This document shows, one piece after another, positions 1 through 64,000 of a stretch of 64,000 nucleotides of DNA; the stretch's first letter is position 1; the number at the start of each line of letters is the position of its first letter. The notes under the pieces were generated by a model. It worked only from the letters and a program-made list of their open reading frames with translations. It was not told the origin of the DNA and did not search any database. Both the position numbers and the translations under genes were made by a program. Source of the stretch: Micromonospora cabrerizensis (GTDB lineage Bacteria > Actinomycetota > Actinomycetes > Mycobacteriales > Micromonosporaceae); contig NZ_JAKKFI010000103.1 of the NCBI RefSeq assembly GCF_022230955.1, forward strand, positions 1 through 64,000, read 5' to 3'.

Positions 1-16
1 GCCCAAAACGACGCGG

Positions 17-230
17 CCAGGCAGGACGGAAACGCCAGCCGGACAGGACCAAAAACGCCAGCCAGGCGGGACGGAAACGCCAGCCGGACAGGACCAAAAA
101 CGCCAGCCAGGCAGGACGGAAACGCCAGCCGGACAGGACCAAAAACGCCAGCCAGGCAGGACGGAAACGCCAGCCGGACAGGACCAAAAACGCCAGCCAG
201 GCAGGACGGAAACGCCAGCCGGACAGGACC
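17..230. repeat. 45-bp tandem repeat, about 4.7 copies
   Basis: The motif aacgccagccggacagg recurs exactly every 45 bases (31, 76, 121, 166, 211). Each 45-mer is itself a dimer of related 22/23-base half-units, both beginning aacgccagcc (for example 31 and 54). Copies are almost identical (one g/a change near 68). The block lies downstream of the mazG-like gene and may continue left of the window. The period is a multiple of three and the + frame is open through it, but I see no sign that it is translated. Confidence 0.95.
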
Positions 231-282
231 CACGACCGAGGCCGGGTCGGATCGCGACGGCTGGTACGAGTGCGCGCCGCTT

Positions 283-594
283 TCAGTCCGTGAGGCGGGA
301 GCGCACCTTCGCGGCGCAGGCGTCCAGGACCGTCTGCGCGTCCAGCCCCAGGCTCTCGATGGCGACCAGCGCCGTGAAGGCGACATCGGCCAACTCTGCC
401 GCGACATCATCGCGGGTGTGGGTGACGCCTTTGCGCGGATTCTGCCCGAGCAGGCCGATCCAGGCCGCCGACGCCTCCCCCGCCTCCTCGGTCAGCTTGA
501 GGATGCGGCAGGTCAGTTCGGTTTGCCCGGCGCCGTTCGCCGCGTCCAACCAGCTACGCGACGCGCGGGCCGCCTCCCAGATCGACTCGTCCAC
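283..594 (-). CDS. MazG-like nucleotide pyrophosphohydrolase
   Basis: A 103-residue all-alpha NTP pyrophosphatase-type protein. Members of the MazG/all-alpha NTP-PPase superfamily hydrolyse (d)NTPs or related nucleotides to the monophosphate and pyrophosphate using Mg2+. The two metal-binding signatures are visible: EEAGEA (E37xxE40) and AELAD (E67xxD70), in the helix-loop-helix arrangement of the family. The length fits a single-domain member. The start is GTG at 594; no good Shine-Dalgarno is visible. It stands alone, reading towards the 45-bp tandem repeat. The precise substrate cannot be told from sequence. Confidence 0.85.
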   Translation of the reverse strand: MDESIWEAARASRSWLDAANGAGQTELTCRILKLTEEAGEASAAWIGLLGQNPRKGVTHTRDDVAAELADVAFTALVAIESLGLDAQTVLDACAAKVRSRLTD

Positions 595-793
595 GGCGAC
601 CAGTCAACCCGACCGGCCCACCGACCCGTGCGACCGGGTGCGGGCGAACCCCGGATGCCCAACCACAGCGCCCGCCAGGTCAGCCACCGCAGGTAGCCGG
701 CCCCGGCCAGCGGCCGGCACCGCGCGGCACGAGGAGGGGGCCCCGGTCTGATCGGCCGGACAGCCACGCTTGACCGGCCGATCAGCACAGCCA

Positions 794-822
794 TTGACAC
801 TGGTCGACGGCGGTCCTAGGTT
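794..822 (+). promoter_or_regulatory. sigma70-type promoter of the secreted hydrolase
   Basis: A perfect TTGACA (794-799) is followed after exactly 17 bases by TAGGTT (817-822), placing the transcription start near 829, about 70 bases before the ATG at 898. It matches the housekeeping (HrdB/SigA-type) consensus. The rest of the 595-897 gap, upstream of 794, shows no gene or other element I can support. Confidence 0.7.
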
Positions 823-829
823 CAGGACG

Positions 830-843
830 CTACCGGCCGGTAG
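830..843. promoter_or_regulatory. 14-bp palindrome at the transcription start
   Basis: CTACCGGCCGGTAG is a perfect palindrome beginning one base after the predicted start of transcription from the 794-822 promoter. A dimeric repressor of the TetR type bound here would block that promoter. No candidate regulator gene is adjacent, so the regulator would be encoded elsewhere (inference). Confidence 0.5.
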
Positions 844-897
844 GCAACCGTCCCGCCTGGTCGCCCCCGGGCGACGTCCGTCCGATGGGGAGCATCG

Positions 898-2268
898 ATG
901 CTGTCCGCACCCGTTCGTACCCTCCGCCGGCTGCTCGCCACCACCGCGACGCTGACCCTCGCGGTCGGGCTGGCCGGTGCCGCGCCGGCCAGCGCCACCG
1001 GTCGCGACCCGAGGGGCGGCGAGCCGCTACCCGGGTACACCATCGAGAATCCGCCGCTGGCTCCGCTGGTCGTGGGCGGCAAACCGACGACGGTACGGCA
1101 GGGCGTGCACCGCCACGCCGGGTACATCATCGAGGTCCCCGCCCGGTGGAACGGTGACCTGGTGATGTGGGCGCACGGCTACCGCGGCCAGGGCACGGTG
1201 CTCTCGCCGGAGCAGCCGGGCTTCGGGCTGCGCCAGCGAGTGCTGGAACAGGGGTACGCGTGGGCGTCGTCCTCGTACGACCGCAACGGCTTCGACATCC
1301 GGTCCGGGGTGCTGGGCACCAAGGATCTCGCCGACCACTTCGGGCGGACGGTCCGCCGGCCGCAGCACACCTACGTCGCCGGGGTGTCGATGGGTGGGTA
1401 CGTCATCGGGCGCTCGCTGGAGCAGTATCCCGGCTTCTACGACGGGGCGCTGCCGATGTGCGGGGTGCTCGGTGACCAGACCCTGCTGGACTTCTACCTG
1501 GACTACAACCTGGTCGCGCAGACACTCGCCGGGGTGCCGGCCTATCCGACACCGGCCGACTACCTGACCAACGCGGTGCCCCGCATCCAGGTGGCGCTCG
1601 GTCTGGCCGGGTTGACTCCCACCGGGCCGGACACCACCACCGAGCGGGGCCAGCAACTGCGGGCGATCACGGTGAACCGTTCCGGCGGGCCGCGCCCGGG
1701 AGCCGACGCCGCGTTCGCGGTGTGGAAGGACTTCCTCTTCTCGATCAGCGTGCCCACCAGCAGCGGCAACTCCCCCGCCCAGCGGCCCGGTCAGCTGTCC
1801 ACGAACCTGCTCACCCGGTACGCCCCGAACAGCCCGGTGAACGTCAACGCCGCCGTGCCGCGGGTCGCCCCGGAGAACGTCGTGCAGCGGCTCCTGCCGA
1901 CGCTGACCGAGGTGCCGCGGATCGCCGGTCGACCCACCGCGCCGGTGCTCAGCCTGCACGGCCTCGGTGACCTGTTCGTCCCGTTCAGCATGGAGCAGGC
2001 GTACGCCGCTGACGTGGCGCGCAACGGCCGCGGCAAGCTGGTGGTCCAGCGGGCCATCCGGGCCACGCAGCACTGCGAGTTCTCCCCGGCGGAGGCCGGC
2101 GCCGCCTGGGACGACCTGACCTCCTGGGTACGCACCGGCAAGCGCCCGGCCGGTGACACCGTGACCGACCCGGCGGTGGTGGCCCGGCCGGACTACGGCT
2201 GCCGGTTCAGCGACCGCGACGCGTACGCCGCCGGCGTCGGCACCCGACGGCTCTACCCCGCCTGCTGA
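898..2268 (+). CDS. secreted alpha/beta hydrolase
   Basis: A 456-residue protein with an N-terminal signal peptide (RTLRR, a hydrophobic stretch, then ASA near residue 34), so it is exported. The hydrolase fold is shown by the nucleophile elbow GVSMGG (Ser164), a late acidic residue in LHGLGDLFVPF (Asp358) and a histidine in TQHCEF (His392), in the order of a Ser-Asp-His triad. An early HGYRG motif may form the oxyanion hole. The ATG at 898 has ggggag at 885-890 as ribosome site. It has its own promoter and palindromic operator and ends in a strong hairpin. The substrate is unknown; an esterase or peptidase-like activity is possible. Confidence 0.85.
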   Translation: MLSAPVRTLRRLLATTATLTLAVGLAGAAPASATGRDPRGGEPLPGYTIENPPLAPLVVGGKPTTVRQGVHRHAGYIIEVPARWNGDLVMWAHGYRGQGTVLSPEQPGFGLRQRVLEQGYAWASSSYDRNGFDIRSGVLGTKDLADHFGRTVRRPQHTYVAGVSMGGYVIGRSLEQYPGFYDGALPMCGVLGDQTLLDFYLDYNLVAQTLAGVPAYPTPADYLTNAVPRIQVALGLAGLTPTGPDTTTERGQQLRAITVNRSGGPRPGADAAFAVWKDFLFSISVPTSSGNSPAQRPGQLSTNLLTRYAPNSPVNVNAAVPRVAPENVVQRLLPTLTEVPRIAGRPTAPVLSLHGLGDLFVPFSMEQAYAADVARNGRGKLVVQRAIRATQHCEFSPAEAGAAWDDLTSWVRTGKRPAGDTVTDPAVVARPDYGCRFSDRDAYAAGVGTRRLYPAC

Positions 2269-2300
2269 GCCACCCGACCGACACGAAACCCGGACAGCAC

Positions 2301-2340
2301 GAAACCGGCCGGCTCCCGTCAAGGGGAGCCGGCCGGTTTC
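2301..2340. terminator. bidirectional hairpin terminator
   Basis: A perfect 17-bp stem starting gaaaccggcc with a 6-base loop (2318-2323), between the convergent genes ending at 2268 and 2351. The 5' A-run and 3' T-run make it usable from both strands. Confidence 0.9.
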
Positions 2341-2350
2341 TGTGCGGGTG

Positions 2351-3064
2351 TCACCACATCTGCTGGACGATGTCCGCCGCCTGCTCCTCCCACTGCGCGT
2401 ACGCGTAGGGGAAGGCCGAGACCTGGACGGTCTGCGCGGCGGTGGTCAGCGGCAGGTCCTGCCAGCCGCCGACGTTCTTGAGTGCGGTGAAGAACGCCGT
2501 GGCGGCGTACTCCGGGTCGGTGATCTGGTCGGGCGTGCCCCAACCGGACGACGGGCGCTGCTGGAACAGGCCCTGCGAGTCGTGGTCGTTGTACGCGCCG
2601 AGGTGGCCGAGGTTGTACAGCTTCGACTCCTGCAGCGAGGTGGCGACGCCGATCACCGCGCCCCGGTCACCGACGCCGGTCTTCTTGGCGGCGTCGACGA
2701 TCTTGCGGGCGTTGGCCAGTTGCGCGTCGTCGAGCGGTACCCGCGACTGGGCACCCTCGATGCCGTGTGGGATCAGCTGGTCGCGGCTCGGCTTGCCCGC
2801 CGGCGGCTTGCCGGTGGCGGAGCCGGTGGTCAGGCCCGACTCGACGGGCTGGTCGTCCTGGCTGGCCGTGGTGGCGGCCTTGCCGGTGGCGCGGTCGATG
2901 GCGGCGACGGCGCCCTGGTGCGGGCCGGTGGTGACGGGGGCGGCGACCGCGGTCGGCGCGAGCGCCAGACCACCGAGGGCGGCCACACCCGCCACGCTCA
3001 GTGCGGTCTTGCGGTACGAGTCCTTAGCGATGGCGGGGAGCCATCGAGTGAAGTCGACCTTCAC
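2351..3064 (-). CDS. secreted lysozyme/transglycosylase-like protein
   Basis: A 237-residue exported protein. The signal peptide covers about residues 1-42 (KDSYRKTALSV, hydrophobic core, AVAAP). A low-complexity Thr/Gly/Pro linker follows to about residue 95. The C-terminal domain contains SLQESKLYN, GAYNDHDSQGLFQQRPS and a conserved WGTP step, a layout seen in actinomycete cell-wall hydrolase-like proteins; the Glu of LQESK would be the candidate general acid. The start is GTG at 3064, preceded by gagagg ten bases upstream. The 237-bp region before it carries the promoter but no recognisable riboswitch. Activity on peptidoglycan is inferred. Confidence 0.7.
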   Translation of the reverse strand: MKVDFTRWLPAIAKDSYRKTALSVAGVAALGGLALAPTAVAAPVTTGPHQGAVAAIDRATGKAATTASQDDQPVESGLTTGSATGKPPAGKPSRDQLIPHGIEGAQSRVPLDDAQLANARKIVDAAKKTGVGDRGAVIGVATSLQESKLYNLGHLGAYNDHDSQGLFQQRPSSGWGTPDQITDPEYAATAFFTALKNVGGWQDLPLTTAAQTVQVSAFPYAYAQWEEQAADIVQQMW

Positions 3065-3301
3065 GATGGTTGCCCTCTCGATCGTGCGGAGCGCTCCGGG
3101 GTGAACACTCCTCGGGAGATGACCGCGGAAAAGCGTTTGGGCTCCGGCGGTACGGGGGACACAACCAGGTTCACGTGTCGGTCATTCCGGAAATGCCGGG
3201 GCCGGGGTGCGGTGCGGTCCCGGTCACCCCGGGAAATGGGACGGTCGACCGCAGCGGCGCACCGAAACGGACGTTCGACGCAGGGGTGACGACCCGGCAG
3301 A

Positions 3302-4432
3302 TCAGGTGCCGTACGCCGTGCCGTGGCGGACCAGCACGTGCCAGAGCTGCTTGAGGTGTTGCAGGGTGTCCGCGATCGGGCCGCGGTCCGCCCACCGGTG
3401 CGGTTCGGCGACCACCGAGGCCGCCGCCCGACCGATCAGCGCCGCGTCCACCGGCTCACCCGCCCGGGCGAACTCCCGGTGCACCCGAGCTGCCAACACC
3501 GGGATCGCGGGACCCCGGAACTCCGCGTCGACCCGGTCGACGGCCAGCACGAAGCCCGGGTGCCACCGCAACGGGAAACCGTGCCGCTGCGCGATCGATT
3601 CCAGCGTCGCGCCGGTCGGGGTGCCGGCGAAGGACGGGTCCACCACCAGCGCCTCGACGTCGTACGCGAGATCGAGCGTGCCGTGGACCTGGGCCTCCAC
3701 GTAGTCGTCCAACGCGCGACCGACCGTGCCCGGGCCGGTCGGCGGGTCCAGCAACGTCCGCGCCAGCGTGGCGAGGTCGGTCCCGGCACGTCCCAGGCAC
3801 TCGCCGGTGGCGGCGACGCCGGCCAGGAGCCCGGCGAGCACCGCCTCGAACGCGTCGGCCGTGCCCACCACTGTCGGGCTGAGGTGGCTGTCCCCGAGGC
3901 AGAAGGTCGCCCGGCTCAGCACCGGGGGGCGCAGCCGCAGGTGGCAGGAGCCGAAGCGGGGGCAGGCGCCGTCCGCGTGGTCGAGCAGGTTCAGGCCGCC
4001 GTACGTGGGCCGCTGCGCCGATGTCACGCCGGGCCGCTGGTACGCACCGTCGAACATCCGGTGCTCCCAGCGGTCCCGGTCACCACCGGGGTACGCGGTG
4101 AGCCCACCGTTGGAGATGCCGGTGACGAACTGGCTGCGGTACGCCCCGTCCCCGGCCAGGGCGTCGGCGACAGTCCGGCCGTCGGCGCACAACCGGTCGG
4201 GGTGGAAGTTGACGGTCAGCCGCCCGGACCCGATGGCGGCCAGCAGATGCTCCGGGCGGTGGACGTCGTCGGCGGTGGCGGTGGCGAGGTGCCGGGCGAT
4301 GGTGGCCAGCGCGGCAGGACGCTCGACCACGGCCAACGACCGCACGTACGCGACGGCAGCCGTCTGCGCCGGGGTGAGAGCGGCGACGCGCAGCCCGCCC
4401 CGCTCAGACGTCACCGTCACGTCCGGGGCCAT
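3302..4432 (-). CDS. DUF3626-type protein
   Basis: A 376-residue protein with the features I associate with DUF3626: VNFHPDR near residue 75, a GxYxSQFxTGxSNGGL stretch, YGGLNLL followed by a G-CPRFGSCHLRL block, and a conserved HGxPLRWHPGFVL motif. There is no signal peptide or membrane segment, so it is probably cytoplasmic. The biochemical function of the family is not known to me. The start ATG overlaps the end of the VOC gene by 29 bases, which implies co-transcription with it. Confidence 0.7.
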   Translation of the reverse strand: MAPDVTVTSERGGLRVAALTPAQTAAVAYVRSLAVVERPAALATIARHLATATADDVHRPEHLLAAIGSGRLTVNFHPDRLCADGRTVADALAGDGAYRSQFVTGISNGGLTAYPGGDRDRWEHRMFDGAYQRPGVTSAQRPTYGGLNLLDHADGACPRFGSCHLRLRPPVLSRATFCLGDSHLSPTVVGTADAFEAVLAGLLAGVAATGECLGRAGTDLATLARTLLDPPTGPGTVGRALDDYVEAQVHGTLDLAYDVEALVVDPSFAGTPTGATLESIAQRHGFPLRWHPGFVLAVDRVDAEFRGPAIPVLAARVHREFARAGEPVDAALIGRAAASVVAEPHRWADRGPIADTLQHLKQLWHVLVRHGTAYGT

Positions 4433-4859
4433 CGCCGTCCCGCCCGGGGCCCAGCTCCTGAAAGATGGTGATGTGCAGGTCGGCCGGGGCGTCGAGGCGG
4501 GAGTTGAGCGACTGCCACGGCGTGCGGGTGGGCGGGGCGACCTCGCTCGCCCCGGCGGCGACCAACCGGGCGGTGGTCGCCTCGGCGTCGTCCACCTCGA
4601 AGGCCACCCGGAGGCGGGGCGCGACCTGCCGACCCACCTCGACCTCGTCGATCATGCGCTTCTGCGCCGGGTTGGCGATCTCCAGGGTGGCGCGGCCGGC
4701 GTCGAGGATCACCACCCGGGCGTCGCCGTCACCGGTGAACGCCGCCTCCTCGGGCAGGCCGAGTGCGTCCCGGAAGAACGCGACGGCAGCGTCGTGGTCG
4801 GCGGCCTCCACCACGAGTCGCAGCTGGCGGACAACGGGGGCGGGCGAGTCGGCGGCCAT
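4404..4859 (-). CDS. VOC/glyoxalase-family protein
   Basis: A 151-residue protein with a glyoxalase/bleomycin-resistance fold: RQLRLVVEAADHDAAVAFF opening strand-helix, GLPEEAAF, a central ARVVILDAGRATLEI strand with a metal-position Glu, and RLRVAFEVDDAE beginning the second module. The start chosen is MAADSPAP at 4859 because homologous VOC proteins begin shortly before the first strand; an upstream in-frame ATG at 4955 would add 32 unrelated residues. aggatcc lies before this start. It heads an operon with the DUF3626 gene and faces trmO across the concentric inverted repeat at 4933-4975. The substrate is unknown. Confidence 0.75.
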   Translation of the reverse strand: MAADSPAPVVRQLRLVVEAADHDAAVAFFRDALGLPEEAAFTGDGDARVVILDAGRATLEIANPAQKRMIDEVEVGRQVAPRLRVAFEVDDAEATTARLVAAGASEVAPPTRTPWQSLNSRLDAPADLHITIFQELGPGRDGDGPGRDGDV

Positions 4860-4932
4860 GTTCGGGATCCTAGGGTCTGTGTCAAAGCCCCTGGCCGGCC
4901 TGCGGCGGGCCCGCACGACGACCGGCCGCGTT

Positions 4933-4975
4933 GGATATTCGCCCAGATACGACACCGGTATCCGAACGAATATCC
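4933..4975. promoter_or_regulatory. concentric double inverted repeat
   Basis: An outer 9-bp inverted repeat, GGATATTCG (4933-4941) with CGAATATCC (4967-4975), encloses an inner one, GATAC (4946-4950) with GTATC (4958-4962). Both share the same centre (4954) with equal 4-base gaps on each side. It is noticeably AT-rich against its surroundings and lies between the divergent VOC (-) and trmO-like (+) genes, so it is a strong operator candidate. Confidence 0.6.
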
Positions 4976-5071
4976 GCCTTGCCGGACCGCCAGCCGCGTC
5001 CCCAACCTCTCTGGGCAGAAGACCTAGCCCCGCCGTGCGGTTAGGTTGGGACCGTCCAGAGGGGAGCGAGC

Positions 5072-5500
5072 GTGGTCGAGGCGGCGAGCGATGACACGTA
5101 CCTGCTGCGCCCGGTCGGGCGGGTCGCCTCGCCGTTGACCGACGCGGCCAGCGCGCCCCGGCAGGGCGACGAGGGTGCGCCGGCGGCGTGGCTGATCTTC
5201 GACGCCCCGGTCGAACGGGCCCTGCGCGACCTGCGCGTCGGCGCGGAGGTGTTGGTGCTGACCTGGTTGGACCGCGCCCGGCGCGACGTGCTGGCGGTGC
5301 ACCCGCGCGGCGACGGGAGCCGGCCGGAGACCGGGGTGTTCAGCACCCGCTCCCCGCACCGGCCCAACCCGATCGGGCTGCACCGGGTGCGGGTCCTCGC
5401 GGTGGACGGCCTGCGTGTCCAGGTGGCCGACCTGGAGGCCCTCGACGGGACCCCGGTCCTGGACGTCAAGCCGGTGCTGGGCGCGGTCGACGAACGCTGA
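5072..5500 (+). CDS. trmO: TrmO-type tRNA (t6A37) methyltransferase
   Basis: A 142-residue single-domain protein of the TsaA/TrmO (VirR-like beta-barrel) family, which uses S-adenosylmethionine to methylate N6-threonylcarbamoyladenosine at position 37 of certain tRNAs. The hallmark GVFSTRSPHRPNPIGLHRVR is present at about residues 89-108, together with the opening RPVGRVASPL and a DGTPVLDVKP ending. E. coli TrmO has an extra C-terminal domain that is missing here, as is common in actinobacteria. The GTG at 5072 follows gaggggagc. A TAGGTT -10-like hexamer lies at 5045-5050. Role by family; the tRNA target is not proven. Confidence 0.8.
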   Translation: MVEAASDDTYLLRPVGRVASPLTDAASAPRQGDEGAPAAWLIFDAPVERALRDLRVGAEVLVLTWLDRARRDVLAVHPRGDGSRPETGVFSTRSPHRPNPIGLHRVRVLAVDGLRVQVADLEALDGTPVLDVKPVLGAVDER

Positions 5501-5503
5501 GCC

Positions 5504-5539
5504 GTCGACCGCGCGCCAGCAGGCGGGCGCGCGGTCGAC
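5504..5539. terminator. hairpin between convergent genes
   Basis: gtcgaccgcgcgcc (5504-5517) pairs perfectly with 5526-5539 across an 8-base loop, directly after the trmO stop and facing the MBL gene. The 3' half of the loop and arm (aggcgggcgcg) is repeated immediately downstream at 5540-5550. Confidence 0.75.
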
Positions 5540-5557
5540 AGGCGGGCGCGCCGAGGC

Positions 5558-6187
5558 TCAGTGGCCGCGAGCCAGCCACTCCGGCAGGTGGGGCGCCTCC
5601 GCGCCGATCGTGGTGTCGTCGCCGTGACCGGTGTGCACGACCGTCTCCGCCGGCAGGGTGAGCAGGCGGGTGCGGATCGACTGGACGATGGTGTCGAAGT
5701 CGCTGTACGAGCGGCCCGTCGCACCCGGACCCCCGGCGAAGAGCGTGTCGCCGGTGAACACCACGCCCAGATCGGGGGCGTGGAAGCTGCACGCGCCGGG
5801 GCTGTGCCCGGGGGTGTGCAGCACCCGAAGCGTCGTGCCGCCGACCTCGATGTCCTGCCCGTCGAGCAACTCGCCGTGCGGCGGCAGGTGCGGGTGGACC
5901 ATGTCCCACAACACCCGGTCGGCGGTGTGCAGCAGCACCGGCGCGCCGGTGGCCTCGGCCAGCTCGGGTGCGACCCGGACGTGGTCGTCGTGGGCGTGGG
6001 TGGCCAGGATCGCCCGGACCTGGCGGTCACCCACCAGGGCGAGGATCGCGGCCACGTCGTGCGGCGCGTCCAGGACGACGCACTCCCGGTCGTCGCCGAT
6101 CACCCAGACGTTGTTGTCGACGTCGAAGGTCTGCCCGTCCAGGGAGAACGTGCCGGAGGTGACCGCGCGGTCGATCCGGGCGGTCAC
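5558..6187 (-). CDS. MBL-fold hydrolase coupled to mycothiol formaldehyde dehydrogenase
   Basis: A 209-residue metallo-beta-lactamase-fold enzyme with the full zinc signature: THAHDDH, a later HTPGHSPG histidine, FTGDTLF aspartate and a C-terminal HTGHGDD. It resembles glyoxalase II-type thioester hydrolases. It starts at GTG 6187, sharing the four bases GTGA with the stop of the mycothiol dehydrogenase, so translation is coupled. The same pairing occurs in mycobacteria (Rv2259-Rv2260). The likely job is downstream processing of the S-formylmycothiol product or a related mycothiol thioester (inference). The apparent longer upstream reading frame is a shadow of the dehydrogenase gene. Confidence 0.85.
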
Positions 6188-7272
6188 GGGAACACCACCA
6201 CCGAGCGGAGGACGTCGCCGTGGTGCATCCGCTCGAACGCGTTCTCGACCTGGTCGAGCGCGATCTCCTCGGTGACGAACGCGTCCAGGTCGAGGCGTCC
6301 CTGAAGGTACAGCTCGGTGAGCATCGGGAAGTCCCGGCTGGGCAGGCAGTCGCCGTACCAGCTGGACTTGAGGGCGCCGCCGCGCCCGAAGACGTCCAGC
6401 AGCGGCAGCTCGATCTGCATCTGCGGGGTCGGTACGCCGACCAGCACCACCGTGCCGGCGAGATCCCGGGCGTAGAACGCCTGCTTCCACGTCTCCGGTC
6501 GACCCACCGCGTCGATCACCACGTCGGCGCCGAAGCCGCCCGTGGCGGCCCGGATGGCCTCGACCGGGTCGGTCTCCGAGGCGTTCACGGTGTGCGTGGC
6601 GCCGAACTGACGCGCCCACTCCAGTTTGCGGCTGTCGGTGTCCACCGCGACGATCGTGGTGGCGCCGGCGAGGGCCGCACCGACGACCGCCGCGTCCCCG
6701 ACACCGCCGCAGCCGATCACCGCGACCGAGTCGCCGCGGGTGACGTTGCCGGTGTTCATCGCCGCGCCGAGCCCGGCCATCACACCGCAGCCGAGCAGAC
6801 CCACGGCGGCCGGTCGGGCCGCCGGGTTGACCTTCGTGCACTGCCCCGCGTGCACCAGGGTCTTCTCGGCGAACGCGCCGATGCCCAGCGCCGGTGCGAG
6901 TTCGGTGCCGTCGGTGAGGGTCATCCGCTGGGTGGCGTTGTGGGTGTTGAAGCAGTACCAGGGGCGACCCCGGCGGCAGGCGCGGCAGACCCCGCAGACC
7001 GCACGCCAGTTGAGGACCACGAAGTCACCCGGGGCGACGTCGGTGACGCCCTCACCCACCTGCTCGACGATGCCCGCCGCCTCGTGGCCGAGCAGGAACG
7101 GGTAGTCGTCGTTGATGCCGCCCTCGCGGTAGTGCAGGTCGGTGTGGCAGACGCCGCAGGACTGGATCCGGACGACGGCCTCACCGGGGCCGGGATCGGG
7201 CACCACGATGGTGGTGACCTCGACCGGTGCTCCCTTGCTGCGGGAGATGACTCCCCGGACTTCCTGGCTCAC
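6184..7272 (-). CDS. mscR: S-(hydroxymethyl)mycothiol dehydrogenase
   Basis: A 362-residue zinc-dependent, NAD-linked medium-chain alcohol dehydrogenase that oxidises the spontaneous adduct of formaldehyde and mycothiol (also called AdhE2/MscR). Visible features are the catalytic zinc site CGVCHTD and GHEAAG, the structural zinc cysteines [15 protein letters not shown], the conserved LGCGVMAG and the Rossmann motif GCGGVGDA. The length is typical. The start is GTG at 7272, five bases after an AGGAGG ribosome site; longer frames upstream lack homology. It forms a translationally coupled pair with the MBL hydrolase, a formaldehyde-detoxification unit specific to mycothiol-making actinobacteria. 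Confidence 0.9.
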
Positions 7273-7456
7273 TTCGCCTCCTGCTGGTGGTCTGCGGCAG
7301 GGCCGGGCGCCGGGTGGGCGGGTGCGCCACGGGCTCGGCGGCGGGCCCCCGGCGAACCTACCGCGACCACCACGGCCAGCCCAGCCGGCCCGGCGGTTAT
7401 CGGGGGCGGTCCCGGGTACGCGGGCCGCATTGCGACCACGGCCATCGGGAGTGACC

Positions 7457-7879
7457 ATGAAGCTCGCACACCTGCCGTTGCGGGTCAGCATCGGCGCGTA
7501 CTTTCTCAACTCGGGTCTGGGCAAGCGCAACCTGGAGGGCGCCGCCGCTGAGGGGATGCACGGGATGGCGGTCGCCGCCATGCCCCAGCTCGGCCAGTTC
7601 GAGCCGGCGCGCTTCGCCAAGCTGCTGGCGTACTCGGAGATCGCGCTGGGGGCCGCGCTGCTCGCGCCGTTCGTCCCGGCGCCGTTGGTCGGGCTCGGCC
7701 TGACCGGGTTCGGCGCGGGCCTGGCGCAGCTCTACCTGAAGACGCCGGGGATGCGGGAGCCCGGCAGCATCCGCCCGACGCAGCAGGGCGCGGGGCTCGC
7801 GAAGGACGTCTGGCTGATCGGCGCCGGGCTGACCCTGGTGCTGGAGGGGCTGACCCACGGCCGTCGGCGGCACCGCTGA
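7457..7879 (+). CDS. DoxX-like membrane protein
   Basis: A 140-residue membrane protein with about four hydrophobic segments: [13 protein letters not shown] near the N terminus, [33 protein letters not shown] and [16 protein letters not shown] at the end. Charge pattern and length fit the DoxX/DoxD-like family, often linked to redox or thiol balance, but no catalytic residues can be named. The start is ATG 7457 after ggga. It diverges from the mycothiol dehydrogenase gene and lies 16 bases before the ltrA-like gene in the same direction, so the two may be co-transcribed. Confidence 0.7.
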
Positions 7880-7895
7880 GCGCTGAGACGTTCCG

Positions 7896-9077
7896 GTGAC
7901 CGTCTCCCGTTCGGTGCGGCCGTTCTACCGGCCGATGCGGCCTCGCCGCCGCGACGAGCCGCACCGGGCGGCCACCCCACTGGAACTCTTCTTCGACCTG
8001 TGTTTCGTGGTGGCGGTGGCACAGGCGGCCAGCAGCCTGCACCACGACGTCGCCGAGGGGCACCTCCGCCACGCGGCGACCAGCTACCTCATGGTGTTCT
8101 TCGCGATCTGGTGGTCGTGGGTGAACTTCACCTGGTTCGCCTCGGCCTACGACACCGACGACGACGTCTACCGGATCACCACGCTGGTGCAGATCTCCGG
8201 GGCGCTGATCCTGGCCGCCGGGGTGCCACCGGCCTTCGCCGACGGCAACTTCACCGTCATCACCTACGGGTACGTGGTGATGCGGCTGGCCGCCGTCGTG
8301 CACTGGAGCCGCGCGGCGGTCGGCGATCCCCGGCACCGGGCGGCGGCGCGCCGCTACGCGATCGGCGTGAGCGTGGTGCAGGTCGGGTGGCTGCTGCGGC
8401 TGCTGGTGCCCGCCGAGTGGGGCATCGCGGCGTTCGTGCTGCTGGTGTTGGCCGATCTGCTGGTCCCGGCGGTGGCCGAACGCCCCGGGATGACCCCCTG
8501 GCACCCCCGGCACATCACCGAGCGGTACGGGCTGTTCACCCTCATCGTGCTCGGCGAGGCGGTGCTGGCGATCTCGATGGCGATCCAGACCGGCCTCGAC
8601 GCCGGGGAGCACGACCTGTGGTCGCTCGCGGCGGCCGGCGCGCTCATCGTGTTCGCGCTCTGGTGGCTCTACTTCGACCGGCCGATCGACGCACCCGACC
8701 GGATGCCGTACTCCCTGATCTGGGGGTACGGCCACTACCTGATCTTCGGGGCGGTGGCCGCGGTCGGCGCCGGCCTGGGTGCGGCGGTGGACGTCGAGCG
8801 GCACCTCGCGCACATCTCCGGGACCACCGCCGGTTACGCGGTGGCGATCCCGGTCGCGGTCTTCCTGCTCACGATCTGGCTGCTGCACGACCGCCAGGAC
8901 CAGCACGGCGCGGTGGTCGTCGCCTTCCCGGTGGTGGCGCTGCTCGTGCTGCTGGCGCCGCTCGGCCCGGCCCCGGTGTACGTGGTCGCGGCCCTGCTGG
9001 TCGTCCTCGTGACGCTGACCGTGGTGCTGCGCCGCCGCGACATCGGACCCCGGGCGAGGGTGGCCGAGCCGGCCTGA
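7896..9077 (+). CDS. low temperature requirement A (LtrA) family membrane protein
   Basis: A 393-residue integral membrane protein of the LtrA family. The signature N-terminal block TPLELFFDLCFVVAVAQ is present at about residues 27-43, followed by FFAIWWSWVNFTWFAS and the conserved ERYGLFTLIVLGEAV in the middle. About ten to eleven hydrophobic helices are visible. LtrA was named in Listeria for cold growth; the molecular function is not established. The GTG start at 7896 lies 16 bases after the DoxX-like stop, and the distal half is Val/Leu/Ala-rich transmembrane sequence. Confidence 0.85.
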   Translation: MTVSRSVRPFYRPMRPRRRDEPHRAATPLELFFDLCFVVAVAQAASSLHHDVAEGHLRHAATSYLMVFFAIWWSWVNFTWFASAYDTDDDVYRITTLVQISGALILAAGVPPAFADGNFTVITYGYVVMRLAAVVHWSRAAVGDPRHRAAARRYAIGVSVVQVGWLLRLLVPAEWGIAAFVLLVLADLLVPAVAERPGMTPWHPRHITERYGLFTLIVLGEAVLAISMAIQTGLDAGEHDLWSLAAAGALIVFALWWLYFDRPIDAPDRMPYSLIWGYGHYLIFGAVAAVGAGLGAAVDVERHLAHISGTTAGYAVAIPVAVFLLTIWLLHDRQDQHGAVVVAFPVVALLVLLAPLGPAPVYVVAALLVVLVTLTVVLRRRDIGPRARVAEPA

Positions 9078-9157
9078 CCGACGCCGCACGGAATCCGGTG
9101 CCCGACCTGCCGGGCCGGCGTCGGTTGCGACGGCCGGACATTGGGCAGAATTGCGCC

Positions 9158-10618
9158 ATGTATCGCCGCCGATGGTTGCTGGCCGACCAACTCGGGCCAC
9201 ACTTCCTCGACGACCCCGACCAGCCGGTGCTGCTGGTGGAGATCCGAGAACTGTTCCGCCGACGGCCGATACACCGGCAGAAGGCGCATCTGATCCTGTC
9301 CGCGCTGCGGCACCGGGCGGCCGAGCTGGGCGACCGGGCGCTGCTGCTGCGGACGGGCACGTTCCGGGAGGCGCTGGCGCAGGTCGGCGAGCCGGTGGAG
9401 GTCTGCCATCCGCACTCCCGGTCGGCCCTGCGCTTCGCCCGGTCGGTGCCGGGGCTGACCGTGCTGCCACCCCGCGGGTTCGTCACCAGCCAGGCCGACT
9501 TCGCCGGCTGGGCGGACCGCAGCCGACGCGGCCCGCTGCGGATGACCGACTTCTACCGGTACGCGAAGCGGCGGCACGACATCCTGAGCACGCCGGCCGC
9601 CACGACCGGGCCGGGGCGTCGACTCCGCGCCGAAGAGTGGGACGTGCCGGCGGTGTCACCACCGCCCCCGCCGATCGTCGAGGACGACATCGACGCCGAG
9701 GTCCGCCGCGACCTGGACCGCTGGGCGGCTGACGGGGTGCGGTTCGTCGGCCGGGACGGCCCCCGGCGGCACCCCGCCACCCACGCCGAGGCGCAGGCCC
9801 GGTTGACGCACTTCCTGACCCACCGGCTCCCCGGGTACGGCCGCTACGCCGACGTGATGAGCGGCGACGACCCGGTGTTCGCGCACTCGGTGCTGTCGTC
9901 CTCGTTCAACCTCGGGTTGCTGCACCCGGAGCCGGCCGTGCGGGCCGCCGAGCAGGCGTGGCGGGACGGGACGGCCCCGCGGACGGCGGTGGAGCCCTTC
10001 ATCCGGGGGTTGCTCGGCTGGCGGGAGTTCCTCTGGCAGCTGTACTGGTACTTCGAGCCGCGCTTCCGGGGGGTGAACTGGCTGGCCGCGACCGAGCCCC
10101 TGCCGGAGTGGTTCGCCGATTTGGACGCGGACGCCGTGGAGGCCCGCTGCCTGGCCGACGTCCTCGGTGCCGTCCGGGACCACGCGTGGACCCACCACAC
10201 GCCCCGGCTGCTGGTGCTGGGCAACTACGCGTTGCAGCGCGGCTGGCGGCCGACCGAGCTGGCGGACTGGTTCCAGCGCTGCTTCGTCGACGGCACCGAC
10301 TGGGTGATGAACGCGACGGTGATCGGCATGAGCCAGTACGCCGACCTGGCCCGCCTGGACACCCGCCCGTACGCGGTGGACGGCACCGACATCGACGAGA
10401 TCAGCGACTACTGCGGCGGCTGCCGCTACACGCCGGAGCGGGCGCTCGGCGAGCTGGCCTGCCCGTACACCGGGGGTTTCGAGAGTTTTCTGCACCGCAA
10501 CCGGGGTCGGCTGGTGGGCGACCCGCGGCTCGCCGCCGAGCTGGCCCGCCGCGACGAGCCGGAGCACCGCGAGGCGGTGCTGGCCCAGGAGGAGAAGCGG
10601 GGCAGCACACCGCCGTGA
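9158..10618 (+). CDS. FeS-cluster photolyase/cryptochrome (PhrB/CryB type)
   Basis: A 486-residue flavoprotein of the bacterial (6-4) photolyase class, which also binds an iron-sulfur cluster and a lumazine-type antenna. The start RRRWLLADQLGPHF is typical of the antenna Rossmann domain. The FAD region shows FIRGLLGWREFLWQLYW and NYALQRGWRP, then DGTDWVMNATVIGMSQYAD. C-terminal cysteines of YCGGCRY and LACPYTGGF, with C in ARCLAD, match the 4Fe-4S ligand positions. ATG 9158 is the first in-frame start fitting the family N terminus; no strong ribosome site precedes it. Role: light-driven repair of UV (6-4) photoproducts, or blue-light signalling. Confidence 0.88.
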   Translation: MYRRRWLLADQLGPHFLDDPDQPVLLVEIRELFRRRPIHRQKAHLILSALRHRAAELGDRALLLRTGTFREALAQVGEPVEVCHPHSRSALRFARSVPGLTVLPPRGFVTSQADFAGWADRSRRGPLRMTDFYRYAKRRHDILSTPAATTGPGRRLRAEEWDVPAVSPPPPPIVEDDIDAEVRRDLDRWAADGVRFVGRDGPRRHPATHAEAQARLTHFLTHRLPGYGRYADVMSGDDPVFAHSVLSSSFNLGLLHPEPAVRAAEQAWRDGTAPRTAVEPFIRGLLGWREFLWQLYWYFEPRFRGVNWLAATEPLPEWFADLDADAVEARCLADVLGAVRDHAWTHHTPRLLVLGNYALQRGWRPTELADWFQRCFVDGTDWVMNATVIGMSQYADLARLDTRPYAVDGTDIDEISDYCGGCRYTPERALGELACPYTGGFESFLHRNRGRLVGDPRLAAELARRDEPEHREAVLAQEEKRGSTPP

Positions 10619-10630
10619 CCGGGCCCCCGG

Positions 10631-11542
10631 TCAGGCCACCTCACGGGCCGGGTCGACGGCGGCGTCGCCGGGGCGTTGCGCGGGCACGCCGGGGGTCGGC
10701 GGCGCGGAGCGGACGACGCCCCGGTTCAGCCCGGTGACCAGAAGCCGGTTGTACGAGGCCGGCAGGGCCCGGGCCAGCAGGTCGGGCAGCTTCGCCGACC
10801 AGCCGATCAGCACCCGGCCCCGACGCCGCTCGACGCCCCGCAGGATCACCTCGGCGGCGCGCTCCGGCGCGATGGTGAGCAGCTTTTCGAACTGCGCCCG
10901 GCCGGCCGCGTACTCCTCGTGGGACACCCCGCTGCCGATCCGGGCGTTCTCGGTGATGCGGGTGCGGATCCCGCCGGGGTGCACCGACGTCACCCCGATG
11001 CCGTCGTCGACCAGCTCGTGGCGCAGCGCCTCGGTGAAACCGCGCACCGCGAACTTGCTGGCCGAGTACGCGGTCTGCCCGGCCGGCGCGATCAGCCCGA
11101 ACAGGCTGGAGATGTTGACCAGGTGCGCGCCCGGCTCCGCCTTGAGGGTGGGCAGCAGCGCGTGGGTCAACTGCACCACGGCCCGGAAGTTGACGTCGAT
11201 CACCCAGCTGAACTCGTCGAACGTCACCTGGTCGAACCGGCCCCCGAGGCCCACGCCGGCGTTGTTCACCAGCAGTCGTACGCGCGGGTGCCGCTGAACG
11301 ATCTCCGCGGCGACCTGGGCGGTGGCCGTCACGTCGGCGAGATCCAGCAGGTGTGTGTGCACCTGGCGGGTCGGGTGGTCGAGGCGGATCGCGGTGGTGA
11401 CCGCGTCCAGCCGCTCGGCGTCGCGGTCCAGCAGGACCAGATCACTGCCCCGGCGGGCCAGCGCGTGCGCCAGCGCCGCGCCGATGCCGCTGGCCGCGCC
11501 GGTGACCACGGCCGTGGCACCGGCGAAGTCGAACCTCTGCAC
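10631..11542 (-). CDS. short-chain dehydrogenase/reductase
   Basis: A 303-residue SDR with the cofactor motif TGAASGIG at about residues 12-19, NNAG near 92, the active-site serine in NISSLFG and YSASK. The extended C-terminal tail (RVLIGWSAKLPDLLARALPASY) is typical of membrane-associated SDRs found beside flavin monooxygenases in actinobacteria. It starts at GTG 11542 with agaggagc eight bases upstream, 23 bases after the monooxygenase stop, so both form an operon. Together they probably oxidise and reduce the same alcohol/ketone substrate (inference). The N-terminal extension of the longer frame is antisense-like shadow sequence. Confidence 0.85.
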   Translation of the reverse strand: MQRFDFAGATAVVTGAASGIGAALAHALARRGSDLVLLDRDAERLDAVTTAIRLDHPTRQVHTHLLDLADVTATAQVAAEIVQRHPRVRLLVNNAGVGLGGRFDQVTFDEFSWVIDVNFRAVVQLTHALLPTLKAEPGAHLVNISSLFGLIAPAGQTAYSASKFAVRGFTEALRHELVDDGIGVTSVHPGGIRTRITENARIGSGVSHEEYAAGRAQFEKLLTIAPERAAEVILRGVERRRGRVLIGWSAKLPDLLARALPASYNRLLVTGLNRGVVRSAPPTPGVPAQRPGDAAVDPAREVA

Positions 11543-11565
11543 GATGGGTGCTCCTCTGCTGGCGG

Positions 11566-13074
11566 TTACCGACGCTCGGACGCGACGGGACGTGGGGTGT
11601 GGTCGGGCGCGGTCAGGCAGCCGGCGCGCGAGAACCGCACCCCCTCGTCGGTGAGCCGGCCGTGTCGCATCAGCAGCACGTCGCGGGCGTAGTTCTGGTG
11701 CAACCGCCACGGCGCGGCCGCACCCTGCTTGGGCAGCGCGTCGACGGCGCGCAGCACGTAGGAGGAGCGCAGGTCGATCAGCGGCACCCGCCGCGCGTCG
11801 GGCGGCGGGAGCGGGGTGACGACCTGCTGGCCGGTGCGGTCCAGGTGGCGCAGCAGCCGGCAGACGTACCCGGCGACCAGGTCGGCCTTGAGCGTCCACG
11901 ACGCGTTGGTGTAGCCGATGGTCAGGGCGAAGTTCGGCACGCCGGAGAGCATCATGCCCTTGTAGGCGACACTGCTGGCGAGGTCGACGTCGACGCCGTC
12001 CACGCGCAGGGTCAGGCCACCGAGGGCCAGCAGGTTGAGCCCGGTCGCGGTGACCACGATGTCGGCGGGCAGCTCGTCGCCGGAGGCCAGCCGCACGCCG
12101 TGCGCGGTGAAGGTGTCGATGGTGTCGGTGACCACCGACGCCCTGCCCTGCGCGACGGCCGTGAACAGGTCGCCGTCGGGTGCCACGCAGAGCCGCTGGT
12201 CCCACGGGTCGTAACGGGGCGAGAAGTGCCGGTCGACGTCGTACCCGACCGGGAGCCGGCCCCTCGCGGCCCGGCGCAGCACCCGCCTCACCAGGCCGGG
12301 CGCACGCCGGCTGAGCTGGAAGTTGACGGTGGAGAACAGCACGTTCTTCCAGCGCACCACCGCATACGCGGCCGTCGCCGGCAGCCAGCGCCGCAGCGCG
12401 TCGGCCAGCCGGTCACGCGAGGGCAGCGCCATGACGTACGTGGGCGAGCGCTGGAGCATCGTCACGTGGGCGGCCTGCTGCGCCATGGCCGGCACCAGGG
12501 TGACCGCCGTGGCGCCGCTGCCGATCACCACCACCCGCTTGCCGGCGTGGTCGAGGTCGTCGGGCCAGTGCTGTGGGTGCACCACCTGCCCGGTGTACGC
12601 GTCGAGGCCGGGCAGCGCCGGGGTGTAACCCTCGTCGTAGCGGTAGTAGCCGGTGCAGGCGAACAGGAACGAGCAGGTCAGCACCACGGTCTCGGCGGTG
12701 TCGGTGCGCTGGGCGTGCACCGTCCAGCGGGCGGCGACGCTGTCCCAGTCGGCGCGCAGCACCCGGTGCCCGAAACGGATGTGCCGCTGCACGTCGTACT
12801 CGCGGGCGGTCTCCCGCACGTACTGGAGGATGGTCGTGCCGTCGGCGATGGCCTTCGGGGCGGTCCACGGCTTGAACGAGTAGCCGAGGGTGAACATGTC
12901 CGAGTCCGAGCGGATGCCCGGGTAGCGGAACAGGTCCCAGGTGCCGCCGACGGCGTCGCGCGCCTCCAGCACCGCGTACGTCTTGTCGGGGCAGTCCCGA
13001 CGCAGGTGGCAGGCGGCGCCGATGCCGGACAGACCGGCACCGATGATCAGCACGTCGACGTGGTCGGAGGCCAA
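11566..13074 (-). CDS. Baeyer-Villiger/flavin-containing monooxygenase
   Basis: A 502-residue FAD- and NADPH-dependent monooxygenase. It has the FAD motif GAGLSGIGAA near the N terminus, GGTWDLFRYPG with the following R-SDSD block characteristic of BVMOs, the fingerprint YTGQVVHPQHWP (FxGxxxHxxxW type) near residue 165, and the NADPH motif GSGATA. EthA-like enzymes of this type convert ketones to esters or oxidise thioamides. The start is TTG at 13074, six bases after GGAGG; upstream in-frame residues are not conserved. It leads the operon with the SDR gene. The substrate is unknown. Confidence 0.88.
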   Translation of the reverse strand: MASDHVDVLIIGAGLSGIGAACHLRRDCPDKTYAVLEARDAVGGTWDLFRYPGIRSDSDMFTLGYSFKPWTAPKAIADGTTILQYVRETAREYDVQRHIRFGHRVLRADWDSVAARWTVHAQRTDTAETVVLTCSFLFACTGYYRYDEGYTPALPGLDAYTGQVVHPQHWPDDLDHAGKRVVVIGSGATAVTLVPAMAQQAAHVTMLQRSPTYVMALPSRDRLADALRRWLPATAAYAVVRWKNVLFSTVNFQLSRRAPGLVRRVLRRAARGRLPVGYDVDRHFSPRYDPWDQRLCVAPDGDLFTAVAQGRASVVTDTIDTFTAHGVRLASGDELPADIVVTATGLNLLALGGLTLRVDGVDVDLASSVAYKGMMLSGVPNFALTIGYTNASWTLKADLVAGYVCRLLRHLDRTGQQVVTPLPPPDARRVPLIDLRSSYVLRAVDALPKQGAAAPWRLHQNYARDVLLMRHGRLTDEGVRFSRAGCLTAPDHTPRPVASERR

Positions 13075-13154
13075 GGCGTTCCTCCATCCGGGGCGGTGGA
13101 CGGACACTAACACCGCACCCGGATGGCCGAAAGTTGGCGCGAGACCGGTCGCGA

Positions 13155-13613
13155 CTAGTCGGACGCCTTGGTGAAAGTCATGATCCAGTTGGTCTCCCAG
13201 GTCTGCTCACCGTCGACGGAGAACGCCTGCTCCCAGCGGGCGGTGGTGGCGCTGATGTCCGACCAGATGAACCGGCAGCGCACCGGCCGCCCCTCGTGCT
13301 GGTCGTCGGCGTAGAAACGGCCGACCCCGTCGACGAAGCGGCCCACCATCGGCGGCTGCCCCAGCACGCCGCTGTCGCTGCTCATCCAGTAGATCGACCA
13401 CTCCTGCCTCGCCGGGTCGAAGATCCGGATCGTGGCGCCGGCCGAGCCCCTGGTCGGGAACGTGATCTCGTCGAAGTGGCCGCCACCGGCGAAGAAGCCG
13501 TGCGCGACCGACACCCCGGGAAACTCCTCCCACTCGTCGGAGCCGACCAGGCGCTTGCGCAGCCGCCGGTTCACGACGTTCCAGGTGCCCACAAAGAAGT
13601 CGAAGTCGCCCAT
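13155..13613 (-). CDS. DUF1579-like small beta-barrel protein
   Basis: A 152-residue soluble protein starting GDFDFFVGTWNV, the opening typical of DUF1579/lipocalin-like proteins, followed by alternating beta strands (ATIRIFDP, WSIYWMSS, VGRFYADDQ, RCRFIWSD) and a terminal WETNWIMTFTK strand. No catalytic motif is evident. Its ATG at 13613 shares one base with the stop of the upstream gene (TGATG), so it is translationally coupled to it. The pair is probably controlled by the divergent WYL regulator through the 14116-14132 operator. Confidence 0.65.
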   Translation of the reverse strand: MGDFDFFVGTWNVVNRRLRKRLVGSDEWEEFPGVSVAHGFFAGGGHFDEITFPTRGSAGATIRIFDPARQEWSIYWMSSDSGVLGQPPMVGRFVDGVGRFYADDQHEGRPVRCRFIWSDISATTARWEQAFSVDGEQTWETNWIMTFTKASD

Positions 13614-14092
13614 CAGCGGCCCACCGGCCCTTCCGCTCGCGTGTCACGCAGATAATCGGTCAGATTCGGGTTCTCCGGCGTCAGCATGTGCCGGACCCAG
13701 GCGGCCCGCTCGTGCTCCAGCACCGCCAACTCCCAGACGCAGCCCACCCCGACGTGGGGCGGGCGGACGAAGTGTGCCGGGTCGTCGTCCGGGCAGTCCA
13801 GTGCCGGCTGACCGGCCACCGCGACGCGCACCTCCACCGCGTTGTCGAACATCCAGGTGTACGCCAGCAGGTAGGCGCCGGTGTCCGCGCCCCGGTGCAG
13901 CACGACCCACCCGGCGGCCGGGGTGCCGTCGTCGACGGTTTCCGCCAGCAGCGCCGGCAGCAGGTCGTACGCGGCCTTCTCCACCTCCGGCTCGATCGGC
14001 CGCTCGGGCTGGTCGATGTGGTAGCGCTTGAGCTGACGACCGTCCACCGTGATCGGTCCCGGTGTTCTCAGATCCTTGTCGCGAAAAGCCAT
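13613..14092 (-). CDS. conserved hypothetical protein under WYL control
   Basis: A 159-residue soluble protein that I do not recognise by family. Visible features are a GRQLKRYHID segment, WVVLHRGADTGAYLLAYTWMFDNAVEVR (possible strands), a cysteine in LDCPDDDP and a WELAVLEHERAAW helix. TACCGT lies at 14104-14099 on this strand, six bases before the ATG, with no Shine-Dalgarno, suggesting a leaderless mRNA. It overlaps the next gene by one base and diverges from the WYL regulator. Confidence 0.65.
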   Translation of the reverse strand: MAFRDKDLRTPGPITVDGRQLKRYHIDQPERPIEPEVEKAAYDLLPALLAETVDDGTPAAGWVVLHRGADTGAYLLAYTWMFDNAVEVRVAVAGQPALDCPDDDPAHFVRPPHVGVGCVWELAVLEHERAAWVRHMLTPENPNLTDYLRDTRAEGPVGR

Positions 14093-14115
14093 GCCGGGAC
14101 GGTACGACCGCTCCC

Positions 14116-14132
14116 CTGACAGCTAGTGTCAG
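14116..14132. promoter_or_regulatory. shared operator/leaderless promoters of the WYL regulator locus
   Basis: CTGACA (14116-14121) and TGTCAG (14127-14132) form a perfect inverted repeat around gctag. On the + strand the -10 hexamer TAGTGT (14124-14129) lies inside it, seven bases before the GTG at 14137. On the - strand the -10 TACCGT (14104-14099) lies just beyond it, six bases before the ATG at 14092. One bound dimer could control both genes and the regulator itself. Confidence 0.65.
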
Positions 14133-14136
14133 TGAA

Positions 14137-15114
14137 GTGCGGGCCAGTCGACTTCTCTCCGTCCTGCTGCTGCTCCAGTCGCACGGTCGGTTGACCGCCG
14201 CGCAGCTCGCCGACCGGCTGGCCGTGTCCCCCCGCACCATCTACCGGGACGTGGAGTCGCTGCACGCCGCCGGCATCCCGCTCTACGGAGAGGCCGGGCA
14301 CGCCGGCGGCTACCAACTAATCGACGGCTGGCGGACCCGCCTGACCGGGCTGACCGCCGACGAGGCCGACCGGCTCTTCCTGGCCGGGCTGCCCGGCCCC
14401 GCCGACGAGCTGGGCTACGGCGACGTGGTCGCCGCGCTGCAACTCAAGCTGCAGGCCGCCCTCCCCGCGCCGCTGCGCGACCGGGCCGCCCGACTCCAGC
14501 AACGCTTCCACCTGGACACCCCCGGCTGGTACGCCGACGGCGACGCCTCCCCCGAGCTGGCCCGCACGGCCGAGGCCGTCTGGCGGCAGCGCCGCATCGA
14601 GGTGCGCTACCGCGGCTGGAACGGTGAGGTGACCCGGGTGCTGGAGCCGTACGGCCTGGTCCTCAAGGGCGGCCGGTGGTATGTGGTGGCCGACCAGCCC
14701 GGTCGGGGCTCACCGGCGACGTACCGGGTCAACCAGATCCTCGCGCTGACCCCGCTGGCGCAGGAGTTCGACCGACCCGCCGACTTCGACCTGCCGGCCT
14801 GGTGGCGGGCGCACGTGGTGCGGTTCCGCGCCCGGCTGCACCGCGACGAGGCCACCGTCCGGCTCTCCCCCGCCGGTCGTGAGCGGTTGCGGGAGATCGG
14901 CAGCGACCCGGTGGTGACCGCGGTGGACGCCAGCGCCGGGCCGCCGGACGCGCGCGGCTGGGTGACCGCGGTGCTGCCGATCGAGTCGCTCACCCACGCC
15001 CACGGTGACCTGCTGCGCCTGGGCGCCGACGTCGAGGTGCTGACCCCGGTGGCGCTCCGCGAGCGCCTGGCCGCCACGGCGGCCGGGCTCGCCGCGCTCT
15101 ACCGGCCCGGCTGA
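14137..15114 (+). CDS. YafY/WYL-family transcriptional regulator
   Basis: A 325-residue regulator with an N-terminal HTH_11 winged helix (LLSVLLLLQSHGRLTAAQLADRL, SPRTIYRDVESL at about residues 30-41) and the conserved GGYQL step. A central WYL domain begins near RIEVRYRG with EPYGLVLKGGRWYVVA, and a C-terminal WCX-like extension follows. WYL domains bind ligands, in some cases nucleotides or nucleic acids, but the ligand here is unknown. The start is GTG 14137; TAGTGT seven bases upstream suggests leaderless transcription. It is divergent from the two small genes at 13155-14092 and probably autoregulates. Confidence 0.85.
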   Translation: MRASRLLSVLLLLQSHGRLTAAQLADRLAVSPRTIYRDVESLHAAGIPLYGEAGHAGGYQLIDGWRTRLTGLTADEADRLFLAGLPGPADELGYGDVVAALQLKLQAALPAPLRDRAARLQQRFHLDTPGWYADGDASPELARTAEAVWRQRRIEVRYRGWNGEVTRVLEPYGLVLKGGRWYVVADQPGRGSPATYRVNQILALTPLAQEFDRPADFDLPAWWRAHVVRFRARLHRDEATVRLSPAGRERLREIGSDPVVTAVDASAGPPDARGWVTAVLPIESLTHAHGDLLRLGADVEVLTPVALRERLAATAAGLAALYRPG

Positions 15115-15127
15115 GCAGCCCCGACAT

Positions 15128-15140
15128 CTCCACAGTGGAG
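15128..15140. promoter_or_regulatory. palindrome before the transporter-like operon
   Basis: CTCCAC-a-GTGGAG is a 13-base perfect inverted repeat 68 bases before the first gene of the 15208-21258 operon and just after the WYL regulator stop. It could be an operator for the operon or a weak hairpin; nothing distinguishes these. Confidence 0.35.
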
Positions 15141-15207
15141 GTGGCGCGGGCATCGATTGTCGGCACGATGTGCCACCCTGGGGACGTTCGCCCAGCGGTC
15201 ACCGGAG

Positions 15208-15840
15208 GTGAGGGTCACGTTACGGCTACGCGCACTGGTCGCCGTGCCCGGCACCGGGCCGGTGACCCTCGACGTCCCCGCCGGCACGCTCGCCGCCCTG
15301 GTGGCGCCGCCCCGGTTCGGCACGGCGGTCGCCCGGGTGCTCGCCGGGCTCGCCGCCCCGGTGACCGGTCGCGTCCTGGTCGGCGACCGGGACGTCACCG
15401 TCCTGCCGCCACCGCGCCGGCAGATCGGCTACGTGCCCGCCGGTGGCGCGCTGCTCCCCCAGCTCACCGTGCGCCGCAACATCGAGTACGGCCAGCGCAA
15501 ACGTGAGCGGGTGCACGAGGTGGCCGACGACTGGACGGCCACCGTGGTCGAGCGCCTCGAGCTGGCGTTCTCCCTCACCCTGCTGCCGCACCAGATCAAC
15601 GCGGCCCAGCGGTTCCGGGTGGCGCTCGCCCGGGCGGCGGTGTGCCTGCCCGAGGTGCTCGTCATCGACCTGCCGGCCGGGTCGGCCGGCGACAGCCGAC
15701 TCGGTGACCTGATGCCCCGGCTCTCCCCACCGGACTCCCCCGGGGTGGCGGTGCTGGTCTGCACCGCCGACCCGGCCACCCTCGCCGAGATCCCGGTGCG
15801 CCACGAGCTGGTCACCGAGCCGAGCGAGGCCACCCGATGA
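15208..15840 (+). CDS. degenerate ABC ATPase-like protein (pseudo-ATPase)
   Basis: A 210-residue protein aligning by eye over the whole MalK-type nucleotide-binding domain (LAALV..., VLAGLAAPVTGRVLVGDRDVT, IGYV...ALLPQLTVRRNIEYG, QRFRVALARAAV, EVLVIDLP), yet every catalytic motif is changed. Walker A reads APPRFGTAV (Lys replaced by Thr39), the Q-loop Gln is Ala78, the signature is INAAQ (130-134), Walker B is VIDLP (Glu replaced by Leu155) and the H-loop His is Ala187. It cannot be expected to hydrolyse ATP. The frame is intact and overlaps the next gene by ATGA. The start is uncertain: GTG 15208 abuts its ggag, and TTG 15157 is an alternative. Confidence 0.7.
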   Translation: MRVTLRLRALVAVPGTGPVTLDVPAGTLAALVAPPRFGTAVARVLAGLAAPVTGRVLVGDRDVTVLPPPRRQIGYVPAGGALLPQLTVRRNIEYGQRKRERVHEVADDWTATVVERLELAFSLTLLPHQINAAQRFRVALARAAVCLPEVLVIDLPAGSAGDSRLGDLMPRLSPPDSPGVAVLVCTADPATLAEIPVRHELVTEPSEATR

Positions 15841-17114
15841 CGCCCAGCGTCCGGCTGGGTCGCCGCGCCCTGCTGCGGGCCGCCGCCGCGAGTGCCACGG
15901 CCCTGGCCGCCGGCTGCTCGGGCGGGACCCGGTCGGTGCAGGTCGCGGTGGTCTGGAGCACCAGCGAGCTGGACCGGTTCCGCGACGTCGTCGCCCACTA
16001 TCCCGGCGATGTGCAGGTGGTCAGCGCCGGCAACGACATCGACGCGTTCCTGCGGGCCCGACACCTCGCCGGCACCAGCCCGGACGTGGCCATCCTGCCG
16101 CGCCCCGGCCTGGTCACCGAGTACGCGCAGCGCGGTTGGCTGAGCCCGGTGCGCCCCTCCAGCGAGTACGCGGTGCCCGACGGGCTGGGCGAGTTGCTGA
16201 CCGCCGAGGGCCGGCGCTACGGCGTCTGGGTGAAGGCGGCACACAAGTCGCTCGTCTGGCACCTGCCGTCGATGCTGTCCGAGCAGCCGGCCAACTGGGA
16301 CGAGCTGGTCGCGCTCACCCGCCGGCTCGGCGCTGCCGCCCGGCGCGACGGCGGCCCGGCACCCCTGGCCGTCGGCGCGGCGGACGGGTGGGTGCTGACC
16401 GACTGGTTCGAGAACGTGCTGGCCGACGTGGCGCCCGAGGGCTACAACATCCTCGCCCGCCCGAAGGCCGACTGGCGGGCACAGCCGGTACGCGACGCGC
16501 TGGGCCGGCTCGCCGAGCTGTGGAGCGTCGACGGCGCGTTCCTCGGTGGTGGGCGTCGGGCCCTGCTCACCCAGTACGAGGAGTCGGTGATCCAGGTGGT
16601 GCACACCCGGCGTGCGGTGATGCTCTTCGGGGCCGACTTCACCGCCGACGTCGTCGGCCCGTTCCAGCGTGGCCCGGAGGCACCGACCACGTTCCCGTTC
16701 CCGGGCGCCCGGCCGGGCGGCGGCCCGCTGATCGTCGGCGGCGACGCCGCGGTGGCGTTCACCGGCGCCCGGGGTGGGGTCGAGCTGGTCGAGTGGCTCA
16801 CCAGGGCCGACTCGTTCCGGCCGTGGCTGCGCGCCGGCGGCTACCTCTCGCCCAACACCAACGTCCCGATCAGCAGCTACACCGACCAGGTCGGCCAGCA
16901 GCTCGCCCGGGAGATGCAGGCGCCCGGCACGCTGCGTTTCGACCTCTCCGACCAGCTGCCCGGCGCGTTCACCGGCTCGGACGGGGTCGGCATCTGGCGG
17001 ATCATGCAGGGCTTCTTCGCCGACGTCACCGACGGCGTCGGCGCCGGCGAGGCGATCCGGCGCGCCACCGGTGAGCTCGCCTCGGCGGCGCGCAGCGCGG
17101 GTGGCGGCCGATGA
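15837..17114 (+). CDS. solute-binding lipoprotein of sugar-type ABC system
   Basis: A 425-residue extracellular solute-binding protein. The N terminus has twin arginines (LGRRALLRAA) and a lipobox LAAGC with Cys at about residue 26, so it is lipidated outside the membrane, possibly after Tat export. The body resembles family-1 sugar-binding proteins: SAGNDIDAFLRAR, PDVAILPRPGLVTEYAQRGWL, NWDELVALTRRL and AVMLFGADFT are in the usual order, with a terminal GIWRIMQGFFADVTDG. It starts by ATGA overlap with the pseudo-ATPase gene and overlaps the permease gene by ATGA, so the operon is tightly coupled. The ligand is unknown. Confidence 0.8.
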   Translation: MTPSVRLGRRALLRAAAASATALAAGCSGGTRSVQVAVVWSTSELDRFRDVVAHYPGDVQVVSAGNDIDAFLRARHLAGTSPDVAILPRPGLVTEYAQRGWLSPVRPSSEYAVPDGLGELLTAEGRRYGVWVKAAHKSLVWHLPSMLSEQPANWDELVALTRRLGAAARRDGGPAPLAVGAADGWVLTDWFENVLADVAPEGYNILARPKADWRAQPVRDALGRLAELWSVDGAFLGGGRRALLTQYEESVIQVVHTRRAVMLFGADFTADVVGPFQRGPEAPTTFPFPGARPGGGPLIVGGDAAVAFTGARGGVELVEWLTRADSFRPWLRAGGYLSPNTNVPISSYTDQVGQQLAREMQAPGTLRFDLSDQLPGAFTGSDGVGIWRIMQGFFADVTDGVGAGEAIRRATGELASAARSAGGGR

Positions 17115-18877
17115 GCCAGGTGCGTGTCCTCGGCGAGCTGGCGGTGCTCGACGACGTCGGGCCGCCCCGGCGCGGCCGGGCATATCCGGCGGCGGGGGCG
17201 ACCTCCGCGCTGTTGCTGCCGGCCGCGGTGCTGCTCGGTGGGCTCGTGCTGTGGCCGGTGCTGCGGACCATCCACGCCAGCGTCACCACCGACGGCCGCT
17301 GGGTCGGTGCGGAACACTTCCAGACCGCGCTGGCCGCCCCGGGCACCGGCGCGGTGGTCGGCCGGACCTTCCTCTGGGCGCTGCTGGTGCCGGCGGTGGT
17401 GACGGCCCTGGGCTATCTGCTCGCCGCCGCCTCCCGCCGCTCCCAGGAGGGCGGGCTGGTCCGGTTGATCCTCCTGGTGCCGGTGGCGCTGCCGCTGGTC
17501 GTCACCGGGGTCACCTTCCGGCTGATGTACGACCCGGACCCGACCCGGGGGCTGGCCACCCTGCTCGCGGCCCGACTGACCGGCCGCCCGTACGACGACG
17601 CGCCGCAGCTGCTCGGGCCGGGGCTGGTCACCGTGGCGTTGATGTCGGCGTTCGTCTGGGCCTGGGTGGGGTTGGCCGTGCTGGTCTTCCGGTCCGCGCT
17701 GGACGCGGTGCCGTCGAGTCTCGCCGACGCGGTGCGCGCCTACGGCGGGGGGCGACGACACGTCCTGTGGGACGCGCAGTGGCGGCCACTGCTGCTGCGC
17801 ACGACCGCGGTGGTCTTCGCGTTGGTGGCGGTCGGCACGAGCCGCACGTTCGACCTGATCCTCGTGATGACCCCCGGCTCGGTCCGCGACGAGGCCTCCG
17901 TGCTCGCGCTGCGCATCTGGCAGACCTCGGGCGGCACCACCACCGGCGACGGCGCCGCGCTCGGCGTCGTGTGGTTGGTGGCGGTCGTCGGCGGGATCAT
18001 GGTGGCCGCGCTCTTCGTCCGACAGGCCTGGCCCCCACCGCCCGCAGAGAAGGCACCGGAGCCCAGTCCCGTCGCCCCGCCCCGGCGGGTGTTCCGGCTG
18101 CTCGCGGCGGGCGCGGCGGTCGCCTGGTTGGTGCCGCTGGGAGTGCTGGTCGCCACGTCGGCACACGGCCGGGTGGACGCCGCCGCGCGCGGCTGGTGGT
18201 CGGCGCCGCCGAACGCCGAGTCCTACCGCACCGTGGTCACCGGCACGGAGCTGTGGCACACGCTGGGCTTCACGCTGCTCCTGGCCACCGCGGTGACCGC
18301 CACGGTGCTGGTGGTCGCGCTGCTGGCCGCGTACCCGTTGGCCTGGTTGACCGGGCCGGCCGCGCAGGCCACCGGGCTGGTGCTGCTGGCGGCCAGCGTC
18401 GTGCCGATCCAGGTCATCGCCGGGCCGGTCAACGAGGTGCTGGGCCTGGTGCTCTCCTCCGGCACGGCTCAGGGCCTGGCCCTGGTGCACATCGCGCTGG
18501 GTGTGCCGTTCGCGGTGCTGGTGCTGCGCAACGCGTTCGCCGACCTGCCGGTCGAGCAGGTGCGCGACGCCCGGCTGGGCGGGCGGCGGTGGTGGCACAC
18601 CCTGCGCCGGTTGGCGCGGCACAACCTGTCGGCGGTGGTGGCGGTCTCCGTGCTGGAGTTCGTCCAGGTCTGGAACGACCTGGTGGTGGGTCGGCTGTTC
18701 AGCGGGCCGGGGGCGTCGCCGCTCGGCCCGTTCCTGGCCGAGCAGACCCGCAGCTTCGTGAGCAACAGCGGCGCGCTGGCCGCCAGTTCGGTGCTCGCCT
18801 CGGTGCTCCCGGTGGTGCTCATTGTGCTGTCGCGGCGACACCTGGTCGCCGGGCTCGTCTCCGGAGGTGTCCGCTGA
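17111..18877 (+). CDS. fused two-domain (MalF-MalG type) ABC permease
   Basis: A 588-residue membrane protein in which two binding-protein-dependent permease domains are joined in one chain. Domain 1 (about residues 30-310) has six or so helices and an EAA-like loop, LADAVRAYGGGRRHVLWD. A Pro-rich cytoplasmic linker (WPPPPAEKAPEPSPVAPPRR) follows. Domain 2 (about 330-588) has an EAA-like loop, VEQVRDARLGGRRWWHT. These loops normally dock an ATPase, but the encoded partner in this operon is the degenerate one. The N-terminal 25 residues (VRVLGELAVLDD) are soluble and unexplained. It is joined by ATGA to the SBP gene and by CTGA to the next gene. Confidence 0.85.
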   Translation: MSQVRVLGELAVLDDVGPPRRGRAYPAAGATSALLLPAAVLLGGLVLWPVLRTIHASVTTDGRWVGAEHFQTALAAPGTGAVVGRTFLWALLVPAVVTALGYLLAAASRRSQEGGLVRLILLVPVALPLVVTGVTFRLMYDPDPTRGLATLLAARLTGRPYDDAPQLLGPGLVTVALMSAFVWAWVGLAVLVFRSALDAVPSSLADAVRAYGGGRRHVLWDAQWRPLLLRTTAVVFALVAVGTSRTFDLILVMTPGSVRDEASVLALRIWQTSGGTTTGDGAALGVVWLVAVVGGIMVAALFVRQAWPPPPAEKAPEPSPVAPPRRVFRLLAAGAAVAWLVPLGVLVATSAHGRVDAAARGWWSAPPNAESYRTVVTGTELWHTLGFTLLLATAVTATVLVVALLAAYPLAWLTGPAAQATGLVLLAASVVPIQVIAGPVNEVLGLVLSSGTAQGLALVHIALGVPFAVLVLRNAFADLPVEQVRDARLGGRRWWHTLRRLARHNLSAVVAVSVLEFVQVWNDLVVGRLFSGPGASPLGPFLAEQTRSFVSNSGALAASSVLASVLPVVLIVLSRRHLVAGLVSGGVR

Positions 18878-21258
18878 CCAGGCCGGGCGGTGGCCGCCGC
18901 AGCCCGCGCTGGCCGGCGTTGATCGCGATCGGCGGCGTGGTCAGCGGCGTCCTCGCCAACCTGGTCAGCAACCTCGCCAGCGACCTGCTCTCCGAGCTGG
19001 CGGCCAGCGTGCTCGGGCCGACGAGCATCGCCCTCGCCGCCGGGGGCATCGTCGGCTTCGTGGTCTACGAGGTGCGCCGCCGCCGGGCCGACCGGGAGGT
19101 CGACCCCGAACCGACGGATGTGCTCACCGCGCCGGCCACCGGCGCGCCCACCCTGCCCTACACGGCCGAGTTCACCGGCCGCGAGGACCATGTCGAGGCG
19201 GTGCTCGGGCTGCTCGCCAGCGAGCACGCGGTGGCCGTCCTGGGCCGACGCGCGGTGGGCACCTCCGCGTGCGCGGTGCAGGCCGCGAACCTGTGCCGGG
19301 AGGACTTCCCCGACGGGCAGTACTACCTCGACCTGCGGCGGCGCGGTCGCGCTCACTCGGCCCGGCAGGTGCTCACCGCACTGGCCCGGATCCTGGGCAC
19401 CGCCCCGCCGGTCTCCGGCCGGCCGGACGCGCTCGCCGCCGCCGCCGACGCGCTGCGCGGCCAGCTCGACGGCCGCAGGATCCTGCTGGTGCTGGACAAC
19501 GTCGACCGGCCCGACCAGGTCTGGCCACTGCTGCCACCCACCGCGCGCACCTGCCGGCTGCTGCTGGCCGGCGGCCCGGCGCTGGTGGGGCTCAAGGGTG
19601 TGGTCGCGCACTGGATCGCCGAGCCGGGCACCTCCGAGGCGGTCGAGCTGTTCGCCACCGCCGGTGGGGCCGCCCCCGCCGCCCGGGTTCGCCGTGCCGA
19701 CCCCCGCACCGACCCGGAGGTCCGCGAGATCGTCGACCTGTGCGGCCGGCAGCCACGCACCGTCCGTGCGCTCGGTTACCGCACCGCACAACACGGCTGG
19801 CGGCACTCCGACGTGCTGGACGCGCTGCGCCGCGCCGTGCAGACGCCGCCACACCAGCGGCTGACCGTCTCGCCGGCCGCACGCCTGATCACCGAGCGGG
19901 ACACCGCGTACCGGGCGTTGACCCGCGGGGCCCGCCGGTTGTACAGGGTGATGTCGCTGATCCCCGCCCCGGTGGACCGGCCGACCATCGCCGCGCTGGC
20001 CGGGCGGCACCCCGAGCGGGTGACCGCGCTGCTCGACCAGTTGGCCGCCGCGGCGTTCGTGGTCGGCGCGCCCGGCGACCGGTACGAGATCCGCCCGCTG
20101 CTGGCCGCCAGCGCCCGGCTGCACCTGCGGGACGCGGACCCGGCCCGGGCCCGGGTCGCCGCGCAGGCCCGACTGACGCGGCACCTGGCCCGCCGAGCCG
20201 AACGACACGCGGCCAACCTGGCGGTGCTCGGCACCCCACCGGACCGGGAGTGGTCGCTGCCACTGGACGACGACCCGTACGGCTGGTTCGACCTGCACCA
20301 GGAGCTGCTGCTGGCGGTGGTGCGGGTGCCGGCCGGCGCGGCCGAGACACTGCCCCGCCGGGTGCGCCGCTGGTGGTTCCGGCTGGCCGTGGCGCTGTGC
20401 GGCTGGCTGGCGTACGCCGAGCGGCTCGACGAGTGGGAGCAGGTCTGTCGCACCGTGCTGGCCACCCCCACGGCCGACGACCGACCGGAGATCGCCGGGT
20501 GGGCGCACAACGAGCTGGGTGTGCTGCGCCGTCGCCGGCACGACCCGCACGGTGCGGCGGCCGCGCTCACCCTCGCGGTCAACGAACGCGGTCGCCGGGG
20601 CACCGCCCAGGCCCGGATGAACCTGGGCCTGGCGCTCTTCGACCTGGGGCAGCTCGACGACGCGGTGGAGCACCTGGAGATGTCGCGTCGGCACCGCTCG
20701 GGGGCCGACCGCGCCGGGCACGCCCTCACCGACCTGGGCCTGGGCGCGGCGCAGCTCGCCCGGGGTGAGTTGGACATCGCGCACCACCACCTGGTGCGGG
20801 CGGCGAACGCGTTCCGGTCGGTGGGTGACGCTCGCGGGTACGCGGCGGCGCTGACCAACCTGGTGCTGGTGCACGCGGCGCTCGGCGAGCACCTGGACGC
20901 CGCGCAGGCGTGGCGGGCCGCACTGCGCGAGTACGAGTCGGTCAACGACCCGACCAGCCGGGCGACGGCGCTGCTCAACGCCGGGGCGACGCTGCTGAGC
21001 AGCACCCCGGGGCAGGCGCACACGGCGTACGAGATGCTGGCCGAGAGCCGGCGGCTGCGCGAGGAGGCGCGGCCCACGGCGGGGCTGGCGCGCACCCTGC
21101 TCTACCTGGGCGACGCTGCCGCCGCGCTGGGCGACCAGGCCGACGCGCGGCGGCACTGGGCGGACGCGGCGGCGGTCGCCGAGGAGGTCGCCGACGATCA
21201 GGGGCTGGCCGCCGCCGACGCCCGACTCGAGGCCGACGCCACGGATCGCGTGACGTAG
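18874..21258 (+). CDS. membrane-anchored degenerate STAND/NB-ARC protein with TPR repeats
   Basis: A 794-residue protein. Residues 14-65 carry two hydrophobic segments and end in a basic stop (VRRRRAD). FTGRE at 100-104 opens an AfsR-like NB-ARC module, but the P-loop reads GRRAVGTSA with the lysine replaced by Thr130, while Walker B LLVLDNV is kept and the TSR and GLPL motifs are lost. A winged-helix-like region follows, then TPR repeats from about residue 540 (WAHNELGVLRRR, ARMNLGLALFDLGQLDDAVEHL, AALTNLVLVHAALG). No ATG, GTG or TTG fits: CTG 18874 lies six bases after GGAGG and overlaps the permease stop as CTGA, so I call CTG as start. TTG 18919 is the alternative. Confidence 0.7.
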   Translation: MTRPGGGRRSPRWPALIAIGGVVSGVLANLVSNLASDLLSELAASVLGPTSIALAAGGIVGFVVYEVRRRRADREVDPEPTDVLTAPATGAPTLPYTAEFTGREDHVEAVLGLLASEHAVAVLGRRAVGTSACAVQAANLCREDFPDGQYYLDLRRRGRAHSARQVLTALARILGTAPPVSGRPDALAAAADALRGQLDGRRILLVLDNVDRPDQVWPLLPPTARTCRLLLAGGPALVGLKGVVAHWIAEPGTSEAVELFATAGGAAPAARVRRADPRTDPEVREIVDLCGRQPRTVRALGYRTAQHGWRHSDVLDALRRAVQTPPHQRLTVSPAARLITERDTAYRALTRGARRLYRVMSLIPAPVDRPTIAALAGRHPERVTALLDQLAAAAFVVGAPGDRYEIRPLLAASARLHLRDADPARARVAAQARLTRHLARRAERHAANLAVLGTPPDREWSLPLDDDPYGWFDLHQELLLAVVRVPAGAAETLPRRVRRWWFRLAVALCGWLAYAERLDEWEQVCRTVLATPTADDRPEIAGWAHNELGVLRRRRHDPHGAAAALTLAVNERGRRGTAQARMNLGLALFDLGQLDDAVEHLEMSRRHRSGADRAGHALTDLGLGAAQLARGELDIAHHHLVRAANAFRSVGDARGYAAALTNLVLVHAALGEHLDAAQAWRAALREYESVNDPTSRATALLNAGATLLSSTPGQAHTAYEMLAESRRLREEARPTAGLARTLLYLGDAAAALGDQADARRHWADAAAVAEEVADDQGLAAADARLEADATDRVT

Positions 21259-21298
21259 GTCGCTCGGGTTGGTCGGTGGCACGGCTCTGGGAGACTCT

Positions 21299-21922
21299 GT
21301 GATCGTGGACGCGCTCTCGGTACGGGGACTCAGTCGCAACTTCGGCAACCTGGTCGTGCTCGACGAGGTGAGCTTCACGCTCGCGCCGGGGCGGATCGCG
21401 GTGGTGCTGGGCCCCAACGGCAGCGGCAAGACCACCCTGCTGCGCTGTGTCGTCGGCGCGGACCGACCGGACGCGGGCGAGGTGCTGGTGCAGGGCCGCC
21501 GGGCCGACGAGACCGACCCGCAGGTGCGGGCGCTGGTGGCGGCAGCCCTGGACGACATCGACTTCTTTCCCGACCTGTCCGTGGTCGAGCACCTGGAGCT
21601 GGTGGCGTACGCCCACGGGGGTGACGCCGAGCCGGTCGAGGAGGTCCTCGCCGAGCTGGGTCTGGAGCCGGCCCGCGACCAGCTGCCGGTGACCCTGTCC
21701 AGCGGGCAGCGCCGCCGGTTGGCGTTGGCCTCGTGTTTCGTCCGGCCGCGCCGGGTGCTGATCCTGGACGAGCCCGAGCAGCGGTTGGACGTCCGTGGGC
21801 GGCAGTGGCTCGCCGAGCGGCTGCTGCGGGAACGCGAAGCCGGGACGGCCGTGCTGCTGGCCTCGCACGACCCGGAGTTGATCGACGCGGTGGTCGACGA
21901 GCGCATCGAGATCGGCCGGTGA
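21299..21922 (+). CDS. ABC transporter ATP-binding protein (intact)
   Basis: A 207-residue ABC ATPase with all motifs: Walker A GPNGSGKTT at about residues 38-46, a signature LSSGQRRR, Walker B VLILDEP and an H-loop ASHDPE. The Q-loop glutamine position is not obvious (VAAALDDIDFFP), which is common in small exporter ATPases. GTG 21299 follows gggag by six bases, 40 bases after the TPR gene, and its stop overlaps the next start as GTGA. It therefore pairs with the following membrane protein as an exporter-type ABC transporter. It may also be transcribed with the upstream degenerate system. Confidence 0.88.
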   Translation: MIVDALSVRGLSRNFGNLVVLDEVSFTLAPGRIAVVLGPNGSGKTTLLRCVVGADRPDAGEVLVQGRRADETDPQVRALVAAALDDIDFFPDLSVVEHLELVAYAHGGDAEPVEEVLAELGLEPARDQLPVTLSSGQRRRLALASCFVRPRRVLILDEPEQRLDVRGRQWLAERLLREREAGTAVLLASHDPELIDAVVDERIEIGR

Positions 21923-23340
21923 CCGCCCCGCCGGCCACGATCGCCGACGCGCCGGCCGGGGTGCCCACCGCCCGGCAGCTGCGGACACACCTGCGCAAGG
22001 CGCGCAGCCGGCACCACGACCACTCCCTCGGCGACGTGCTGGGTGACGCGTACGTGATGGTCCTGTTCGTGGGCATGTACGGCTGGTTCGCGATCAGCGC
22101 GAGCCGCGACCTGCTGGACTCTCCCACGGTGGGGCGGGCCGAGCCGGGGGTGCGGTGGTGGTTGGCGGTCGCCGCGCTGCTGGCCGGCGCCGGGCTGGCC
22201 TGGCGTGGTCTGCGCGCGCTCGGGCCGCTGCTGGTCACCCCGGCCACGCAGAGCTGGGCGACCAGCGCACCGGTGGACCGGCGGGCCTGGCTGGCACCGC
22301 GCTTCGTCCTGCTGCTGCTGGGGGCCGCGGCCGGCACCGCGGCGCTCGGGGCGGCCGTGGCGGCGCTCGGCGGTGTCACCGACCTGGCCGCGCTGGGCTG
22401 GGCCGCCGGGGCCGGCGCGGGGTGGGGCGCGGCCGCGCTGGCGCTCAGCGTCGTCGCACAGAGCAGCCGGGCGGGCCGGCGGTGGCCGACCCTGGCCGGT
22501 GCGGTGCCGATGGGGGCGGCAGCCGCCATCACCGCCCTGGTGGTGCTCGTCGGTCGCCTCGGCGACGGGCTGCCCCGGCCGGCGGCGACGCCGAGGGTCG
22601 CGTTGTTCGCCGCCGCGCTGCCCCTCGTGGGCTTGGGCACGATCCTCGCGGTCCGCGCGTTGCCCCGGGTCGACCGGGCCACGCTGACCACCGGCGCCCA
22701 GTTCGCCAATGCCGCCTCCACGGCCATGATCCTGCTGGACCCGAGTCTGCTCGCCGGCCTGGTGGAGAGCCGGCGCTGGCGCCGGATCGGCCGGGTTCGC
22801 AGCAGCCGGTTCCTGCCCGGCCCCGCCTGGTGGGCGCTGCTCCAGGCCGACGTACGCCGGTTGCGCCGGCACCCGAGCGCCGTGCTGATCTGGGCCGCCC
22901 TGATCGGAGTGCAGTACGCTGCCGCGCTCGCCCTGCCCGGGCTGGCCGGGGCCACGCAGGTGGTGTTCGCCTACCTCGCCGCCGACCGGCTGACGGGTGG
23001 CCTGCGGTCGATCAGCCGCTCACCCGGGCTGCGCCGCGCGCTCGGGGGCAGCGACGCCCTGCTGCGGGGGATCCACGTGGTGGTGCCGGCGATCGGCGCG
23101 GGCCTGTGGTGGTTGCTGACCCTTCCGACGGTCGACCCCGGGCCGGCGTGGCTCGCACCGACGCTGGCGGTCGGGGTGGTGCTCGCCGCGTTCCGGGCCG
23201 GCACCCGCCCGCCGATCAACTACGGCGGCGCGACGGTCAACACCCCGTTCGGGATGATCCCGGTCGACCTGATGCGTCAGGGGTCTCGCGGGCCTGCGCT
23301 GCTCGCCGTGCTGGTCCTCGTCCAACTGTTCCTGGGCTGA
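21919..23340 (+). CDS. ABC transporter-associated multi-span membrane protein (DUF6297-like)
   Basis: A 473-residue integral membrane protein with about ten to twelve hydrophobic segments (VMVLFVGMYGWFAIS, WWLAVAALLAGAGLAW, FVLLLLGAAAGTAAL and others) and basic loops such as ARSRHHDH and ESRRWRRIGRVRSSRF. The size, partner gene and Arg-rich centre suggest the actinobacterial DUF6297 family; I am only moderately sure of that name. GTG 21919 overlaps the ATPase stop as GTGA. It is likely the membrane half of a two-gene ABC-2-like exporter. The substrate is unknown. The stop codon begins the 21-bp tandem repeat. Confidence 0.7.
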   Translation: MTAPPATIADAPAGVPTARQLRTHLRKARSRHHDHSLGDVLGDAYVMVLFVGMYGWFAISASRDLLDSPTVGRAEPGVRWWLAVAALLAGAGLAWRGLRALGPLLVTPATQSWATSAPVDRRAWLAPRFVLLLLGAAAGTAALGAAVAALGGVTDLAALGWAAGAGAGWGAAALALSVVAQSSRAGRRWPTLAGAVPMGAAAAITALVVLVGRLGDGLPRPAATPRVALFAAALPLVGLGTILAVRALPRVDRATLTTGAQFANAASTAMILLDPSLLAGLVESRRWRRIGRVRSSRFLPGPAWWALLQADVRRLRRHPSAVLIWAALIGVQYAAALALPGLAGATQVVFAYLAADRLTGGLRSISRSPGLRRALGGSDALLRGIHVVVPAIGAGLWWLLTLPTVDPGPAWLAPTLAVGVVLAAFRAGTRPPINYGGATVNTPFGMIPVDLMRQGSRGPALLAVLVLVQLFLG

Positions 23341-23442
23341 GGCGGGGCGGGCCCACGCTGAGGCGGGGCGGGCCCACGCTGAGGCGGGGCGGGCCCACGC
23401 TGAGGCGGGGCGGGCCCACGCTGAGGCGGGGCGGGCCCGGAG
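23338..23442. repeat. 21-bp tandem repeat made of a terminator arm
   Basis: tgaggcggggcgggcccacg recurs at 23338, 23359, 23380 and 23401, with a fifth copy at 23422 that forms the 5' arm of the terminator hairpin. The four upstream copies are identical to one another and begin at the stop codon of the membrane-protein gene. Each can pair with the 3' arm at 23444-23457. Confidence 0.95.
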
Positions 23443-23457
23443 TGGGCCCGCCCCGCC
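23425..23457. terminator. bidirectional hairpin terminator
   Basis: ggcggggcgggccc pairs perfectly over 14 bp with 23444-23457 across the loop ggagt. It separates the convergent genes ending at 23340 and 23468. Confidence 0.85.
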
Positions 23458-23467
23458 CTCGGGCCGG

Positions 23468-24499
23468 TCAGCCGTCCAACCGGCGGACCATGTTCATGAT
23501 GGTCTCCACCTGCGCGCCGCCCTTGATCGGGAAGTTGGTCGCGCCCAGGTAGCCCCACCAGTCCCAGCAGCCGTTCGGGTTGCTGAGGCTGGTGCTCGCC
23601 TGCGGGTAGAGGACGATCAGGTTGTTGGTGTCGGCGTACTGGTTGAGGTTGGCCCGGTCGACGAAGGCCGTGCCCACCGCGCCGGAGGCCTGGACGCAGC
23701 CGTGCAGGGCGACCAGCAACCGGCACGACTGGCCGGCCGCGCAGGCCGACGGCACGTAGGCGTAGCCGTTGGCGTCCATGCTCAACCCGTTGGCCCAGCC
23801 GTTGACCGCGAAGGTGTTCTGCGCGAAGCGGATGAGCGTGCCGCCGAGCGCGCCGGTGTTCGGTGCGCTCACCCCGCCGAGCAGTTTGCGCAGCAGGGCG
23901 TTCTGCGGGTCGGTGCCGCAGTCGTTGAGGTAGGGCGACGCGGTCGCCGTGCACCCGAGCGTGCCGTACGGGGTGACCCAGGAGTGACCGGCTGCGGAGC
24001 CGCTGTCGTATTGCACGCTGGCCCCGAAGTGCTGGTAGTACCGGACCAGGTCGTCGGTGACGGACTTCTTGACGGTGGTGTCGTTGCCGCCGTGGAACAC
24101 GTACACCGGATCGCCGGACAGGTTGCCGACCGGGTCGACCCAGCCGTACGACGCCCACGTCCGGGTGTACGCCTGGAGGGCGGCCAGATTCGTCGGGTAC
24201 GCGTTGTTGCCGCAACCGTTGAGCGCCTGCGCGACGGTGTTCTGGGAGCAGTAGTACGGGCCGGCGGCGAACACGGCCGCGCCGCGGATGCGCGACGAGT
24301 AGGCGACGTGCAGTTGGGTGGCCATGTAGCCACCGGAGGAGACACCGGCGACGTAGACGCCGGAGACGTTGTAGGTGCCCAGTGACCCGGCGACCGGGGG
24401 CCTGGTCGACGGGGTCGCGGCCTGGGCGGGCGCCGCGGTGGTCAGGGCCAGCAGGAGGACGGCGAGAAGGGTGGTGGCGGCTTTCAGCGGTGTGGACAT
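23468..24499 (-). CDS. extracellular PHA depolymerase-like esterase (type 2)
   Basis: A 343-residue secreted serine hydrolase. The signal peptide spans about residues 1-28 (LKAATTLLAVLLLALTTAAPAQA). The lipase box GVSSGG sits early, near residue 55, as in type-2 extracellular short-chain-length polyhydroxyalkanoate depolymerases. Then come FHGGNDTTV with the triad aspartate, AAGHSW with the histidine, and paired cysteines (YYCSQ, LNGCGN, LGCTA, NDCGT). The C-terminal half (LLVALHGCVQ, NGCWDWWG) matches the second part of this family. There is no separate substrate-binding domain. ATG 24499 follows gaggag. Probable role: ester hydrolysis of polyester or feruloyl-type substrates outside the cell. 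Confidence 0.82.
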   Translation of the reverse strand: MSTPLKAATTLLAVLLLALTTAAPAQAATPSTRPPVAGSLGTYNVSGVYVAGVSSGGYMATQLHVAYSSRIRGAAVFAAGPYYCSQNTVAQALNGCGNNAYPTNLAALQAYTRTWASYGWVDPVGNLSGDPVYVFHGGNDTTVKKSVTDDLVRYYQHFGASVQYDSGSAAGHSWVTPYGTLGCTATASPYLNDCGTDPQNALLRKLLGGVSAPNTGALGGTLIRFAQNTFAVNGWANGLSMDANGYAYVPSACAAGQSCRLLVALHGCVQASGAVGTAFVDRANLNQYADTNNLIVLYPQASTSLSNPNGCWDWWGYLGATNFPIKGGAQVETIMNMVRRLDG

Positions 24500-24665
24500 G
24501 GGCGCTCCTCGGCAGCGCCGACAGGGGCGTCGGCGCGCGACGAAGCTACCGTGACATTGAGCACATCAGATATGAGCGCGGTCGACACGGTCGACGCCGC
24601 CGGTGTGTTCCCCGTAGCCACCCCCGGGCTCCGCCCGATGGGGGCGACGAGCGCGACGGCAGGGG

Positions 24666-25268
24666 TCAGGCGGTGTCGCCGGGGGCGAGGTGGCGGTAGC
24701 CGGGGATCGTCTCGGTGAACCAGCCGGCGACGCTGGCCAGGCCGCGTTCGTTGAGCTGCGCGTCGTGGATCGGGTACGCGGCCTCCGCGCCCACGGCGGC
24801 GGCGAACCGGATCGCCTCGTCGAGCCGCAGCCACGACCCCTGGGCCGGGACGAGCAGGGTGTGCACCGGCTCGTCCGGCACGTGCAGGGAGTCGCCGGGG
24901 TGGTAGAGCCCGGCACCGACCAGGTAGCCGAGGTTGGGGCAGTCCGGTTGACCCTCGTGGATGGTGGCGTGCCGGCCGCCGTGGGCGCTGACCTCGATGC
25001 CGGCCGCGGTGAAGCGTTGCCCGGCGCGGACCCGCGTCACCGGCAGCGGCGCGATGTCGGGCAGTCGGGCACCCTCGGGGGCGTACACCGGGACGCCCAG
25101 GCCGGCGAGGCGCAGGACGTCCACGTGGTCGGTGTGCTCGTGGGTGACCAGGACGGCGTCCGCGCCGACCAGGGCGCGTGGCTCGCTCCACGTCCCCGGG
25201 TCGATCACCAGGACCCCGCCGTCGTGCTCGACGCGGACACAGGCGTGCGTGAATCGGGTGATCCGCAT
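24666..25268 (-). CDS. MBL-fold metal-dependent hydrolase
   Basis: A 200-residue metallo-beta-lactamase-like protein of the UlaG/ZnuA-like small type. It opens MRITRFTHACVRVEHDGG and has LVTHEHTDHVD for zinc binding, then HGGRHATIH, a YHPGDSLH aspartate and a final YPIHDAQL histidine. The ATG at 25268 matches the usual family N terminus; starts at 25304-25310 inside the end of the multicopper oxidase gene are also possible. Neither has a good ribosome site. It follows the multicopper oxidase gene closely and may be co-transcribed. The substrate is unknown. Confidence 0.78.
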   Translation of the reverse strand: MRITRFTHACVRVEHDGGVLVIDPGTWSEPRALVGADAVLVTHEHTDHVDVLRLAGLGVPVYAPEGARLPDIAPLPVTRVRAGQRFTAAGIEVSAHGGRHATIHEGQPDCPNLGYLVGAGLYHPGDSLHVPDEPVHTLLVPAQGSWLRLDEAIRFAAAVGAEAAYPIHDAQLNERGLASVAGWFTETIPGYRHLAPGDTA

Positions 25269-25296
25269 CCGGCGACGGTACGCCGTCGGAGCTGGA

Positions 25297-26826
25297 TCAG
25301 TCATGGTCACCGTGGTCGGCGTGCGCGGGCGGCCGACCGGGCGCCTGCCCCGGGTCGACCACGACGAACTGCCCCATCATCCCGCTGTCCTCGTGCCAGA
25401 GCAGGTGGCAGTGGTACATGTAGGGCAGGTTCGGGTCACTGTGGTCGGTGAACCGCAGCACGATCCTCATCGGCCGGTGCGGCGGCAGGAAGATGGTGTC
25501 CTTCCATCCGCCCAGCTCGGGCGGTGGCGGGGCGCCGTCCACCGAGAGCAGTTGGAACTGCACGTCGTGGACGTGGAAGTTGTGCGGGGTGCCGTCTGCG
25601 TTGGTCACCTCCCAGACCTCGGTGCTGTCCCGGGTGGCGGCGAAGTCGATCCGGTCCATCCGCATCGACTGGCCGTTGATGCCCCGCCCGCGAAACTCCA
25701 GTCGGCGGGTGGTGGCCGCGGCGCCCGGGTCCAGCCGGTCCGTCGGCACCAGTTCGTCGGGCACCGGCGGGGCGGGAGCGAGGGTGTCGGCGGCGCGCAG
25801 TTGCAGCACGTCGAACCGGTCCGCGCCGCCCGCCGAACGCCGGGACAACCCGCCGATGCCCAGGTCGGGCGGTGTGCTGCGCAGGGTCGGTCGTTCACCC
25901 GGCCGGACATCCACCACGATCTCCGCCCGTTCCCCGGGCGAGAGTCGTACCCGGGTCAGCCGGGTGGTCCGGGCCAGCAGCCCCCCGTCCGTGCCGACGA
26001 GCGCGAACGGGCGGTCGTCGGAGAGCCCGAAGTCGTACGTCCGCGCGGTGGACGCGTTGAGCAGTCGCAGTCGGACCCGCTCGGTGCGTACGTCCAGGTA
26101 GGGGCCGACGGTGCCGTTGACCAGCAGGGTGTCGCCGAGCACGCCGATGCCGGCGAAGGCGTTGCGGGTCTTGTCGAACTGGCCGCTGCCGGAGAAGCTG
26201 CGGTCCTGAACGATCACCGGCACGTCGTCCACCCCGTAGGTGCGCGGCAGCGGCAGCGCCGCCTCCCGGTCGTCGTCCAGGAGGAACATGCCCGCCAGAC
26301 CCCGGTAGACCTGGTCCTCGGTGGCCCCGTGCGGGTGCGGGTGATACCAGAGGGTGGCGGCCGGCTGGTCCACCTGCCAGGTGGGTGACCAGGTGGCACC
26401 CGGGCGGACCATCTGGTGCGGGCCGCCGTCCATCCGGGCCGGCAGGTGCATACCGTGCCAGTGCACGTTGGTTTCCTCGCCCAACATGTTGACGACGTTC
26501 ACCCGCACCTGCTCGCCCCGCTTGGCACGCAGCGTCGGGCCGAGGAAGTCACCGCCGAAGCCCGCGGTGGCTGTCATCCGTCCGTCGCCACCGAAGTCAC
26601 GCCGGCCCTGCTGGGCGACCAGGTCGAAGACCCGCCGGCCTCGGTCGTCCAGGCGGGACGGGGCCAGAGGCGGCACCGCCAGCGGGTTGGCGAAGGTCAC
26701 CTCGCCGACGGTGTCGGTGGGGCGGGTCAGCGTCCAGGCGCCGACGGCGAGGCCGCCGCCGAGCACGAGCACGCCGACCACGACGCCGATGAGCACCCGG
26801 ACCACGCGTCGTCGTCGAGTAGGCAC
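25297..26826 (-). CDS. multicopper oxidase
   Basis: A 509-residue membrane-anchored or secreted oxidase with an N-terminal hydrophobic anchor (VVRVLIGVVVGVLVLGGGLAV). The four copper motifs are in order: NVHWHGMH, WYHPHPHG, PHNFHVHDVQF and MYHCHLLWHEDSGMMG, giving the type 1 and trinuclear type 2/3 sites. This is a three-domain laccase/CotA/CueO-like enzyme oxidising phenols or Cu(I). The C-terminal tail is histidine-rich (HADHGDHD). The start is GTG 26826, eight bases after aggagg; an in-frame GTG at 26850 would overlap the operator-like palindrome. Copper homeostasis is a plausible role. Confidence 0.88.
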   Translation of the reverse strand: MPTRRRRVVRVLIGVVVGVLVLGGGLAVGAWTLTRPTDTVGEVTFANPLAVPPLAPSRLDDRGRRVFDLVAQQGRRDFGGDGRMTATAGFGGDFLGPTLRAKRGEQVRVNVVNMLGEETNVHWHGMHLPARMDGGPHQMVRPGATWSPTWQVDQPAATLWYHPHPHGATEDQVYRGLAGMFLLDDDREAALPLPRTYGVDDVPVIVQDRSFSGSGQFDKTRNAFAGIGVLGDTLLVNGTVGPYLDVRTERVRLRLLNASTARTYDFGLSDDRPFALVGTDGGLLARTTRLTRVRLSPGERAEIVVDVRPGERPTLRSTPPDLGIGGLSRRSAGGADRFDVLQLRAADTLAPAPPVPDELVPTDRLDPGAAATTRRLEFRGRGINGQSMRMDRIDFAATRDSTEVWEVTNADGTPHNFHVHDVQFQLLSVDGAPPPPELGGWKDTIFLPPHRPMRIVLRFTDHSDPNLPYMYHCHLLWHEDSGMMGQFVVVDPGQAPGRPPAHADHGDHD

Positions 26827-26849
26827 AGGAACCACCTCCTGAAGAGTCA

Positions 26850-26859
26850 CTACATGTAG
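26850..26859. promoter_or_regulatory. palindrome upstream of multicopper oxidase
   Basis: CTACATGTAG is a perfect 10-bp palindrome between the putative promoter (AT-rich aataagaag on the - strand) and the ribosome site of the multicopper oxidase. Its halves resemble the TACA/TGTA halves of CopY/BlaI-type operators but without the two-base spacer, so copper-responsive control is only suggested. Confidence 0.45.
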
Positions 26860-26992
26860 CTTGTCTTCTTATTGGAGTGGCGGCCACCGAAACGGCTGGC
26901 TTTCCGGGCGCGGTCCGGGATGACCCCGAGGGCGCGTCCGGGCCGTACCGACGCTGCGATTGGGCCGGCCCGCTCGGGGTAGTGCGAACCCC

Positions 26993-27799
26993 ATGCCCCA
27001 GCGCTACGCGAACTACCCGAGGATCGCCGTGGTCACCGGTGCGGACTCCGGCATCGGCAAGGCCTGCGCGGTCGCGCTGGCCGAGGCCGGCTTCGACATC
27101 GGCATCACCTGGTACGGCGACCCCGACGGCGCCGAACGGACCGCCACCGAGGTCCGCGCCACCGGTCGCCGCTGCGAGGTGGCCGAGGTGGACCTGACCC
27201 GACTGCCGGAGGCGGCGGCGGTGGTGGACGAGCTGGCCGATCGGCTCGGCGGCATGGGGGTGCTGGTCAACAACGCCGGCATCGGCGCCTCGACGCCGTT
27301 CGTCGACACCGGATGGGAGCAGTGGCGCGAGGTGCTCGCCGTCGACCTGGACGCGCCGTTCCTGTGCGCGCAACGGGCCGCGCGACGGATGCGGGCCGCC
27401 GGCACCGGAGGGCGGATCGTCAACATCACCAGCGTGCACGAGCACGCGCCCCGGGTGGGCTCCGCCGCGTACTGCGCCGCCAAGGGTGGGCTGGGTCTGC
27501 TGACCCGGGTGATGGCACAGGAGCTGGCCGCCGATGGGATCACCGTCAACGCGGTCGCCCCGGGTGAGATCGCCACGCCGATGACGGGCTTGGAGGACGT
27601 CGACCCGTACACCCAGGACCGGCCCGGCGTACCGGTGGGGCGACCGGGGGACGCCCGCGAGGTCGCCGCCGTGGTCGCGTTCCTCGCCTCCCCCGCCGCC
27701 AGCTACGTCACCGGGGCGTCCTGGCCGGTCGACGGCGGCATGCTGCTGATGGGTCCGCAGGCCGACGCGTTGACCAGCGACGACTGGCGTTCGGTCTGA
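26993..27799 (+). CDS. short-chain dehydrogenase/reductase (FabG/glucose dehydrogenase type)
   Basis: A 268-residue classical SDR. The cofactor motif TGADSGIG is at about residues 15-22, NNAG near 90, the catalytic serine in NITSVHEH, YCAAKGG, and the family ending YVTGASWPVDGGML. It probably uses NADP(H) on a hydroxy/keto substrate; specificity is not readable. The ATG at 26993 has no clear ribosome site, but TAGTGC lies seven bases upstream, so the mRNA may be leaderless. It is divergent from the multicopper oxidase and convergent with the membrane protein at 27807. Confidence 0.85.
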   Translation: MPQRYANYPRIAVVTGADSGIGKACAVALAEAGFDIGITWYGDPDGAERTATEVRATGRRCEVAEVDLTRLPEAAAVVDELADRLGGMGVLVNNAGIGASTPFVDTGWEQWREVLAVDLDAPFLCAQRAARRMRAAGTGGRIVNITSVHEHAPRVGSAAYCAAKGGLGLLTRVMAQELAADGITVNAVAPGEIATPMTGLEDVDPYTQDRPGVPVGRPGDAREVAAVVAFLASPAASYVTGASWPVDGGMLLMGPQADALTSDDWRSV

Positions 27800-27806
27800 G
27801 CGGCGG

Positions 27807-28415
27807 TCACTTCCGCTCGGCAGCGGCCGTGCGCAGGATGTAGAGGAACTGCGCGGCGAACGCCGCCAGCGCGACCACCACCCCGGCCGGGATCGCGAGG
27901 GTGTGCCCGGCCCCGGCCAGGCCGGCCAGCAGGGTGACCCCGAGCCCGACCAGCAACGCGTTGACCGCGCCGACCAGCGCCGCCGTGGTGAGCAGGAACT
28001 CCCACCGCCCACGCTCGATGCCCACCAGGGACCAGGCCGCCCGCATCGTGCCCTCGTCCGTCACGGCGTCGGCGAAGAAGTCGTGCTGGCCGGCGAACCG
28101 GTGGTGGTAGTACGCGCGGATGCGCTGGATCCTCCACAGGTCCAACGCGTTCTCCACGGTCGTCTCGACCAGCCGCAGGAAGGTCAGCAGCCCGATGACC
28201 ACCAGGGTTGGCAGCACCGCGCCCAGGTAGGGCCGGACCAGTTTGTCGTTGCTGGCCACGAAGCCCAGCCCGATCAGGGCGGCCGACAGGACGGACAGGT
28301 AGATGGTGGCCCGACCGGTGGACTCGGCGATGGTGCCGGAGCGGGCCGTTTCCAGGGCGAAGTGCTCGGTGGTCAGGGCGGTCAGCAGCGCCTGCTCGCG
28401 CTCACTCTCGTTCAT
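27807..28415 (-). CDS. four-span membrane protein of unknown function
   Basis: A 202-residue integral membrane protein. A charged N terminus (NESEREQALLTALTTEHFALE) precedes two helices (ATIYLSVLSAALIGLGFVA; YLGAVLPTLVVIGLLTFL). A central cytoplasmic segment with RIQRIRAYYHHRF follows, and two more helices end the protein. I do not recognise the family. ATG 28415 follows ggagag by nine bases. Upstream in-frame sequence is not conserved-looking and overlaps the promoter region of the divergent 28597 gene. Confidence 0.65.
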   Translation of the reverse strand: MNESEREQALLTALTTEHFALETARSGTIAESTGRATIYLSVLSAALIGLGFVASNDKLVRPYLGAVLPTLVVIGLLTFLRLVETTVENALDLWRIQRIRAYYHHRFAGQHDFFADAVTDEGTMRAAWSLVGIERGRWEFLLTTAALVGAVNALLVGLGVTLLAGLAGAGHTLAIPAGVVVALAAFAAQFLYILRTAAAERK

Positions 28416-28596
28416 CCGAGCCCACTCTCCGTAGTCGCACGCTGCCGTTACCGTCACCCTAGGAGCGGTGGTGACGGTCCGGTCGGCGAAACCGCCGGCC
28501 CCGAACGGGGCAGCGAGCGGCAAAGCGGGCACGTATCCTCCGCATTCTGGTGATTTGTGGGCGGCGGCGGGCCGGCCGACGACGGAAGGGGACCGG

Positions 28597-29694
28597 ATGC
28601 CCGGGTGGGCTGTTCGGGGCGGGCGGCAACGACGCGCCTTCGTCGTCGGTGGTGCACTGCTCGGGGTCGCCGTCGTCATGCTGGTGGGCGCGTGGCGCAG
28701 CACCGGCTTCCTCAGCGACCTGCTGCTCAACCTCGGTGCCAGCGTGGTGCTCGCGGCCATCTCGTACGTCATCTTCGACCCGCTGTTCGAGGAGGCCCGC
28801 AAGGCGCGCGTGCAGGAGCACCTGCGCTTCGACCAGCAGGCGTTCGTGGCCCGGCTGCACCGCTCCGCACGCCGGGTGCGCATCCTCGACACCTGGACGA
28901 TCCTGCTGGAGCAGCGGCACCGCGAGGAGACCCTGACCGCGATCCGAGCCGCACTCGGCAACGGCGCCCAGGTGCAGTTGCTCCTGCTCGACCCGGACTG
29001 CACCGCCGCCCAGCAGCGCTCCGAGGAGCTGGAACGGCAGCGGGTGGACGTGCCCCGGCAGATCCGCACCAACCTGCGCCACCTGGCCGCCTTCACCGAC
29101 GCCCTCGACTCCCGGCTACGGCAACGCCTGCAGGTCCGGCTCTACGACGCGTCCCCGTCGATCCAGCTCTACCAGTGGGACGGGCGGGCGCTGATCTCGT
29201 TCTTCCCGATCGGGAAGCTGTCGTTCAACGTGCCCCAACTGGAGGTGGACATGGACAGCCCCTGGGGCGGTTTCGTGCACGCCCGGTTCGAGGAGTTGTG
29301 GGAGCACGAGCAGGCCACCCTGAACCTGGAGCGGTACTGGTCGGTCGTGGTCACGCTGCGCCACGACGACTCCGACGTGGTCGAGGTGCGCGTGCCGTAC
29401 GTGACGGTGGACGGGCAGCACTACGTCGACTGCCGCGGGTTCCGGGTCACCGGGCCGCTGACCGTGCGAGCCATGCTCCCGCCCCGCGCACCCGGGGCGT
29501 CTCCCGCGGTGTTCGCGCTGGCCGAGCCCGCCGACGGGGACCACACGCCGGCCGACGCCGTGAGACGGCACTTCGACCAGAAGTACGGGCACGACGACGG
29601 GGAGCGGGCGATCTACCGGTTGGTGCCGCCGGCGGGCCACTCGCGTACCCCGACTCCCCGCTCGGCGGCGGCCGGCGACACGCACGGACGGTGA
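28597..29694 (+). CDS. membrane-anchored DUF5919-like protein
   Basis: A 365-residue protein with two N-terminal hydrophobic segments ([37 protein letters not shown]). A cytoplasmic domain follows that begins with [16 protein letters not shown] and contains [18 protein letters not shown] and [20 protein letters not shown], a block I associate with DUF5919; LLLLDPDC resembles the phospholipase D-like fold loosely. The N terminus is set at ATG 28597, which follows ggaagggg. The function is unknown. The C-terminal 100 residues have strand-rich, non-repetitive sequence. Confidence 0.65.
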
Positions 29695-29767
29695 CCCCGA
29701 CCGGACCGGTCGGCGCGGCGCGCGAAACAATGGTGGCCTCGTCCCGACCGCCAGGAGGACCGACCAC

Positions 29768-30649
29768 GTGTCGCCCAGCCCCGCACCGCCGTCCGGCTCG
29801 GCGCAGCTGCGTGCCGACTGCGGACGATGCTTCGGCCTGTGCTGCGTGGTGCCCGCGTTCGCCCGATCGGCGGACTTCGCCATCGACAAGCCGGCCGGGC
29901 AGGCCTGCCCCAACCTGGGCCCGGACCACCGCTGCGGCATCCACACCGAGCTGCGGCAACGCGGGTTCCCCGGCTGCACGGTGTTCGACTGCTTCGGTGC
30001 CGGGCAGCAGGTCTCCCAGGTCACCTTCGGCGGGCGGGACTGGCGGGACGCACCGGAGACGCTGTCGGGCATGGCGGAGGCGTTCGCCGTGCTGCGTCCC
30101 CTGCACGAACTGCTCTGGTACCTCACCGAGGCGCTGACGCTGCGCCCACCGGCCGACCTGCGCGACGAGTTGACCCGTGCCCTCACCGAGACGACGGCAC
30201 TCACCGAGGGTGACCCGACGCACCTGCGCACGGTGGACGTCGCCGCCCACCGGGACCGGGTCAACCCCCTGCTGTCGCGGGCCAGCGACGCGGCCCGCTC
30301 CCCCGGGGGCGTCGACCACCGGGGCGCGCACCTGCCCGGCGCCGACCTGCGCCGGGTCGACCTGCGCCGCGCCAACCTGCGCGGGGCGCTGCTGATCGGC
30401 GCCGACCTGCGCGGCGTCGACCTGAGCCTCGCCGACGTCACCGGCGCGGACCTGCGCGGGGCCGACCTTCGCGGCAGCGATCTGCGGAGCACGCTCTTCC
30501 TGCACCAGTCCCAGCTGGATGCCGCTCGGGGCGATGTCCGCACCGGCCTGCCGGCAACGCGCGCCCGGCCACCGCACTGGACGGCGCTGCCGCTCAACCC
30601 GGTCCGCCAGCCGTCCCGCGCCACGGCCCGTCGCGGCCGGCGCCGATAG
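29768..30649 (+). CDS. cysteine-cluster plus pentapeptide-repeat protein
   Basis: A 293-residue protein. The N terminus carries CGRCFGLCC, a CxxCxxxCC cluster like the YkgJ-type iron/zinc-chelate domain, followed by further cysteines (QACPN, RCGIH, GCTVFDC). A helical middle ([15 protein letters not shown]) leads to about ten pentapeptide repeats ([25 protein letters not shown]), residues about 180-250. These build a right-handed square helix. The tail is Arg-rich. GTG 29768 follows AGGAGG by eight bases. The function is unknown; metal binding is inferred from the cysteines. Confidence 0.75.
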
Positions 30650-30668
30650 CGGCCCGACGCTCGTCGCG

Positions 30669-31190
30669 TCAGTCCTGCGCCAACTCCAGGTAGCCGGCGT
30701 GAACCGGGCACTGCGGGCAGCGCTCGCGGTCGCAGAGCCGGCAGAGGTGGGCCAGGCTGCGGGCATCCGCCACCTCGTCGTGCAGCAGGACGCGGGCGAT
30801 GTCGGCGAGTTGGTGGCGTTGCTCGGCGGTCAGCGGGGCGAGCAACGCGGTCAGCGCCTCCTGCCGCTCGTGCAGGACGCGGGCGGCGGCGGCCGTCCCG
30901 TCGGTGGTGAGGTGCAGGGCACGGCTGCGCGCGTCGGCGCCGGGACGCCTCTCCACCCAGCCCTGCTCCCGCAGTCGCCGGACCAGGTGTGCGACACCGG
31001 GCTGGGTCAGCCCCAGCACCTGCCCCAACCATTCGGCGGTCACCCCCGGCTGGTCCTTGAGGACGATGAGCGCCTCGGCGAGCGCTCCGCCGGCCCCGAC
31101 GGACGCGCTGGCCGACGCGCGTACGCGCGAGCCGACGAGCAGGGCGAGTGCGCCGAGCAGGTTGGGCGAGCCGTCCTCGGGTAGATTCAT
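30669..31190 (-). CDS. MarR-family regulator with C-terminal cysteine motif
   Basis: A 173-residue MarR-type winged-helix repressor: VTAEWLGQVLGLTQPGVAHLVRRLREQGWVER is the recognition region (about residues 50-80) and ADARSRALHLT is the wing. Unusually, the C terminus ends in CRLCDRERCPQC, a CxxCx4CxxC motif able to bind zinc or to sense redox. It diverges from the MFS gene with only five bases between the two start codons and no Shine-Dalgarno. It probably represses itself and the transporter through the 31182-31204 palindrome. Confidence 0.82.
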   Translation of the reverse strand: MNLPEDGSPNLLGALALLVGSRVRASASASVGAGGALAEALIVLKDQPGVTAEWLGQVLGLTQPGVAHLVRRLREQGWVERRPGADARSRALHLTTDGTAAAARVLHERQEALTALLAPLTAEQRHQLADIARVLLHDEVADARSLAHLCRLCDRERCPQCPVHAGYLELAQD

Positions 31191-31204
31191 AAGTCATGAA
31201 TGTA
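31182..31204. promoter_or_regulatory. interlocked divergent leaderless promoters and MarR operator
   Basis: TAGATTCAT and ATGAATGTA (one mismatch in nine) form an inverted repeat around aagtc, and the arms contain the start codons of both marR (31190, -) and the MFS gene (31196, +). TAGATT (31182-31187) lies eight bases before the + ATG, and TACATT (31204-31199 on the - strand) lies eight bases before the - ATG. Both are good -10 hexamers for leaderless mRNAs, each lying partly within the other gene. Confidence 0.75.
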
Positions 31205-32416
31205 CCCCGGCGGGCGATGCTCCTCATCGTGTTGATGACCGTGGCGCAGCTCCCCGTCGCGCTGCGGCAACTGCTCGTCGTGCTGCTCGGTCACCAGAAC
31301 ACCGGCAGCTTCGCCACCGCCGGAGTGGCCAGCGCCGGCTGCGGGATCGGGCTGGCGCTCACCGCGCCGCTGGTCGGCCGACTCCTGGGTCGGCTCGGGG
31401 CCCGGCCGGTGCTCCTCACCACCGGCCTCGCCCACCTGCTCGCCCTGCTCGGACTGGCCGTCACCACCGCGCCGGCGGCGTTCGTGGCACTGGCCACCGT
31501 GGCGGGGCTCAGCACGCCACCGGCGGTCGGCAGTGGACGCGCCCAACTGGCCCGGATGGTCCCCGCCCCCGCGCTGGCCCGCACGTACGCGGTCAACGCC
31601 GTCGGGCAGGAGCTGCTGTACGTCGGCGGCCCCCTCGCGGTGACGCTGAGCCTGCTGATCAGCGGTCCCACGGCCGCACTGCTCGTCTTCGCCGTCATCG
31701 GCACCGCCGGGCTGCTCGGCATGGTCGCCGTGCTGCCGCCACGCGAGGTCGAACGGCACATCGGCGCGAAGCGCTCCGCGCTGCCGGGTCAGGCCACCCG
31801 CCGCACCGTCGTCGGCACCCACATCGGCTACATGGTCAGCATCGGCGCCATGTGGGTGCTGGTGCCCGCGTTCGCCACCACGGTCGGGCACCCGGACCAG
31901 GCCGGGCTGCTGGTGACCATCTGGTCGGTGGGCAGCCTGGCCGGTGGCGTGTTGCTGGCCCGCTGGGGTCGACCCGGCAGCCCGGCGGCGGCGTACCTGG
32001 CGCTGCTCGGCACGTTGGCCGCCACCTCGCTGGCGCTGCTGCTGCCCCGCAGCGTGCCGCAGATGGCCGTCGCGCTGGCGGTGTTCGGCCTCGCGCTGGC
32101 ACCATTCCTCGCCGTCACCGACGAGATCCTCGCCCGGTCCACCCCGGCGGCCCGGCTCCCCGAGACGTACGGGTGGTTGCAGACGGCCGGTCAGCTCGGC
32201 ATCGCCGCCGGGTCCGCGACCAGCGGCGCGGTCAACGACCACGTCGGCAACACTCCGGCGTTCCTGGTGGTCTGCGGCGCGCTGGCGGTGGCGTTGATCG
32301 TCGCGCTCAGCCGTCGCCGGACGCTGCGGCTGCCGTCCGCTGCCCCACCGGCCGAGACGGTCGGACCAGCGGTGGCCGCCGGTGGGCGAGGTTTCGGCCG
32401 GGACGACGCCGGGTAG
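31196..32416 (+). CDS. MFS transporter
   Basis: A 406-residue, twelve-span major facilitator protein. It has the loop 2-3 motif variant GRLLGRLGARPVLLT, a central cytoplasmic loop (PPREVERHIGAKRSALPGQ) and a late GWLQTAGQLGIAAGSATSGAV segment typical of drug-efflux-type members. ATG 31196 is taken from the leaderless architecture; the next ATG (31217) lacks a ribosome site. It is divergent from, and very likely repressed by, the MarR protein. Probable role: export of a toxic small molecule. Confidence 0.85.
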   Translation: MNVPRRAMLLIVLMTVAQLPVALRQLLVVLLGHQNTGSFATAGVASAGCGIGLALTAPLVGRLLGRLGARPVLLTTGLAHLLALLGLAVTTAPAAFVALATVAGLSTPPAVGSGRAQLARMVPAPALARTYAVNAVGQELLYVGGPLAVTLSLLISGPTAALLVFAVIGTAGLLGMVAVLPPREVERHIGAKRSALPGQATRRTVVGTHIGYMVSIGAMWVLVPAFATTVGHPDQAGLLVTIWSVGSLAGGVLLARWGRPGSPAAAYLALLGTLAATSLALLLPRSVPQMAVALAVFGLALAPFLAVTDEILARSTPAARLPETYGWLQTAGQLGIAAGSATSGAVNDHVGNTPAFLVVCGALAVALIVALSRRRTLRLPSAAPPAETVGPAVAAGGRGFGRDDAG

Positions 32417-32455
32417 CCAGCGCCGACGCGGACGGCATCGACGGGGGGGCACGGC

Positions 32456-32692
32456 GTGGGCTACCGAAAGCGCGACGGTGAGTTGCCGGGCGACCCGCAG
32501 CACAGCGAGGACGAGGCCGGCCAGGTGCCGCTGGTGCAGGTCGAGGCAGACACCGAGGTGCCCGCGCCGGCGGACACCGACGTCCGGCCGGACATCGTGA
32601 CCGAGCCCGACAACTCGGGTGTCGCCGGTGGTTCGTCCGGCAGCAGCGGCGGCGGGTCGAGCATGCCGGGGCACCCCGACGCGACCCGCTGA
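32456..32692 (+). CDS. small acidic hypothetical protein
   Basis: A 78-residue acidic, disordered-looking protein: many Asp/Glu (HSEDEAGQ, EADTEVPAPADTDVRPD) and a Gly/Ser tail (GGSSGSSGGGSS). The start is GTG 32456, preceded by a G-run that could serve as ribosome site. No family is recognised. It follows the MFS gene by 39 bases and ends inside a hairpin shared with the convergent rnhA gene. It could be a chance frame, although its composition looks like real small actinomycete proteins. Confidence 0.45.
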   Translation: MGYRKRDGELPGDPQHSEDEAGQVPLVQVEADTEVPAPADTDVRPDIVTEPDNSGVAGGSSGSSGGGSSMPGHPDATR

Positions 32693-32706
32693 CCCGGGCT
32701 CAGCGG
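32686..32706. terminator. short hairpin over two convergent stops
   Basis: ccgctga and tcagcgg pair over 7 bp around the self-complementary cccgggc. The arms contain the stop codons of the small protein (+) and rnhA (-). Confidence 0.45.
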
Positions 32707-33173
32707 CTGGTCAGTGCCGCTCGCGCCTCGGTCATGCCCTTGTTGGCCAGCCCGTCGGCCCGCTCGTTCTCCGGGTGGCCGTTGTGCCCCTTGACCCACA
32801 GCCAGGTGACCTCGTGCCGCTCGCAGGCCGCCTCCAGTCGCTGCCACAGGTCGGCGTTCTTCACCGGCTGCCTCGCGGCGGTCAGCCAACCGTTGCGCTT
32901 CCAGGACGCCAGCCAGCTGGTGATGCCGTTGCGCACGTACGTGCTGTCGGTGTGCAACTCCACGGTGACCGGCCGGTTCAGGCTCTCCAACGCCTGGATG
33001 GCCGCCATCAGCTCCATCCGGTTGTTGGTGGTCGGCGTGGCCTCGCCGCCGCACAACTCCCGCTCGTGGTCGCCGTAACGCAACAGCGCGCCCCAACCAC
33101 CCGGCCCGGGGTTGCCACTGCACGCCCCGTCGGTCCAGATCTGCACGCCCCTGCCGGCCGCCGCGTCCACCAT
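32700..33173 (-). CDS. rnhA: ribonuclease HI
   Basis: A 157-residue RNase HI, which cleaves the RNA strand of RNA-DNA hybrids using Mg2+. The active-site acids are all visible: Asp in [14 protein letters not shown] (residue 15), Glu in [10 protein letters not shown] (residue 53), Asp in TDSTYV (residue 75) and Asp in NERADGLAN near the C terminus. [11 protein letters not shown] carries the conserved His loop. Length matches the E. coli enzyme. ATG 33173 is preceded by a weak ribosome site. Its upstream region is the GC-rich repeat block at 33276-33431. Confidence 0.93.
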
Positions 33174-33275
33174 GCCCGGCAACCTACCGGGCGCTGACCT
33201 CGCCCTCCCCTCGCGGGGGGCCGGCGCGCCGAGGAGTCGGGTGCCCGCGGGGCGTCGACCCCGAGACGTGAGCCC

Positions 33276-33411
33276 CGCACAAACTGCCTCACACAATCTG
33301 CCCCACGCACACCGCCCGCGCACACGCTGCCCCAGCACCGCCCGCGCACACGCTGCCCCACGCACACCGCCCACGCACACGCTGCCCCACGCACACGCTG
33401 CCCCACGCACG
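33276..33411. repeat. irregular CACACGCTGCCCC repeat block
   Basis: Variants of cacacgctgcccca recur with gctgcccc at 33326, 33352, 33381, 33397 and 33411 (spacing 26, 29, 16, 14), interspersed with caccgcccgcgca. The element gctgcccc is the arm of the hairpin at 33412-33431, so this is a second case of an amplified terminator arm. Confidence 0.75.
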
Positions 33412-33431
33412 CTGCCCCGCTCGCGGGGCAG
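33412..33431. terminator. hairpin downstream of lycopene cyclase
   Basis: ctgccccg pairs with cggggcag across ctcg, 30 bases after the stop of the lycopene cyclase gene on the - strand. It is short but GC-rich. Confidence 0.5.
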
Positions 33432-33461
33432 CTCGACAGGCGACGCAGGACACCACGCCGG

Positions 33462-34730
33462 TCAGGTCGGGCGGGGTGCCCCACCCGCACCGGGCTCCGA
33501 GCCCAGCGGGTCGCCCACCACGGCGGGTGGAACGGCCGGTGCCGGGCGGGTCGGGCGCAGCCGGTCGCGGACGCGGTGCGCCGCGTCGCCAGCGGTGGCG
33601 GCGATCATCGGCAGCAGCCGGGTCGAATTCATGATCGCGACCTCCTCGGCCGGGGTCGTGACGCCGTCGAGGAAGCGCAGCACCCGCTCGGCCGGGTTGC
33701 GGTCGAAGAGCCGGTCGAAGAAATCCGGACCGCCGACTCCGCCCCGGTCCAGCGCCCGCAGGGCCACCGCGTCCATCCACCGGTGCCGGCGCGGGTACGC
33801 CGCCTGCGGCACCGGCGGCCGTCCCGCCGCGAGGGCACGGGCCACCTGGTCGGCCTGGCGGTACATGGCGGAGAAGGTGAAGCCGGTGGAGGGCCGGGTC
33901 GCACCACCGGCCGTACCCAGCCGGACCACCCGGGGTGACGGCCGGGCCGAGAACGGCGCGTCGGTCATCGGGATCACCCCGTTCTCCACCTCGCGCACGC
34001 GCAGCCCGGTCGGGTCCAGACCGAGCAGGTCCCGGTACCCGGCCAGCGCCGCGTCGTACCCGGCGTCGGTGAGCAGGTCGGGTGAGAACTCGGTGTACTC
34101 GACCAGGGCGTACCGGTCACTCACCGGCAGCACGTACCCGAACGAGACACCCCGGGGCGGCTGCGGGGTGCGAAAGTCCATCAGCACCGCGCGCGCCGGG
34201 TCGAAGGCGGGCCGCTCGGCCTCCAGCCACCAGCCGCGGAAGTGCTGCAACCAGGTCGTCCGCCCCGCTCGCGCCGGTGGGCGGGGGCGGGAGTCGAGCA
34301 CCCAACCGGCCCGTACGGCCCGCCCGTCGCCGGTGCGCACCAGCACCCGCGTGCCGTCGTCGGTCACCGTCTCGGCCGGTGCGACGATCCGGATGGCGTC
34401 GAGGCGGCGCTCGGCTGCGGCAGCCCGGTCGTAGACCGGGCCGGAGCGGAGCATGGCGTACCTCAGCGGGGTCAGGTCCAGGACGCGACGCCGGGCCGTC
34501 GTCGCGACCTCGACCTGCTGCCAGCTCGCGCTGAGCAGCGGGTCCAGGTCGGTGCCCGGGTGGCCCCAGAACGCCCAGGTGCGGTCCTGACCGCGTCGGC
34601 GGACCGGATCGACGACGGCGATGCGCAGGCCCCGGACGCCGTGGCGATCCAGTGCGGCGAGCAGCAACGACGCCGCGCCGCCACCGCCGAGCAGCGCGAG
34701 GTCGACGTCGAGCGGCGCGGAATCGGTCAC
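33462..34730 (-). CDS. lycopene cyclase-family flavoprotein
   Basis: A 422-residue FAD-dependent enzyme of the CrtY/CrtL lycopene beta-cyclase family, which folds the linear carotenoid ends into beta-ionone rings. N-terminal dinucleotide motif LLGGGGAASLLLAAL, DRTWAFWG, the conserved GVSFGYVLPVSDRYALVEYTEFS with the acidic active-site region, GVIPMTD and RLGTAGGATRPSTGFTF are in the expected order. GTG 34730 is the start that leaves a normal N terminus; the longer frame runs back through the divergent gene. No other carotenoid gene is in the window. It diverges from the ArsR-SRPBCC gene. Confidence 0.85.
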   Translation of the reverse strand: MTDSAPLDVDLALLGGGGAASLLLAALDRHGVRGLRIAVVDPVRRRGQDRTWAFWGHPGTDLDPLLSASWQQVEVATTARRRVLDLTPLRYAMLRSGPVYDRAAAAERRLDAIRIVAPAETVTDDGTRVLVRTGDGRAVRAGWVLDSRPRPPARAGRTTWLQHFRGWWLEAERPAFDPARAVLMDFRTPQPPRGVSFGYVLPVSDRYALVEYTEFSPDLLTDAGYDAALAGYRDLLGLDPTGLRVREVENGVIPMTDAPFSARPSPRVVRLGTAGGATRPSTGFTFSAMYRQADQVARALAAGRPPVPQAAYPRRHRWMDAVALRALDRGGVGGPDFFDRLFDRNPAERVLRFLDGVTTPAEEVAIMNSTRLLPMIAATAGDAAHRVRDRLRPTRPAPAVPPAVVGDPLGSEPGAGGAPRPT

Positions 34731-34798
34731 CGCACCACGCTGCCACACCGCCGCGCTCGGGCGCGCGTCACCACCCGACGCCCCGCTCAGGGCACCAA

Positions 34799-34851
34799 TT
34801 GACAGGCAACCGCAGAGTTGCCTATGTTGACAGGCAACCGCTTGGTTGCCT
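34799..34851 (+). promoter_or_regulatory. promoter with two identical ArsR-type operators
   Basis: TTGACA (34799-34804) and TATGTT (34823-34828, 18-base spacer) form a strong promoter. AGGCAAC-N6-GTTGCCT occurs twice, at 34804-34823 and 34832-34851, 28 bases apart, the first covering the spacer and the second the region of the start site. A second TTGACA overlaps the second operator at 34827-34832. The ATG is 15 bases further on with ggagg before it. Confidence 0.8.
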
Positions 34852-34865
34852 TTAACGGAGGGTCG

Positions 34866-35678
34866 ATGGACGACGCGTTCCGGGCGCTGGCCGATCCCAG
34901 CCGGCGTCGACTGCTCGACCGGCTCAACGACCGCAACGGCCAGACCCTGCGGGAGCTCTGTGACGGGCTGGCGACGAGTCGGCAGGCGGTCAGCAAGCAC
35001 CTCGCAGTGCTGGAGGCGGCCCACCTCGTCACAAGCGTTCGGCGCGGTCGGGAGAAGGTGCACTACCTCAACGCCGCGCCGATCAACGCCATCGCCGACA
35101 GATGGCTCAGCCGATACGACCGCGAGCGAGCCGCCGCGCTCGCCGACCTGAGCACCGCATTGGAGCGACAGCCCATGGAGAGTCCCGCCTTCGTCTACAC
35201 CACCTACGTCAGGACCACCCCGCAGCGGCTCTGGGCCGCGCTCACCGAACCGGCCTTCACCCGCCGCTACTGGGGTGGGGTCGCGCTGGCGTCCGACTGG
35301 CAGGTCGGATCGCCGGTGTTGTGGCAGGACACGCCGGACGGCGAGCCACGCGATCTCGGTCAGCGGGTGCTCGTCGCCGAGCCGTACCGTCGCCTGTCGT
35401 ACAGCTGGCACGGCTTCCAGCCGGAGCACGCCGAACACTTCGGCTGGTCACCCGAGCAACTGGCCAGCCGGCTCGGTGAGCGTCGGTCGACGGTGACCTT
35501 CGAGATCGAGCCACACGGCGACGAGGCCGTCCGGCTGACCGTCATCCACGACGACTTCTCCCCCGACAGCGAGATGCACCGGGCGATCAGCGGGCAGCTC
35601 GACGGCAGCGGTGGCTGGCCGGAGCTGCTGGCCAGCCTCAAGACCCTGCTGGAGACCGGCGAGCCGATCCCCGCGTAA
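34866..35678 (+). CDS. ArsR-type regulator fused to SRPBCC (AHSA1) domain
   Basis: A 270-residue two-domain protein. Residues 1-95 form an ArsR winged helix (DDAFRALADPSRRRLLDRLN, LATSRQAVSKHLAVLEAAHLV, REKVHYLNA). Residues 105-270 form an AHSA1/START-like SRPBCC domain (YTTYVRTTPQRLWAALTEPAFTRRYW, GW..LLASLKTLLETG), which usually has a hydrophobic ligand cavity, so ligand sensing within one chain is likely. ATG 34866 follows ggagg; upstream in-frame ATG 34818 lies inside the operators and is rejected. The two perfect inverted repeats upstream point to autoregulation. Confidence 0.88.
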   Translation: MDDAFRALADPSRRRLLDRLNDRNGQTLRELCDGLATSRQAVSKHLAVLEAAHLVTSVRRGREKVHYLNAAPINAIADRWLSRYDRERAAALADLSTALERQPMESPAFVYTTYVRTTPQRLWAALTEPAFTRRYWGGVALASDWQVGSPVLWQDTPDGEPRDLGQRVLVAEPYRRLSYSWHGFQPEHAEHFGWSPEQLASRLGERRSTVTFEIEPHGDEAVRLTVIHDDFSPDSEMHRAISGQLDGSGGWPELLASLKTLLETGEPIPA

Positions 35679-35872
35679 CCCGCCGGCGACCGGCGGATGG
35701 TGGACAGCCGACGCCATACCTCGCCATCGACCCAGCGGCGACAGCCCGGCCGGAGCGGACATCGATCGGAGTCCCGGTGCCGGTCGGGCCGTCCGGGCCT
35801 TTCCGCAGCTCTCCCCGCCTTCGGGTGGACACGTGACGGCAACGAGGAATTCTCATTTTCACCTGATCGTGG

Positions 35873-35895
35873 GCCCAACCCACCTAGTGTTGGGC
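35873..35895. promoter_or_regulatory. inverted repeat before the surface protein gene
   Basis: gcccaac (35873-35879) and gttgggc (35889-35895) are perfect inverted repeats around ccacctagt; TAGTGT (35885-35890) inside could be a -10. A short AT-rich tract (ggaattctcattttc) precedes it, fitting a promoter for the 35975 gene. The 296-bp gap 35679-35974 shows nothing else. Confidence 0.4.
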
Positions 35896-35974
35896 ACACC
35901 GGTGCTAGTCACGGAGTTGGCCACCCGAACGACGTCCCACGCAGTCAGCGGACGAAAAGTGAGGGAAGACGCGT

Positions 35975-36460
35975 ATGAAGGTCTCAACAGCACTCTGCTC
36001 GGCGGCGCTCGGCGTGGGCCTCGGCACGCTCCTGCTGCCAGGCGCCGCACTGGCCGACACCACGGTGTCACCGGCCACCACCCCGGTCGGTGGGACCGTC
36101 GTGCTCACCGCGACGACCTGCAACCCGAAGTCGGGTGACGCCCTCTTCCGGGTCACCGGCCCCAACCGCGATCAGAACGTCCGATCCACCACGGCCGCCG
36201 CCGGCGGCGGGCTCAGCGCCGAACTCTTCACCGCCGGGTTCACCCTGGGCACGTACACGGTGGCGGCGACCTGCGGCGACGGCAGTTCGGCCGGCACGGC
36301 CACGTTCACCGTCACCCCGATCGGCGGCGCACCCGCCGGTTCCGGCGGCGACAGCCGCGACACCGGCACCCTGGCCGCCGGCGGCACGCTGCTCGGCACC
36401 GCCCTGGCCGGCGCGGTGATCCTGATCCGCCGGCGACGTCCGGTGTCCACTGTCGCCTGA
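35975..36460 (+). CDS. small secreted, membrane-anchored Ig-like surface protein
   Basis: A 161-residue protein with a signal peptide (residues 1-27, LGVGLGTLLLPGAALA), one beta-sandwich-like domain (TVSPATTPVGGTVVLTATTC to ATFTVTP, with two cysteines that may bond), a Gly/Ser linker, and a C-terminal helix (LAAGGTLLGTALAGAVILI) followed by RRRRP. This is the layout of sortase substrates, yet no LPxTG or LAxTG motif is visible, so it may simply be membrane-anchored. ATG 35975 follows gaggga. It lies 87 bases before the class F sortase gene, separated by a hairpin. Confidence 0.75.
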   Translation: MKVSTALCSAALGVGLGTLLLPGAALADTTVSPATTPVGGTVVLTATTCNPKSGDALFRVTGPNRDQNVRSTTAAAGGGLSAELFTAGFTLGTYTVAATCGDGSSAGTATFTVTPIGGAPAGSGGDSRDTGTLAAGGTLLGTALAGAVILIRRRRPVSTVA

Positions 36461-36486
36461 TCGGCGACTGCTCCATCCCTGAGGAC

Positions 36487-36521
36487 GGGTGCCCGCACCG
36501 GTGACACCGGCGCGGGCACCC
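36487..36521 (+). terminator. hairpin between surface protein and sortase genes
   Basis: gggtgcccgc pairs perfectly with 36512-36521; the inner bases form a second short ccgg/ccgg pairing. It could be a terminator or partial attenuator that makes the surface protein more abundant than the sortase. Confidence 0.6.
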
Positions 36522-36547
36522 GGACGATCCAGCGCGGAGGTGCCCAC

Positions 36548-37159
36548 GTGTGGTGGCGGCGGACCCTACCGGCCGTGGTGGCCCTGCTCGGCGTGACCGG
36601 GCTGGGGCTGATCACCGTCGGCCTCACCGCCGACCCGGCGCGGCCACCGCGACCGCCGGCCGACGCGCCGCGACGCACCCATCCCGCACCGGACCTGGCG
36701 CCGCTGTCCCGCGCCGCGCCGGTCCGGGTGCAGATCACCGCCATCGGCGTACGCGCCGAGGTCGTCCCGGTCGGCGCGGACGCCGCCGGGGTGCTGGAGG
36801 TGCCACCACTGGACAAGCCCGCCCTCGCCGGGTGGTACCGGCACGGGGTGAGCCCCGGCGAGACCGGCAACGCCGTCCTGGTGGGACACGTCGACTCACC
36901 GGCCGGTCCGGCCGTCTTCTTCGACCTCGGTCGGCTGCGCGCCGGCCAGCAGATCCAGGTCACCCGCGCCGACGCGCAGGTCGCCACGTTCACGGTCGAC
37001 GACGTCCAGTCGTACCCCAAGGACAGCTTTCCCAGCACGCTGGTCTACGGCCCGGCGGACGCGGCCGGGCTGCGCCTCATCACCTGCGGCGGCCGGTTCG
37101 ACGCCTCGACCGGCAACTACGTCGACAACGTCGTCGTCTTCGCCACCCGCACGGCCTGA
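36548..37159 (+). CDS. class F sortase
   Basis: A 203-residue membrane-anchored cysteine transpeptidase. An N-terminal helix (TLPAVVALLGVTGLGLITVGL) is followed by a Pro-rich spacer and the sortase barrel: VRVQITAIGVRAEVVPVG, the histidine in VGHVDS (His114), the catalytic cysteine in LITCGG (Cys180) and the arginine close by (Arg183). This short H...C-GGR layout is the class F type of actinobacteria. Natural substrates of class F enzymes are poorly known. GTG 36548 follows gcggagg. The neighbouring 35975 protein is a candidate partner. Confidence 0.88.
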   Translation: MWWRRTLPAVVALLGVTGLGLITVGLTADPARPPRPPADAPRRTHPAPDLAPLSRAAPVRVQITAIGVRAEVVPVGADAAGVLEVPPLDKPALAGWYRHGVSPGETGNAVLVGHVDSPAGPAVFFDLGRLRAGQQIQVTRADAQVATFTVDDVQSYPKDSFPSTLVYGPADAAGLRLITCGGRFDASTGNYVDNVVVFATRTA

Positions 37160-37322
37160 CTCGCCCGCCCGCCTGAGCCACCCGGCACGGGCTGAGACAG
37201 CCGCACCGCCTCAGCCACCGCCCCGCTGTCGGGAGCCGGACCCTGCTCGGCAGAATGCGGTGGCACCATCCCTGCGGGCACACCGCGAACGGGGGCGTGC
37301 GCGGGCGACGGGGAGGCACGCG

Positions 37323-38423
37323 GTGGATCAGCGACCGGTACGGGACCGGGCCGGTCAGGGCGTACGCGCGCTGGCCCGTCGACTGCTCGGCCGGCCCGAG
37401 GGTGTCGCGCCCAGCCCCCGCCGGTCCAATCCGGACGCGGTGGTCGACTGCGCCGTCTACGTCAACGGTCAGCGCGAGCCCGGTCGACCGCACTACGCCG
37501 ACGCGTACGCCCGCGCGCGGCACGCTCGCGACGCCTTCGTGTGGCTGGGACTGCACGACCCGGGCCCGGCCGTGCTCGCCGCGGTGGGACGCACCTTCGG
37601 CCTGGACGAGCTGACCGTCGAACAGGCGCTCGCCGACGGGCACCGACCCACCGTGCAACGCCACGGGTCGGTCACGCTGCTGGTGCTGCGCACCGCCGGG
37701 TACGTGGAGCACGACGAGCTGACCGAGACCTCCGAGGTCATCGACACCGGCGACGTGATGGTGCTGCTCGGGGACCGGTTCGCCATCACGGTGCGGCACG
37801 GCGCTGCCGGGGCGCTGCGGACCGTCCGCGCCGACATCGAGGGCCGCCCCACGCTGCTGGCCGCCGGCCCGTGGGCGGTGGCCTACGCGGTGTGCGCCCG
37901 GATGGTCGACTCCTACCTGGAGGTGGCCGGGCACGTGGAACGGGACCTGGAACGGGTCGAGGAGGCGGTGTTCGCCCGCGACCGCTCGGCCGACATCCAG
38001 CACATCTACCAGCTCAAACGGGAGGTGGTGGAGTTCAAGCGGGCGGTCCTGCCGTTGCAGGCGCCGATGCGGACGCTGCTCGACCCCGACGGCCCGCCCC
38101 GCGCCCTGCACCGCTGGTTCGTCGACGTCGACGGCCGGCTGAGCAGGGCGGTGGACCGGGTGGCCGCGTACGACGACCTGCTCACCTCGATCGTCCAGTC
38201 GCGACTGGCGCAGCTCGCCGTGGAGCAGAACAACGACATGCGCAAGATCGCGGCCTGGGCGGCGATCGCGGCCACCCAGACCGGCATCGCCGGCATCTAC
38301 GGCATGAACTTCGACCACATGCCGGAGCTGGCCTGGCGCTACGGCTACGCCGGCGCCCTCGCCCTGATGGCGGCGGCCGCCCTGTTCCTGTACCGGCTGT
38401 TCCGCCGCTCCGGCTGGCTCTGA
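37323..38423 (+). CDS. corA: CorA-family magnesium/cobalt transporter
   Basis: A 366-residue divalent-cation channel. The large N-terminal cytoplasmic domain (FVWLGLHDP, EHDELTETSEVIDTGDVMVLLGDRFAITVRHG) leads to the long stalk helix (ERDLERVEEAVFARDRS, IYQLKREVVEFKRAVLPL) and two C-terminal membrane helices with the signature YGMNFDHMPEL between them. These features define the pore-forming pentamer family. GTG 37323 lies six bases after gggagg; an upstream extension is not conserved. The following intergenic region is filled with a 19-bp repeat. Confidence 0.92.
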   Translation: MDQRPVRDRAGQGVRALARRLLGRPEGVAPSPRRSNPDAVVDCAVYVNGQREPGRPHYADAYARARHARDAFVWLGLHDPGPAVLAAVGRTFGLDELTVEQALADGHRPTVQRHGSVTLLVLRTAGYVEHDELTETSEVIDTGDVMVLLGDRFAITVRHGAAGALRTVRADIEGRPTLLAAGPWAVAYAVCARMVDSYLEVAGHVERDLERVEEAVFARDRSADIQHIYQLKREVVEFKRAVLPLQAPMRTLLDPDGPPRALHRWFVDVDGRLSRAVDRVAAYDDLLTSIVQSRLAQLAVEQNNDMRKIAAWAAIAATQTGIAGIYGMNFDHMPELAWRYGYAGALALMAAAALFLYRLFRRSGWL

Positions 38424-38470
38424 CCCCTCCCCGGTAGGCCTGACCGCCCCGACCGGCCCCGACGGTCCTC

Positions 38471-38556
38471 CGGCCGGCCCCGACCGTCTCGGCCGGCCCC
38501 GACCGCCCCGGCCGGCCCCGACCGCCCCGGCCGGCCCCGACCGCCCGGGCCGGCTT
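38471..38556. repeat. 19-bp GC-rich tandem repeat
   Basis: cggccggccccgaccgcc recurs every 19 bases (38471, 38490, 38509, 38528) with a degenerate fifth copy from about 38547 and weaker copies just upstream. It starts about 50 bases after the corA stop. Confidence 0.85.
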
Positions 38557-38707
38557 GATCGACTCGGGTTCCTTGAAGTCGGGGTGTCGGACCCTCCCGG
38601 ATACCGCGACTTCCCTGAAGGCGAGTGGATCACGCAAGGACCGCGTGCCGCACCGACCGGCGGGAGCCGTCGCCGGTCGATGCCCGGCGGTGGGGCAGGA
38701 TGGCGAC

Positions 38708-39127
38708 GTGGGTAAGGGTGCGGGACGCCGACGGGCGAACACGACGGCGGGACGGGCCTGCCCGTGCGGTTCCGGCCACGCGTACGCGGACTGCTGCGCC
38801 CCGGCGCACGGCGGCGACAGCCCGGCGGCGACGGCCGAGGCGCTGATGCGCTCCCGGTTCAGTGCCTTCGCCCTCGGCGACACCGGCTACCTGCTGCGCA
38901 GCTGGCACTCCTCGACCCGGCCCGCCGCTCTGGAGCTCGACCCGGGGCAGCGGTGGACCCGACTGGAGATCGTCAGGACCGAGCGGGGCGGCCTGCTCGA
39001 CACCGCCGGCACGGTGACGTTCCACGCCCACTACCGGGCCGCGGGACGGCCCGGCACCCTGACCGAGCACAGCCGGTTCGTCCGCGAGGACGGCCGATGG
39101 GTCTACGTCGACGGTGACCAACCCTGA
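38708..39127 (+). CDS. YchJ-like SEC-C zinc-motif protein
   Basis: A 139-residue protein of the YchJ/UPF0225 type. The N-terminal SEC-C-like metal motif reads CPCGSGHAYADCCAP (about residues 18-32), and the C-terminal NTF2-like domain carries ALMRSRFSAFALGDTGYLLRSWH and the typical TVTFHAHYR...SRFVREDGRWVYVDGD. The cellular role is not known; SEC-C motifs resemble the zinc motif of SecA. GTG 38708 is preceded by aggatgg. It is probably monocistronic. Confidence 0.82.
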   Translation: MGKGAGRRRANTTAGRACPCGSGHAYADCCAPAHGGDSPAATAEALMRSRFSAFALGDTGYLLRSWHSSTRPAALELDPGQRWTRLEIVRTERGGLLDTAGTVTFHAHYRAAGRPGTLTEHSRFVREDGRWVYVDGDQP

Positions 39128-39141
39128 CTGTCGAATTGGCG

Positions 39142-39317
39142 TAGGATCTCCTTGGCGTCGTCCTACGCCGCACCTCCCTCCCGGCGCTCACGCCGCCGGC
39201 AACGCGGAGGCAAAGGGGGCCCGGAGCCCTCGGGACGTGGTGCCACATGCCCCACTCCGGCGGGGTCGACGGGAGCGTGAGTCCCGGTGACCGTGCCGTT
39301 GACCGGGAGCATGTGTG
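39142..39317 (+). promoter_or_regulatory. promoter and long structured leader of SRPBCC gene
   Basis: TAGGAT at about 39144-39149 could serve as a -10, giving a leader of about 160 bases. The leader contains several possible hairpins (ggcgtagga with tcctacgcc; gcccc-actccggc-ggggt; acggga-gcgtga-gtcccggt) and a ccggcaacgcggaggcaaagg segment. It matches no riboswitch class I know. Confidence 0.35.
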
Positions 39318-40088
39318 ATGACCAACCAGAGATCGTTCAAGGCCCGGGTCCGCACCCGGATGCAGAAGACCGGCGAAAGTTACACCGCCGCCCGCCGGCA
39401 CCTGATCAACAAGGCCACCGAGCCGGCCACGACCCTGACCGCCGAGCCGGCCACGACCCTGACCGCCGAGCCGGCCACCGCCCTGGCCGCCGAGCCGGCC
39501 ACGGCCCCGTCTCCCTCGTCCGCCGCGGCGCAGACCGAGCGGATCGCCGACGACCTGATCCGCGCCCGGACCGGCCGCGGCTGGGCCGACTGGTTCGCCC
39601 TGCTCGACGCCGCGACCGCCACCGAGCTGACCCACACCCAGATCGCCCGCCACCTGGTCACCGAGCACGAGGTGCCGGGCTGGTGGTCACAGACCATCAC
39701 CGTCGGGTACGAGCAGGCACGCGGCCTGCGCGCGCCGGGTCAACGACGCGGCGGTGGCTTCGAGGCCAGCGCGAGCCGCACGGTGGCCGTGCCGGCGCTG
39801 CGCCTGTTCGAGGCGTTCGCCGACGAGACGGCACGCGCCCGCTGGCTGCCCGACGTCGAGCTGCGCGTCCGCACCGCCACCGCGCCGCGCAGTTTCCGGG
39901 CCGACTGGGCCGGTGGCCCGACCCGGATCGTCGTCGGCTTCGACGCTGTCGGCGAGTCGAAGGCCCGGGTCAGCGTGCTGCACGAGAAGCTGACCGGAGC
40001 CGAGCAGGCCGCCGAGCTGAAGGCGTACTGGCGGGAGCGGCTCGCCGCGTTGAAGGCCCTGCTCGAGTCGAACGGAGACCACCGATGA
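39318..40088 (+). CDS. SRPBCC-domain protein with RMQKTGESYT N terminus
   Basis: A 256-residue protein. The N terminus SFKARVRTRMQKTGESYTAARRHL is a short basic helical motif found at the start of many actinobacterial proteins. It is followed by four near-identical EPATTLTA-type repeats (direct DNA repeats about 39420-39500) and a middle helical region resembling DUF4287 (WADWFALLDA, THTQIARHLV, GWWSQTITVGYEQARGL). The C-terminal SRPBCC-like part begins SASRTVAVPALRLFEAFADE and ends LKAYWRERLAALKALLE. ATG 39318 follows gggag. The stop overlaps the VOC start as ATGA. Function unknown. Confidence 0.7.
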   Translation: MTNQRSFKARVRTRMQKTGESYTAARRHLINKATEPATTLTAEPATTLTAEPATALAAEPATAPSPSSAAAQTERIADDLIRARTGRGWADWFALLDAATATELTHTQIARHLVTEHEVPGWWSQTITVGYEQARGLRAPGQRRGGGFEASASRTVAVPALRLFEAFADETARARWLPDVELRVRTATAPRSFRADWAGGPTRIVVGFDAVGESKARVSVLHEKLTGAEQAAELKAYWRERLAALKALLESNGDHR

Positions 40089-40471
40089 CCATGACGTTCA
40101 TCAACCTGCCGGTGCGCGACCTGACCACCGCCGCCGAGTTCTACCGGGCGCTCGGGTTCAGCAGCGACCAGGCAGACCTGGACGGGGACACCATGGTCCT
40201 CACCGTCTCCGACAACACTCGGCTGGTGCTGCACCTCCGCTCCGGCTTCGAGTCGTACACCGGGGTCGCCGCGACGGACACGGAGACCAGCCGGGAGGTC
40301 GTCGTCGGGCTGTCGGCGCAGAGCCGCGAGCAGGTCGACGAGCTGGTCGACAAGGCGGCGGTCGCCGGCGGGCAGTCGCTCGGGCCGGGGATGGCCAACG
40401 GGCCCATGTACATGCGCGGTTTCCGCGACCTCGACGGCCACCAGTGGTCGTTCCTGCACATGGCCGGCTGA
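40085..40471 (+). CDS. VOC-family protein
   Basis: A 128-residue glyoxalase-fold protein: FINLPVRDLTTAAEFYRALGF opens the first module, VVVGLSAQSREQVDELVDKAAVAGG and YMRGFRDLDGHQWSFLHM close the second, with the metal-site Glu replaced (the last strand lacks the usual Glu) and His present. It is like PhnB/lactoylglutathione-lyase-like proteins of unknown substrate. It begins by ATGA overlap with the SRPBCC gene, so the two are made together, and ends before a 15-bp hairpin. Confidence 0.8.
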   Translation: MTMTFINLPVRDLTTAAEFYRALGFSSDQADLDGDTMVLTVSDNTRLVLHLRSGFESYTGVAATDTETSREVVVGLSAQSREQVDELVDKAAVAGGQSLGPGMANGPMYMRGFRDLDGHQWSFLHMAG

Positions 40472-40477
40472 CCGTGC

Positions 40478-40513
40478 GGCCCGGCGGCGGCCTCCTCGGG
40501 CCGCCGCCGGGCC
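40478..40513. terminator. bidirectional hairpin terminator
   Basis: ggcccggcggcggcc pairs perfectly over 15 bp with 40499-40513 around tcctcg, between the convergent VOC and MFS genes. Confidence 0.85.
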
Positions 40514-40517
40514 CCGG

Positions 40518-41903
40518 TCACTGCCGGCCGCGCGCCGCAGCCGCCGTGCTGCTGGCGGGCACGACCGTCGGGCGCCGGCGGGCCAGCAGCACCAGGCCCA
40601 GGACGAGGTACGGCCCGGCTGCCACCGCGAACGCCACCGCGTTGCCGACCGCCGTGGCGAGCAGACCGTAGCCGGCGTACGTCCCGATGATCAGCAGGTC
40701 GGTGGCCATCCCGGCCAGCGACGTGACGGTGGCGCGGCTGTTGCCGGTGATCCTGGCCTGGAGCCGCGCGTCGGCCAGCACGGTGGCCAGCTGCGCGGCA
40801 CCGAACCCCAGTGCGAGCAGCACGAAGCCGGCCGGTCGCCCGGTCAACGCGCCACCGGCCAACCCGACACCGACCACGCCCAGCAAAGCGGCGTAGCCCC
40901 GGCGGCCCAGCCGCTCCCCCACTCCGGCCAGCAGCCCACCGACGGTCACCCCGGCCCAGAGCAGCAGGAGCAGCAGCGGCACGACCTCCGCCCGCACGCC
41001 GGTGTCCAGGGCCAGCAGCGGGCTGTACTCGTCCAGGGCGCCCCAGTCGGCGGCGACCAGGGCGACCAGCAGCACGGCTGACCGTACCGGCGGACGGGTG
41101 CGCACCTGCGTCACCCCGGCCCGCAGGGTGTCCCACCAACCGAGGTCGCCGTCGTCGTCCGGGTGGGCTGACTGTGAGCCCTCCGGCTCCCGGCTCGCCG
41201 GCAACGCCGCGGCCACGGGCCGTACGGCAGCGACCGGGCCGTGCCCGCTGGCCGCGACGGGCACAGCCGGGACGGGCACAGCCGGGCCGGGCACGTCGGC
41301 CGGGCTGTCGGCGGGCGCGCGGTGCTCCGGGAACCGGGCGGCGACGATCGTGGCGAGCAGGCAGGCGAGCACGCTGGCCGCGCCGACCGCCGGGTACCCG
41401 CCGACGGCGAGCACCGGGCCGGCGAGCACTCCGGAGACCACCACGCCCAGCACACCGGCCGTGCGCGCACGCCCGAGCACCCGGGCGTACCGGCCGACCG
41501 CGCCAAGCCGGTCCAACTCGGTCCAGACCAGCGCCTCCAGCGCACCGGAGACGAGCGCTCCACCGGCACCCCAGAGGAGGAAACCGACCGCGAACGCGGG
41601 GTACGACGGCAGCAGGACCCACAGTGCGAACCCGGCGGCGGCCACCAGCGGGGCGAGGCACAACAGCAGCCGACGGGACACCACGTCGGCCCACGCGCCG
41701 GACGGCACCTCGAACAGGATGCCGGCGGCCGACCAGATGACGAACAGCGACGAGATCTGCCCCACCGACAACCCGGTGTCGGCGAAGAACACCACGTACA
41801 GCGGATAGAGCAGGACGAGGTCACTGAGGAACGCGTACCCGTAGAGGGTGGCCGTCAGCCGGCGGACCGCCGGGTCGGGCACGCGCGAAGCGATGAGGAT
41901 CAT
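40518..41903 (-). CDS. MFS transporter
   Basis: A 461-residue major facilitator protein with about twelve helices. The first helices are RLTATLYGYAFLSDLVLLYPLYVVFF and LFVIWSAAGILFEVPSGAWADVVSRR, the latter giving the loop 2-3 signature (GAWADxxSRR). A long Pro/Ala/Val-rich central loop (about residues 195-250) is unusual. The ATG at 41903 follows gggaagg. The substrate is not predictable. Its downstream end meets the 40478-40513 terminator. Confidence 0.82.
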   Translation of the reverse strand: MILIASRVPDPAVRRLTATLYGYAFLSDLVLLYPLYVVFFADTGLSVGQISSLFVIWSAAGILFEVPSGAWADVVSRRLLLCLAPLVAAAGFALWVLLPSYPAFAVGFLLWGAGGALVSGALEALVWTELDRLGAVGRYARVLGRARTAGVLGVVVSGVLAGPVLAVGGYPAVGAASVLACLLATIVAARFPEHRAPADSPADVPGPAVPVPAVPVAASGHGPVAAVRPVAAALPASREPEGSQSAHPDDDGDLGWWDTLRAGVTQVRTRPPVRSAVLLVALVAADWGALDEYSPLLALDTGVRAEVVPLLLLLLWAGVTVGGLLAGVGERLGRRGYAALLGVVGVGLAGGALTGRPAGFVLLALGFGAAQLATVLADARLQARITGNSRATVTSLAGMATDLLIIGTYAGYGLLATAVGNAVAFAVAAGPYLVLGLVLLARRRPTVVPASSTAAAARGRQ

Positions 41904-42062
41904 GGGGCCTTCCCGTGGGAGTGGAGACGGACACCGGACGTGCGGTGCCGGTGGTGGCCCACGGGATCGGCCAACGCTGCTGGATCAATGTCGCCAGGTC
42001 ATGTCAGCGATGCTAGACGCGCACCGCCGCTCCGGCCAGCGCTTTCAACGTGCCGCGCAACG

Positions 42063-42097
42063 CGAGGCGGGGCGGGATCCGATCGATCCCGCCCCGC
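42063..42097. terminator. hairpin terminator of the MscS-like gene
   Basis: aggcggggcgggatc pairs perfectly over 15 bp with 42083-42097 around cgatc, 16 bases past the stop of the gene ending at 42113 on the - strand. Confidence 0.85.
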
Positions 42098-42112
42098 CTG
42101 AACGACTGATGG

Positions 42113-43216
42113 TCAGCGCCGGTCCACCGGCGGAATGACCGTGGTGCTCTCGCTGTCGTCGCTGGTACGCGGGCTAGGCACCGCGCCGCCGCTGCTCACC
42201 ACCTGGGTCGTGTCGGCGTCGCCGCCGCCCCGGCTGAGCCTCTCGGTGGTGTCCGCATCGACGCCGCCCCGGCTGACCACCTGAGTGGCCTCCGCGTCGG
42301 TCGGTCGCGAGACCACCTGGGTCGTGTCCCCGTCGGTCGGCCGGGTCACCACCTGCGTGGCCTCCACGTCGGCCGGTCGGGTCACCACCTGGGTGGCCTC
42401 CGCGTCGGTCGGTCGGGTCAGCATCTGGGTGCTCTCCGGGTCGTCGGTCCCGAACGACGGCCGGGTCGGCTCGGCGGGGGCAGCCGCCGCCCGGGCCAGC
42501 TCGGCTTCGGCGTCGCGGCGACCCTCGCGGTAGGCGCGGGTGTGCGCGGCGATCAGCTGCGACTCCTGCTCGGCGCGGGTCAGCCACGCCTCCCAACGGC
42601 TCTGCATCGGACGGATCAGGCCACCGCCGACGCCGACGACGAGGATGCCACCGATCGTGGCCAGCACCGCGATCAGAACGGGGGTGGTGACCGCGGTGGC
42701 GACCCCGATCTGGTTGAGGGCGGCGATGACGCCGAGGCCGAGGATGAACACCGAGGCGATGGTGGCCAGCACCCGGCCGTACGACAGGCCGCCGAGCGCG
42801 CCGCTGATGATGTCCTTGACCGCGTTGGCGATGGCGGCGGCCACCACGACGATGACGATCGCGACGAACGCGCGCGGCAGCCACGCGATCACCGCGCCGA
42901 GCAGGTCGGAGATCGGGTTGGGACCCCAGATGCCGAAGGCGAGCTGAAGGGTGAACAGGAGCAAGCCGTAGTAGACGAGCTTCGCGACGATGTCGCTGGC
43001 GTCGTACCGGGAGCGGCTCAACGCGCGGCGGACGCCGCCACGCTCGACGGCGCGGTCGAAGCCCACCCGTTCCAGGACCTTCTCCACGATCTTCAGCGCG
43101 GCCTTGGCGATCAGCCATCCGGCCACCAGGATCGCCAGGAAGGCGACGGCCTTGGGCAGGAAGAGCATCACCGAGCGGAGGGCGTCGCCCACCGCGTCGC
43201 TGACGTTGTCACTCAT
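42113..43216 (-). CDS. MscS-related membrane protein with repetitive TQVV tail
   Basis: A 367-residue protein. The N-terminal half has about four to five helices (MLFLPKAVAFLAILVAGWLIA, LVYYGLLLFTLQLAFGIWG, FVAIVIVVVAAAIANAVKDII, VFILGLGVIAALNQIGVA, LIAVLATIGGILVVGVGGGL) arranged like the conserved TM-helix repeat family related to small mechanosensitive channels (CmpX-like), but no MscS beta domain. A charged helix follows, then from about residue 260 a run of 12-residue units (DAEATQVVTRPT, DVEATQVVTRPT, DGDTTQVVSRPT). ATG 43216 follows gaagga. The repeats may be Ser/Thr-kinase or FHA targets (inference). Confidence 0.75.
   Translation of the reverse strand: MSDNVSDAVGDALRSVMLFLPKAVAFLAILVAGWLIAKAALKIVEKVLERVGFDRAVERGGVRRALSRSRYDASDIVAKLVYYGLLLFTLQLAFGIWGPNPISDLLGAVIAWLPRAFVAIVIVVVAAAIANAVKDIISGALGGLSYGRVLATIASVFILGLGVIAALNQIGVATAVTTPVLIAVLATIGGILVVGVGGGLIRPMQSRWEAWLTRAEQESQLIAAHTRAYREGRRDAEAELARAAAAPAEPTRPSFGTDDPESTQMLTRPTDAEATQVVTRPADVEATQVVTRPTDGDTTQVVSRPTDAEATQVVSRGGVDADTTERLSRGGGDADTTQVVSSGGAVPSPRTSDDSESTTVIPPVDRR
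42180..42440 (-). repeat. 36-bp coding repeats (12-residue TQVV units)
   Basis: Within the 42113-43216 gene, about six copies of a 36-base unit encode (D/E)ATQVV(T/S)RPTD. Units share the core acccaggtggtga on the coding strand and differ mostly at synonymous or conservative positions. Confidence 0.85.
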
Positions 43217-43306
43217 ATGGTCATTCCTTCAGTGTGGGCGCAGCCGGGATGGTCAGCCCCGACCTACCCCCGACCCGAGTTGCGGAAACCCGAGTGATCA
43301 TGAAGT

Positions 43307-43327
43307 GGCGCGCACCTCTAGCGCGCC
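43307..43327. promoter_or_regulatory. inverted repeat in divergent region
   Basis: ggcgcgc and gcgcgcc are perfect 7-bp inverted repeats around acctcta, between the MscS-like gene (-) and the amidase gene (+). It may be an operator or a hairpin in the amidase leader. Confidence 0.35.
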
Positions 43328-43414
43328 GTCGAGTCTTGGCAATATTCTCCGGAGTGCGTGCGGCCACTGGAGCTACTTTTCATCCCCCCGCCGTCGGCCG
43401 CAGGAGGAGATGTC

Positions 43415-44545
43415 ATGCACGTCGACCATTCCGAAGTGGATCGCCGAACCCTGTTGCGAGCCGGTCTCGGCGCCGCCACGGTCGCCGTCGTCGGGAGCGA
43501 ACTGGCCTTCCCCGCCTCGGCGCAGGCCGCCCCCGGCACCGACCTGGACTGGATCATCAGCTGCGACGAGTGGGCCGCCCGCCCGCCGAAGGACCCGCTG
43601 TCGGTCAGCGCCATCGCCACCAACAAGATCATCGTGCACCACATGGCGTTCCCGAACGTCACCGACTACTCCCGCGAGCAGGCGGTCAAACTGGCCCACG
43701 ACTGCCAGGACCTGCACATGGACGGCAACGGCTGGTCGGACACCGGCCAGCACTTCACGGTGAGCCGCGGCGGCCACCTGCTGGAGGGCCGCCGGGGCAG
43801 CCTGGAGCGCCTCGAGGCCGGCGACCGCCAGATGATCTCGGCGCACTGCCCGGGCGAGAACGGCCGGGCCATCGGCATCGAGAACGAGGGCACCTACGTC
43901 ACCGAGACGCCGCCGAAGGCGCTGACCGACTCGCTGGTCAAGCTCTGTGTCGCGATCTGCCGGCAGTACGGGCTGCACGCCCACGACATCTTCGGCCACT
44001 GGGACTTCCGCACCACCGAGTGCCCGGGCGCCGCCTTCTACCGGCAGTTCCCCGAACTGCGTCGGCGGGTGCACACCGCCCTCGGCACGCCACTGGGCGA
44101 CGTGCCGGCCCGCCGCTGGCCGGACCTGTGGCGCTTCGTCAACTCCCCCTCGGTCCGGGTGGTGCAGCACCTGCTCGCGTACCGGGGCTACGCGGTGACG
44201 GTCAGCGGCACGTTCGACGCCGCGACCGTGGCCGCCGTGCAGGACTGGCAGGCCCGCAACGGCATCGCGGTGGACGTGGACGCCACCCTCACCACGCCGA
44301 CCTGGGAGACCCTGGCCCCCGAGCTGAACCAGCACGCCACCGGCGCGCCGGTCACGGCGGTGCAGGAGATCCTCGCCACCAAGGGGTACGCGGTCACCGT
44401 CACCGGGGCGTACGACCACGCGACCCGGGCTGCGGTGCAGGACCTGCAGGCGCTGCACGGCCTGCCCCGCAACGGCAAGCTCAGCACGAGCACGTGGTGC
44501 ACGGTGGTCGGCGGGTCGGTCCGCGAGTCCTTCCGGCGCCGGTGA
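43415..44545 (+). CDS. Tat-exported N-acetylmuramoyl-L-alanine amidase with two peptidoglycan-binding domains
   Basis: A 376-residue secreted amidase that cuts the bond between muramic acid and the stem peptide. A twin-arginine signal (RRTLLRAGLGAATVAVV) ends at ASAQA. The Amidase_2 (T7 lysozyme-like) domain has zinc-site histidines in IIVHHMAF and HDIFGHWDF and the cysteine of TECPG. Two PG_binding_1 repeats follow (VRVVQHLLAYRGYAVTVSG...; VTAVQEILATKGYAVTVTG...), each with the YDxxTxxAVxxxQ pattern. ATG 43415 is chosen because ggagga lies seven bases upstream. It is followed at once by a hairpin terminator. Confidence 0.9.
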   Translation: MHVDHSEVDRRTLLRAGLGAATVAVVGSELAFPASAQAAPGTDLDWIISCDEWAARPPKDPLSVSAIATNKIIVHHMAFPNVTDYSREQAVKLAHDCQDLHMDGNGWSDTGQHFTVSRGGHLLEGRRGSLERLEAGDRQMISAHCPGENGRAIGIENEGTYVTETPPKALTDSLVKLCVAICRQYGLHAHDIFGHWDFRTTECPGAAFYRQFPELRRRVHTALGTPLGDVPARRWPDLWRFVNSPSVRVVQHLLAYRGYAVTVSGTFDAATVAAVQDWQARNGIAVDVDATLTTPTWETLAPELNQHATGAPVTAVQEILATKGYAVTVTGAYDHATRAAVQDLQALHGLPRNGKLSTSTWCTVVGGSVRESFRRR

Positions 44546-44550
44546 GCCGG

Positions 44551-44585
44551 CGGCGGCGGTGCGGGGCGTACCCGCACCGCCGCCG
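44551..44585 (+). terminator. hairpin terminator of the amidase gene
   Basis: cggcggcggtgcggg pairs perfectly over 15 bp with 44571-44585 around gcgta, five bases after the amidase stop. Confidence 0.85.
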
Positions 44586-44667
44586 GACGCGCCACGTCGT
44601 CCCTGACCAGCGCACTGGATCGGCGGGGCCGGTTTGGCCAGAGGCGCGGGCGGAAAGAGTGCCGGGC

Positions 44668-46242
44668 ATGAAATGGGCCCGTCGAGCCGTACCCGCTGTC
44701 GCTGCCGCCGTCGCGGCGCTCGCCGCGCGGGATTTGATCCAGCGCGACCACGCGTTGCTGCGCAACTACCCGGTGCTCGGTCGCGCCCGTTACCTGTTGG
44801 AGGCGATCGGCCCGGAGCTGCGGCAGTACATCGTGGCCGGCAACAACGAGGAACGGCCGTTCACCCGCGACCAGCGCCGCTGGGTGTACGCGTCGGCGAA
44901 GCAGGAGAACAACTACTTCGGCTTCGGCACGGACAACGACATCGAGTACACCCCCGGGTACCCGATCATCAAGCACCGCACGTTCGGCCGGGCCGTGCCG
45001 CCGTCGACGCCCGCCGCCGGGCACGACGTGCGGTTGCCGTCCGCGAAGGTGCTCGGCGCGGCCCGGGGTCGGGCCCGCGCGTTCCGCCCCGAGTCGGTGG
45101 TCAACATCTCCGGGATGAGCTTCGGCTCGCTGTCCGGCAACGCCATCGCCGCCCTCAACAAGGGGGCCGCACTCGCCGGCTGCCTGCAGAACACCGGCGA
45201 GGGTGGCCTGTCGCCGTACCACCGCAACGGCGGTGACCTGGTCTTCCAACTCGGGACGGCGTACTTCGGCTGCCGCGACGAACAGGGCCGGTTCAGCCTC
45301 GACCGGTTGAAGGACCTGGTCGCCGGCGCACCGGTCAAGGCGTTGGAGATCAAGCTGAGCCAGGGGGCCAAGCCGAGCCTCGGTGGGCTGCTGCCCGGGG
45401 CGAAGGTGTCCGCCGAGATCGCCGCCACCCGAGGCATCCCGGCCGGTCAGGACTGTGTGAGCCCGTCCCGGCACGCCGAGTTCTCCGACTGTGACAGCCT
45501 GCTCGACTGGGTGGAGTTGCTGGCGGCCGAGACGGGTCTGCCGGTCGGCATCAAGTCGGCGGTCGGCGACCTGAACTTCTGGCAGGAGTTGGCCACCCTG
45601 ATGCGCGACACCGGCCGAGGCGTCGACTTCGTGACGATCGACGGTGGCGAGGGCGGCACCGGCGCCGCGCCGCTGATCTTCACCGACTCCGTGTCGCTCC
45701 CGTTCCAGCAGGGCTTCTCCCGGGTCTACAAGGTGTTCGCCGAGCACGACCTGCACGAGCAGGTGGTCTTCATCGGTGGGGGCAAGCTCGGCCTGCCGGA
45801 CAACGCCATCGTGGCCTTCGCGCTCGGCTGCGACATGGTCAACGTCGGCCGTGAGGCGATGCTGTCGATCGGCTGCATCCAGGCACAGAAGTGCCACACG
45901 GACACCTGCCCCACCGGCGTCGCGACGCAGAACGCGTGGCTCACCCGGGGCCTGGACCCGACCTTGAAGTCGGTGCGGGCGGCCAACTACCTGCGAACGC
46001 TGCGCCGCGACCTCACCAAGGTCGCCGAGGCCTGCGGCGTCGAACACCCTGGCCTGATCGGGACCGACGCCGTGGAGATCCTGGACGGCCGCACCTGCTC
46101 CACCCCACTGCATGAGGTGTACGGCTACCGGCCCGAATGGGGTCTGCCCTCGCCGGCCGACCAGGCGGAGATCATCCGGCTGATGACTCCGGAGGTGCCC
46201 CAGGGCGGCAGCGCCCCACCGTCGGCCACCGCCGTGGGCTGA
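44668..46242 (+). CDS. FMN-binding glutamate synthase-family protein
   Basis: A 524-residue protein of the YerD/GltB2-like family, related to the FMN/synthase domain of glutamate synthase. It has one N-terminal hydrophobic helix (AVPAVAAAVAALAARDLI), YFGFGTDNDIEY, NISGMSFGSLSGNAIAALN, NTGEGGLSPYH, KLSQGAKPSLGG, TIDGGEGGTGAAP (FMN site) and the cysteine set CIQAQKCHTDTCPTGVATQ that would hold a 3Fe-4S cluster. The glutaminase domain of true GltB is absent. It may act on an amino or imino acid near the membrane (inference). ATG 44668 has no strong ribosome site. Confidence 0.88.
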   Translation: MKWARRAVPAVAAAVAALAARDLIQRDHALLRNYPVLGRARYLLEAIGPELRQYIVAGNNEERPFTRDQRRWVYASAKQENNYFGFGTDNDIEYTPGYPIIKHRTFGRAVPPSTPAAGHDVRLPSAKVLGAARGRARAFRPESVVNISGMSFGSLSGNAIAALNKGAALAGCLQNTGEGGLSPYHRNGGDLVFQLGTAYFGCRDEQGRFSLDRLKDLVAGAPVKALEIKLSQGAKPSLGGLLPGAKVSAEIAATRGIPAGQDCVSPSRHAEFSDCDSLLDWVELLAAETGLPVGIKSAVGDLNFWQELATLMRDTGRGVDFVTIDGGEGGTGAAPLIFTDSVSLPFQQGFSRVYKVFAEHDLHEQVVFIGGGKLGLPDNAIVAFALGCDMVNVGREAMLSIGCIQAQKCHTDTCPTGVATQNAWLTRGLDPTLKSVRAANYLRTLRRDLTKVAEACGVEHPGLIGTDAVEILDGRTCSTPLHEVYGYRPEWGLPSPADQAEIIRLMTPEVPQGGSAPPSATAVG

Positions 46243-46329
46243 GGTCCCAGGTCCCAGGTCCCGTCATGACCCATCGGCGCCGGCGATAAAGGCGTGGAGC
46301 TGGGGACACGGTGGGCCTATGGTGGCGCG

Positions 46330-46851
46330 GTGCTGATCAGACGCGAGACCGACGCCGACGCGGACGCTATCCGGGCGGTTCACTGCGCCGCCTTCGCCAC
46401 GACCGACGGCGCTGGCGTACCGGTCGAGGCGACGCTGGTCGACGCGCTGCGCGCCGACGAGGGTTGGCTGCCCGCGTACTCCCTGGTGGCGACCGATTCG
46501 GACGGCGGGGTGGTGGGGCACGTGGTGGCCACGCGCGGCCGCGTGGCCGGCGAGCCGGTGGCGCTCGGGCTGGGACCGCTCGGCGTGTTGCCCGACTGGC
46601 AGCGTCGCGGGGTCGGCCACGCGCTGATGCACGCGGTGCTCGGCGCGGCCGACGCGCGGGACGAGCCGCTGGTGGTGCTGCTCGGGCACCCTGACTACTA
46701 CCCGCGCTTCGGCTTCCGGCCCGCTGTCGAGTTGGGAGTCACCCCGCCGCAGCCGTGGGGGCCGCAGTATTTCCTGGCCCGGCCGCTGACCGCGTGGCGG
46801 GAGTCGATCCGCGGTGAGTTCCGCTACGCCGGCCCGTTCGACGACCTGTGA
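46330..46851 (+). CDS. GNAT acetyltransferase (YhbS-like)
   Basis: A 173-residue N-acetyltransferase. Motif [25 protein letters not shown], with the QRRGVG acetyl-CoA pyrophosphate loop is at about residues 86-109, and [13 protein letters not shown] matches the YhbS type. GTG 46330 is chosen; TATGGT (46318-46323) lies six bases upstream and no Shine-Dalgarno is present, so the mRNA may be leaderless. It overlaps the second acetyltransferase gene as GTGA. Confidence 0.82.
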
Positions 46852-47444
46852 GCCAGCCTCGGATCCGTCGGCGGCGCGCCACCGACCTGGACGGCTGCGT
46901 CGCGGGGCTCGCCGAGGTTCACCGGGTCGACCGGTACCCGATGAACTGGCCCGCCGACCCGCGCCGCTGGCTGCGCGAGCCGCACCCGGCGCGCGCCTGG
47001 GTCGCGGTCGACGCCGACGCGGCCGTCGTGGGGCACGTCGCGGTGCACCGGGTGTCCGACCCGGCGGACGGGCCGCTGGCCCGGCCGACGGCTGAGGTCG
47101 CCCGTCTCTTCGTGGTGCCGTCCGCCCGAGGGCTGGCGCTGGGCAGCGCACTGCTGGGCCGGGCCCGTCAGTGGGCGAGCAGACGCGCGACGGACCTGGT
47201 GCTGGAGGTGGCCGGTGGTGGTGCCGCGGCCACGGCGCTCTACGAGCGCACCGGCTGGCGGCACGTCGGCACGGGCACGGCGCCGTGGACCGCCCCGGAC
47301 GGCAGCCCGGTGTCGCTGCGGCACTACGCGCTGCGCCACTACCCGCTTGGCGCCGACGGCCCGGCGGCCAGCACCGCGAGGCGACGGGCGAGGCGGCCGA
47401 CGGCCTCGCGCAGCTCGAGAGGCTCCAGCACCTCCATCTCGTGA
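46848..47444 (+). CDS. GNAT acetyltransferase with antisense-overlapping tail
   Basis: A 198-residue acetyltransferase: [25 protein letters not shown] start, [24 protein letters not shown] carrying the acetyl-CoA loop (motif RGLALG), and [13 protein letters not shown] near the end. It starts with GTGA overlap on the preceding GNAT gene. The domain should finish near YALRHYPLG; the last 30 or so residues are low-complexity Arg/Ser sequence and overlap the convergent WYL regulator gene by 106 bases, so the natural stop seems to have been lost or the genes have grown into each other. Confidence 0.75.
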
Positions 47445-48313
47445 TCGAGGCGTGCGAGATGCGCGGCGAGCCAGTCCAGGCTCTCGCCGCCGACGATGAG
47501 CACGCACCACCCGTCGCGGTCGTCCTCGACCCGCCCCACCTGCGGTGGCACCAACGCCCGTACCCGGTCCGGCTGGGCGTGCACCCGCACCCGAGCGAGA
47601 TAGCGGTACGGCGCAGCGGTCACCGACCTCTGCACGAAGGCGACCGGATCCGGGTGCTCGCGCGCGCGGAAGCGCCAGGTCGTCGTGACCGCCGCACCCA
47701 TTCGATCGAGCCGGAACGTACGCCAGTCGTCGCGGTCGACGTCCCAGGCCATCAGATACCAGCGGCGACCGGTGGTGACCATCCGGATCGGTTCCACCGT
47801 CCGTTCGCGGTCCCCACCGTCGCGGCCGGCGTAGGTGAAGCGGACCCGCACTGCGTCTCGGCAGGCCCGCGCGAGGGTCACCAGCAGCTCCGCGTCGATC
47901 TCGGCCACCGGGCCCATCAGCGTCTCTGTCGCGCCGTGCACCGCCCGCACCTCGGCGCGCAGCCGCGACGGCATCACCTGGTCGAGCTTCGCCAGTGCCC
48001 GCAGGGCGGCCTCGCCCGCCCCGGCGATCGTGCCGCCCGAGGCGAGCCGCAGGGAGACCGCCGTCGCGATGGCCTCCTCGTCGTCGAGGAGCAACGGCGG
48101 CAGCCGGGTGCCCGCGCCGAGCTGGTAGCCACCGCCGACGCCCGACACCGCCTGCACGGGATAGCCCAGTGTGCGCAGTCGCTGCACGTCACGGCGGACG
48201 CAGCGGTCGGTGACGCCCAGCTCGGCGGCGAGGTCGGCGGCCGTCCAGGATGGTCGCCGCTGGAGCAGGGCCAGCAACCGCAGCACCCGCTCGGTCGTTG
48301 CCTCGACGGTCAC
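47339..48313 (-). CDS. YafY/WYL-family transcriptional regulator
   Basis: A 324-residue regulator: N-terminal HTH (ERVLRLLALLQRRPSWTAADLAAELGV, DRCVRRDVQRL), the GGYQLGAGTRLPPLLLDDEE linker, a WYL domain (VRFTYAGRDGGDRERTVEPIRMVTTGRRWYLMAWD) and a WCX-type C terminus (ALVPPQVGRVED...[23 protein letters not shown]). The GTG at 48313 is not preceded by a ribosome site. It diverges from a VOC gene, a common arrangement in which the regulator controls the glyoxalase-like neighbour and itself. Confidence 0.87.
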   Translation of the reverse strand: MTVEATTERVLRLLALLQRRPSWTAADLAAELGVTDRCVRRDVQRLRTLGYPVQAVSGVGGGYQLGAGTRLPPLLLDDEEAIATAVSLRLASGGTIAGAGEAALRALAKLDQVMPSRLRAEVRAVHGATETLMGPVAEIDAELLVTLARACRDAVRVRFTYAGRDGGDRERTVEPIRMVTTGRRWYLMAWDVDRDDWRTFRLDRMGAAVTTTWRFRAREHPDPVAFVQRSVTAAPYRYLARVRVHAQPDRVRALVPPQVGRVEDDRDGWCVLIVGGESLDWLAAHLARLDHEMEVLEPLELREAVGRLARRLAVLAAGPSAPSG

Positions 48314-48407
48314 GCGCCGATCGTCGCACGAATTGCGGAACGGCCCTGTCCGCTATCCACGAGACGCTGGGATCATGACCGAGCAGATCACGAGACAGGG
48401 AGCTGAC

Positions 48408-48845
48408 ATGGCACGCGATGTGCAGATCACGTTCGACTGCGCCGACCCCGCCGGGATGGCCGCGTTCTGGGCCGAGGCCCTCGGCTACCGGTTGCAGGGC
48501 CCGCCCGGAAACTTCGAGACATGGGAGCAGGCGCTGGACGCGATGGGGGTGCCGCCGGAGAACCGCAACGACGCCTCGGCGGTGGTCGACCCCGACGGTG
48601 CGGGACCGCGGCTGTTCTTCCAGCGGGTGCCCGAGCCCAAGCAGGTGAAGAACCGCGTACACCTCGATGTGCGGGCCGCTCCCGGGCTGACCGGCGACGA
48701 GCGGATGGCGGCCCTGGAGGCGGAGGCGCAGCGCCTCACCGCGCACGGCGCCACCCGGCTCGATCGGCACGAGCCCGCTCCCCCGATGGGTGCCGGTCAC
48801 CTCGTGATGGCCGACCCGGAGGGCAACGAGTTCTGCCTCGACTGA
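48408..48845 (+). CDS. VOC-family protein beside WYL regulator
   Basis: A 145-residue glyoxalase-fold protein of the glyoxalase_6 type: RDVQITFDCADPAGMAAFWAEALGYRLQ, then RLFFQRVPEPKQVKNRVHLDVRA and MADPEGNEFCLD at the C terminus, which holds the metal-position Glu. ATG 48408 follows caggga by seven bases and matches relatives; the in-frame ATG at 48375 would add 11 residues. It is probably regulated by the divergent YafY-type protein. The substrate is unknown. Confidence 0.82.
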   Translation: MARDVQITFDCADPAGMAAFWAEALGYRLQGPPGNFETWEQALDAMGVPPENRNDASAVVDPDGAGPRLFFQRVPEPKQVKNRVHLDVRAAPGLTGDERMAALEAEAQRLTAHGATRLDRHEPAPPMGAGHLVMADPEGNEFCLD

Positions 48846-48888
48846 TCGGGCGTTCGCCCAGCTCACTGCCGCGATGACCGGCCGCCAT

Positions 48889-48904
48889 GCGAACATGTGT
48901 ACGT
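48889..48904. promoter_or_regulatory. LexA (SOS) box over the dinB start
   Basis: gCGAACatgtGTaCGt matches the actinobacterial SOS consensus TCGAAC-N4-GTTCGA at nine of twelve specified bases and overlaps the proposed dinB start codon at 48897, so LexA binding would block initiation. Confidence 0.65.
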
Positions 48905-50090
48905 GTCGACCGGGGCCAGCATCCTGCACGCCGACCTGGACGCCTTCTACGCGTCGGTCGAGCAGCGTGACGACCCGCGCCTGCGGGGGCGGCCGGTGAT
49001 CGTCGGCGGCGGCGTGGTCCTCGCGGCCAGTTACGAGGCGAAGGCGCGAGGCGTACGCAGCGCGATGGGCGGTCAGCAGGCGCGCCGCCTGTGCCCGGAC
49101 GCGATCGTGGTGCCGCCGCGGATGTCGGCGTACACCGAGGCGAGCCGGGCGGTCTTCGAGATCTTCCGGCAGACCACCCCGCTGGTCGAGGGGCTCTCCA
49201 TCGACGAGGCGTTCCTGGACGTGGGTGGCCTGTGGCGGCTGGTCGGGTCGCCGGCCCACATCGCCGAGCGGCTGCGCCAGGAGGTGCGGGAGCGGGTCCA
49301 CCTGCCGATCACGGTTGGTGTGGCGCGCACGAAGTTCCTGGCCAAGGTGGCCAGCGGGGTGGCGAAGCCGGACGGTCTGTTGGTGGTCGCACCGGACGCC
49401 GAGCTGGCGTTCCTGCACCCGCTGCCGGTCGAGCGGTTGTGGGGCGTCGGCCCGGTCACCTCGGCGAAGCTGCGGGAACGCCGGATCCGTACCGTCGGCG
49501 ACGTGGCCCGGCTCGGCGAGGCCGCCCTGGTGTCGTTGCTCGGGTCGGGCGCCGGCCGGCACCTGCACGCCCTGGCGCACAACCGCGATCCCCGCTCGGT
49601 GCTGGTCGGCCGCCGACGCGGCTCGATGGGCGCGCAGCACGCGCTGAGCCGTACCCCGCATGTCCCGGCGGAGCTGGATGCCATCCTCGCCGGCCTGGTC
49701 GACCGGGTCAGCCGCCGGATGCGGGCGGCCGGGCGGTCCGGTCGCACGGTGGTGTTGCGGTTGCGCTTCGGCGACTACACCCGGGCGACCCGCTCGCACA
49801 CCATCGGCAAGGCGACCGCCGACACGACGCCGCTGCTGGCAGCCGCACGCACGTTGCTGCGAGCCGCACTGGCCGAGATCGATCGCCGTGGTGTCACCCT
49901 GATCGGTGTCTCGGTGGGCAATCTGGACGACAACCCGGTGCAACCGGAGCTGCCGTTCCACCGCGATCCCGGCGCGGAGTTGGACGCCGCGGTCGACGCG
50001 GTCCGGGACCGGTTCGGCTCGACGGCGCTCACCCGAGCGGTGCTGCTCGGTCGGGAGCCGGGCGTCGAGATGCCGCTGTTGCCGGATTGA
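48897..50090 (+). CDS. dinB: DNA polymerase IV (Y family)
   Basis: A 397-residue translesion polymerase. The catalytic metal ligands are Asp13 in LHADLDAFYASVEQ and Asp103/Glu104 in SIDEAFLDV. YEAKARGVRSAMG is the fingers motif, VGVARTKFLAKVAS the palm/thumb, and VERLWGVGPVTSAKLRERRIRTVGDVA a helix-hairpin-helix. The little-finger domain contains RTVVLRLRFGDYTRATRS. QPELPF at about residue 350 is a beta-clamp binding motif. The start is GTG 48897 or GTG 48903; neither has a ribosome site, and both lie at the SOS box, which implies DNA-damage induction. Confidence 0.93.
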   Translation: MYVSTGASILHADLDAFYASVEQRDDPRLRGRPVIVGGGVVLAASYEAKARGVRSAMGGQQARRLCPDAIVVPPRMSAYTEASRAVFEIFRQTTPLVEGLSIDEAFLDVGGLWRLVGSPAHIAERLRQEVRERVHLPITVGVARTKFLAKVASGVAKPDGLLVVAPDAELAFLHPLPVERLWGVGPVTSAKLRERRIRTVGDVARLGEAALVSLLGSGAGRHLHALAHNRDPRSVLVGRRRGSMGAQHALSRTPHVPAELDAILAGLVDRVSRRMRAAGRSGRTVVLRLRFGDYTRATRSHTIGKATADTTPLLAAARTLLRAALAEIDRRGVTLIGVSVGNLDDNPVQPELPFHRDPGAELDAAVDAVRDRFGSTALTRAVLLGREPGVEMPLLPD

Positions 50091-50213
50091 CCGATCTGCG
50101 TGCGGTGTCCCCGCGTCCGCTGCGACCGGAGACACATCACAGCAGGTCGGCGGTTTAACCGGCGGCTGACGGGTGACCCTTGTGGGGTACAGCCTGACGA
50201 GGGGGGACCCACA

Positions 50214-50585
50214 ATGTCCGACGACGACACCAGCAACCGGCCGAGTCGCAGTGCCGAGCGGCCGCACGACGTGACCGACCCGCTGCTCTGGCAACTGGCG
50301 ATCGACGTGCTGAGCGCCCACGAGCCGGACGACGAGGGTCAGTGCCGCAACCTCCAGTGCGCCGGGCAGTCCTGGCCGTGCGCGGCGCGCGCCGGCGCCG
50401 AGCAGTCGATCCGACTGGCCCGCAGCACATCCACCTCGGTCGAGATGACCATCGACGGCGACGACAGCGCGGATGGCGGCACGGCCTGGACCGGGGAGAG
50501 CAGCGCACCGGCTCCCCGCTGGGGCTGGAACGCCGGCCCGGTCACGTCACACCGAGGGCCGAAGGCGTCCGCCTCCGCCGCGTGA
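50214..50585 (+). CDS. hypothetical protein with CxxxxC...C cluster
   Basis: A 123-residue soluble protein. The central part DPLLWQLAIDVLSAHEPDDEG is followed by CRNLQCAGQSWPCAARAGAEQSIRLA, with three closely spaced cysteines that could bind metal. The C terminus is acidic then Trp/Pro/Ser-rich. I do not recognise the family. ATG 50214 is preceded by gaggggggac, a good ribosome site, and tgtggggtacagc upstream may be promoter sequence. It is followed by a strong terminator. Confidence 0.65.
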   Translation: MSDDDTSNRPSRSAERPHDVTDPLLWQLAIDVLSAHEPDDEGQCRNLQCAGQSWPCAARAGAEQSIRLARSTSTSVEMTIDGDDSADGGTAWTGESSAPAPRWGWNAGPVTSHRGPKASASAA

Positions 50586-50630
50586 CGGCGACCCCTCGGG
50601 AGTACGAACGCTCGGGCTGATCCACACACG

Positions 50631-50664
50631 CGAACGCTCGGCCGGTGACCCGGCCGAGCGTTCG
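50631..50664. terminator. bidirectional hairpin terminator
   Basis: cgaacgctcggccgg pairs perfectly over 15 bp with 50650-50664 around tgac, between the convergent genes ending at 50585 and 50708. Confidence 0.85.
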
Positions 50665-50672
50665 TGTGTCAT

Positions 50673-51553
<881 letters not shown>

Positions 51554-51708
51554 GTGGTGTCCGCATTGGCGAACCCGACCGACGTTAGGCACGGTCGGTG
51601 ACGATCGCCCAACCCCTGTGAAGTTCTTCACCGGGGTACGCGGGGCGTCGCCCGCAGCGGTTGCGGGCGGGCGGTCAGTGTGCAGTGACCACCATGGACC
51701 GTTGCGGA

Positions 51709-52371
51709 TCAGATGCCGTGACGGAGCCACAGCACGATGCGCCGCAGCAGCTCCACGTGCCCCGGCGACTCGTACGACCGGGCGTCGTGACCGAGTGCGT
51801 CGTAGACGATCCGGCTGCTCCCGACCGTGCGGGCCCAGACGAGCGGGTGGGTGTCGCCACCCTCGTCGTGGACGTAGAGGGTCTCCGCGTCGATCCCGTC
51901 GAGCACCTCCAGGTCGGTGTAGCGCTCGTCGTGCACCTCGAAGTCCACGAGACCGGTAGTGATCGGGTGCTCGACGTCGGTGCGTCGGATGAGGCTCGAC
52001 CCGATCGGCGGGTGAAAGGTCCGGCCGTGCTCCCAGGCGGCGCCGACCGTCGACCGCCAGGCCGCGAGCTGGGGGAACGCGATCGTCGCGCTGTGCATGG
52101 CGAGCAGGCTGCCGCCACGGGCCAGGAAGTCGTCGAGGACGCGACCGAACTCCTCGTCCTCGGGGATCGGGGCGGTGCGGTCGGCGCTGGCGTTCACCAC
52201 CAGCAGGCGAGCGCCGTCGAGCGCGGCCGCGAGTTGGTCGACCGTGGTCACGATCGCCACCCGGTCGCCGTCGCCGACGAGGTTGGCGATCGCCGCGCTG
52301 GTCTCGGCCAACGGGTGCCAGGGATCGCCGTGCGGGCCCTCCCCGCTGAAGATCACAGTGTCGAAAGGCAT
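51709..52371 (-). CDS. ThuA-domain protein
   Basis: A 220-residue protein with the ThuA (trehalose utilisation-like, class I glutamine amidotransferase-like fold) pattern: ARLLVVNASAD, LDDFLARGGSLLAMHSATIAFP, a GRTFHPPIG step, DVEHPITTGL with DFEVHDERYTDLEV, and HPLVWARTVGSSRIVYDALGHDARSYESPGHVELLRRIVLW at the C terminus. The nucleophilic Cys of amidotransferases is absent, as in ThuA proteins. ATG 52371 has a weak ggag. It diverges from the ArsR gene. The sugar-related role is by family only. Confidence 0.8.
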   Translation of the reverse strand: MPFDTVIFSGEGPHGDPWHPLAETSAAIANLVGDGDRVAIVTTVDQLAAALDGARLLVVNASADRTAPIPEDEEFGRVLDDFLARGGSLLAMHSATIAFPQLAAWRSTVGAAWEHGRTFHPPIGSSLIRRTDVEHPITTGLVDFEVHDERYTDLEVLDGIDAETLYVHDEGGDTHPLVWARTVGSSRIVYDALGHDARSYESPGHVELLRRIVLWLRHGI

Positions 52372-52423
52372 GACCGTGCTCCGCTCATCATTTGGAAGAT
52401 TTTCGAAATCACGAAACCAAAGC

Positions 52424-52429
52424 TAGCAT
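52424..52429 (+). promoter_or_regulatory. leaderless promoter -10 of arsR gene
   Basis: TAGCAT is followed by seven bases and ATG 52437. The near-palindrome gattttcgaaatc (52398-52410) upstream is AT-rich and could be the ArsR operator, shared with the divergent ThuA gene. Confidence 0.55.
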
Positions 52430-52436
52430 GGCCTCC

Positions 52437-52772
52437 ATGAGAGCCCTGCATCATCCCGATCTCGCCTCGGTCGACCTCGCCACCGTGCTCGGCGCCCTCG
52501 CCGACCCGGTGCGCCTGAGTGTCGTCCGACAGTTGGCCCAGGCCGGCGGGGTCGTCTGCGGTAAATTCGACGCGTTGTCCGAAGTGAGCATGTCCACGCT
52601 GTCGCATCACCTGAAGGTGCTACGGGCAGCCGGCGTCCTCCGTGTCACGCCCAACGGCAGCTTCCGCCGACACGAACTGCGTGCGGACGAGATCAACGAC
52701 CGGTTTCCCGGGCTCCTTCCCGCGATCGTCGCCAACCTCGACCTGGCCGAACGAGTGGGAGTTCCCGCATGA
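52437..52772 (+). CDS. ArsR-family transcriptional regulator
   Basis: A 111-residue winged-helix regulator: LATVLGALADPVRLSVVRQLAQAGG, VSMSTLSHHLKVLRAAGVLRVTPNGSFRRHELRADEIN. The metal-binding ELCVCDL motif is replaced by VVCGKFDALSEVSMS, so it probably senses something other than arsenic or zinc. ATG 52437 is preferred to ATG 52428 because TAGCAT lies exactly seven bases upstream. The stop overlaps the nitroreductase start as ATGA. Confidence 0.85.
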   Translation: MRALHHPDLASVDLATVLGALADPVRLSVVRQLAQAGGVVCGKFDALSEVSMSTLSHHLKVLRAAGVLRVTPNGSFRRHELRADEINDRFPGLLPAIVANLDLAERVGVPA

Positions 52773-53461
52773 GCGACACCGCACCGGCCGGGCAGAGCGG
52801 GCCGCGCACACTGGGCCTGTCGGCCGACGAGGTCCTGAGCACGACCCGCGCCGTCCGCAAGCGTCTCGACCTGGGACGCCCGGTCCCCCGTGACGTGATC
52901 GAGGACTGCCTGCGCATCGCGCTCCAGGCACCCAGCGGCCGTAACCGGCAGCGCTGGGACTTCATCTTCGTCGAGGACCCACAGACCCGGGCCGCTGTCG
53001 CCCGGCTGTGGCGACTCGGCCTGATGGCGCCCCCACCGGCGTCGGGCGCCACGGGGCCGGCCTTCAGTCGGATGAACTTCGCCTCCGAGCAGTGGGGCCG
53101 GATCGCCGGCAGCCTGCAACACCTGGCAGACCACCTGCACGAGGTCCCGTTGCTGCTCATCCCCTGCCTGCGGGTCGAGTCCCGCGCCGAGTTGAGCAGC
53201 GTGCGCGGGCAGGCCGGGGCCTGGGGTTCGGTCATCCCGGCGTTCTGGAGTTTCATGCTGGCCGCCCGGGAACGCGGGCTCGGCACCGCGTGGACCACGA
53301 GCCACCTCAGCTACGAACGGGAGATGGCAGACCTGCTCGGCATCCCCTACGACACCGTCGTGCAGGTGGCGCTCACGCCCGTGGCGTACACCCTGGGCAC
53401 CGACTTCAAGCCCGGCCCGCGGGCCGACGCGGACGGTTTCGCCCACTGGAACCGGTGGTAG
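52769..53461 (+). CDS. nitroreductase-family flavoprotein
   Basis: A 230-residue FMN-dependent nitroreductase-like protein. The first FMN-binding arginine cluster is in STTRAVRKRLDL, ALQAPSGRNRQRWDFIFVED holds the second site, and GSVIPAFWSFMLAARERGLGTAWTTSHLSYEREMADLLGIP is the conserved helix/loop near the C terminus. Reactions in the family range from nitro and quinone reduction to deiodination. It is translationally coupled to the ArsR gene (ATGA), which is likely its regulator, and ends before a hairpin terminator. Confidence 0.85.
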   Translation: MSDTAPAGQSGPRTLGLSADEVLSTTRAVRKRLDLGRPVPRDVIEDCLRIALQAPSGRNRQRWDFIFVEDPQTRAAVARLWRLGLMAPPPASGATGPAFSRMNFASEQWGRIAGSLQHLADHLHEVPLLLIPCLRVESRAELSSVRGQAGAWGSVIPAFWSFMLAARERGLGTAWTTSHLSYEREMADLLGIPYDTVVQVALTPVAYTLGTDFKPGPRADADGFAHWNRW

Positions 53462-53480
53462 CCGTAGCCGCCCTGCGACA

Positions 53481-53516
53481 GCGGCGGGCCACCCGGTGAT
53501 CCGGGAAGCCCGCCGC
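53481..53516. terminator. bidirectional hairpin terminator
   Basis: gcggcgggc pairs with 53508-53516, and an inner cccgg-tgat-ccggg stem continues it after small bulges, between the convergent nitroreductase and htpG genes. Confidence 0.8.
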
Positions 53517-53536
53517 CGTCGGAGGGGGTACGCCAG

Positions 53537-55453
53537 CTACAGGGTGCGCGCCAGCCGGTCGGCGAGCGTCCGGGTGAAGCGGGCCGGGTCGGTCAGCTCA
53601 CCGCCCTCGGCGAGCACCGCCAGACCGTAGAGCAGCTCGGCGGTCTCGGTCAGCGCCGCCTGGTCGCCGCCCTGCTCGTGGGCCTTGCGCAGCCCGGACA
53701 CCAGCGGGTGACCGGGGTTGATCTCCAGGATCCGCTTGGTCGGGGGCACCTCGTGCCCCATCGCCCGGTACATCTTCTCCAGGGTCGGGGTGAGGTCGTG
53801 GGCGTCGCCGACGACGCAGGCCGGCGAGGTGGTCAGCCGTGACGACAGACGCACCTCCCGGACGCTGTCGGTCAGGGTGGTGCCCAGCCAGTCGAGCAGG
53901 GCGGCGAACTCCTGTCGCTGCTGCTCGCGCTCGGCCTCGGCCTGCTGCTTCTCCTCGTCGGTGTCCAGGTCGATCTCGCCCTTGGCGATGGAGCGCAGCG
54001 GCCGGCCGTCGTACGCGCCGACCCGCTCGACCCACACCTCGTCGACCTGGTCGGTGAGCAGCAGCACCTCGTGGCCCTTGGCCCGGAACGCCTCCAGGTG
54101 CGGCGAGTTCTCGATGGCGGCCCGGGACTCGCCGGTGGCGTACCAGATGTCGCTCTGGCCGTCCTTCATGCGTGCGACGTAGCCGGCCAGGTCGGTGGTC
54201 TCGGCCGGGTCGTGGGTGGAGGCGACCGACAGCAGGCCCAGCAGGGTGTCGCGGTTGTCGGTGTCGTCGATCAACCCTTCCTTGACCACCGCGCCGAACT
54301 CGGTCCAGAAGGTGCGGTACCGCTCGGCGTGGTTGGCCTTGAGGTCCTTGGCCGTGGCGAGGATCTTCTTCACCAGGCGACGGCGGACGATCTGGATCTG
54401 CCGGTCCTGCTGGAGGATCTCGCGGGAGATGTTCAGCGACAGGTCGTGCGCGTCGACCACGCCCTTGACGAAGCGCAGGTACGTCGGGACCAGCGCCTCG
54501 CAGTCGTCCATGATGAAGACACGCTTGACGTAGAGCTGCACGCCCCGGCGGCCCTGCGGGGAGAACAGGTCGAGCGGGGCGTGGCTGGGCAGGAACAGCA
54601 GCGCCTCGTACTCGAAGGTGCCCTCGCCCTTCATGTGCACGACCTCGAGCGGGTCGGCCCAGTCGTGGCTGACGTGCTTGTAGAACTCGTTGTACTCGGC
54701 GGCGTCGACCTCGTCGCGGGGCCGCGCCCACAGCGCCTTCATCGAGTTGAGGGTCTGCACCTCGCTGGTGGCGGCCTCACCGTCGGCGCCCGGCCGCTCG
54801 ACGCTCATCCGGATCGGCCAGGCGATGAAGTCGGAGTATCGCTTGACGATCTCCCGGACGGTCCACTCGGCGGTGTAGTCGTGCAGGTTGTCCTCGGTGT
54901 CGACCGGTTTGAGGTGCAGGGTCACCGTGGTCCCCTGCGGCGCCTCGTCGACGGACTCGATCGAGTAGGTGCCCTCGCCGGTGGACTCCCAGCGGGTGCC
55001 GCCGGTCTCGCCGGCCTTGCGGGTCAGCAGGGTGACCCGGTCGGCGACCATGAACGCGGCGTAGAAGCCGACGCCGAACTGGCCGATCAGATCCTGCGAG
55101 GCGTGGGCGTCGGCGGATTCGCGCAGCTTGCGCAGCAGCTCGGCGGTGCCCGACTTGGCGATGGTGCCGATCAGCTGGACGACCTCGTCACGGGTCATCC
55201 CGATGCCGTTGTCCCGCACGGTGAGGGTGCGGGCGTCCCGGTCGATCTCGAGGGTGACGTGCAGGTCGTCGGTGTCGGCGACGAGGTCCTTGTCGACCAG
55301 CGTGGCCAGTCGCAGCTTGTCCAGTGCGTCGGACGCGTTCGAGATGAGTTCCCGTAGGAAGACGTCCTTGTTCGAATAGATCGAGTGGACCACCAACTGG
55401 AGGAGCTGACGCGCCTCGGCCTGGAACTCCAACGTTTCGGCCTGGTTGCTCAC
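53537..55453 (-). CDS. htpG: molecular chaperone HtpG (Hsp90)
   Basis: A 638-residue Hsp90-family chaperone. The N-terminal ATPase domain has ELISNASDALDKLRL, LTVRDNGIGMTRDEV, GTIAKSGT and IGQFGVGFYAAFMVAD. The middle domain has LFSPQGRRGVQLYVKRVFIMDDCEALVPTYLRFVKGVVD with the SLNISREILQQ segment. The C-terminal dimerisation domain ends SGLRKAHEQGG...LYGLAVLAEGGELTDPARF. GTG 55453 is chosen over ATG 55465 because gggag lies five bases before it. It is probably monocistronic; no HAIR/CIRCE heat-shock element is seen in the short divergent region. Confidence 0.95.
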   Translation of the reverse strand: MSNQAETLEFQAEARQLLQLVVHSIYSNKDVFLRELISNASDALDKLRLATLVDKDLVADTDDLHVTLEIDRDARTLTVRDNGIGMTRDEVVQLIGTIAKSGTAELLRKLRESADAHASQDLIGQFGVGFYAAFMVADRVTLLTRKAGETGGTRWESTGEGTYSIESVDEAPQGTTVTLHLKPVDTEDNLHDYTAEWTVREIVKRYSDFIAWPIRMSVERPGADGEAATSEVQTLNSMKALWARPRDEVDAAEYNEFYKHVSHDWADPLEVVHMKGEGTFEYEALLFLPSHAPLDLFSPQGRRGVQLYVKRVFIMDDCEALVPTYLRFVKGVVDAHDLSLNISREILQQDRQIQIVRRRLVKKILATAKDLKANHAERYRTFWTEFGAVVKEGLIDDTDNRDTLLGLLSVASTHDPAETTDLAGYVARMKDGQSDIWYATGESRAAIENSPHLEAFRAKGHEVLLLTDQVDEVWVERVGAYDGRPLRSIAKGEIDLDTDEEKQQAEAEREQQRQEFAALLDWLGTTLTDSVREVRLSSRLTTSPACVVGDAHDLTPTLEKMYRAMGHEVPPTKRILEINPGHPLVSGLRKAHEQGGDQAALTETAELLYGLAVLAEGGELTDPARFTRTLADRLARTL

Positions 55454-55571
55454 ACCGTCTCCCATCTCGGCTCGTGCGGAGGTTCGCGGAAAGGATACGA
55501 GCCGTCACCGGCCGGGTTGTGGCCGCCTCGGGGTCGCATTCCCGATTCAGGGGGTGGCCCTCGTGACGTAG

Positions 55572-55607
55572 CTGACTTTGGTAAACGCAAGTCAGGTCGG
55601 ATAGCGT
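55572..55607 (+). promoter_or_regulatory. inverted-repeat operator and leaderless promoter of SDR gene
   Basis: CTGACTT (55572-55578) and AAGTCAG (55589-55595) are perfect inverted repeats with a 10-base spacer. TAGCGT (55602-55607) then lies seven bases before ATG 55615, so the mRNA is probably leaderless and the operator covers the -35 zone. The half-site spacing resembles HxlR/MarR operators; no such gene is adjacent. Confidence 0.6.
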
Positions 55608-55614
55608 GACGGCC

Positions 55615-56313
55615 ATGAAGATCGCAGGAACCACCGCCCTCGTCACCGGCGCCAACCGCGGCCTCGGCCGACACCTGGCCGCCGAACTCCTCGCCCGGGG
55701 CGCCACCGTCTACGCCGGCGCCCGCAACCCCGACAGCGTCGACCTGCCCGGCGTGACGCCGGTACGCCTCGACATCACCGACCCCGCCTCGGTGGCCGCC
55801 GCCGCCACGCTGGCCGGGAACGTGAACCTGCTGATCAACAACGCCGGCATCGACACCCGCACCGATCTGCTCGACGGCGACCTGGACCTCGTCCGGCTGG
55901 AGCTGGAGACGCACTACATCGGCACCCTGTCGACGGTCCGGGCGTTCGCGCCGGTCATCGCCGGCAACGGCGGCGGAACGATCCTCAACGTGCTCTCCGT
56001 GCTGTCCTGGTTCGGTGCCCCGATCCACGGGGCCTACAGCGCCGCCAAGTCGGCCGAGTGGTCGATGACCAACGTGCTGCGCGTCCAGCTCGCCGAGCGG
56101 GGCGTCCGGGTCGCCGGCCTGCACGTCGGCTACCTGGACACCGACATGGCCGCCGACGTCACCGGCCCGAAACTGGACCCGGCGACGATCGCCCGGATCG
56201 CTGTGGACGGCATCGAGGCCGACGCGTACGAGATCCTCGCCGACGACCTCAGCCGCCAGGTGCAGGCCGGGCTGGCCGGCGGTGTCGCCGCGCTCTACCC
56301 GCAGCTTCCCTGA
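55615..56313 (+). CDS. short-chain dehydrogenase/reductase
   Basis: A 232-residue SDR: TGANRGLG at residues 11-18, NNAG near 77, the serine in NVLSVLSW, and YSAAK with the catalytic Tyr/Lys near 142. The C terminus (ADDLSRQVQAGLAGGVAALYPQLP) is that of small actinobacterial SDR family oxidoreductases. ATG 55615 is supported by the -10 hexamer seven bases upstream. It is divergent from htpG and controlled by the inverted repeat upstream. The substrate is unknown. Confidence 0.85.
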   Translation: MKIAGTTALVTGANRGLGRHLAAELLARGATVYAGARNPDSVDLPGVTPVRLDITDPASVAAAATLAGNVNLLINNAGIDTRTDLLDGDLDLVRLELETHYIGTLSTVRAFAPVIAGNGGGTILNVLSVLSWFGAPIHGAYSAAKSAEWSMTNVLRVQLAERGVRVAGLHVGYLDTDMAADVTGPKLDPATIARIAVDGIEADAYEILADDLSRQVQAGLAGGVAALYPQLP

Positions 56314-56325
56314 CCCGCGACGCGA

Positions 56326-56358
56326 CGAGCCGCCGCCGGGAACCCCGGCGGCGGCTCG
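56326..56358. terminator. bidirectional hairpin terminator
   Basis: cgagccgccgccggg pairs perfectly over 15 bp with 56344-56358 around aac, between the convergent SDR and aminopeptidase genes. Confidence 0.88.
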
Positions 56359-56375
56359 CCCCTTCGGGTACGCGG

Positions 56376-58133
56376 TCAGCTCGCCTGCAACGTCACGTCG
56401 TCGATCACGAAGCTGGTCTGCAACGACGAGTCCTCGGTGCCGGTGAACGTGAGCGTCACCGTCTGCCCGGCGTACGCGGCAACGTTGAGCGTGCGCTGGA
56501 CGTAGCTGGTGGAGGCGTTGAGGTTCGAGTACGTCGCCAGCGTGGTCGAGCCCATCCGCACGGTCAGCCTGTCGTACGCCGTGGACGTGGTCGTCTCGGC
56601 GGTGTCGATGCGCGTCCAGAACGACAGCGTGTAGCTGGCGCAGCCGGCCGGCACTGTCACCGACTGGGACAGGGTCTCGGTGCGGGTGCTGCCGTACCCG
56701 TTGAGCCACGCCTTGTACGACCCGGTTCGGGCCGGCTTGCTGCTGGCGTTGGTGATCACGCCGGAGGACGCCGTCCACACCGTGGCGCCGCTCTCGAAGC
56801 CGCCGTTTCCGATCACCTGGGTGGCCGCGCAGCCGCCGGTGCCGGTCACCGTGAGAGTGAGGGTGGCGCTGCGGGTGACCGAGCCGGTGCCGGTGACCGT
56901 CACCGTGAAGGTGCCGGTCGCGGCGCTTGACGACGCGGTCAGGGTCATCGTCGACGAGCTGCCGGAGGTCACCGCGGACGGGCTGAACGAGACGCTCACC
57001 CCGCTGGGCGCGCCGGAGGCGGAGAGGCTGACCGACTGCGCCGAGCCGGCCGTGGTGGCGGTGGCTACCGTCGCGGTGGTGCTGGCGCCCCGCGCGACGG
57101 TGCGCGTCGTGGGGCTGACCGCGACCGAGAAGTCGTTGGTGGGGGTGCCGCCGCCCACGGCGAGTTGCCACAGCGCGTACGCGACACCGTCGGCCGCCCG
57201 GTTCAGCACGGTGGCGCTGACGTTGGCGGTGGTGTCGCAGGCGCGGTGGTAACACGGGTCGTACGCGGAGTTGGCCGTGCCGCCCCACTTGGCCGCCTGG
57301 GAGCTGGTCTTGCGGGCGCTCGCGCCGGCGGCGTACCCCGAGGTGGGGATGCCGGCCTGCTGGAAGTAGTAGTCGTCGGAGCGGCCCTGACCCTCGACGT
57401 TCTCCTCCGGCTGGAGGCCCAACGAGTCCCAGTACGCCTTCAGCGGCGCCGCCGTGGTCGAGGTCACCCGGTTGATGAAGTAGCCGCCGTTGACCGAGCC
57501 GACCATGTCGAAGTTGTAGTAACCCTTGATGTAGCCGCGCTGGGTGGCGTTGAGCGAGTTGACGTAGAACCGGGAGCCGTTGAGCCCCTGCTCCTCGTCG
57601 GTCCACCAGGCGAACCGGACCTTCTTCGTCATGGTCGGGCTCTGCGCGGCCAGAGCCAGCGCGTTCTCCAGCAGGGTCGCCGAGCCGGTGGCGTTGTCGT
57701 TGATGCCGGGGCCGGCCGAGACGCCGTCGAGGTGGGCGCCGAACATGACCACCTGGTCGGTCGGGCCGCCCGGCCACTCGGCGATCAGGTTGTTCGAGGG
57801 GTACGTGCAGCTGGAGCAGTACTGCTCACTGACGGTGTAGCCGGCCGACTGGAGCCTGGTCTTGACGTACGTCAGCGAGGCGGTGTAGCCGGCCGAGCCG
57901 GCCCTGCGGTTGCCGCCGTTGCTGGTGGCGATGCTGTTGAACTGGGTGAGGTGGGCCTGGATGTTGCTGACGGAGATGTCCGGTGCTGCCAACGCGGCGG
58001 CGGTCGCGGCGATCGGCCGGGCCTCCGTCGTCGTGGTCCTCGGTGACGCGGCTACCGGCTGGGCGGCCAGCGTCACCGTCATCCCGGCGAACACGGCAAG
58101 CGCGATTCCCGCGCTCAGCGTTCTGCCTCTCAT
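56376..58133 (-). CDS. secreted M28 aminopeptidase with C-terminal beta domains
   Basis: A 585-residue secreted zinc peptidase like the Streptomyces griseus aminopeptidase. The signal peptide runs to about residue 30 ([19 protein letters not shown]). The M28 zinc ligands are visible in order: [26 protein letters not shown] (catalytic Glu and ligand Glu), NFDMVG and PCYHRACD. A bacterial Ig-like domain with many Ser/Thr ([16 protein letters not shown]...) follows, then a C-terminal jelly-roll domain starting NGGFESGA and ending SFVIDDVTL, probably for substrate or surface attachment. ATG 58133 follows gaggag. Confidence 0.9.
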
Positions 58134-58260
58134 GGGGGCTCCTCGGGGTTGGAGAGATACCCGAGACACTTACAGATGTCGATCCGTTGAGCATCGGTCG
58201 TTCGTCCCGAACCGCCGCCGCTTCGACGGTGGGTACCGGCGTCGGCACAGGTGAGTAGAG

Positions 58261-61110
58261 ATGCCAGGATGGGTAGGTAACGCAGCAGGGGTCGTCGGGC
58301 CCGGAACGGGGGCTAGCGATGGGGCCGGGTCGAGCGTGACACGACCCAGCATCGACCTGTTCAGCGGCGGCGGTGACACCGGTCGGCTGATGGCGGAGCT
58401 GGACTGGGCCCACACGCCACTCGGCCCGGTCAGCGGATGGCCACAGAGTTTGCGCGCCGCGGTCCGGCTCGTGCTCTCCTCCCGCTATCCCATGCTGCTG
58501 CTCTGGGGGGACGACCTCTCCCAGCTCTACAACGACGCGTACTCCACGCTGATCGGCGACAAGCACCCCGCCGCGCTCGGCAACGACGTGCGGGTGACCC
58601 TGGCCGAGGGCTGGGACGTGCTCGCCCCGCTGATCGAGCAGGCCATGGCCACCGGGGTCGCCAGCTGGGTCCCCGCGCTGCAACTGCTGCTGGAGCGGGC
58701 CGGCTACCGCGAGGAGGCGTACTTCAGCGTCTCGCACGCGCCCGCCCGCGACGACGACGGCCGCACCGTCGGCGTCTTCACCGTGTGCAGCGAGGTCACC
58801 GAGCAGGTGGTCGGCGAACGCCGGCTGCGCCTGCTGCGCGACCTGTCCGTTCTGGGCGACGGGCGCACCGTCGACGTGGACGCCACCGCCGCCCGACTGA
58901 TCGGCACGATCGACAGCCACCCACTGGACGTGCCGTTCGCCGCCATCTACCTGCGCGACGGCGCGGTGCTGCGGCGGCTCGCCTGCACCGGCGGCGACCA
59001 GGGGCACGAGGGGGCGCTACCGGACACCGTCGAGCTGGCCGACCCCGGCCCGGTCGCGTACGCGTGGGGGCTGCCGGACGCCGCCGAGGGCCGCCCGACC
59101 CCGGTGAGCGACGTCGCCGCCCGGTTGCCACTGCCCGCCGGCCCGTGGGGCGACCTGGTCCACACCGCGCTGGCGCTGCCACTCCCCTCCGGCGACGAGG
59201 ACCAGCCGCTCGGTGTCCTGCTGGCGGGGGTCAGCCCCAGCCGAGGGCTCGACGAGGCGTACCGGTCCTTCGACCAGTTGCTGGCGCAGCAGATCTCCGT
59301 GGCGCTGCGCAACGCCCAGGAGCACGAGGAGGAGCGGCGCCGGGTCGAGGCGCTGGCCGAACTGGACCGGGTCAAGACCGACTTCTTCGCCAACGTCAGC
59401 CACGAGTTCCGTACCCCGTTGACCCTCATGCTCGGCCCGCTGGCCGACGCCCTCAGCGACGCGACCGCGCCCCTGGCCCCCGTGCAGCGGGAGCGGGCGG
59501 AGACCGCGTGGCGCAACGCCACCCGGCTGTTGACGCTGGTCAACAGCCTGCTCACCTTCAGCAGTCTGGAGGCCGGGCGGGCGCGCAGCGACGCCCGCGC
59601 GGTCGACCTGTCCGCGCTCACCGCCGAGCTGGCCGGTGTGTTCCGGGCCGCCGTCGAGCGGGCCGGGCTGACCCTGGAGGTGGCCTGCCCACCGCTGCCA
59701 CGGCCGGTGACCATCGACCCGGTCAACTGGGAGCGCATCGTCACCAACCTGCTCTCCAACGCCCTGAAGTACACGTTCATCGGTCGGATCCGGGTCACCC
59801 TGGACGCCGACGACGAGGAGGTACGCCTCACCGTCGCGGACACCGGCATCGGCATCGCCGACCAGGACCTGCCGAAACTCTTCGAACGCTTCCACCGGGT
59901 ACGGGGCGCCCGCTCACGCAGCCACGAGGGCACCGGCATCGGCCTGGCCCTGGTGCACGAGCTGGCCCGGCTGGAGGGCGGCGAGGTCCGGGTGGCCAGC
60001 CGGGTGGGCGAAGGCACCACCTTCACCGTGGCGCTTCCCTGGTCGGCGGCGCGCCGCACGGCGCTGACCGGCCCGCCGGTGGACGGGCGGGGCGACGCCG
60101 CCCGCGCCGCTGCCGAGGAGGCGATGGGTTGGCTCGCCGAACCGGACAGCAGCGTGACGGAGCCCGACCGTACGAGCGGCCCGCCGGTGGACGAGCTGGC
60201 CGGGTCCCGGATCCTGGTCGCCGACGACAACAGCGACATGCGGGCGTACCTCAGCCGGCTGCTCACCGGGCAGGGCTGGCGGGTGCGGACCGTCACCGAC
60301 GGCCGGCAAGCCCTCGACGAGATCGGCCGCGAGCGGCCCGACCTGCTCCTCACCGACGTGATGATGCCGGTGCTGGACGGCTTCGACCTGCTGCGCCGGC
60401 TTCGCGCGGATCCGGCGACCCGGGCGCTGCCGGTGCTGGTGCTCTCCGCCCGTGCCGGCGGTGAGGCCAGCGTGGAGGGCCTGAGCCTGGGCGCCGACGA
60501 CTACCTGGTGAAGCCGTTCGCCGCGGCCGAGCTGATCGCCCGGATCCGGGCCGCCATCCGGCGGGCCCGCGTCCGCACCGCCGCCAGCCCGGCGACGGTC
60601 GACGCCGCACCGGCGACGACGCGACCGGCCGCGGTCACCGACGCCGCGCCGGCCCCGGCGGTCGAACCCGTCGGCGACGTTCCGGTGGTTGCGCAGGCTC
60701 CGGCCGACCGGCACAGGCTGGGCGACGTCCTGGACGTCGGGTGGGCGTACCCGTCCGTGCCCACCTCGGCCGCGGTCATGCGTCGGGACGTCCGGCGGGC
60801 GCTGGGCGACCTCGACGTCGACCCGGACGTGCTGGAGGATCTGCTGCTCGCCGCGTCCGAGGCGATGAACAACGCCGTCGAGCACGCGCAGCGGCCCAGC
60901 CGCCCGGAGGTGCGGGTGCGGGTCCAGGTCGGTGTCGACCTGGTCCGGATCTCGGTGCGGGACTTCGGCACCTGGCGGGACCGGCGACCCGCCATGGACC
61001 GGGGGCGCGGCGCGCTGCTGATGAACGCGTACGGCGACGTGCGGCTGGTCTCCACCGTCGAGGGGACGACGGTGACCATCGAGCGCCGGTTGGCCGCCGA
61101 CCCCGCCTGA
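58261..61110 (+). CDS. hybrid sensor histidine kinase with response receiver and RsbW-like ATPase tail
   Basis: A 949-residue multidomain signalling protein without membrane helices. Order: PAS-like region (about 40-190: SRYPMLLLWGDDLSQLYND, YFSVSHAP), GAF (about 195-360), HisKA with His381 in NVSHEFRTPLTL, HATPase with NLLSNALKYT and DTGIGI, a receiver domain (DDNSDM, Asp699 in LLTDVMMP, Lys751 in LVKPF), then a linker and a second, RsbW/anti-sigma-type ATPase (LLLAASEAMNNAVEHA from 861; VRDFG; GRGALLMNAYGDVRLVS). Similar to SpoIIE-linked stress sensors. The start may be ATG 58261 (aggtgag upstream) or GTG 58336. Confidence 0.85.
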   Translation: MPGWVGNAAGVVGPGTGASDGAGSSVTRPSIDLFSGGGDTGRLMAELDWAHTPLGPVSGWPQSLRAAVRLVLSSRYPMLLLWGDDLSQLYNDAYSTLIGDKHPAALGNDVRVTLAEGWDVLAPLIEQAMATGVASWVPALQLLLERAGYREEAYFSVSHAPARDDDGRTVGVFTVCSEVTEQVVGERRLRLLRDLSVLGDGRTVDVDATAARLIGTIDSHPLDVPFAAIYLRDGAVLRRLACTGGDQGHEGALPDTVELADPGPVAYAWGLPDAAEGRPTPVSDVAARLPLPAGPWGDLVHTALALPLPSGDEDQPLGVLLAGVSPSRGLDEAYRSFDQLLAQQISVALRNAQEHEEERRRVEALAELDRVKTDFFANVSHEFRTPLTLMLGPLADALSDATAPLAPVQRERAETAWRNATRLLTLVNSLLTFSSLEAGRARSDARAVDLSALTAELAGVFRAAVERAGLTLEVACPPLPRPVTIDPVNWERIVTNLLSNALKYTFIGRIRVTLDADDEEVRLTVADTGIGIADQDLPKLFERFHRVRGARSRSHEGTGIGLALVHELARLEGGEVRVASRVGEGTTFTVALPWSAARRTALTGPPVDGRGDAARAAAEEAMGWLAEPDSSVTEPDRTSGPPVDELAGSRILVADDNSDMRAYLSRLLTGQGWRVRTVTDGRQALDEIGRERPDLLLTDVMMPVLDGFDLLRRLRADPATRALPVLVLSARAGGEASVEGLSLGADDYLVKPFAAAELIARIRAAIRRARVRTAASPATVDAAPATTRPAAVTDAAPAPAVEPVGDVPVVAQAPADRHRLGDVLDVGWAYPSVPTSAAVMRRDVRRALGDLDVDPDVLEDLLLAASEAMNNAVEHAQRPSRPEVRVRVQVGVDLVRISVRDFGTWRDRRPAMDRGRGALLMNAYGDVRLVSTVEGTTVTIERRLAADPA

Positions 61111-61129
61111 GTGACCGGCCGGCAGCGCG

Positions 61130-61888
61130 TCAGAGCCGGCGGCCGCTGGCGTCGCGGGCGATGATGCCGTCGAGCCGCTCCCCCGGGGTCAGCTCGACCG
61201 GGTCGAACCAGAAGATCAGCACCTGCTTGTCCATGCTCCACCGGGCCAGTCGGGCGTCGACCTGCCGACCACCGACCGTGCCGACGATGCGGTGGGCGGG
61301 GCCGACGAAATAGCCGAAGGTGGGCACCGGCACGGTCGACGAGCCCTCGTCGTACCCGATCTGATGGAACCCGGGGCTGCGGTCGGCCCCGTCGACGTCG
61401 TTGACCAGGAGGTCCGTGGTCAGCATGCCGTTGGCGGCGCGGCGACCGGCGGCCAGCCCGATGGAGACCTTCGGCTCGCCGGGCACCGACACCCCGACGA
61501 AGTAGTAGACCCGCTGGTCAGCACCGTGTCGCACCCCGCTGTCGATCAGCTGGCCCAGGGGCTTGGGGGGCGGCACGTCGCGGGCCACCGTCGGCGGTGG
61601 AGTGGGCTCCGACGAGGTCGACGCCGTCGGCGAGACGCCGGCCGGTGGCGGAGCGACCGCGACCGGTGGCGGACGCTCGGGCGTCGGCGGGTCACCCGGC
61701 AGGGCGCCGACCGCCACCACGACGACAACGGCGGCCACGCCGGCCGCGAGCGTCGCCGCCCCGGCACCGGCAACCCGCCGACGGGTCCGCAACCGCCGCC
61801 CCTCGCGCATCACCACGGCCAGATCGAGCGATGCGTCGGGGCGCTCGGTGTCCCGCATGGCCTGGCGGAGCCGTTCCAGCTCGCTCAT
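61130..61888 (-). CDS. membrane anti-sigma-like protein partner of SigE-family factor
   Basis: A 252-residue single-span protein. A cytoplasmic N terminus (SELERLRQAMRDTERPDASLDLAVVMREGRRLR) precedes one transmembrane helix (VAGAGAATLAAGVAAVVVVVAVGAL, about residues 38-62), a Pro/Thr-rich spacer and an extracytoplasmic beta-rich domain (RVYYFVGVSVPGEPKVSIGLA, QVLIFWFDPVELTPG). No ZAS zinc motif is present. The ATG shares ATGA with the sigma-factor stop, so both are translated together; such pairs usually inhibit the sigma until a signal arrives. Confidence 0.78.
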   Translation of the reverse strand: MSELERLRQAMRDTERPDASLDLAVVMREGRRLRTRRRVAGAGAATLAAGVAAVVVVVAVGALPGDPPTPERPPPVAVAPPPAGVSPTASTSSEPTPPPTVARDVPPPKPLGQLIDSGVRHGADQRVYYFVGVSVPGEPKVSIGLAAGRRAANGMLTTDLLVNDVDGADRSPGFHQIGYDEGSSTVPVPTFGYFVGPAHRIVGTVGGRQVDARLARWSMDKQVLIFWFDPVELTPGERLDGIIARDASGRRL

Positions 61889-62385
61889 CGGCGCGCCTCC
61901 TCGTCGGATGTCCGCGGCCCGGCGCTGCGCAGCTTCTCCAGGGCTCGTGAGCTGGTGCTCTTGACCGTGCCCACCGACACGGCGAGTTCCCGGGCCACCT
62001 GCGCCTCCGGGAGGTCGAAGTAGTAGCGCAGCACGACGATGGCCCGCTCCCGGGGGCTGAGCGCGCCGAGGATGGTGATCAGCCAGCGCCGGGTGGTCAC
62101 CTCGTCAGCCACGTCGCCGCGCCGCTGCTCCGGCACCTCGTCGGTCGGGTACTCCCGCATCGGCCGCCGCCACCCGTCGACCAGGTGGTTGACCAGGGTG
62201 CGGCGGGCGTACCCGTAGGCGTCGTCGTCATGGATGCGGGACCACGAGGCATAGGTACGGACCAGGGCGGTCTGCGCGGCGTCCTCGGCCTGGTGGTGGT
62301 CGCCGGTCATCAGGAACGCGGCGTGCACGAGCCGCGCGGACGCCGCCCTCGCGAACTCGACGAACTCCCTGTCACCCCGCGCCAC
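61885..62385 (-). CDS. SigE-family ECF RNA polymerase sigma factor
   Basis: A 166-residue sigma-70 factor of the actinobacterial SigE family (not Streptomyces sigE proper). Region 2 is FVEFARAASARLVHAAFLMTGDHHQAEDAAQTALVRTYASW with the core-binding helix, and region 4 is LGALSPRERAIVVLRYYFDLPEAQVARELAVSVGTVKSTSSRALEKLR. GTG 62385 lies seven bases after GGAGG and gives the typical start ARGDREFVEFARA; a longer frame from 62454 adds unconserved residues. It is coupled to the anti-sigma-like gene and diverges from the DUF3152 lipoprotein gene. Confidence 0.9.
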   Translation of the reverse strand: MARGDREFVEFARAASARLVHAAFLMTGDHHQAEDAAQTALVRTYASWSRIHDDDAYGYARRTLVNHLVDGWRRPMREYPTDEVPEQRRGDVADEVTTRRWLITILGALSPRERAIVVLRYYFDLPEAQVARELAVSVGTVKSTSSRALEKLRSAGPRTSDEEARR

Positions 62386-62432
62386 CGCGAACCCTCCCCC
62401 GTCCCACACCGCTATGGACGGGTCAGGTCGGC

Positions 62433-62464
62433 AAAAGGTTGAGCGGTGGGTCACATCAACTTTT
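62433..62464. promoter_or_regulatory. AT-rich inverted repeat between sigE-type and DUF3152 genes
   Basis: aaaaggttga (62433-62442) and tcaactttt (62456-62464) are inverted repeats with one bulged base, around a 13-base spacer. The motif stands out as AT-rich and lies between divergent genes; GGTTGA/TCAAC could be the -35 elements recognised by the SigE-family factor itself. Confidence 0.45.
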
Positions 62465-62524
62465 CGCCACGGTCACCCGTCTTCTCCTCCGCGCCGCCGC
62501 CGAGCGACGCGCGAGGGGAGAGAC

Positions 62525-63346
62525 ATGTCGACGAAGGTTACCCACCGGTGGCGTACCGCCTCGGCGGCGTTGCCGGTGGTGGTGGCGCTGCTCACCGGAT
62601 GCGGGATGCCAGCGGCCGGGCAGCCCCCGACCGGTGCCGGCCCCGCCGGGTCGCCCACGGTGGCTGCCACCGGGCGCCCGACCGGCAGCGCCGACGCGAC
62701 GCCCAGTCCCCTGCCCGTCGTCCCGATCAGCTACCCGGCCGTCGGTGGCAACCGCTGGTCCACCGCAGCCGGCGAGACGGCACCCGGACGCCCGGGCGGC
62801 GGTCGGCTGCTGCGGTACCGGATCGTCGTGGAACGGGACATCCGGGGGCTGCCGGTGGGCGACGTCGCCACGGCGATCACCGCGACACTGAACGATCCCC
62901 GCGGGTGGACGGCCGGCGGGGCGTGGCGGCTGCGCCGGGTGGGTGCCGGCGAAGCCACCGACTTCACCATCTACCTGGCCACCCCCGGCACCCGCGACAC
63001 ACTCTGCCAGGACGTGCCGGACGGCTACACCTCGTGCCGCAACGGTGGCCGCGTGGTGCTCAACGTGGCGCGCTGGGTCAAGGGCGTACCGGGCTACGGC
63101 GCGAGCCTGGCCACCTATCGGCAGTACATGGTCAACCACGAGGTGGGGCACAAGCTCGGGTTCGGTCACGAGCGGTGCCCGGGGCGGGGCCGGCCGGCGC
63201 CGGTGATGCAGCAACAGACGCTGGGCCGGCACGGCTGCACCGCGAACGCCTGGCCGTACCCGGAGGGCAGGGTCCGCCACAGCGGGCCGGTCGGGGCCTA
63301 CGACGACGAGATCCCGCGGCGCGAGGGTGCCTACTCGGCGCAGTGA
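62525..63346 (+). CDS. DUF3152 lipoprotein with metzincin-type zinc motif
   Basis: A 273-residue exported lipoprotein. The signal ends in the lipobox LLTGC (Cys at about residue 26). After a Thr/Pro/Gly linker comes the DUF3152 domain: RYRIVVERDIRGLPVGDVA, WRLRRVG, FTIYLATPGTRDTLC and VVLNVARWVKG, followed by NHEVGHKLGFGHERC, an HExxHxxGxxH zinc signature of metallopeptidases. VMQQQTLG follows as in the met-turn position. Four or more cysteines suggest disulfides. ATG 62525 follows gaggggagag. It diverges from the SigE-family operon. Confidence 0.87.
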   Translation: MSTKVTHRWRTASAALPVVVALLTGCGMPAAGQPPTGAGPAGSPTVAATGRPTGSADATPSPLPVVPISYPAVGGNRWSTAAGETAPGRPGGGRLLRYRIVVERDIRGLPVGDVATAITATLNDPRGWTAGGAWRLRRVGAGEATDFTIYLATPGTRDTLCQDVPDGYTSCRNGGRVVLNVARWVKGVPGYGASLATYRQYMVNHEVGHKLGFGHERCPGRGRPAPVMQQQTLGRHGCTANAWPYPEGRVRHSGPVGAYDDEIPRREGAYSAQ

Positions 63347-63361
63347 GGCTGCGGGCACGCC

Positions 63362-64000
63362 TCAGGTGGGGCGACCGCGCTCCTGGGCGAGCCGCTCGTC
63401 CAGCCGACCCAGCTCGTAGACGGCGTTGAGGCTGGTGGGCAACCGGCTGACATTGTCCGGCACCGGGCCGGGATCCGGCGTGGGAGCGGGGGCTGGCGCG
63501 GGACCCGGGGCTGGCGCGGGAGCGGCGGCCGGGGGACGGCGGCGCAGCAGGAGCAGCACCAGCACCACCAGGCCTGCCAGGACCAGCAGATAGGAGACGG
63601 GCGGCCAGCTGTCGCGGGCGGGGCTGGCGAGCGCCGGCGGGGTGACCGGAGCGGGAGGGGCGCCGTCGCGGCGGGGCACGGCTGCCGTACGGGTGCCCGT
63701 GACCTCGCCACCGACGGGGCGAGCGGGTGCGACCGGAGCAGCCGGGACGTGGACCGCGGCCGGCGAGCCCGCGGACGTGGGGGCCGCGGTCGGTCTCACC
63801 GGGCCGGGTTGGCTCGTGACCGCCGGCGGCCTCGGCGTGGGGGGCGCGGTCGGCGCCGCGCTCGGTGCGCCGTCGCCTTCGAGGAGGTCGTCGACGATCC
63901 GGCCGACGCCACCGAGGAGGTCGGCGACCGGACCCGGGGTGGCCGACGGGGACGGCGCGGGCGCGAGAGCGAGGGTCAGCGCGAGGGCGACGACGGCAGG
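63362..64000 (-). CDS. secreted Pro/Ala-rich single-span protein (5' end cut by window edge)
   Basis: The frame stays open to the right edge, so the N terminus is missing. The visible part begins with the end of a signal peptide (PAVVALALTLALAPA), followed by SPSATPGPVADLLGGVGRIVDDL, a long Ala/Pro/Thr linker, one membrane helix (VSYLLVLAGLVVLVLLLL) with RRRP after it, a second AP-repeat stretch and a short cytoplasmic tail (RLPTSLNAVYELGRLDERL). A start at GTG 63799 would remove the signal peptide and is unlikely. The family is not recognised. Confidence 0.65.
   Translation of the reverse strand, partial: PAVVALALTLALAPAPSPSATPGPVADLLGGVGRIVDDLLEGDGAPSAAPTAPPTPRPPAVTSQPGPVRPTAAPTSAGSPAAVHVPAAPVAPARPVGGEVTGTRTAAVPRRDGAPPAPVTPPALASPARDSWPPVSYLLVLAGLVVLVLLLLRRRPPAAAPAPAPGPAPAPAPTPDPGPVPDNVSRLPTSLNAVYELGRLDERLAQERGRPT

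Follow-up and report, generated by a model that had tools for sequence, protein, structure and literature searches.

A four-gene cassette of Micromonosporaceae, probably derived from a sugar importer, may act as an ATP-independent receptor

What is the role of an ABC importer operon when the proteins that should power it have lost the residues required for using ATP? This question is raised by four genes in the window (the whole stretch of 64,000 nucleotides analyzed here, from contig NZ_JAKKFI010000103.1 of Micromonospora cabrerizensis). These genes encode an ABC nucleotide-binding domain without catalytic residues (pseudo-NBD), a solute-binding lipoprotein (SBP), a fused permease, and a STAND-fold/TPR protein. 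Among the alternatives considered, we infer that a sensor is the best explanation. Judged from sequence comparisons, and with a probability of roughly 0.55, a former CUT1 sugar importer has been remodelled into an ATP-independent receptor complex that would pass ligand occupancy to a TPR scaffold. The features of the cassette are as follows.

15208..15840, + strand: pseudo-NBD gene (GTG start; 210 aa with a MalK/CysA-type ABC fold that lacks the catalytic residues)
15322..15324, + strand: Thr39 at the Walker A Lys site of the pseudo-NBD
15670..15672, + strand: Leu155 at the Walker B catalytic Glu site of the pseudo-NBD
15766..15768, + strand: Ala187 at the H-loop His site of the pseudo-NBD
15837..17114, + strand: SBP gene, CUT1 (sugar) type (twin-Arg signal, lipobox Cys27, ATG start)
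17111..18877, + strand: fused MalF-MalG-type permease gene (588 aa, 12 hydrophobic segments, ATG start)
17144..17191, + strand: conserved permease N-tail VLDDVGPPRRGRAYPA, preceding the first membrane segment
17717..17794, + strand: permease EAA coupling loop 1, degenerate (DAVRAYGG)
18548..18625, + strand: permease EAA coupling loop 2, degenerate (VRDARLGG)
18874..21258, + strand: gene for the STAND-fold/TPR protein with its membrane anchor (794 aa, counted from the inferred CTG start)
18919..19053, + strand: two hydrophobic segments, at residues 16-34 and 42-60 of the TPR protein, from a simple hydropathy scan
19243..19266, + strand: degenerate STAND P-loop GRRAVGTS (Lys to Thr130)

All four frames at 15208-21258 are intact and open on the plus strand, in agreement with the initial annotation. 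The 4-base overlaps that it described are present at all three junctions, with the qualification that the third reads CTGA, so that gene 4 would have a CTG start. Among 71 loci of the window's family (long stretches around 70 loci plus the window), such overlaps occur at 64 of 71, 64 of 70, and 60 of 69 successive junctions; the permease/TPR junction is GTGA in 51 of 69 loci, ATGA in 13, and CTGA in five. Pfam matches on the window proteins include ABC_tran (2.4e-11), SBP_bac_1 (2.6e-08), and TPR_12 (4.5e-09), as well as BPD_transp_1 in two stretches of the permease (1e-10).

A pseudo-NBD orthologue is present at E values of 1e-67 or better in 64 of the 151 Micromonospora genomes searched (the next match is at 2e-23), and the cassette is absent from the other 87. 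In a sample of the family, 59 of 300 genomes, distributed across 12 of 44 genera, have matches at E<=1e-26. The cassette is also found in records of Verrucosispora, Actinoplanes, Amorphoplanes, Rugosimonospora, Dactylosporangium, and Actinocatenispora, and diverged or reduced forms occur in Lentzea, Umezawaea, and Nocardia. The companion genes are well represented in the 71 loci (SBP in 71, permease in 70, TPR protein in 69), and the four-gene order holds throughout the loci of the Micromonosporaceae. One family match (G315) was left out of this set, and nine of the 64 genus orthologues are short loci that were scored for motifs alone; all nine have GT at Walker A, and the Walker B pattern was unmatched in one. 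When the NBD profile was run across the phylum, 37 of 296 genomes had matches with E values of at most 1e-36. Apart from the window, all of these matches lie between 1e-36 and 1e-40, a level that was taken, by score alone, for ordinary MalK-like ATPases.

The motif changes described for the ABC protein (Thr39, INAAQ at 130-134, Leu155, and Ala187) are all present in the window, and the losses of Lys, Glu, and His are conserved, together with the gene order, among the homologues of this 210-residue protein in the 71 loci. At Walker A, Thr is found in 68 loci, Arg in one, Met in one, and a gap in one, with Lys in none of the 70 readable loci. The Walker B Glu column has Leu in 66 loci, Arg in three, Gly in one, and Thr in one, with Glu in none of the 71. 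Among the 70 readable loci, His is found in none at the H-loop (Ala in 57), and Gln is found in none in the Q-loop region, where Pro is present. The proposed loss of the ABC signature is only partly borne out: the second Gly is kept in only five of the 71 loci, although the Ser is retained in 60 and the Gln in 70. Five more distant cassette loci (L109, L126, L180, L183, and L184) lack the Walker A Lys too; four of them have E-D rather than D-E as the Walker B pair, which places a carboxylate at the Glu column. In all six sister importers whose ATPase gene is adjacent, the full set of ABC catalytic residues is present. In the window's own genome, the best 30 of 145 MalK-like matches all have a GK[ST] frame, followed by a DEP Walker B in 27. 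On these alignments, the loss of ABC residues is beyond chance, as it is fixed over the 71 loci and GK[ST] is kept in the best 30 of 145 own-genome matches. An operon of this type whose ABC homologue had regained the Walker residues was found neither in these 71 loci nor in the five distant loci or in 20 loci from a middle band of SBP matches. From its residues, the pseudo-NBD is predicted to make no use of ATP, and the loss of Lys would be compatible with nucleotide binding.

The fold itself appears to be retained. The structure model of the pseudo-NBD (pLDDT 90.3) is MalK-like, with TM scores (query length) of 0.71-0.81 to MalK and its relatives among the 50 matches listed. After the lost Q-loop, the segment ALLPHLTVxxNI (with PQ at xx in the window) is kept, and importers have ALYPHLNVxDNI or similar at this site. 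We take the corresponding MalK segment to be located near the permease.

The pairwise dN/dS ratios (NG86) of the ABC gene are 0.10-0.13 for the three closest pairs with the window, 0.23-0.25 for the next three, and up to 0.50 for distant pairs with the window. The highest value among 19 pairs is 0.635, found for the close pair L063/L065 at a ds of 0.065. For the permease the range is 0.13-0.35. All four genes have ratios below 1 in every pair computed (19 pairs; 18 for the TPR gene), indicating purifying selection rather than decay. A functionless, decaying operon would be in keeping with the patchy presence of the cassette and with truncated or interrupted genes in four of the 71 loci (L046, L059, L066, and L098), in which either assembly error or decay may be the cause. 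However, this explanation is largely refuted already and retains a minimal probability, as decay is ruled out by the conservation of the genes and their order across the family, the dN/dS ratios, and the fixed residue changes. In the family search, a stop lies within the ABC-profile match in G095, G170, G180, and G235. The residue conservation, the dN/dS ratios, and the 4-base overlaps all agree with the earlier proposal that the catalytic residues were lost under selection.

The second nucleotide site of the cassette has likewise lost its Lys. The TPR protein has two N-terminal hydrophobic segments, as expected from its description as membrane-anchored, followed by a STAND-like region and then the TPRs. 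Thr130 is present in the STAND P-loop as described. Among the 66 of 69 TPR genes that are longer than 700 aa, this column has Thr in 63, Ser in one, Ala in one, and Gly in one (an interrupted gene), with Lys in none, and GKT is found in all seven own-genome STAND paralogues examined. The reported loss of the TSR and GLPL motifs is only partly borne out: the TSR-like site is mostly AGG, AGT, or similar, but the Pro of the GLPL-like site is kept in 66 of 66. The Walker B Asp is also kept (LVLDN). The structure model (pLDDT 84.2, with a low-confidence anchor) has as its best match the STAND-TPR protein PH0952 (6mfv; E 1.3e-11), and Apaf-1 comes next. With a TM score of 0.30-0.35 and an rmsd of 23 over the whole chain, the likeness to 6mfv is domain-wise only. 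PH0952 itself is reported to be homologous to MalT and to have a TPR sensor (PMC6468293). Compared with STAND NTPases, the cassette protein has the fold with a TPR sensor and lacks the P-loop Lys and the sensor-1 Arg.

The TPR protein has a domain plan similar to those of HaaT and AfsR-type STAND-TPR proteins (NF041717, NF053617), but it has lost the P-loop Lys and scores far under the cut-offs for these families. The likeness to HaaT (NF041717) extends over residues 16-788 (1.3e-33), and a HaaT-type RiPP system was ruled out on score (116 vs. 1125 bits). An anti-phage defence system was likewise ruled out, as the PADLOC models gave only a generic TPR match on protein 4 (9e-07) and none for the other three proteins. 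The resemblance to HaaT, a TPR protein of RiPP biosynthesis, is relevant to another explanation, in which the SBP and permease would form a platform that recruits cytosolic enzymes via the TPR protein, as an envelope or assembly machine rather than a sensor. This explanation also draws on a band-7 gene that lies upstream of the SBP gene in seven of 16 Nocardia-type loci (in L189, Band_7 and NfeD were confirmed by Pfam). However, no neighbouring gene is found at more than 37 of the 71 cassette loci, and the SBP core is that of ligand-binding importers; we regard such a machine as quite unlikely. The flanks of the cassette are not fixed: the three commonest flanking clusters occur at 37, 33, and 31 of the 71 loci. 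The third, the only cluster with a family annotation, is a WYL regulator about 95 bases upstream. No output or partner gene was identified around the cassette loci.

The fused MalF-MalG permease proposed earlier is confirmed in the window, where it has 588 aa, and in the cassette loci. The permease is strongly conserved across these loci, with 12 hydrophobic segments, and its best solved matches are SugB and SugA of LpqY-SugABC. The N-tail VLDDVGPPRRGRAYPA is recognizable in 12 of 17 cassette rows of the permease alignment and in none of the 11 Nocardia rows; it is a candidate docking element. In the sister importers, the permease halves are two separate frames in 14 of 14 loci with permeases in view, whereas those of the cassette are fused. 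In the 14 sister importers shown, EAA (or EAAK) precedes DG in both permease halves. Across the 17 cassette rows, loop 1 is DAVRAxGG or more degenerate and loop 2 is degenerate, and in all 11 Nocardia rows both loops are unrecognizable. Among the features of a functional CUT1 importer, the cassette has a solute-binding lipoprotein with an importer-type core, and it lacks EAA loops in both permease halves and an NBD with the Walker A Lys, Walker B Glu, and H-loop His.

The permease may still import by means of a shared MsiK-type ATPase, with the pseudo-NBD as a regulatory or structural subunit. Sharing of MsiK has been reported in Streptomyces (PMC6167110), and MalK/UgpC-type ATPases are encoded in the window's genome, with scores over the curated cut-off for two of them. 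Some sister importers lack an ATPase in the set (L112, L118, L124, L125, and L128, the last on a short contig) or have an ABC gene only apart or on the other strand (L110, L111, L117, and L123); the intact SBP core and an intact ABC gene near the Nocardia locus L188 are also in line with import. However, the EAA loops that are canonical in the sister importers are degenerate or unrecognizable in the cassette and Nocardia rows, and the pseudo-NBD has no Walker half-site and, in most loci, no Gly pair in its signature, so that no complete composite site with an active partner would be expected. Taken together, the lost EAA loops and the dead NBD make a borrowed ATPase less likely, and we consider it possible but unlikely. 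Alternatively, the strongly conserved fused permease with 12 hydrophobic segments, in a set that lacks a working ATPase, could be an ATP-independent facilitator or channel in which the TPR protein acts as the gate and the SBP confers selectivity. This seems improbable, as an SBP would be of little benefit to passive flux, and no permease of a type I importer is known to us as a facilitator.

The energy-providing parts of the cassette have no working residues and yet are kept by evolution, which suggests that the cassette probably serves to sense a nutrient rather than to import it. In such a receptor, the ligand-loaded SBP would dock onto the fused permease, which would change conformation without cycling. 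The pseudo-NBD, with its retained post-Q-loop stretch, would cap the cytosolic face of the permease, and the TPR solenoid would read the state of the permease and act as a scaffold for a cytosolic partner.

The SBP has retained its importer-type core. R9, R10, and C27 of its twin-Arg signal and lipobox are invariant, and W40, E44, F48, K137, W141, D189, E192, W213, D303, and D372 show no variation, or almost none, across importers, cassette, and Nocardia forms alike. The nearest solved SBPs bind chitin oligosaccharides (NagB2; 4e-12) and trehalose (LpqY; 6e-08), so that a sugar-like ligand is likely, as a candidate class only. Order- and class-level searches with the SBP matched 85 and 90 genomes, respectively, with overlap, and 40 loci were opened (in L114 the contig ends within the SBP gene, leaving the NBD out of view). 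Among the 20 middle-band loci opened, 12 have no permease frame in the stretch (some at contig ends), seven have separate permeases (two of these beside an intact ATPase), and one is a further Nocardia-type operon (L248); none combines a fused permease with an intact ATPase. Near permease-less relatives of the SBP (1e-42 to 1e-54), seven of the nine loci examined have a kinase-cluster gene and six have a vWA-cluster gene; at locus L233, Pfam matches to PknG_TPR (6.9e-61), kinase, and vWA are present. Relatives of the cassette SBP thus seem to act in signalling elsewhere.

In the SBP tree (49 rows), a single clade with 100/100 support unites the 15 importer rows, and all cassette and Nocardia rows lie across its branch. 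Rooting on the importers indicates a single origin of the cassette and Nocardia forms. In L126 (f15; probably Pseudonocardiaceae), the pseudo-NBD is kept and the TPR frame is 521 aa long, without a P-loop or any Pfam match. The reduced operons of Nocardia still comprise the lipoprotein, the fused permease, and the TPR protein, whose frame is detected by the cassette profile in 11 of the 16 named loci. An alignment of 12 Nocardia TPR proteins (from 17 frames found by position) matches the cassette profile over residues 384-731 only, with 99.6% probability, indicating that the NTPase part is missing. With the NBD profile, no pseudo-NBD was found within the 18 Nocardia-type loci (only about 250 bases upstream are in view in L192). 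The sole ABC gene in these loci encodes an intact ATPase in L188 and lies on the opposite strand, about 2.3 kb upstream. These patterns may reflect a single change from importer to ATP-independent receptor in actinobacteria, with the NTPases first disabled in place and then removed in Nocardia, where an SBP, a fused permease, and a TPR adaptor are left; we give this reading slightly less than even odds. Such a receptor would be a transceptor derived from an ABC importer, as suggested by the loss of energisation and the retention of the SBP core.

The cassette resembles LpqY-SugABC and other CUT1 importers (MalFGK2-type) in its lipoprotein SBP, its MalF/MalG-type permease halves, and its MalK-like fold. 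It differs from these in having a fused permease with degenerate EAA loops, an NBD of only 210 aa that lacks catalytic residues, and an added TPR protein. In E. coli, resting MalFGK2 anchors MalT at the membrane (PMC10427625), which pairs a STAND protein that has a TPR-like sensor with a MalFGK-type complex, as is predicted for the cassette. However, MalT activates transcription under the control of a nucleotide switch, and MalFGK2 is a working transporter, whereas neither nucleotide site of the cassette looks usable and Pfam found no DNA-binding domain in the window's cassette proteins. The GlnH-GlnX-PknG system of actinobacteria also has a lipoprotein SBP, a membrane protein, and a TPR domain, the latter proposed as a scaffold that couples the SBP to the output (PMC8546545; PMC9769921), but its membrane protein, GlnX, is no permease, and the cassette has no kinase such as PknG. 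In PstSCAB-PhoU-PhoR, the importer conformation is read as a signal and two transport-less PstB variants still signalled (PMC5775613), although the wild-type PstB is active, unlike the pseudo-NBD. Prokaryotic transceptors with the S-component/5TMR fold reuse a transporter fold as a receptor (PMC11109136), but this is a single membrane fold in sensor kinases, whereas the cassette comprises a whole SBP-permease-NBD set. A limited literature search found no description of a set of SBP, permease, pseudo-NBD, and TPR protein; to that extent, it is consistent with the initial annotation, which knew of no described system of such composition.

If the receptor reading is true, an importer can become a receptor through the loss of its engine, and the intermediates are still alive, from the intact importer to the disabled NBD and STAND domains and, as the last stage, to the loss of the NTPase domain and the NBD gene. 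Signalling by importer conformations would then be directly testable in a complex that is expected not to cycle, and the actinobacteria would have one more candidate system for nutrient sensing.

The cassette lies between genes that recur only in part beside its relatives:

14062-15114, + strand (same as the cassette), WYL-domain regulator, about 95 bases upstream
21269-23340, downstream of the cassette, ABC ATPase followed by a membrane protein

The WYL regulator cluster (a group of like neighbor genes) is represented at 31 of the 71 loci, and the downstream ABC ATPase is found on the same strand at 21 of the 71 (window counted). The Walker A motif of this ATPase is intact in the window (GPNGSGKT), and together with the membrane protein it forms an ordinary-looking, separate pair.

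Within the cassette, the junction preceding gene 4, which encodes the STAND/TPR protein, is a CTGA overlap in the window (18868-18880) and in the near relatives L073, L075, L078, and L107; elsewhere it is GTGA or ATGA (64 of 69 loci). CTG would thus be the start codon in these five loci. The CTGA overlap reflects either this unusual start or a move to a start further downstream. For the pseudo-NBD, the ABC genes of two compared loci, L099 and L180, carry Walker A remnants (GPSGFGGT and GETGFGGT, respectively) that are near GPSGxGKT in sequence, and these genes are possible living intermediates of Walker A loss. Gene copies for the TPR protein or the pseudo-NBD are cut short or interrupted at L046, L059, L066, and L098, through either assembly error or real decay.

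The reduced Nocardia-type operons (L185-L200, L119, and L120) comprise an SBP, a fused permease, and a TPR protein without an NTPase domain. A band-7-like gene lies upstream in seven of 16 such loci compared; at L189, Pfam confirmed Band_7 and NfeD.

SBPs akin to that of the cassette also occur at seven loci (L231, L232, L233, L237, L238, L239, and L246), mostly in genomes of family f15 (probably Pseudonocardiaceae), each with a nearby gene that belongs to one kinase cluster. None of the seven has a permease frame within the stretch compared, and six also have a vWA gene. At L233, the kinase cluster is represented by a PknG_TPR match (6.9e-61). These loci perhaps represent a GlnH-GlnX-PknG-like system that uses a sugar-type SBP.
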